Virus record (IMG/VR): IMGVR_UViG_3300007960_000237
Location: 1 to 21,873 of that record
Source of the DNA: a virus
DNA: 21,873 nt
Strand: one strand, 5' to 3'
Part shown: positions 1-21,873 of the stretch, one piece after another
Layout of the letters: each line of letters starts with the position of its first letter
Numbering within the stretch: position 1 is the first letter of the stretch
Program-made: the position numbers and the translations under genes
Notes under the pieces: model-generated
Databases searched by the model: none
Seen by the model: only the letters and a program-made list of their open reading frames with translations
Told to the model about the DNA's origin: nothing

Positions 1-824
1 CCTTTAACCAAGACATTGGCAGTTGGGATGTGAGTAATGTGACTGATATGAGCTTTATGTTCCTAAATGCCATCTCCTTTAACCAAGACATTGGCAGTTG
101 GGATGTGAGTAATGTGATTGATATGAGCTTGATGTTCTCTAGTGCCACCTCCTTTAACCAAGATATTGGCAGTTGGGATGTGAGTAGTGTGATTAGTATG
201 GAAAGTATGTTCTCTAGTGCCACCTCCTTTAACCAAGACATTGGCAGTTGGGATGTGAGTAGTGTGATTTATATGATTGGGATGTTCTATTATGTCACCT
301 CCTTTAACCAAGACATTGGCAGTTGGATGTGAGTAGTGTGACTACTATGTACTCTATGTTCTCTAATGCCACCTCCTTTAACCAAGACATTGGCAGTTGG
401 GATGTAAGTAGTGTGACTAGTATGGAAAGTATGTTTGATGGTGCCACCTCCTTTAACCAAGATATTGGCAGTTGGGATGTGAGTAGTGTGATTTATATGA
501 CTGGGATGTTCTATTATGCCACCTCCTTTAACCAAGACATTGGCAGTTGGGATGTGAGTGGAGTTACAAATTTCATAAGTATGTTTGATGGTGCCACCTC
601 CTTTAACCAAAACATTGGCAGTTGGGATGTGAGTAATGTGACTGATATGAGCTTGATGTTCTATAGGGCTACTGCCTTTAACCAAGACATTGGCAGTTGG
701 GATGTGAGTAATGTGACTGATATGAGCTTTATGTTCCTAAATGCCATCTCCTTTAACCAAGATATCGGGAGTTGGGATGTGAGTAGTGTGACTAGTATGA
801 ACGGTATGTTTAATGGTGTAACTC
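1..824 (+). repeat. Eleven tandem 75-bp units encoding DUF285 repeats
   Basis: Units begin CCTTTAACCAA at 1, 76, 151, 226, 301, 375, 450, 525, 600, 675 and 750. All are 75 bp except the fifth (301-374), which is 74 bp and causes the frameshift. Unit 1 (1-75) and unit 10 (675-749) look identical base for base, and the unit pair 3-4 resembles the pair 6-7 in the same order, so the array appears to have been reshuffled by recombination in blocks. Such arrays readily change copy number and are difficult to assemble from short reads. Confidence 0.9.
3..332 (+). CDS. BspA-like (DUF285) repeat protein, 5' fragment, open at window edge
   Basis: The reading frame is open from the first bases and encodes tandem 25-residue repeats of the form [20 protein letters not shown], the signature of the BspA/DUF285 leucine-rich-like surface repeat family. 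Proteins with this repeat are usually secreted or surface-exposed adhesins in Bacteroidetes, Mollicutes and Firmicutes; in a phage an adhesin or fibre role is a plausible inference only. No start codon for this gene is in the window; internal GTG/ATG codons are not credible starts. The frame stops at 330-332 because one G is missing from the conserved TTGGGATGTGAG string (TTGGATGTGAG at 323-332); the same repeat protein continues in another frame downstream. Either a real mutation, a read/assembly error in a repeat, or (less likely) a frameshifting site. Confidence 0.75.
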
Positions 825-1000
825 TCTCTACGGTTAACTATGATAATTTATTAATAGGATGGGAAGCTTTACCACCTCAACCAGATGTTATTTTCTCAGC
901 CGGTTTCAGTACATTTACTTTAGGGGGAGCCGCTGAAGCTGCAAAAACCTCATTAAGAACCACTTATGGGTGGACAATTAGTGATGGTGGAGGGGTTTAA
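323..1000 (+). CDS. BspA-like (DUF285) repeat protein, 3' portion with C-terminal domain
   Basis: This continues the upstream repeat protein in the +2-shifted frame after a one-base deletion near 325-326. The TTG at 323 is only where the frame opens and is unlikely to be a genuine start. It carries about six and a half more 25-residue [16 protein letters not shown] repeats, then a non-repeat tail of about 60 residues ([11 protein letters not shown], then [19 protein letters not shown]) that resembles the usual C-terminus of BspA-family proteins in Bacteroidetes, so the 3' end is natural. If the missing G is restored, the gene reads through from the window edge to 1000. Role unknown; a receptor-binding or decoration function would fit the family but is inference. 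Confidence 0.75.
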
Positions 1001-1007
1001 TCTAACC

Positions 1008-1039
1008 TTTGGCTCCCTATAATATTTTACATAACTTCA
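1008..1039 (+). promoter_or_regulatory. Weak candidate Bacteroidetes-type promoter before the polymerase gene
   Basis: TTTG (1008-1011), 20 nt, TAACTTCA (1032-1039). Spacing equals that of the stronger promoters in this window and the distance to the ATG at 1060 is 20 nt, but the -7 half matches TAnnTTTG only at TAnnTT. It overlaps a small imperfect hairpin (1031-1054) with no T-run. Confidence 0.25.
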
Positions 1040-1059
1040 CCCTAATAAGGTTATGAATA

Positions 1060-2319
1060 ATGTACTGGTTGATAGAAACTAAATCTCAATTAGAAGAATT
1101 TAAATCTCTTTCTTATAAAGAAGCATATATTGAAATTATAGCTTCCAATATAATAGAACATCCTATTTTAAATAGCATATGTTCTATCTATATTAGACCT
1201 CTATCTTCAACTAAAGGATTTATTATCCCTATAAATCATACTGAAACTCAGAAATTAGAAGAAGATCAAATTTTTGAAACAATAAATAACCTCCAGACAT
1301 TATATGTTAGAGATAAGAAAGAATTCCTCCATTATATAATACATAAGAATATAATTGACATTTCTCCTACTCATCCCACTATTCCAGATTATACCTTAAC
1401 TCATAAATACTTCTATAGAAAATATCCTAATATTAAGAATATTAATTCTATAGTTCCTATAGTTAAGCATTATGAGTATTGTGAGGAATTATATAATAAA
1501 TTAAAAGATAACATTGATAAACCTTATAATAAATTCTTTAATAATAAAACTTCTATAGTTTTTAATGCTTTGGAACAAAGTGGGATTAAAATAAATAATA
1601 AACTATTTACAGAACATTTTTATAAAGAGGAAAATGATATCATTTATACTCAGTACAATCTCAAAACTCTAACCTCTCGCCCTTCCAATTCCTTCAAAGG
1701 AGTAAATTATGCTGCTCTAAATAAAGAAGATAAAAGCCGAGAATGTTTTATACCCAGAAATGATAGATTCATAGAGATAGATATAAGTGCATATCATCCT
1801 TCGATATTAGCAAAATTAATAGATTATGATTTTAAAGGTAAAGACATACACCAATATTTTGCAGACTTATATAAAGTAGATTATAAAAGAGCAAAAGAAA
1901 TAACTTTCCAACAATTATATGGTGGGGTATTTGATGAATATAAAAACTTAGAATTCTTCCAAAAAACTCAAAAATATATAGATGAAACATGGGATACTTT
2001 TAATAGTCAGGGGTTTATAGAATGTCCTATATCAAAACATATCTTCAAAAAAGAAACCTTAAAAGATATGAACCCATCAAAACTATTAAACTATATATTA
2101 CAAGCCTCAGAAACAGATTTGAACGTATTAATATTATGGGACATATTTAAGTTACTTCGTTCAAATAACACGAAATTAGTGCTTTATACATACGACAGCT
2201 TCACCTTTGATGCCGTTGATGAAGAAAAAGAGGTAATGTTGAATATACAAGATATTTTTAAAAAACATAAATTAAATATAAAACAAGTTAGTGGTACAAA
2301 TTATAATAATTTAAAATGA
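1060..2319 (+). CDS. Divergent family A (Pol I-like) DNA polymerase, probable phage replicase
   Basis: The 419-residue product has the three palm motifs of family A DNA polymerases in order: motif A around D241 (EIDISAYHPS), motif B around Y287 (KEITFQQLYGG) and motif C around D379 (YTYDSFTFD). The two metal-binding aspartates expected from the family are therefore present, but motif C reads YDS where T7 and E. coli Pol I have HDE. The first ~150 residues sit where the 3'-5' exonuclease domain would be and I see no convincing DxE exonuclease motif there, so proofreading may be absent or degenerate. It is much shorter than E. coli Pol I (928) or T7 polymerase (704). Its stop overlaps the next start (ATGA). 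Position upstream of SSB, recombinase and helicase genes supports a replication role. A polymerase-like protein with a specialised role remains possible. Confidence 0.75.
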   Translation: MYWLIETKSQLEEFKSLSYKEAYIEIIASNIIEHPILNSICSIYIRPLSSTKGFIIPINHTETQKLEEDQIFETINNLQTLYVRDKKEFLHYIIHKNIIDISPTHPTIPDYTLTHKYFYRKYPNIKNINSIVPIVKHYEYCEELYNKLKDNIDKPYNKFFNNKTSIVFNALEQSGIKINNKLFTEHFYKEENDIIYTQYNLKTLTSRPSNSFKGVNYAALNKEDKSRECFIPRNDRFIEIDISAYHPSILAKLIDYDFKGKDIHQYFADLYKVDYKRAKEITFQQLYGGVFDEYKNLEFFQKTQKYIDETWDTFNSQGFIECPISKHIFKKETLKDMNPSKLLNYILQASETDLNVLILWDIFKLLRSNNTKLVLYTYDSFTFDAVDEEKEVMLNIQDIFKKHKLNIKQVSGTNYNNLK

Positions 2320-2567
2320 AAGAAATAATATTAAATACTTTAAGATTGTATGCCTTTACATTAGTAATTCCTTTGGCTGCTACTTTTTTACTTCTAATTG
2401 TAGGTATTATGGGGTTTGAGCTTGTTGATGGTTTTTGGGGAACTTTAAGGGGGTTATGGGTTGGTTATTATATTGATGGAACTTTATTTGGTCCTCCTGC
2501 TTATCGAATCCAATTAGGAGTGTTATTTTTATTTTTTATAATTTTATTATTTAATTCTCTAGATTAA
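2316..2567 (+). CDS. Small membrane protein, two predicted transmembrane segments
   Basis: The 83-residue protein has a hydrophobic stretch at about residues 11-34 (LYAFTLVIPLAATFLLLIVG) and a second at about 66-80 (LGVLFLFFIILLF), separated by a glycine/aromatic-rich loop. It starts inside the stop of the polymerase gene (ATGA) and its own stop overlaps the next start (TAATG), so it is almost certainly translated as part of the same transcript. I do not recognise a family. Inner-membrane location is predicted from hydrophobicity alone; function unknown. Confidence 0.65.
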   Translation: MKEIILNTLRLYAFTLVIPLAATFLLLIVGIMGFELVDGFWGTLRGLWVGYYIDGTLFGPPAYRIQLGVLFLFFIILLFNSLD

Positions 2568-3022
2568 TGACTTTCAAAAACTCAAATAGTATGTATAATG
2601 GGAACTATCCCTATATAAACATACTGGATTTGAATAGAAAGTTATTTTGTACCTTCGTTCCTATAGATGATATAGGAAAATTTATAAAAAGTATTACTGC
2701 TTCTTATGAAATTCAATATAATAAAATATTTATATTGGAAATAAATAATGGGAGTGATGAGTATGTTTGTACTTATAATATTGAACCCGGCAATATAAAT
2801 TCAATACCTGACAATACTGTTTTAGTTCATAGGAAGAAAGATTATAACACTCTATATACTATTAATGCTTTAAATGAGATTATAAAAAAATTGAATGGTG
2901 GAGTGGTGGATAATAGATTTCCAATAGAATGGAACCATTATAGAAATTCTTTATTATTAACTCAACAAGATGAGTTAAGAGAATTAAAAACAAAGATTTA
3001 TAAGATTATTGATTTGAATTGA
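2567..3022 (+). CDS. Hypothetical protein, 151 residues
   Basis: A soluble-looking mixed alpha/beta protein with no signal peptide, membrane segment or motif I can name. It begins in a TAATG overlap with the preceding membrane protein gene, and the frame is open throughout. The C-terminal third (DELRELKTKIYKII) is charged and probably helical. The polymerase, the membrane protein and this gene appear to form one translationally coupled unit that ends before a promoter-like element at 3008-3039. Function not assigned. Confidence 0.65.
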   Translation: MTFKNSNSMYNGNYPYINILDLNRKLFCTFVPIDDIGKFIKSITASYEIQYNKIFILEINNGSDEYVCTYNIEPGNINSIPDNTVLVHRKKDYNTLYTINALNEIIKKLNGGVVDNRFPIEWNHYRNSLLLTQQDELRELKTKIYKIIDLN

Positions 3023-3039
3023 TTTTTTTCTTATATTTA
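3008..3039 (+). promoter_or_regulatory. Bacteroidetes-type promoter for the first tagged small protein
   Basis: ATTG (3008-3011), exactly 20 nt, TATATTTA (3032-3039), 26 nt before the ATG at 3066. Same layout as the elements at 3930, 4835, 6812 and 16295. The -7 part also sits in a perfect inverted repeat CTTATAT-TT-ATATAAG (3030-3045), which could be an operator or simply AT-richness. Confidence 0.5.
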
Positions 3040-3065
3040 TATAAGATAACAAATAAAAATAACAA

Positions 3066-3389
3066 ATGAAAAAATCAGAACTTCGACAAATCATTAGAGA
3101 GGAAATCAGAAAAACTCTCAAAGAAAACCAAAACAAACTCCCTTTAGAAATAATTCAGGATATGTACTTAGTTGCCTCTACTGTAGATCAGGGATATGAA
3201 CCTGACTCTGATGTAAAAGGAGCTGAAAGACAAGAAAAAAAATATAGGCAACAGTATCCAAATGAATATAACTTTGTTAGTAGTGTATCCGCAGAGGATG
3301 AATATGCCGGACCGGATAATGATCCAATTACAGATAGAGAATCATTAAAAGCAGTTGGTTATACTTTAGATCAAATTAGAGGAATTTAA
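3066..3389 (+). CDS. Small protein with N-terminal ELRQIIRE tag
   Basis: A 107-residue hydrophilic, acidic protein. Its first ~20 residues (MKKSELRQIIREEIRKTLKE) are nearly the same as those of the gene at 3483 and match the start of the gene at 13457, while the remainders are unrelated. The pattern [DE]L[KR][KQ]x[IL]xE is also present in the proteins starting at 3982 and 12463. A charged helical head followed by IRE or LKE would suit a cleavable targeting peptide of the T4 prohead type, but that is inference. It has its own promoter-like element 26 nt upstream and no Shine-Dalgarno sequence; the start is preceded by an A-rich stretch. Function of the body is unknown. Confidence 0.7.
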   Translation: MKKSELRQIIREEIRKTLKENQNKLPLEIIQDMYLVASTVDQGYEPDSDVKGAERQEKKYRQQYPNEYNFVSSVSAEDEYAGPDNDPITDRESLKAVGYTLDQIRGI

Positions 3390-3436
3390 AATAAACTAAA
3401 CATACAGCCTGATTCATAGCCAGGTGCTTGAAAGAG

Positions 3437-3450
3437 AATAAAATTCAAGG
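3437..3450 (+). repeat. 14-nt intergenic repeat, second copy at 3896-3909
   Basis: AATAAAATTCAAGG occurs twice, each time in the spacer just after a gene with the MKKSEL tag (after 3389 and after 3890). The second copy runs directly into the terminator stem. The 92-bp spacer here (3390-3482) also holds an imperfect hairpin AGCCTG/CAGGtgCT at 3407-3428 and a weak promoter-like CTTG, 20 nt, TAAAATTTA at 3427-3459. No RNA family recognised. Confidence 0.4.
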
Positions 3451-3482
3451 TAAAATTTATTAATAAAAAACAATAAAAAACA

Positions 3483-3890
3483 ATGAAAAAATCAGAATTA
3501 AGACAAATCATAAAAGAGGAAATTAAAAGAGTCCTTAATAAAAATCTCAAACTTGAAATAGATGATGATTATGTTGAATTATCAGCAGATTCAGGTGAAT
3601 ATTCTTCTTTTGTAGAAGATAATGGTAAAGTTTCATTTTCAGTAGTATATGATGATGAAGATGATAGAGATGGAATGGAATTTGATGAAGATAATTGGAA
3701 ATCAATTTTAGGCCCAAACCATGCTTTTGTTGAAATAGCAAGTAAAATTCCTACTGAAGTTGAAGCCCTAGATGACTATGTTATGATCACAGTAGATTTA
3801 GAAGATCTTAAAAAAATATCTGATATTAAATATATTGAAGATGGTGGTTTAGAATTAGACCCCAATTACTTTAAAATAACTTATTTATAA
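3483..3890 (+). CDS. Small very acidic protein with N-terminal ELRQIIKE tag
   Basis: 135 residues starting MKKSELRQIIKEEIKRVL, close to the head of the protein at 3066; the two genes share the first 15 bases exactly. After the basic/amphipathic head the body is strongly acidic (for example VVYDDEDDRDGMEFDEDNW near residues 55-75) and looks like a small beta-rich domain. Nothing in the body resembles a family I know. The start follows an A-rich run (caataaaaaacaatg) without a Shine-Dalgarno. A terminator follows at 3909. A structural or internal-head protein is one possibility given the shared tag, unproven. Confidence 0.7.
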   Translation: MKKSELRQIIKEEIKRVLNKNLKLEIDDDYVELSADSGEYSSFVEDNGKVSFSVVYDDEDDRDGMEFDEDNWKSILGPNHAFVEIASKIPTEVEALDDYVMITVDLEDLKKISDIKYIEDGGLELDPNYFKITYL

Positions 3891-3908
3891 AATAAAATAA
3901 AATTCAAG

Positions 3909-3951
3909 GAGCTGTGACCCTTACAAAAGTTTGAGTCTCAGCTCTTTTTTT
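3909..3951 (+). terminator. Rho-independent terminator
   Basis: Stem GAGCTGTGAC (3909-3918) pairs with GTCTCAGCTC (3935-3944): ten positions with one T-T mismatch, a 16-nt loop, then seven Ts (3945-3951). It closes the unit ending with the acidic tagged protein. A reading frame that could be opened at 3931 lies inside this hairpin, so the following gene must start later, at 3982. Confidence 0.85.
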
Positions 3952-3961
3952 CATATATTTA
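3930..3961 (+). promoter_or_regulatory. Bacteroidetes-type promoter overlapping the terminator
   Basis: TTTG (3930-3933), exactly 20 nt, TATATTTA (3954-3961), 20 nt before the ATG at 3982. The -33 half is inside the loop and 3' arm of the terminator hairpin, so terminator and promoter are interleaved. The -7 half is the left arm of an AT inverted repeat TATATT-TATT-AATATA (3954-3969). Confidence 0.55.
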
Positions 3962-3981
3962 TTAATATAATAAAAAAACCA

Positions 3982-4719
3982 ATGAAAGAATTTGACCTAA
4001 AAAAATACCTTATTGAAGGTAAATTATTAAAAGAAAATACTAATTCTGAATTAATAAGCTCCTTAAATAAAGCAAAGGATATATGTTGGAGTTTATATGA
4101 TAAGGATGTGACTGATAAAATTGATCTTCATCGATTAGCTGAAGACCTTGAGGATTGGAGAGATAACTATGGGGATCTTCATGATTTAAGATCTTTTCTA
4201 GAAGACACAATTGAGGCTTTATCAAATATATATACTGAATTTGGAGGGGAAGAACTAATGAATACTTTACAATCCTCTTTAAACTTAGCTGATATTTTAT
4301 ATAAAGAAGATGAGGAAAGTTATAATGAGGAAGAAGAAGAATATTCTGATGAAGAAAAATCCCAAATCCAACAAAAACAAGATAAAAAAACCTTCATACA
4401 TCAACAAGATGAGGAGATTTATAAAAAATTACTCCAATCCATAGAATCAGCCTTTCCTGATAAATCCTCAGGTAATCGTTTAGGGGATGAAATTTTTCCT
4501 CAATCTACCTTTAATATGATATCAATCGAACATCCAGGTTTTTCAAATGGTGTTTTTATTGAGGTAAAATCTGAAAATTATAATAGAGATGGTAGTCCTT
4601 CATTTATCCAAGTACATGATAATAGTGATTATTTTGGGGAAAGTGAGATGGATAAGAATTTTGAAATTAATGATATACAAGGAGTTATAAACCATTTAAA
4701 AAAATATTTAAGATCATAG
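3982..4719 (+). CDS. Acidic protein with N-terminal DLKKYLIE tag
   Basis: 245 residues beginning MKEFDLKKYLIEGKLLKEN. This head is almost the same as that of the protein at 12463 and fits the broader pattern found at 3066, 3483 and 13457. I place the start at 3982 rather than at the upstream in-frame codon at 3931, which lies inside the terminator. The middle is very acidic and low complexity (YNEEEEEYSDEEKS, about residues 115-128), probably disordered; the C-terminal ~100 residues look like a folded alpha/beta domain. No family recognised. LIE followed by G and LKE followed by N fit the L/I-x-E cleavage preference known for T4 gp21 prohead protease, hence an internal head protein is a hypothesis. 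Confidence 0.7.
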   Translation: MKEFDLKKYLIEGKLLKENTNSELISSLNKAKDICWSLYDKDVTDKIDLHRLAEDLEDWRDNYGDLHDLRSFLEDTIEALSNIYTEFGGEELMNTLQSSLNLADILYKEDEESYNEEEEEYSDEEKSQIQQKQDKKTFIHQQDEEIYKKLLQSIESAFPDKSSGNRLGDEIFPQSTFNMISIEHPGFSNGVFIEVKSENYNRDGSPSFIQVHDNSDYFGESEMDKNFEINDIQGVINHLKKYLRS

Positions 4720-4834
4720 AAACATAAAAAAATCTAAAAAAAAAATCTATAAATCTTCGTATAATCTCTAAAGAAGAGCTTATTAGAAGAAGATGTTCTG
4801 CTTATAAAAAACTAGTGGAATAATTAAATTATAG

Positions 4835-4866
4835 TTTGGGGGGGTTAAATAAGTTGCGTATATTGA
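4835..4866 (+). promoter_or_regulatory. Bacteroidetes-type promoter for the SSB-recombinase unit
   Basis: TTTG (4835-4838), exactly 20 nt, TATATTGA (4859-4866), 29 nt before the SSB start. It lies in the longest gene-free gap of the window (4720-4895), whose first part is A-rich and holds an open frame with no start codon (4728-4823, see findings); no hairpin terminator is visible there. Confidence 0.5.
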
Positions 4867-4895
4867 GTTATTAATAAATAAAATAAAGTTTTACA

Positions 4896-5714
4896 ATGGA
4901 CATAAATGCTATAAAGAAAAAATTAGATATATTATCTAATAAATCAAACAGTTACTCTAATAACAATAAAAATCTTTTCTGGAAACCATCACCAGGGAAA
5001 CAAGTAATTAGAGTGGTTCCTTCAAAATTTAATGATAAGACTCCTTTTACTGAAATGAGGTTTTATTATGGTATTGGAGATAAAAAAGTGATGGCTTCAC
5101 CGGTTAATTGGGGTGAGAAAGATCCTATTTATGAATTTGCTAAAACACTTAGACAAAGTGATGATAAAGAAAATTGGGCTTTAGCCAAAAAACTAAGCTC
5201 AAAAATGAGAACTTTTGCACCTATTATTGTAAGGGGAGAAGAAAGTGAAGGAGTTAAACTATGGCAGTTTGGAAAGGAAGTTTATGAAGCTTTTCTACAA
5301 ATGGCAGTTGATGAAGAAATAGGAGACTTTACAGATGTTATGTCTGGTAGAGATATCAAACTAACTACTGTAGGACCTGAATCTACAGGAACACCTTATA
5401 ATCGTACTACTATTAGCCCTTCATTAAAGACTTCACATTTGATGGAAAGTAAAGAAGAAATTGATAAGCTTCTTGAAGAACAAGTAAACCCAATGGATTT
5501 GTTTAAACCTCTTCCTTATGATGAAATGAAACAAGCATTGATGGATTGGTTGGAGCCTGAAAGTGATGAAGATGAAATAATTTCAGAAACAGCAGATGAA
5601 TTTGATGATTTGAATCCTCCTAAAAAAGAATCAAAGCCTTATTCAATGCAAGTTAAAAAGAAAAAAGCAGACTCTTTTGATGAGCTATTTAAAGAAGAAG
5701 AAACCAATTCTTAA
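4896..5714 (+). CDS. Single-stranded DNA-binding protein, T4 gp32-like
   Basis: 272 residues, close to T4 gp32 (301). The N-terminus is basic and polar, the core has the FWKPSPGKQVIRVVPSKF stretch (near residues 28-45) typical of gp32-type proteins from marine T4-like phages, and the C-terminal ~70 residues are strongly acidic (EPESDEDEIISETADEFDD), the region that in gp32 recruits other replication proteins. I see no cysteine in the protein, so the zinc site of T4 gp32 is absent. It has its own promoter-like element and is followed after 10 nt by the UvsX-like gene, a sensible partner since UvsX displaces gp32 on ssDNA. No Shine-Dalgarno. Confidence 0.75.
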   Translation: MDINAIKKKLDILSNKSNSYSNNNKNLFWKPSPGKQVIRVVPSKFNDKTPFTEMRFYYGIGDKKVMASPVNWGEKDPIYEFAKTLRQSDDKENWALAKKLSSKMRTFAPIIVRGEESEGVKLWQFGKEVYEAFLQMAVDEEIGDFTDVMSGRDIKLTTVGPESTGTPYNRTTISPSLKTSHLMESKEEIDKLLEEQVNPMDLFKPLPYDEMKQALMDWLEPESDEDEIISETADEFDDLNPPKKESKPYSMQVKKKKADSFDELFKEEETNS

Positions 5715-5724
5715 TTTAAATTAA

Positions 5725-6807
5725 ATGGCTAGGAAAAAATCAGAATCTCTAAAAGAGACAATTTCAACAGAAATAAAAAATAAATTCAATTTAGAGGGGT
5801 TTAAAAACAAGAAAGGATTATCTTCGAATTCAAAATTCAAAGATCAAACTTGGATCCCCTTATCTGAGGCCTACCAAAATGTTACTTCTACACCTGGAAT
5901 CCCCCAAGGGCATATTGTGCTCCTTAGGGGACATTCAGATACAGGAAAAACAACTGCCCTATTAGAAGCAGCTGTTTCTGCTCAAAAGAGAGGTATTTTA
6001 CCTGTTTTCATAATCACTGAGATGAAATGGAACTGGGAACATGCTATCCAAATGGGATTAGAAGTAACGGAAATTAAAGATCCAGAAACAGGTGCAGTTA
6101 TAGATTATGAGGGGTATTTTATTTATGTTGATAGAGAAAGCATTAATACTATAGAAGATGTAGCAGCTTTTATCTTAGATTTAATAGATGAACAGAAAAA
6201 AGGAAATTTACCATATGATTTATTATTCTTATGGGATTCAATAGGTTCAGTACCTTGTGAATTATCTATTCGTTCTAATAAAAATAACAATGAATGGAAT
6301 GCAGGAGCCATGTCTACTCAATTTGGTAATAGTGTAAATCAAAGAATAGTATTATCTCGAAAAGAATCATCTCCCTATACTAATACTCTAGTTTGTATTA
6401 ATAAAGTATGGACAGCTAAAGCTGAATCTCCTATGGGCAAACCAAAACTTATGAATAAAGGAGGATTTGCTATGTGGTTTGATTCTACCTTTGTAGTTAC
6501 TTTTGGTAATATATCTAATGCAGGTACTTCCAAAATTAAAGCTATCAAAGATGGTAAACAAGTAGAATTTGCTAAAAGAGTAAATATTCAAATTGATAAA
6601 AACCACATCAATGGTATCACCACTAGAGGTAGAATAATAATGACTCCTCACGGCTTTATTGAGGATGATGAAAAAGCTCTAAAACAATATAAAAACGAAA
6701 ACTCTAAAGCTTGGGCTGAAATCTTAGGTGGGGGAAATTTTGATATTGTGGAAGAGGAAGAATCAATGTATGATGATATAACTACCTTTACTCAAGAACC
6801 TGAGTAA
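5725..6807 (+). CDS. uvsX: UvsX/RecA-like recombinase
   Basis: 360 residues, in the size range of RecA (352) and UvsX (391). Walker A is GHSDTGKT at residues 69-76 and the Walker B strand LLFLWDSIGSV ends with D171. The sequence between has the RecA-fold order expected (VFIITEMKWN, catalytic-glutamate region, near 95-104), and the segment with TLVCINKVWTAK about 60 residues after Walker B corresponds to the core strand before the DNA-binding loop. The C-terminus is acidic (IVEEEESMYDD), as in UvsX/RecA regulators of filament assembly. It catalyses strand invasion for recombination-dependent replication and repair. It follows the SSB gene by 10 nt in the same unit. Confidence 0.85.
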   Translation: MARKKSESLKETISTEIKNKFNLEGFKNKKGLSSNSKFKDQTWIPLSEAYQNVTSTPGIPQGHIVLLRGHSDTGKTTALLEAAVSAQKRGILPVFIITEMKWNWEHAIQMGLEVTEIKDPETGAVIDYEGYFIYVDRESINTIEDVAAFILDLIDEQKKGNLPYDLLFLWDSIGSVPCELSIRSNKNNNEWNAGAMSTQFGNSVNQRIVLSRKESSPYTNTLVCINKVWTAKAESPMGKPKLMNKGGFAMWFDSTFVVTFGNISNAGTSKIKAIKDGKQVEFAKRVNIQIDKNHINGITTRGRIIMTPHGFIEDDEKALKQYKNENSKAWAEILGGGNFDIVEEEESMYDDITTFTQEPE

Positions 6808-6811
6808 TAGG

Positions 6812-6843
6812 CTTGGTTTACAACCATATCTTACTTATATTTA
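6812..6843 (+). promoter_or_regulatory. Bacteroidetes-type promoter for the nuclease-helicase genes
   Basis: CTTG (6812-6815), exactly 20 nt, TATATTTA (6836-6843), 16 nt before the ATG at 6860. Fifth element with this layout counting the ones at 3008, 3930, 4835 and 16295. Confidence 0.5.
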
Positions 6844-6859
6844 AACATAATGTTTTATT

Positions 6860-7882
6860 ATGAAGAGAAAAGAATTACTAAAGCTCCTTGAAAATGTTCA
6901 AGAAGATAAAGAATCAATAGCAGAGGGGAAAAGAGTCTTAGTAATAGATGGTTTAAACCTATTTTTTAGAAACTTCGCAATCCTTAATATGGTTAACCCT
7001 AATGGGGCCCATATTGGGGGATTGGGTGGTTTTTTTAGGTCTCTAGGGTTCTTAATCAAACAAATGGACCCTACTGAAGTTTATATAGTATTTGATGGTA
7101 TAGGTTCTTCCCAAAATAGAAAAAACCTTATTCCTGAATATAAATCTAACAGACATTTAACTAGAGTAAACTCTGTAGTATTTGATGACTATGAGGAAGA
7201 ATCAGATGCTAAAATAGACCAAATCATTAGGATAATCCATTATCTAAAAACCCTCCCAGTTAAAGTTATATCAGTAGATAAAGTAGAGGCTGATGATGTT
7301 ATTGCCTTCTTAAGTAAAGAAGTTCCTAAAGATCCAAAAGATAAAGTATTTATAGTTTCTTCAGATAGAGATTTTATACAATTAATAAACAAAAATACTA
7401 TCCTATATAGACCTATAGAGAAAGAATACTACACAGAACAAACCGTAGTAGATAAATTTCAAATCAAAGCAGAAAATTTCCTAACATATAAAATATTAAT
7501 GGGAGATAATTCTGATAAAATACTAGGAGTTAAAGGATTAGGACCAAAAAAACTATTTAAATTATTTCCTGAGTTAAAAGAACAAAAAACTACTTTAGAT
7601 GATATCTTTGACATAAGTGAAAAGAAAATCAAAGAAAATCTAATATATGCTAGGATATTACAAACTATAGAAGAATTAAGGAAAAATAGCAGAGTTATGG
7701 ATTTATCAAATCCTATGTTAAGTGATGATGATAAAACATTCCTTGAAGAAGTTATTAAATCACCTATCCCAGATTATCTACCTTCCCATTTCATTTCATT
7801 ATATGAAGAAGACCATTTAGGGAATATAATAAGAAATGTAGATTCTTGGCTTAAAGAAGTTTTTGAAAATTTAAAAAGATAA
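6860..7882 (+). CDS. 5'-3' exonuclease / RNase H of the FEN family
   Basis: 340 residues with the FEN/PIN nuclease order: VLVIDGLNLFFRNF (metal-binding D near residue 30), VYIVFDG, a basic arch segment (NLIPEYKSNR), KVEADDVIAFL (paired acidic residues), VFIVSSDRDFIQL, then LMGDNSDKILGVKGLGPKK, which is the acidic ligand plus helix-hairpin-helix DNA-binding region. T4 RNase H (rnh) and the Pol I 5' nuclease are the known relatives; the role there is removal of RNA primers and flaps from lagging strands. There is a ~24-residue charged N-terminal extension before the first core strand. The helicase gene follows after 7 nt. I prefer the T4 RNase H-type function by context. Confidence 0.85.
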   Translation: MKRKELLKLLENVQEDKESIAEGKRVLVIDGLNLFFRNFAILNMVNPNGAHIGGLGGFFRSLGFLIKQMDPTEVYIVFDGIGSSQNRKNLIPEYKSNRHLTRVNSVVFDDYEEESDAKIDQIIRIIHYLKTLPVKVISVDKVEADDVIAFLSKEVPKDPKDKVFIVSSDRDFIQLINKNTILYRPIEKEYYTEQTVVDKFQIKAENFLTYKILMGDNSDKILGVKGLGPKKLFKLFPELKEQKTTLDDIFDISEKKIKENLIYARILQTIEELRKNSRVMDLSNPMLSDDDKTFLEEVIKSPIPDYLPSHFISLYEEDHLGNIIRNVDSWLKEVFENLKR

Positions 7883-7889
7883 AAGATAA

Positions 7890-9269
7890 ATGACACATAA
7901 AACCTTAGAGACCATAAACCATTATGGTCATACTTTTCAAACAAAAGTTATATCATCCTTATTAACCCATAAGGATTTTTTAAACAATGTGTATGATATA
8001 ATAAATGAAGAAGACTGGGATAATCCTGCCCACCGTTGGATAATAAAACAGATATTAGAATACCATTCAAAATATCATTGTCCTGTATCAATGGATTCTT
8101 TAAAGGTAGAACTTAAAAAAATACCAAATGAAGTATTACAAATTTCAGTTAGAGAACAATTAAAACTAGCATATAAGGCCTTTGATGAGGGGGACGATTC
8201 TGTATACACCCAAAAAGAATTTTCTGCCTTTTGTAAAAACCAACAACTAAAATCAGCCTTATTAAATAGTGTAGATCTATTACATTCAGGAGAATATGAT
8301 TCTATTCGTAATCTAATTGATGACGCTTTAAAAGCAGGCCAGGAAAGAAATGTAGGACATGAATATGAAAAAGATATAGAAACTAGGTTTAGAGAGGATG
8401 TAAGAAATGTTATTCCCTTCCCTTGGGAACCTTTTAATAAAATTACTCAAGGAGGTTATGGTGATGGAGATTTAGTTTTAATATTTGGTAATCCTAAAGG
8501 TGGAAAATCTTGGTCTGTAGTTTCAATGGCTGCCCATGCGGTTAAATTAGGATTTAATGTTGTATATTATGCTTTAGAACTAGGTGAAAATTATGTAGGG
8601 AGAAGATTTGATGCTTGTTTTTCCCAAATATCAGTAGATAATTTAAAAAACCATAGAAAAAAAGTTGAAGATGTAATAAGCAATTTACCAGGTAAGCTAG
8701 TAATAAAAGAATATTCACCTAAAAGAGCTTCACTTAATACTATAGAAGCCCACTTGAATCAACTTGATTTTAAACCAGATGCAATTTTCATTGATTATCT
8801 AGACTTATTAAAGAATAGAAGAAATAGGAATGATAGAAAAGATGATCTAGATGATGTATACACAGATGCTAAAGGATTAGCTAAAGATTTAAAAACTCCC
8901 ATCATTTCACCATCTCAAGCTAATAGAACAGGAGCAGATAAAGCCATCTTAGAAAGTACTCATATTGCGGGTTCATTTGATAAACTTATGATAGGGGATA
9001 TTATAATATCATTATCTAGAGGTAGAAAAGACAGACTTGAGGGAACAGGTAGATGGCACTTTATGGGAAACAGATATGGTAAAGATGGATGTACTTTCTT
9101 CTCACCTCATATAGATACTTCAATGGGGTTGTTTGAAATAGATGATGAAGAGATGGATGAAGAAGATATCCAAATGATACAGAAAACACAAAACAAAGAC
9201 ATAGAAAACTCAGAAAAAAAAGCACTTAAACAGAAATTTTATGAATTAGGTTTTGGTGGAACTTCTTAA
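7890..9269 (+). CDS. Replicative DNA helicase, DnaB/T4 gp41-like
   Basis: 459 residues, close to T4 gp41 (475) and DnaB (471). The N-terminal ~150 residues are helical and should form the collar/primase-contact domain; the RecA-like motor starts near residue 175 with Walker A GNPKGGKS at 200-207, Walker B DAIFIDYLDLL, and a downstream ISPSQANRTG element matching DnaB motif H3/H4 (usually SQ.NR). The C-terminal ~50 residues are acidic and variable. It unwinds the fork ahead of the polymerase in hexameric form. It lies directly downstream of the flap nuclease gene. No separate primase gene is in this window. Confidence 0.9.
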   Translation: MTHKTLETINHYGHTFQTKVISSLLTHKDFLNNVYDIINEEDWDNPAHRWIIKQILEYHSKYHCPVSMDSLKVELKKIPNEVLQISVREQLKLAYKAFDEGDDSVYTQKEFSAFCKNQQLKSALLNSVDLLHSGEYDSIRNLIDDALKAGQERNVGHEYEKDIETRFREDVRNVIPFPWEPFNKITQGGYGDGDLVLIFGNPKGGKSWSVVSMAAHAVKLGFNVVYYALELGENYVGRRFDACFSQISVDNLKNHRKKVEDVISNLPGKLVIKEYSPKRASLNTIEAHLNQLDFKPDAIFIDYLDLLKNRRNRNDRKDDLDDVYTDAKGLAKDLKTPIISPSQANRTGADKAILESTHIAGSFDKLMIGDIIISLSRGRKDRLEGTGRWHFMGNRYGKDGCTFFSPHIDTSMGLFEIDDEEMDEEDIQMIQKTQNKDIENSEKKALKQKFYELGFGGTS

Positions 9270-9283
9270 CATATGTATAACTA
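9252..9283 (+). promoter_or_regulatory. Weak candidate promoter before nrdB
   Basis: TTTG (9252-9255), 20 nt, TATAACTA (9276-9283), 23 nt before the ATG at 9307. Spacing and distance to the start match the stronger elements, but the -7 half differs from TATATTTA at two positions and the -33 half is inside the helicase gene. Confidence 0.3.
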
Positions 9284-9306
9284 CATCTTAAAAATTTATT
9301 AAAAAT

Positions 9307-10293
9307 ATGAAAAAACGAGATCTCGTCAAGGAAAGAATTGTCTATAAACCCTTTGAATATCCTGAAGCCTTTGATTATTGGCTTAAACAACAACAGGCAC
9401 ATTGGTTACATACAGAAGTACCACTTATGAGTGATATTAATGATTGGAGCCAAAATCTTACAGAAAACGAAAAAAATATTATAGGTTCTATATTGAAAGG
9501 TTTTGCCCAAACTGAAACTGTAGTCAATGATTATTGGACAGGATTAGTTACAAAATGGTTTAGAAAACCTGAAATTATAGCTATGGCCACTACTTTTGGG
9601 GCCATGGAAACTATACATGCCGAAGCCTATTCTTTGTTAAATGAAGAACTGGGTTTAGATGATTTTAGTGAGTTTTTAGAAGATGAAACTACTATGGCTA
9701 AAATAGAAACTTTAATGAATGTTAGAGATTCATTTGGGGAAGAAGTAAATTGGCATGAAAGGGCAAAATCATTAGCTATATTTTCTGCTTTTACTGAAGG
9801 AGTTAATCTATTTTCTTCCTTTGCTATTTTATTATCATTCAAAATGAGGAATAAACTTAAAGGAGTTGGACAAATTATAGAATGGAGTATTAGAGATGAA
9901 TCTATGCATTCAGATGCAGGATGTTGGTTATTTAAAACCCTCCTAGAAGAACACCCTGAATTAAAAACCAAAGAACTAGAAGCTACTATAAATGAGGCTG
10001 CCCTTCTTTCATTAAAATTAGAACTTGATTTTATTGATAAGGTTTATGAACAGGGAGAATTAGAAGGATGTAATAAGTATGATCTTCAAAACTTCATTAA
10101 ACATAGAGTAAATACTAAATTAGGAGATTTAGGTTATAATCCTATTATAAATGATGTAGATACTACATCCGTCAATAAAATGGAATGGTTTGACCACTTA
10201 TCAGCAGGTAAACAACAAACTGATTTCTTTGCAAATAGGGTTACAAATTACTCCAAGGGGCATTTAGCTTGGGATGAAAGTTTATTCGATTAA
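9307..10293 (+). CDS. nrdB: Ribonucleoside-diphosphate reductase, class I beta subunit
   Basis: 328 residues, the ferritin-like radical-generating subunit of class I ribonucleotide reductase. Diiron ligands are visible in order: E in FAQTETVVNDYW, the E..H pair in METIHAEAY, E in FTEGVNLFSSF, and the E..H pair in RDESMHSDAG. The tyrosine four residues after the first histidine (HAEAY) is where the radical tyrosine (E. coli Y122) lies, so a tyrosyl-radical enzyme is likely. With NrdA, it supplies dNTPs. The nrdA gene follows after 10 nt, in the order beta-alpha, opposite to E. coli nrdAB. Confidence 0.92.
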   Translation: MKKRDLVKERIVYKPFEYPEAFDYWLKQQQAHWLHTEVPLMSDINDWSQNLTENEKNIIGSILKGFAQTETVVNDYWTGLVTKWFRKPEIIAMATTFGAMETIHAEAYSLLNEELGLDDFSEFLEDETTMAKIETLMNVRDSFGEEVNWHERAKSLAIFSAFTEGVNLFSSFAILLSFKMRNKLKGVGQIIEWSIRDESMHSDAGCWLFKTLLEEHPELKTKELEATINEAALLSLKLELDFIDKVYEQGELEGCNKYDLQNFIKHRVNTKLGDLGYNPIINDVDTTSVNKMEWFDHLSAGKQQTDFFANRVTNYSKGHLAWDESLFD

Positions 10294-10303
10294 AATATAA
10301 AAC

Positions 10304-12013
10304 ATGGACAACAATTTAACATCAGACACAACCCAATGGGTAAAGGGTAAAGATTATCCCGAAACATTTAATGAAGTATCTTTAGCTACTATATCTAAAG
10401 GATATCTTCTCCCTGGAGAAACACCAAGAAAAGCATATAGAAGAGTATCCAAAGCTATATCAGAAAGATTAAATAGACCTGATTTAGAAAATAAATTCTT
10501 TAAATATATTTGGAATGGGTGGATTGGCTTAGCCAGCCCTGTATTAAGTAATATAGGTACTGATAGAGGATTACCTATTTCCTGTTTTGGTATAGATACA
10601 CCTGATAGTATTAGAGGTATAGGTTTAACTAATGCCGAACTAATGAGATTAACTTCTTATGGGGGAGGTGTAGGAGTTTCTTTAAGTCGAGTTAGACCTA
10701 GAGGAACTGAAATTAGAGGTAATGGTTCTTCTGAAGGTGTGGTTCCATGGGCTAAAATATATGATTCAACTATTATAGCTACCAATCAAGGATCAGTAAG
10801 AAGAGGAGCAGCCTCAGTTAATTTAGATATAAATCACCCTGACATAAAGGAATTTTTACAAATTAGAAGACCTAAAGGTGATGTAAATAGACAATGTTTA
10901 AATTTACACCAATGTGTTGTGGTAGATGATGCTTTTATGAGGAAATTAAATGACCGAGATCCTAATTCTATGTCTTTATGGCTTGAGATTTTAAAATCCA
11001 GAGTTGAAACAGGTGAGCCTTATATAATGTTTAAAGACAATGTTAATAAGGATAATCCTATGGCTTATACCATAAACAATCTTACAGTATCAATGACTAA
11101 TATATGTTCTGAGATAACATTACATACTGACGAAGAACATTCTTTTATATGTTGTTTATCTTCCTTGAATCTAGCTAAATATGATGAATGGAAAGACACA
11201 GATGTTGTTGAAACTGCTATTTATTTTCTAGATGGTGTAATGGAAGAATTTATCCAGAAGACTAATGGTAAAGAATCTATGGTAAGAACCCATAGACATG
11301 CTAAAAAAGGAAGAGCATTAGGGTTAGGAGTAATGGGATGGCATTCTTTCCTACAACAAAAAGACTTACCTTTTAACTCAATATCCTCTACAGCTTGGAC
11401 ACATGCTATATTTTCAGATATAAAACAAAAAGCAAATAATGCTTCAAGAAAATTAGCTGAAGAATATGGTGAGCCTCTATGGTGTAAAGGAACAGGAATG
11501 AGAAATACCCATTTACTAGCAATTGCCCCAACAGTATCTAACTCCAGAATAAATAACTGTTCTGCAGGTATTGAACCTGATCCTGCTAATATTTATACTT
11601 TTAATGGGGCTAAAGGAACTTTTATAATAAAAAACCCTATTCTAGAAAAACTTCTAGAAAGTAAAAACCATAATACCCCTAAAGTATGGAATCAAATATT
11701 AATTGATAATGGTTCAGTTCAAAATCTATCAAATGATATCTTAACAGAAGAAGAAAAAGAAGTATTCTTAACATTCTCAGAAGTTAATCAATTAGAACTT
11801 GTTAGGCAAGCGGCCATAAGACAACAATATATTGATCAAACTCAATCTCTTAATTTATCATTCTCACCAACAGACTCTCCTAAATGGATAAATCAAGTCC
11901 ATATGGAGGCCCATCGTTTAGGAATTAAAACCTTATATTACCTTAGAACAGATTCTGTTATTAAGGGAGATTTGGGTTCTAGAACAAGTGATTGTGTTTC
12001 ATGTGAAGCATAA
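10304..12013 (+). CDS. nrdA: Ribonucleoside-diphosphate reductase, class I alpha subunit, short form
   Basis: 569 residues compared with 761 in E. coli NrdA. Catalytic residues are all recognisable: redox cysteines C94 (LPISCFG) and C283 (FICCLSSLNL), thiyl-radical C268 with E270 (TNICSEI), the phosphate-binding APTVSNSRI segment, the paired tyrosines of the radical path (TLYYLRT) and a C-terminal CVSC pair for re-reduction by thioredoxin or glutaredoxin. The shortening is mainly at the N-terminus: the ~90-residue ATP-cone that lets dATP switch the enzyme off is absent, so overall-activity feedback is probably lost, which would suit a phage needing high dNTP pools. The beta subunit gene lies immediately upstream. 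Class Ia-like; thioredoxin/glutaredoxin gene not seen in this window. Confidence 0.92.
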   Translation: MDNNLTSDTTQWVKGKDYPETFNEVSLATISKGYLLPGETPRKAYRRVSKAISERLNRPDLENKFFKYIWNGWIGLASPVLSNIGTDRGLPISCFGIDTPDSIRGIGLTNAELMRLTSYGGGVGVSLSRVRPRGTEIRGNGSSEGVVPWAKIYDSTIIATNQGSVRRGAASVNLDINHPDIKEFLQIRRPKGDVNRQCLNLHQCVVVDDAFMRKLNDRDPNSMSLWLEILKSRVETGEPYIMFKDNVNKDNPMAYTINNLTVSMTNICSEITLHTDEEHSFICCLSSLNLAKYDEWKDTDVVETAIYFLDGVMEEFIQKTNGKESMVRTHRHAKKGRALGLGVMGWHSFLQQKDLPFNSISSTAWTHAIFSDIKQKANNASRKLAEEYGEPLWCKGTGMRNTHLLAIAPTVSNSRINNCSAGIEPDPANIYTFNGAKGTFIIKNPILEKLLESKNHNTPKVWNQILIDNGSVQNLSNDILTEEEKEVFLTFSEVNQLELVRQAAIRQQYIDQTQSLNLSFSPTDSPKWINQVHMEAHRLGIKTLYYLRTDSVIKGDLGSRTSDCVSCEA

Positions 12014-12033
12014 TTTTTCCTATATTTATAACC

Positions 12034-12447
12034 ATGGATGATATAAAAAACTTTTTTAAATTTCTAGAGGATAAAGAAGGTAAAAAAACTCCTTTAAAAT
12101 ATAAACTTTTATATGACCCCGATTCTATAACATCTGAAGACTTGGTTGTTGAAGGAGATTTAAATTTAAATTATTCTAAAATAACCTCACTCCCTGATAA
12201 TTTGACAGTTAAGGGAGATTTAGATTTAGATGATTCTGAGTTAGAATTCCTTCCTAATAATTTAAAAGTTGGGGAAACCTTATATTTATCAGATACCCAA
12301 GTATCCTCAATCCCTAATAATTTACAGGTTGGGAGGCATTTATATATAATAAATACCCCTCTAACAGGTAAGTATTCTACAAAGGAAATAAAGAAAATGA
12401 TAGAAGATAAAGGTGGGTATGTTAAGGGGGTGATATATTGGGAATAG
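12034..12447 (+). CDS. Small leucine-rich-repeat-like protein
   Basis: 137 residues. The middle has about four ~20-residue repeats of the pattern LTSLPDNLTVKGDLDLDDS, including SLPDNL, FLPNNL and SIPNNL each followed by xVGxxLYL, typical of short LRR proteins found in phages and Bacteroidetes; repeats of this type form a solenoid that binds other proteins. The ~30 residues before them are charged and helical and the end (EIKKMIEDKGGYVKGVIYW) is capped by a non-repeat helix and strand. TATATTTATA at 12021-12030 lies only a few bases upstream of the ATG, with TTTC rather than TTTG 20 nt before it. Partner unknown; not an enzyme as far as can be seen. Confidence 0.7.
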   Translation: MDDIKNFFKFLEDKEGKKTPLKYKLLYDPDSITSEDLVVEGDLNLNYSKITSLPDNLTVKGDLDLDDSELEFLPNNLKVGETLYLSDTQVSSIPNNLQVGRHLYIINTPLTGKYSTKEIKKMIEDKGGYVKGVIYWE

Positions 12448-12462
12448 TAAAATAAAAAAAAA

Positions 12463-13455
12463 ATGGAAGAATTTGATTTAAAAAAATACATTATTGAAGG
12501 TAAATTATTAAAGGAGGCATATGAAGATAGCTTATCTCCTGATACTATGAAAACCTTAAAACAAAAAAGTGCTTCTTCTGCTAAAGATATGCTTGATGGG
12601 AAAAGTTTTATGGAAGCTTCTATGGAGTCTATGGAATATCTTCAAAAAGTAATGAGTATAGAAAAACCTTATAGAAAAGAATTAGAGGATTTAGCTTTAA
12701 AGGTAATATATGAGGAATTTCCTATTGTACAACAAGCAGGCATTAAAATAGAGGCACAATTAGTTGACCCCGGAAGTTTAAATATGAAACAAGATGATTC
12801 TGAAGAGGAAGTAGATAGTTCTTCTTTGGATAAAATGAAAATTGATAAAAGAAGATTAATAAATTCTATTACTCAAGGGGCTTCAATCCGAGGAACAAAA
12901 GCTTATTATTGGTTTAAGGATAAAATAGATGAAATAAATCCTTCCTTAATAGATGATTATAATGAGTTATTAAAAGTTTCATATGGAATTTATGATGATG
13001 ATGAAGCTATTGCTATGATGATGGCTATGTTATCCCAAAACCAAGGAAGTCAAGGAGGTGAAAGTGAAGCTGAATTTGATGAAGAAACAGATACTTTAAC
13101 TGTAAGAGCAAAAGCTTTAATCTTCCCCATCTTAATCCATGAAATAATTAAAGGTTTATATGAAATTGTTTCTCTACAAGGATTTACAGGAGACAAGGAA
13201 AAAAATAAAAACATAGTTAAAACTGTAGATAAAACTACTAATGAGCCTGAAGATTTGAGATATGGGAAATTCATATATGATGCTTTAAGGGATCAAGTTA
13301 AAGACATTTCTAAAAGAGAATTATATTTTGCTGAAATATATAAATTGGAAAATGAAGAATTTATAGAATTTATAGAGAACTCTATTAATAACAAACTCAC
13401 CCCAGCTCAAAAGAGATTCTCAGACGAAACTAATGAATTAATAAAAAATATGTAA
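12463..13455 (+). CDS. Tagged acidic protein, 330 residues, function unknown
   Basis: Starts MEEFDLKKYIIEGKLLKEA, matching the head of the protein at 3982 at the DNA level too (about five differences in the first ~50 bases), although the rest of the two proteins is unrelated. After the head come helical, methionine-rich segments, an acidic patch (DDSEEEVDSSSLD, about residues 110-122), RRLINSITQGASIRGT, and a further acidic low-complexity stretch (ESEAEFDEETD). It has no signal peptide or clear membrane segment. LKE followed by A is a good fit to the T4 prohead protease preference. A virion or internal-head component is my guess; I cannot name a family. Confidence 0.7.
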   Translation: MEEFDLKKYIIEGKLLKEAYEDSLSPDTMKTLKQKSASSAKDMLDGKSFMEASMESMEYLQKVMSIEKPYRKELEDLALKVIYEEFPIVQQAGIKIEAQLVDPGSLNMKQDDSEEEVDSSSLDKMKIDKRRLINSITQGASIRGTKAYYWFKDKIDEINPSLIDDYNELLKVSYGIYDDDEAIAMMMAMLSQNQGSQGGESEAEFDEETDTLTVRAKALIFPILIHEIIKGLYEIVSLQGFTGDKEKNKNIVKTVDKTTNEPEDLRYGKFIYDALRDQVKDISKRELYFAEIYKLENEEFIEFIENSINNKLTPAQKRFSDETNELIKNM

Positions 13456-13456
13456 C

Positions 13457-13681
13457 ATGAAAAAATCAGAACTAAGACAACTTATAAGGGAATTGATAGA
13501 AAGTGAAGTTATTACTCTTCCTAAACCTAAAACTAAACCAGGTATAAAACCCCCTGAAAGAAAACATAATCCTTTAAGACCCCCCAAAGAAGCACCTTCA
13601 ACTAAACCAAAAGCTATCTTTGAAAATGATCCTATAACTGATAAAATAACTCAAAGATTCCTTAAATTAAAAAATGGATAA
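13457..13681 (+). CDS. Small proline/lysine-rich protein with N-terminal ELRQLIRE tag
   Basis: 74 residues beginning MKKSELRQLIRELIESEV, the same head as the proteins at 3066 and 3483. The remainder is a proline/lysine-rich, probably extended linker (KPKTKPGIKPPERKHNPLRP) followed by a short helical end (ITDKITQRFLKLKNG). It begins one base after the stop of the 12463 gene and its last 8 bases overlap the next gene, so it is clearly part of that transcript. No enzymatic motif. A flexible virion or scaffold peptide would be in keeping, but function is unknown. Confidence 0.65.
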   Translation: MKKSELRQLIRELIESEVITLPKPKTKPGIKPPERKHNPLRPPKEAPSTKPKAIFENDPITDKITQRFLKLKNG

Positions 13682-14003
13682 AGACAACCCTTTCTTAAAA
13701 CCCCCTAATAAATGGAATAGTACTAGATTAGTAATAGCTATTCTATGTATTCTATATATTACGTGGGTTACTTATCTTTCCTATAATAAGGATTGGAGTG
13801 ATGTAGTTATAGCAGCTTTATATGCTATAGCGGCAGTTGGGGGAGGTTATATTGGGTTAAATACTCTAAATAGAGGAATGGGGATGGGAAATATGATGGG
13901 TGGAATGGGAAACCAAGCCATAAACATAATTAATCAACAAAAGTATAAATCTTTATCCCCTGATTTTGAAGATGAATCTGATCCACATGAAATCCCTTTA
14001 TAA
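13674..14003 (+). CDS. Small membrane protein beside the amidase; holin candidate
   Basis: 109 residues with two hydrophobic segments, at about residues 18-36 (RLVIAILCILYITWVTYLSY) and 44-66 (VVIAALYAIAAVGGGYIGL), then a glycine/methionine-rich stretch (GMGMGNMMGGMGN) and an acidic C-terminus. Two-TM small proteins directly upstream of an endolysin are frequently holins (class II), which permeabilise the inner membrane for endolysin release; here that call rests on position and topology only. The gene overlaps the preceding tagged gene by 8 bases and the amidase starts 10 nt after its stop. Alternative: a membrane protein unrelated to lysis. Confidence 0.55.
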   Translation: MDKDNPFLKPPNKWNSTRLVIAILCILYITWVTYLSYNKDWSDVVIAALYAIAAVGGGYIGLNTLNRGMGMGNMMGGMGNQAINIINQQKYKSLSPDFEDESDPHEIPL

Positions 14004-14013
14004 TGAATAAAAA

Positions 14014-14490
14014 ATGCCTATAAACTTCGGTAGACCCATAAATCGAATAGTATTACATTGTACAGCAACTACACAATCAGCAACTGTACAAGGGATAATA
14101 AACTATTGGAGAAATAATTTAGGGTGGAAATCACCAGGCTATCATTATATAATAGGAATAAATGGTGAAAGGCATATATTATCTAATTTACGACTTCCTA
14201 CTAATGGGGTAAGAGGTTATAATTGGGATTCAGCTCATATTTCATACATAGGAGGAAGAGTAGGAGATGATAGAACAATATATCAAAAACAAGAAATGGA
14301 GAATTTACTCTTAGAATTGGCTTCCCCAAACCTTTTAGGTAATATCCCCATAGTAGGTCATAGAGATTTATCTCCTGACAAAGATGGAAATGGAATAATA
14401 ACACCAGATGAATGGGTAAAATTATGTCCTTCATTTGATGTTGCAAGTTGGTTAAATGAAATAAATTTTTATAATAAAATATTAAGATAA
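14014..14490 (+). CDS. N-acetylmuramoyl-L-alanine amidase (endolysin), T7-lysozyme type
   Basis: 158 residues, Amidase_2/PGRP fold, cutting the bond between MurNAc and L-alanine in peptidoglycan. The zinc ligands of T7 lysozyme have counterparts: H15 (IVLHCTA), H116 (IVGHRDLSPD) and C138 (KLCPSFDV), with K136 two residues before the cysteine like T7 K128, and Y43/H75 near the active site. No signal peptide or membrane segment, so it would need a holin. Between H116 and C138 the sequence is DKDGNGIITPDE (122-133), which fits a 12-residue EF-hand calcium loop at positions 1, 3, 5, 6, 8 and 12; T7 lysozyme lacks this insertion. It sits between the holin candidate and the spanin-like genes. Confidence 0.9.
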   Translation: MPINFGRPINRIVLHCTATTQSATVQGIINYWRNNLGWKSPGYHYIIGINGERHILSNLRLPTNGVRGYNWDSAHISYIGGRVGDDRTIYQKQEMENLLLELASPNLLGNIPIVGHRDLSPDKDGNGIITPDEWVKLCPSFDVASWLNEINFYNKILR

Positions 14491-14874
14491 ATGAATTTTT
14501 ATAGTAAGATACCTTTAGAAATAAGATTTGCTATTCTAGGGGGAATAATTTTTGGTTTATGGTATTATTGGAGACCTGTAGATTCAACTAATAAATTAGA
14601 AAAAAGAATTAATGATTTAGAAATACAATCTGTTCTTAATGAGAAATGGAGAGTGGCGGTAACAGATTATCTTTTGTCCTTAGAGGAAGTAGAAGATTTT
14701 GTTGATGAGTCTCAAGCAGATATTAAAAAAGATACAAAAAAACAAACAAAAAAACAAAACAATGATCTTGCAAAAAATATTAACCGTGTTAGTAGTTACA
14801 CTGATGTTGAGCGTGACAGCTTATGGGCAAAAATCTCCAAAAAAGAACATTTTACCATCAATACAAAGGACTGA
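14491..14874 (+). CDS. Spanin-like inner-membrane protein (i-spanin candidate)
   Basis: 127 residues with an N-terminal transmembrane anchor (about residues 12-28, FAILGGIIFGLWYYW) and then a long charged helix suited to a coiled coil, with a lysine/glutamine-rich stretch (KKDTKKQTKKQ). That is the layout of Rz-type i-spanins, which bridge the inner and outer membranes at the last step of lysis in Gram-negative hosts. It starts on the base after the amidase stop, and a second gene with a signal peptide begins inside it in another frame at 14762, the arrangement usual for Rz/Rz1. Spanins are too divergent for a sequence-only proof. Confidence 0.5.
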   Translation: MNFYSKIPLEIRFAILGGIIFGLWYYWRPVDSTNKLEKRINDLEIQSVLNEKWRVAVTDYLLSLEEVEDFVDESQADIKKDTKKQTKKQNNDLAKNINRVSSYTDVERDSLWAKISKKEHFTINTKD

Positions 14875-15292
14875 TACTGTTGGGGCTATTGTTTTAGATT
14901 ATTATACTCCTAGAGATATAAGTTTAATACCTCAAAGAATAGTTTTGGATGGGCAAAAGTTAGCAGGATTTACTCCTACCCAAGAAAATGAATTACTAGT
15001 AAATGATCTATTTTCAGATTATTATCAAAATAGTTTACTATTCCAGCTTGAAGTTAACAGAAAGAAAGATATTATAATAGATACTCTTCAAACACAAATT
15101 ACTTTTCTGAAAGGATTTTTAACAGAAGGAATATCTTTCGTAAATAAAAACCAGACAGGTTGGGAAGAGGGAATAGAATTAGCTAAAAAATATAATCGAA
15201 GAAACCAAAGAAAAGATAGATTAATATTTATGAGTATTATAGGAGGAGCAATTGGAGGGTATTATATTGGGAAAGAAGTAAATAGTAATTAA
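14762..15292 (+). CDS. Secreted protein overlapping the spanin-like gene (o-spanin candidate, atypical)
   Basis: 176 residues. I choose the ATG at 14762 rather than the earlier in-frame codon at 14699 because it yields a clear signal peptide (MILQKILTVLVVTLML, then SVTAYG before QKSPKK). The first 113 bases overlap the preceding gene in a different frame. The mature part is polar, and a C-terminal glycine-zipper-like hydrophobic segment (IFMSIIGGAIGGYYIG, about 155-170) could be membrane-associated. Overlap plus signal peptide suggest an Rz1-like o-spanin, but there is no lipobox cysteine after the signal and it is far longer than Rz1, so it could be a different envelope protein or a unimolecular spanin-like variant. 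Confidence 0.55.
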   Translation: MILQKILTVLVVTLMLSVTAYGQKSPKKNILPSIQRTDTVGAIVLDYYTPRDISLIPQRIVLDGQKLAGFTPTQENELLVNDLFSDYYQNSLLFQLEVNRKKDIIIDTLQTQITFLKGFLTEGISFVNKNQTGWEEGIELAKKYNRRNQRKDRLIFMSIIGGAIGGYYIGKEVNSN

Positions 15293-15298
15293 AATAAA

Positions 15299-16291
15299 AT
15301 GAAAAAATATATATTACCTATATTAATAATGTTAGCAGGATTAGCTATTTCATGTTCTGCTGCTTATTATAGTGTTTTTGGATTAGCTAAATTATTTGCA
15401 GGGGCTTATTTACCCGTAATAATAATGGCTAGTTCCTTAGAATTATCTAAATTAGTTATAGCTTCCCTATTATACACATATAGAAAAACTCTCCCTAAGT
15501 TATTAAAAACTTATTTAACTATAGCAGTTGTAATTTTAATAGGAATAACTTCTATGGGGATATATGGTTATCTGACAAGTGCATATCAAACAACTATGAA
15601 CCAAACTGAGGTAGTAGATTCTCAATTAGAACTTTTAAATAGTAAAAAAACATCATATGATGAACAACTTCGCCTATACAACGATGAAAAAGAATCGTTG
15701 ACACAGGACATGACTTCATTGAGGTCTGGTTTATCAAACAATAAAATTCAGTATTTAGACGATAAAGGTAATATTATTACTACTACATCTTCAGCAACTA
15801 GAAAATCTTTAGAAAAACAGATAGATCAATCCCTAGAGAGACAAAATTCTATAATTTTAAAAATAGATGAATTAAAAGAAAAAACTTTTGAAATTGATGA
15901 ACAAATAAATGAAGTAAAAGTTAATGCTGCTTCCTCAGGAGAATTAGGTCCTTTAAAATATCTATCAAGTTTAACAGGATATGAAATGAGTAAAATTATT
16001 AATATTCTATTACTTACTATAATTTTTGTCTTTGACCCCTTAGCTATATCCTTAATAATTTCAGCTAATTTTGCCTTTTCACAAATTTCAGAAAGTAAAA
16101 AAAAAACAATAATTGAGGATGAAAAGGTTTATGAGGTTTACCAAGAACCAACTCCTCAACCTTTAAAACCAGAATCTAAGGAAGATCCAATATCTCCCTA
16201 CATATCCCCTAGAGATATGAAAATGTTACAAAACCCAAATATTTCAGCCTGGAGAAAAAATAAAATAAGAAAGAAATACCTAGGGGGGTAA
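15299..16291 (+). CDS. Multi-pass membrane protein with central coiled coil
   Basis: 330 residues. Hydrophobic segments at about 5-27, 36-60 and 71-93 are followed by a long polar, heptad-like helical region (about 100-215, with ELLNSKKTSYDEQL and SLEKQIDQSLERQNSI), a fourth membrane segment at about 230-255 (IINILLLTIIFVFDPLAISL), and a proline-rich then basic C-terminus (PTPQPLKPESKEDP; RKNKIRKKYLGG). The order TM bundle, coiled coil, TM resembles membrane proteins seen in other T4-like phages without known function. It lies 6 nt after the spanin-like gene. A role in lysis timing, superinfection control or membrane remodelling is speculative. Confidence 0.65.
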   Translation: MKKYILPILIMLAGLAISCSAAYYSVFGLAKLFAGAYLPVIIMASSLELSKLVIASLLYTYRKTLPKLLKTYLTIAVVILIGITSMGIYGYLTSAYQTTMNQTEVVDSQLELLNSKKTSYDEQLRLYNDEKESLTQDMTSLRSGLSNNKIQYLDDKGNIITTTSSATRKSLEKQIDQSLERQNSIILKIDELKEKTFEIDEQINEVKVNAASSGELGPLKYLSSLTGYEMSKIINILLLTIIFVFDPLAISLIISANFAFSQISESKKKTIIEDEKVYEVYQEPTPQPLKPESKEDPISPYISPRDMKMLQNPNISAWRKNKIRKKYLGG

Positions 16292-16294
16292 ATA

Positions 16295-16326
16295 TTTGGC
16301 TTCTCCAACCTTTGATGTTATATTTA
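16295..16326 (+). promoter_or_regulatory. Bacteroidetes-type promoter after the membrane protein gene
   Basis: TTTG (16295-16298), exactly 20 nt, TATATTTA (16319-16326), 20 nt before the ATG at 16347. The -7 half lies in an inverted repeat TTATAT-TTAG-ATATAA (16318-16333). Confidence 0.55.
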
Positions 16327-16346
16327 GATATAAGAAAAAGTAACAT

Positions 16347-16491
16347 ATGGATCAAGATAAACTTAAAGAAATAGCTCGAATTTTTTTTTGATTATGGCAA
16401 AAGTTGGGGAGAATGTTATAGTACAGGGTTCATCCCCACAGAAGAAGACCATGATGGACGTTTTAATGAATTGTTTGAAAAATTGAAATGA
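16347..16491 (+). pseudogene. Short gene interrupted at a T9 run
   Basis: From ATG 16347 the frame reads MDQDKLKEIARIFF and hits TGA at 16389-16391 immediately after nine Ts (16381-16389). If one T is removed the frame continues without interruption as DYGKSWGECYSTGF and on to ...FNELFEKLK with a TGA at 16489-16491, giving 47 residues that overlap the next start by ATGA as other gene pairs here do. It has a good promoter-like element 20 nt upstream. So this is either a sequencing/assembly miscount, a recent frameshift mutation, or expression through slippage on the T/U run. Family and function unknown. Confidence 0.55.
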
Positions 16492-16994
16492 AACTATTTA
16501 AAAATTCAAATGATTCTTTAGTTTTAAAGGAAATTGAAAAGCTCCAACCTTTAAATTATAATGTTTTTAGATGGTGGAGAAGATGGGATTCAAAATCAAA
16601 ACCATTACCTAAAAATTCCCCCTTATGGGATAAAATAATTAATGGTGATTTAGATTTTTCTCATTACTATTGGCAAGCTAAATATTGTGATTTAGAATTA
16701 AATTCTAAGTATCAATCTGCAAGAACAGATCAAGAATTTGTAGAAAATAGTAGATTAGACTTCCAAAGAAAAAAAAGATTATGGGAAGACTTTGAAAAAG
16801 ATGAATTTGATAAGTTAAAACAACTTAAAAAAGGATTTATTGAGGAATTTTTTATAGATGAAGATCAATTTAAAAATGAATTTGAAGATTTTGGCTTTAC
16901 ATTAAAAGATTTTTATCTTTATATAGAAAAGAATTATAAGAAGAGAATAAAAAAATTATCTAAAAGGGGAAGACCTAAAAAAATAAAAATATGA
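16488..16994 (+). CDS. Hypothetical basic protein, 168 residues
   Basis: Starts in an ATGA overlap with the T9-interrupted gene. The N-terminal half is aromatic-rich (NVFRWWRRWDSKSK), the middle is charged and helical (KKRLWEDFEKDEFDKLKQLK), and the last residues KLSKRGRPKKIKI contain an AT-hook-like RGRPKK. An AT-hook would point to minor-groove DNA binding, but the motif alone is weak. The stop overlaps the next start (ATGA). Family not recognised. Confidence 0.6.
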   Translation: MKLFKNSNDSLVLKEIEKLQPLNYNVFRWWRRWDSKSKPLPKNSPLWDKIINGDLDFSHYYWQAKYCDLELNSKYQSARTDQEFVENSRLDFQRKKRLWEDFEKDEFDKLKQLKKGFIEEFFIDEDQFKNEFEDFGFTLKDFYLYIEKNYKKRIKKLSKRGRPKKIKI

Positions 16995-17215
16995 GAGAAG
17001 CAATAGGTGTATTTATTTGTATATTGGGGGTATTAATAATGATATTAGGAGGATTTGGTTTGTTGGTATATACTATATATGATATAGCCGCAAGTTGGGA
17101 AACATTAACTCCTTTACAAATTGGTAAAGATATTATAATATTTTTTGTTAGAAATGTTATAGCGGTTTTTGTGGGGTTTGTATTTCTTATTATAGGTAAA
17201 TCTATTATAAGATAA
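16991..17215 (+). CDS. Small membrane protein, two transmembrane segments
   Basis: 74 residues: hydrophobic segments at about 4-29 (IGVFICILGVLIMILGGFGL) and 48-70 (IIIFFVRNVIAVFVGFVFLI) joined by a short acidic loop. It overlaps its neighbours by ATGA upstream and TAATG downstream, so it is likely expressed. No family recognised. Confidence 0.6.
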   Translation: MREAIGVFICILGVLIMILGGFGLLVYTIYDIAASWETLTPLQIGKDIIIFFVRNVIAVFVGFVFLIIGKSIIR

Positions 17216-17370
17216 TGATTGAATTTTTAAAGCATAGCTTAGGAATATGTGGTGAGACTCACCCTAGTTTGTTAATGTTTTTATTAGGGGAATTAAATGT
17301 AAATTTTCATTTGATCTTTCTTAATTTTAAAACCTATATCAATAATATAATATCAATATTTCAAAGATGA
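17215..17370 (+). CDS. Small hypothetical protein, 51 residues
   Basis: ATG 17215 overlaps the previous stop (TAATG) and the TGA at 17368-17370 overlaps the next ATG, so the frame exactly fills the 150-bp gap. The product (MIEFLKHSLGICGETHPSLL then a hydrophobic end) has one likely amphipathic or membrane helix. The CGETHPS segment looks like a conserved small-protein motif, but I cannot name it. The -33/-7 candidate for the next gene lies inside it. Confidence 0.5.
   Translation: MIEFLKHSLGICGETHPSLLMFLLGELNVNFHLIFLNFKTYINNIISIFQR
17310..17342 (+). promoter_or_regulatory. Weak candidate promoter before the TGT-like gene
   Basis: TTTG (17310-17313), 21 nt, TATATCAA (17335-17342), 24 nt before the ATG at 17367. 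One base longer than the other spacers and with a poorer -7 half; it lies within the 51-residue reading frame. Confidence 0.25.
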
Positions 17371-18149
17371 AAATATCCCATGAAACCCCTAAATGTTTAC
17401 TAGAATGGAGTAAATCCAATATGGACTACCAATATGCTCTAGTCCACTTACTTGAGGAAGATGAAGAATATAGAGAACATTTTTTACAATGTAAAAAAGA
17501 TGGGATTCCTATCTATTTAGATAACAGCTTACATGAATTAGGAGAGGCTATTGGTGGTAAAATTCTAGAGAAATGGATAAATATTTTGGAACCTAAACAT
17601 GTTTTTGTTCCTGATGTATGGGAAAATTCTGAAGAAACAATAAAAAACTCCATGGAATGGAGTAATTTTCAATATCCTTCAAATACCACTCCAATTGCTA
17701 TTGTACAAGCAACTTCCTATGATGAGGCTTCTAAATGTTATAGTAAATTAAAAGAAATAGGATATAATAAAATAGCTTTTTCATATGGGGCTCATTATTA
17801 TAAGGGGATGTTTCCTCATCCAAATAGATTTATAAGTGGGGCTTTAGGAAGGGTACTTGTTATTTCTAAAATGTTTGAAGATGGAATTATCTGGGAGACT
17901 GATAAAATCCATTTATTAGGTACTTATACTCCTTTGGAATTTTCCTTTTATAAAGACATGTCCTTTATAGAAAGTATAGATACTTCAAATCCTGTAATGG
18001 CTGCTGTAGATAATATGATATATGATGATTTAGGGATTTTTAAAAAACCTTCATCAAATATGAATAAATGTTTTGAAATCCCAAAAGAAGATGTTAACTT
18101 ACATATATTAGAACATAACATACAAATTTTTAGAAAATTAACTAAATAA
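17367..18149 (+). CDS. tRNA-guanine transglycosylase-like protein; DpdA-type DNA deazaguanine insertase candidate
   Basis: 260 residues with TGT/DpdA-like landmarks in the right order: YLDNSLHELGEAI (D52, position of the base-binding aspartate in DSGGFQ), VFVPDVWE (about 80-86), a beta-strand ladder (AIVQATSYDE, KIAFSYGAHY), HLLGTYTPLEF (183-192, like YLMGVGxPED) and SIDTSNPV (203-210), where D205 would be the nucleophile that TGTs have in FDCVxPTR. It lacks the C-terminal CxCxxC zinc site of bacterial TGT, as expected for the phage DpdA branch, which swaps guanine in DNA for a 7-deazaguanine. A QueC homologue three genes downstream supports this. The call rests on motif reading, not on an alignment; a tRNA-directed or other TIM-barrel enzyme is not excluded. 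Confidence 0.55.
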   Translation: MKISHETPKCLLEWSKSNMDYQYALVHLLEEDEEYREHFLQCKKDGIPIYLDNSLHELGEAIGGKILEKWINILEPKHVFVPDVWENSEETIKNSMEWSNFQYPSNTTPIAIVQATSYDEASKCYSKLKEIGYNKIAFSYGAHYYKGMFPHPNRFISGALGRVLVISKMFEDGIIWETDKIHLLGTYTPLEFSFYKDMSFIESIDTSNPVMAAVDNMIYDDLGIFKKPSSNMNKCFEIPKEDVNLHILEHNIQIFRKLTK

Positions 18150-18625
18150 TGCAAGTATTTTTACCTTATACTGATTTTAAAAAGTCTTTAGAATCTTTAG
18201 ATGATAAACGTTTAGCAAAACAGAGAGTTGAAACCTACCAATTAATAGCAGGTTTAGAAGGAAGACCTACCAAAACAGGAAAACCTTACTCACTATCCAG
18301 AATAAACCATCCTATATCCCAAATGTTTAGAGATAACATACCTGCTCTAAAACATTATTTAAATTTATCTATTGAAGTATGGGAAGCTAGAGGTAAAAAT
18401 AATACTATGAAAAAAGAAGAGATTAATGAAGAGATAAAAATGCCTATATGGTTTGGTGATGATAGTTTTCATAAATCCCATAGACAAAATTTATTAAGGA
18501 AAGATCCTGTTCATTATGGTAAAGAAGGATGGTCTGAAGATCCTAATGATGTTTATAGATGGTATGATATGAATAAAAATCAATGGTATAGTCAAAAAGT
18601 AGGAACTAGTATTAAAATGTATTGA
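18149..18625 (+). CDS. Pyrimidine-dimer DNA glycosylase-like protein
   Basis: 158 residues beginning MQVFLPYTDFKKSLESLDDK then RLAKQRVET, the start pattern of proteins annotated as pyrimidine dimer DNA glycosylase / MSMEG_6728-like, with HPISQMFRDN, then a C-terminal SHRQNLLRKDPVHYGK segment also found in that group. The relation to true T4 endonuclease V (DenV) is distant, so UV-repair activity is inferred by family label only. It starts in a TAATG overlap with the TGT-like gene, so the two are translationally coupled; coupling of a base-excision-type protein to a base-exchange enzyme is notable. No signal or membrane segment. Confidence 0.6.
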   Translation: MQVFLPYTDFKKSLESLDDKRLAKQRVETYQLIAGLEGRPTKTGKPYSLSRINHPISQMFRDNIPALKHYLNLSIEVWEARGKNNTMKKEEINEEIKMPIWFGDDSFHKSHRQNLLRKDPVHYGKEGWSEDPNDVYRWYDMNKNQWYSQKVGTSIKMY

Positions 18626-18626
18626 T

Positions 18627-18782
18627 ATGGCGTATATTAAAAAAATAATTTGGGGGGATAATAGAGGGAGGAATAGAATAGATTTGGATTGGGATAAGAG
18701 TTTAGTTAAATTAGGTAATAATAAACATAGATTAACTATAGAAGAAGAAGACATTATTAATAAAATAGTAGATAGATTATGA
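18627..18782 (+). CDS. Small hypothetical protein, 51 residues, coupled to queC
   Basis: Reads MAYIKKIIWGDNRGRNRIDL to a TGA at 18780-18782 that overlaps the queC start (ATGA); it begins one base after the preceding stop. It fills the gap completely, is charged and soluble-looking, and ends in a helix (EEEDIINKIVDRL). The tight packing on both sides is the main evidence that it is real. Function unknown; no family recognised. Confidence 0.55.
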   Translation: MAYIKKIIWGDNRGRNRIDLDWDKSLVKLGNNKHRLTIEEEDIINKIVDRL

Positions 18783-19660
18783 AGAAAAAAAATGTAGTAT
18801 TATCCCTCTCCGGAGGGTTAGATAGCAGTACTCTCCTTCTAAGATGTTTAGAAGAATATGAAAATGTAACATGTTTAAGTTTTGATTATGGTCAAAAACA
18901 TAAAATAGAACTTGAAAAAGCTAGAGAATTAGTAGAATATCTTAATGATAATCCTTATAGGATATGGTGGAAAAATAAAAATGTCCTTACTACATACCCT
19001 AAAATTACTCATAAGGTGATTAAACTTGATGGTTTATCTTCTTTATTGGTAAGTGGGTTAGTAGACAATGACTCAATGGAAATGAAAAAAGGACATTATG
19101 CTCATGAAAATGCCCTTACTACTGTAGTTCCTAATAGAAATGCTATATTTGCTTCTATAACATATGCTGTAGCTTTATCAATGGTTAAAAAGAATAATTT
19201 CCCATGTGATATAGCTTTAGGTACCCATATGGGGGATTTTGATAATAATAAAAAAGAAGGAATTTATCCTGATTGTTCTGAAGAATTTAGAATAGCTTTA
19301 GAGTATGCCTTTAAAATAGGAAATTGGGATTCAGAAAAAGTAAATTATTATGCTCCCTATAATATTACTGACAAACCAGGAGTTCTTAAAGATGGGTTAA
19401 AATTATGTAAAAAACTAAAATTAGATTATAAGGAAGTTTATAAAAGAACAATGACTAGTTATTCTCCTGTTAAAAAAGGTAATGAGTCTTTTAGTGATTA
19501 TAAAACCGGTTCTAGTATAGAGAGAATTGTTAGTTTTATAGAAGCAGGGAAAAAGGATCCTATAACTTATGTGGAAGATGATGGTACTCCTGTAACTTGG
19601 AAATATGTTAAGGAATATGCTCTAAAATTAGAAGAGGAATTTAAAAGGAACCATAAATAA
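18779..19660 (+). CDS. queC: QueC-like 7-cyano-7-deazaguanine (preQ0) synthase, zinc cysteines replaced
   Basis: 293 residues. The PP-loop SGGLDSS (11-17), FDYGQKH (36-41, ATP/base contact), VVPNRN (116-121) and ALGTHMGDF (146-154) are QueC hallmarks; QueC makes preQ0 from carboxydeazaguanine, ammonia and ATP. The C-terminal zinc site, normally TxSCY...CGxCxxC, aligns to TMTSY and DYKTGSS, so the four cysteines appear as S227, D240, T243 and S246 while surrounding family residues are retained (KRTMTSY; IEAGKKDPITY). About 60-70 residues longer than E. coli QueC (231), including an insertion around 52-80. It may use a metal-free fold or have shifted function. queD, queE and folE are not in this window. 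Context with a TGT-like gene suggests DNA deazaguanine synthesis. Confidence 0.85.
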   Translation: MKKKNVVLSLSGGLDSSTLLLRCLEEYENVTCLSFDYGQKHKIELEKARELVEYLNDNPYRIWWKNKNVLTTYPKITHKVIKLDGLSSLLVSGLVDNDSMEMKKGHYAHENALTTVVPNRNAIFASITYAVALSMVKKNNFPCDIALGTHMGDFDNNKKEGIYPDCSEEFRIALEYAFKIGNWDSEKVNYYAPYNITDKPGVLKDGLKLCKKLKLDYKEVYKRTMTSYSPVKKGNESFSDYKTGSSIERIVSFIEAGKKDPITYVEDDGTPVTWKYVKEYALKLEEEFKRNHK

Positions 19661-19694
19661 TTTTTTTATGATTGAATCCAAGTAAAACACATCC

Positions 19695-19895
19695 ATGAAT
19701 ACTCAAATATCTTTCCAACTAAGTGATTCACAACAAGAAAAATATGATGAGTGGATGTGTGCTATTCATAAAATATATGGAAAGTATGGTATTATGACGT
19801 GGTCTTATTCATCTAATGGTATAGGAGCATCTATCAAGGTCCATAGCGAACTAGCTAATGTAACATTAGATTTGACTAATGTAGATGAATTTTAA
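19695..19895 (+). CDS. Small hypothetical protein, 66 residues
   Basis: MNTQISFQLSDSQQEKYDEW opens a soluble, probably alpha/beta protein with strands ITWSYS-like and ASIKVHSELANVTL. It lies between queC (34-nt gap with a T7 run but no stem) and thymidylate synthase. No family recognised, no membrane segment. Confidence 0.5.
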   Translation: MNTQISFQLSDSQQEKYDEWMCAIHKIYGKYGIMTWSYSSNGIGASIKVHSELANVTLDLTNVDEF

Positions 19896-19911
19896 AGTTA
19901 TTAAGAATAAT

Positions 19912-21873
19912 ATGAACAACCTAGATAAACAATATCAATCTCTTCTAAAAGACATACTAGAAGAAGGAACCCTAAAAACTACAAGAAATGGTAAAACACT
20001 TTCAGTTTTTGGTAGACAAATAAGACATAATATGTCAGATGGTTTCCCATTACTCACCACTAAGAAAATGGCATTTAAAACTATGGTGAAAGAGTTGTTA
20101 TGGTTTTTAAGAAGTGATACCAATATCCAATGGCTAGTTCAGAATGGTTGTAACATCTGGAATGGTGATGCTTATAAGAATTGGTGTAAACAATTTGAAG
20201 TTGACCCTATTAATTTTGACGCTGAAGAATTAGTGAAAGGGCATGGTGACCAATGTTGGGGTTATCCAATATTAGACCACGTTAAACCTACATCAAAGGA
20301 GTACAAGAGAGGACAGATAAATGCCTATTTAGAAGGTAAAGCCGAGAAACCTTTCTTTTATTTAACACAAGAAGAATTCATCAACAAAATCAAAACAGAT
20401 GATGAGTTTGCTAAGAAGTGGGGTGAGTTAGGACCAATATATGGAGCCGGGTGGAGGAGGTGGAAAACATATAAACCAATAATGATTGAAAGAAGAATTA
20501 AGGAAAAATCAAAACTTAATATTAATTTTCCTTTGTTGGAAGTAGAAAAAGATGAAAATGATGGCTTTATAGGAAAGAAATTTTATAATAATAAAAGTCA
20601 AGAAGAATACATTGTTATACAAAAAGTAGAAGGAGGGAATAATTCTAAATATTTAGTTCAATTTTTATCTAATGGTTATACTAAAATTGCTTCTCGTCCT
20701 AACATTAAAAGAGGACAGGTAGTTAATCAATATAAACCTTATATTGAGAATGTAGCTTTTCTAGGAAACCCAAATAAAAACATTAATTATTATAAACAAG
20801 CGTATGGTTTGTGGTATAATATGATAGTTAGATGTTATAGACCTTCGAATCCATTTTATAAATTTTATGGGGAAAAAAACATATTTGTTGATAGTAGATG
20901 GTTATGTTTTGAATATTTTTTAGAAGATATAAAAACTATAACTAATTTCAATAAATGGGTATTAAATCCAAAAGAATTTGATTTAGATAAAGATTATTAT
21001 GGTTCTAATTGTTACTCTAAAGATACTTGTTATTTTCTCCCTAAATATGAAAATGTAACCCTTAAACATTATAAACCATTCTTAGCTAAAAATATAAATA
21101 CAGGGGAAGAAATTATTGAAATATGCCAAAAACATTTTGCTATTAAACATAGTTTAAAACCAACATATATATCTTATAGACTTAATTCTAACTCAACAAA
21201 ACCGTATAATGGGTGGGTATTTAAATGGTTAACTTATGATGAATCTAAATATGTTTGGAGGTATCAACTCCACATAGACCAAATCGCAAACCTAATCCAC
21301 GACCTTAAAACAAATCCAGACTCAAGACGATTAATGGTAAATGCTTGGAATGTTGGAGAATTGGATTCAATGGTACTTCTTCCTTGCCACTATGGATTTC
21401 AAGTTTATACAAGAGAATTGGCAACTAAAGATAGATTAAAAATATTGATCGATCGATGCAGTGATATCGACTATAAACAAGGATTAGAGGAAGCATTTAA
21501 CGATTGGCATAATCCTAAATGGGCGCATGGCGTTTTTGAAACAGAGATGGATGATGCAGAAATACCAACACGAGCAATCTCTTTAATGTGGAATCAACGC
21601 TCAGTAGATACATTCTTAGGTTTACCATTCAACATTGCATCTTACGGATTGTTGTTAGAAATCATTGCCAAAGAAGTTAATATGGTTCCTGATGAGTTGA
21701 TTGGTAATTTAGGTGATGTTCACCTTTATACCAATCACATTGAACAGGCAAAGGAACAATTGACGAGAGAACCAATGGAGTTACCAAAACTAAATAAGTT
21801 ACCCGATTACTTATGTATGAAGGATAATTGGGAGTGTTATGAACCTTCTGACTTCACTATAGAAAACTATCAA
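19912..21873 (+). CDS. thyA: Thymidylate synthase with an internal HNH-endonuclease-like insertion, open at window edge
   Basis: One uninterrupted frame of 654 codons reaches the window end without a stop. Residues 1-188 match the N-terminal half of ThyA (FPLLTTKKMAFKTMVKELLW, NGCNIWNGDAY, WGELGPIYGAGWRRW); residues from about 450 match the rest (HIDQIANLI, DSRRLMVNAWNV, catalytic C492 in LLPCHYGFQVY, FLGLPFNIASYG, LGDVHLYTNHIEQ). ThyA methylates dUMP to dTMP using methylene-THF. Between the halves lie about 260 residues unlike ThyA (see next feature). I chose ATG 19912 over in-frame ATG 19885, which overlaps the previous gene and adds nine residues. One hand-counted line of ThyA sequence (21481-21540) is 42% GC against 23% in the insert (20581-20640), so the ThyA halves look less AT-rich than the phage background, suggesting acquisition from a host. 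Confidence 0.9.
   Translation, partial: MNNLDKQYQSLLKDILEEGTLKTTRNGKTLSVFGRQIRHNMSDGFPLLTTKKMAFKTMVKELLWFLRSDTNIQWLVQNGCNIWNGDAYKNWCKQFEVDPINFDAEELVKGHGDQCWGYPILDHVKPTSKEYKRGQINAYLEGKAEKPFFYLTQEEFINKIKTDDEFAKKWGELGPIYGAGWRRWKTYKPIMIERRIKEKSKLNINFPLLEVEKDENDGFIGKKFYNNKSQEEYIVIQKVEGGNNSKYLVQFLSNGYTKIASRPNIKRGQVVNQYKPYIENVAFLGNPNKNINYYKQAYGLWYNMIVRCYRPSNPFYKFYGEKNIFVDSRWLCFEYFLEDIKTITNFNKWVLNPKEFDLDKDYYGSNCYSKDTCYFLPKYENVTLKHYKPFLAKNINTGEEIIEICQKHFAIKHSLKPTYISYRLNSNSTKPYNGWVFKWLTYDESKYVWRYQLHIDQIANLIHDLKTNPDSRRLMVNAWNVGELDSMVLLPCHYGFQVYTRELATKDRLKILIDRCSDIDYKQGLEEAFNDWHNPKWAHGVFETEMDDAEIPTRAISLMWNQRSVDTFLGLPFNIASYGLLLEIIAKEVNMVPDELIGNLGDVHLYTNHIEQAKEQLTREPMELPKLNKLPDYLCMKDNWECYEPSDFTIENYQ
20477..21250 (+). 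mobile_element. HNH homing-endonuclease-like sequence in frame inside thyA
   Basis: Boundaries are approximate (codons ~189-446 of the thyA frame). Parts in order: GKKFYNN (221-227) and SNGYTKIASRPNIKRGQV (~253-270), the N-terminal module of phage HNH proteins; W301 to Y309 (LWYNMIVRCY) and FYGEKNIFVDSRWLCFEYF, matching the W..M..RCY / YG..I.V..RW..FE.F pattern; LDKDYYGSNCYSKDTCYFLP (358-377), where relatives have an LDKD...YSPETCxFVP motif; and a C-terminal NUMOD/IENR-like DNA-binding repeat ending NGWVFKWL (to ~440). No intein splice motifs and only about 90 nt of sequence outside the HNH-like modules, too little for a group I intron core. How, or whether, the product becomes a functional ThyA is unclear. 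Confidence 0.75.

Follow-up and report, generated by a model that had tools for sequence, protein, structure and literature searches.

In standard accounts, homing nucleases reside harmlessly in essential genes by way of a self-splicing intron or an intein. Inteins and group I introns favor conserved sites (PMC2814812), and HNH endonucleases of the PHROG_2081 family occur in group I introns of the DNA polymerase genes of Bastillevirinae (PMC11878797). The co-conversion of flanking sequence is a pattern of homing and has been described for elements of phage T4 (PMC2988022). Another kind of insertion is the ShiLan domain, a hidden HNH insertion in the DNA methylases of actinobacteriophages (PMC11855218). 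Searches of the open-access literature found no description of a thymidylate synthase with an HNH domain in frame. The thyA gene described here carries a domain of the homing-nuclease family in its own open frame.

The window, the whole stretch of DNA that was analyzed, is a virus record of 21.9 kb, and thyA is its last gene. The features of the gene are as follows.

19885..21873, + strand, thyA open reading frame with the in-frame insert; 663 codons, stop-free, open at the record end
19912..20472, + strand, N-terminal part of ThyA, up to GPIYGAGWRRWKTY; ThyA profile match over residues 8-203
20431..20463, + strand, conserved motif GPIYGAGWRRW, directly 5' of the insert; sites A and B flank this motif
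20461..20478, + strand, predicted entry strand WKTYKP (full-length model, E193-198)
20473..21270 (approximate), + strand, in-frame insert of the homing-nuclease family at site A, placed by the PHROG_2081 match, uninserted relatives and the entry and exit motifs
21253..21276, + strand, predicted exit strand VWRYQLHI (full-length model, strand 459-464), with the exit Arg of the motif YRxxL
21271..21873, + strand, C-terminal part of ThyA (DQI, PCHYGFQ, QRSVD...); ThyA profile match over residues 450-663

The second Met of the frame, at 19912, gives the better alignment with the starts of the relatives, and the record end removes only about the last 10 ThyA codons, judged against the related viral contig L001. 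The Pfam ThyA family (PF00303) matches the frame in split pieces that cover both sides of the insert (2e-80). From the entry and exit motifs the insert comprises about 266 codons, approximately K197-L462; the closest conserved ThyA residues are W193 (20461) before it and D465-Q466 (21277-21282) after it, DQI resuming from 21277. A stop-free run of 266 codons has a chance of about 7e-13 at the base composition of the insert, and its remaining five frames contain 12-52 stops. The original prediction, made from the sequence of the window, of a stop-free insert of about 260 codons between GPIYGxxWR and DQ thus holds, and its placement at 20470-21255 was right within a few codons when set against uninserted relatives and the motifs. 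It had also described the insert as AT-rich like the phage and flanking ThyA as less so: the GC content is indeed 24.3% in the insert and 35.3% in the ThyA flanks, but the window as a whole has 30.0%, so that the insert is more AT-rich than the phage average.

Near-invariant ThyA residues are kept in the window, for example P55, E70, W92, R481, R482, C501 and D575, and these conserved residues suggest that the fusion works as a ThyA. A full-length model built on a 61-row alignment is confident over the ThyA part, keeps the thymidylate synthase fold and aligns to thymidylate synthase structures (L. casei TS, E 7e-24). The insert is poorly modeled there (pLDDT < 50), and it was therefore judged from a model of its own.

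Elsewhere in the window, positions 1-1000 have a GC content of about 41%, compared with 24-37% in the rest, and hold the gene of a repetitive DUF285 protein, which was probably acquired recently. The region preceding thyA (18149-19660) contains genes for a pyrimidine dimer glycosylase-like protein (PF03013) and for a QueC-like protein (PF06508), and a 7-deazaguanine pathway in the phage is possible. Positions 7669-7687 match part of the 5' region of the insert exactly over 19 bases (E 4.6e-4), probably by chance in AT-rich DNA.

When searched alone, the insert matches PHROG_2081, 'HNH endonuclease' (E 1.9e-44), and more weakly the phage HNH families phrog_953 (5.7e-16) and phrog_374 (9e-15). 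Modeled alone with 32 family members, it reaches a mean pLDDT of 90, and three parts are predicted.

20557..20721, + strand, predicted SH3/Tudor-like small beta-barrel (insert model residues 33-87)
20788..21069, + strand, predicted helical HNH-like core, with strand-strand-helix at 20977-21069 (FDLDKDYYGSNCYSKDTCYFLPKYEN)
21067..21240, + strand, predicted I-HmuI-type C-terminal DNA-binding domain (HTH, NUMOD-like), from structural and profile matches

The best structural neighbor of the insert model by both methods is the homing endonuclease I-HmuI (1u3e). The C-terminal domain accounts for this likeness, having I-HmuI 1u3e_M as its top neighbor (Z 7.5, rmsd 1.8, 56 residues), and the structural alignment spans the HTH part only, not the HNH-like core. 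The same domain was found when a 32-sequence profile was searched against the PDB (I-HmuI 1u3e, E 0.0011); a 7-sequence profile gave no match in that search. PF22083, I-HmuI_NUMOD-like, is present in 4 family members, and the DNA-binding domain of I-TevI is a weak structural neighbor (Z 4.6). The barrel has weak matches to SH3/Tudor-type barrels (Z 4-6.6). For the HNH-like core, the model predicts strand-strand-helix at E173-176, E191-194 and H195-203, with D176, K177, D178 and N198 conserved; the VIA table lists no HNH-core match, which is not evidence of a different fold.

Canonical HNH nucleases have Asp-His at the catalytic motif, the His being the general base. The motif of the insert, LDKDYY, reads D-K-D, with Lys in place of this His, and aligned family members have Lys or Arg at the same position (Asp-Lys or Asp-Arg). 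Because of this replacement DNA cleavage by the insert is not assured, and the insert is named here a homing-nuclease-family domain rather than a proven HNH nuclease. The earlier description of the insert as endonuclease-like is thus right at the level of family and fold but not for the canonical catalytic residue. A putative nuclease activity is plausible from the family and from its mobility. In the fused frame the dN/dS of the insert is 0.115, which indicates purifying selection.

The arrangement is not a singleton but recurrent and mobile, with empty-site relatives. The thyA genes of two viral contigs, L001 and L002, carry the same insert at 91-92% identity. Members of the nuclease family lie in the open frame of ThyA in 25 sources, including the window, among viral contigs and phage records; in some of these the flag for the N-terminal part of ThyA fell below the cut-off, yet the printed sequences show that part. 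One more in-frame fusion came from a genome collection (L157), which gives 26. The frame is kept in every one of them, and no PHROG_2081-type insert out of frame inside thyA was found among the loci. Sequenced isolates with the fusion include Bacillus phage 015DV002, Klebsiella phage KP13-7 and Tenacibaculum phage PTm1. Beyond the 26, the family occurs in thyA of Enterococcus phages, where the isolates A2 and 163 also have an in-frame fusion, and in about 58 Krischvirus (RB49-like) records. Near the fused thyA of L001 (405-794) and of L007 (4283-4591) there are short open reading frames homologous to the variable middle segment and the C-terminus of ThyA.

Two insertion sites are used, in the two loops on either side of one GPxYGxxWR motif. 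Site A, that of the window, lies after GPxYGxxWRxW and before DQ; site B lies between IWxxW and GPxYG. The site B inserts form one group (89/92) in the insert tree, and those of site A are mixed with free-standing genes. On the tree of ThyA flanks, 9 changes of state (site A, site B or no insert) are required; because many of its branches are long and few are forced, it was not used to count independent invasions. The free-standing relatives adjoin ribonucleotide reductase genes; 015DV002 (L161) has a second, free-standing family member between the genes of the ribonucleotide reductase beta-subunit and thioredoxin. On the contig L005 (2773-3525 and 4312-5184), a nuclease of the site B type stands without thyA and near thyX (PF02511, 1.2e-35); its entry and exit strands are like those of the fusions, and it is perhaps an orphan that remained after replacement of thyA.

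The loop was readable in 50 uninserted relatives, in which the residues from YGxxWRxW to DQI are unconserved and number from a few to about 45. On these alignments, the loop at site A is a permissive one, hypervariable in uninserted relatives. A short Arg-bearing exit motif, typically YRxxL, stands just before ThyA resumes in all 26 fusions, at both sites, and free-standing relatives mostly lack it, L005 being the exception. In our reading of the full-length model, which is not a measured contact, the entry strand 193-198 would pair with the exit strand 459-464.

Uninterrupted alleles, which the original prediction proposed to look for in related phages, were found in 000TH008 and EFDG1. Between the Bacillus phages 015DV002 (occupied) and 000TH008 (empty), the identity of thyA is 0.96-1.0 up to ...GSWG; after the insert, some 45 ThyA codons of 015DV002 have another ancestry (0.58-0.71 to 000TH008), and then the identity is 0.98-1.0. 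The Enterococcus phages A2 (occupied) and EFDG1 (empty) repeat this pattern at site B. A similar pattern, more diverged and less clean, is seen between KP13-7 (occupied) and K64-1 (empty).

Pairs of occupied alleles were compared as well. Between the window and L001, its nearest occupied relative, the insert has a dS of 0.36 and the ThyA flanks have 1.55 and 1.00, and one tract of high identity extends beyond the insert.

20380..21412, + strand, tract of high identity to L001 (0.82-0.98), overrunning both insert edges into ThyA

Outside this tract the DNA identity of the pair is mostly lower. For A2 and 163, the dS values are 0.008 (insert) and 0.58 and 0.13 (flanks), and the two are 0.98-1.0 identical from where the insert begins to about 100 codons beyond its end. 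The footprints are thus sharp at the 5' edge of the insert and reach about 45-100 codons past the 3' edge. The low-divergence footprint is clear for recent pairs only; a test for greater similarity in inserts than in flanks, run on the pooled pairs, fails for the old ones (34/146). Empty-site alleles, precise insertion and co-conversion of the flanks, by which a homing element is recognized, were all found. The low dS of the insert would be the footprint of homing, and unaided phage recombination could contribute to it.

No known splicing element accompanies the insert. An Rfam search of 19700-21873 with E up to 5 gave no group I or group II intron over the insert, a permissive search of two other inserts gave no intron, and a search of the 26 sources at gathering level gave none inside the inserts. 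The sole source with an Rfam group I intron is L009 (2614-4523), which has an in-frame insert at site B and, downstream, an intron (RF00028, 58.5 bits, 3849-4179) that splits the thyA frame at the YQRS motif. In L027 (2048-5532), the in-frame insert is at site A, and downstream of it about 1.7 kb with a GIY-YIG-like open reading frame (4274-5125) interrupt thyA and break its frame. In the Klebsiella phage RCIP0023 (L168, 399-2356), thyA is split as well, and the annotation places an intron-associated endonuclease in the interruption. Rfam gave no intron there even at E up to 1; Rfam is therefore not fully sensitive, since it missed this likely intron.

Known routes other than introns were considered as well. 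The insert starts at K/P and ends with YQL before HIDQ, so that the first-residue nucleophile, the terminal Asn and the following Cys, Ser or Thr of an intein are missing, and no Hint family match was found in Pfam or PHROGs, as the original prediction of no intein had it. Bypass of the T4 gene 60 type has a stop after the take-off codon and a gap of about 50 nt; here no stop is present and about 800 nt are constrained coding sequence. A hidden out-of-frame nuclease of the ShiLan type was rejected because thyA and the nuclease domain share one frame and the other frames are full of stops. Separate translation of the inserts was rejected because they have no internal start codon with a ribosome-binding site in common; the AGGAGG-like stretch at 20455 consists only of the WRRW codons, and the ATG closest to it, at 20482, is about 20 nt off.

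In the Krischviruses (RB49, Phi1, JSE and others), the insert in the td gene has shrunk to an in-frame remnant. This remnant has neither the barrel nor the C-terminal domain, its LDKDYY motif is not intact, and the insert tree places it as sister to the KP13-7 insert (99/98). The dN/dS of the remnant is 0.17-0.72, compared with 0-0.03 in the N-terminal part of ThyA, and the remnants are stop-free, the sole length variant (RB49) keeping the frame. A decayed element is not expected to self-splice, and Krischvirus ThyA is thus most likely made with the remnant inside. The complete insert domain is likewise most likely retained in the finished enzyme. In the td of JSE (Krischvirus set L153-L156, L017), the C-terminal part of ThyA has also diverged strongly, with a dS of about 0.8-1.0, and may be a product of recombination.

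Probably, then, a homing-nuclease-family domain spreads by homing into permissive loops of ThyA and remains part of the enzyme without any partner for splicing. A mobile domain made of an SH3-like barrel, an HNH-like core and an I-HmuI-type DNA-binding domain would invade the thyA loop from GPxYGxxWR to DQI. Insert-free thyA would be broken or nicked near the sequence that codes for GPxYGxxWR, and repair from an occupied allele would copy the insert together with some flanking ThyA sequence. The insert brings short strands at both ends, and these may allow ThyA to close up with the insert as a bead on its loop. Translation of the gene would give one polypeptide with the domain staying in ThyA, and no splicing would be needed because, as we propose, the loop tolerates the insert.

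It is unlikely that an unrecognized process, such as an atypical self-splicing RNA, protein splicing or ribosome bypass, gives a mature ThyA without the insert. The entry and exit motifs common to inserts at both sites, the existence of introns with nucleases of the same PHROG in the polymerase genes of Bastillevirinae (PMC11878797) and the interruption of RCIP0023 that Rfam missed would all fit such a process. Those Bastillevirinae introns, however, carry about 350 nt of non-gene sequence (PMC11878797), whereas nearly the whole thyA insert is constrained coding sequence with little space for a ribozyme, and even permissive cut-offs gave no Rfam intron over it; the claim that there is no room for a group I core is borne out to this extent. 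Residues of the intein type and the stop that bypass would need are lacking, the variable loops are not the conserved sites that inteins and group I introns prefer, and the frame is intact in all fusions and even in the decayed Krischvirus remnants. A particular form of removal, in which the entry strand and the Arg exit motif (YRxxL) mark a new nuclease-bearing element that excises or ligates at the protein level with no Hint domain, is very unlikely. The original prediction had left a choice between a fusion and a new kind of removal; the hypervariable loop, the insert's own end strands and fold, the purifying selection on it, the preserved frame and the remnants favor the fusion, and nothing positive was found for removal.

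In a doubtful reading, the insert has ceased to be selfish and is a domesticated accessory module for DNA binding or regulation of ThyA, its high identity between phages reflecting ordinary recombination. Purifying selection on the insert, the Lys in place of the catalytic His and the decayed remnant kept in the Krischviruses are consistent with domestication, although these remnants evolve in a relaxed manner and are not conserved. The patchy presence, with near-identical phages lacking the insert, the footprints with a sharp 5' edge and a long 3' overrun, and the free-standing relatives beside ribonucleotide reductase genes, which are placed like homing genes, argue against it. That the locus is a mis-assembly, or a thyA pseudogene hit by a nuclease gene by chance, is hardly credible. 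The window does end inside the gene, and the GC content of the insert differs from that of its flanks, but the architecture is repeated in two other contigs (L001 and L002) and several sequenced isolates, which contradicts the assembly join that had been considered for the window; furthermore, the frame has no stop, the near-invariant ThyA residues are present, and the dN/dS is 0.16 and 0.27 in the two ThyA flanks.

Beside the intron and the intein, the data support a third way for a homing nuclease to reside in an essential gene, as a folded domain inserted in a spare loop of the host enzyme. This way is repeated in at least two dozen thyA genes at two loops and seems under-recognized. Active-looking elements, empty sites and decayed remnants are all present in sequenced phages, several of them isolates, which makes a complete and testable life cycle. 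In-frame inserts also explain the oddly long thymidylate synthases of some phages, and in the fusions nature provides cases of a classic enzyme with large inserted domains.

Among known systems, the T4 td intron with I-TevI and other thyA group I introns with GIY-YIG nucleases likewise target thyA and co-convert its flanks, but they are spliced as RNA, break the frame and lie further downstream in the gene, as in L009. The I-HmuI and PHROG_2081 intron nucleases of Bacillus phages have the PHROG and the C-terminal DNA-binding fold in common with the insert, yet they ride group I introns, whereas the thyA insert has no intron and has Lys for the catalytic His. Similarly, mobE in nrdA of Aeh1 and mobA in gene 60 of T4 are nucleases in essential genes with no self-splicing element (PMC2988022); they split the host gene into separate polypeptides, while the thyA fusion is encoded as one continuous polypeptide.

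In-frame nucleases of another family have been described in other hosts. The rps3-LAGLIDADG fusions of fungal mitochondria are in frame with no splicing element of their own detected (PMC7902536), but rps3 itself lies inside a group I intron. The lone in-frame LAGLIDADG of the actinobacteriophage methylases is also in frame with no splicing element detected (PMC11855218), and differs in its apparently vertical inheritance. The ShiLan domain of these methylases is, like the thyA insert, a homing-type element inserted in the gene of a phage enzyme; it too has no detectable intein or intron, no stop in the host frame, a patchy distribution and presumed retention in the protein. However, the HNH of ShiLan is out of frame, its host-frame translation is unrelated and poorly folded, and its site is conserved, whereas the nuclease of thyA is in the host frame, is predicted to fold as a domain, lies in a hypervariable loop, is found repeatedly at two loops and has left behind remnants that are decayed but in frame.
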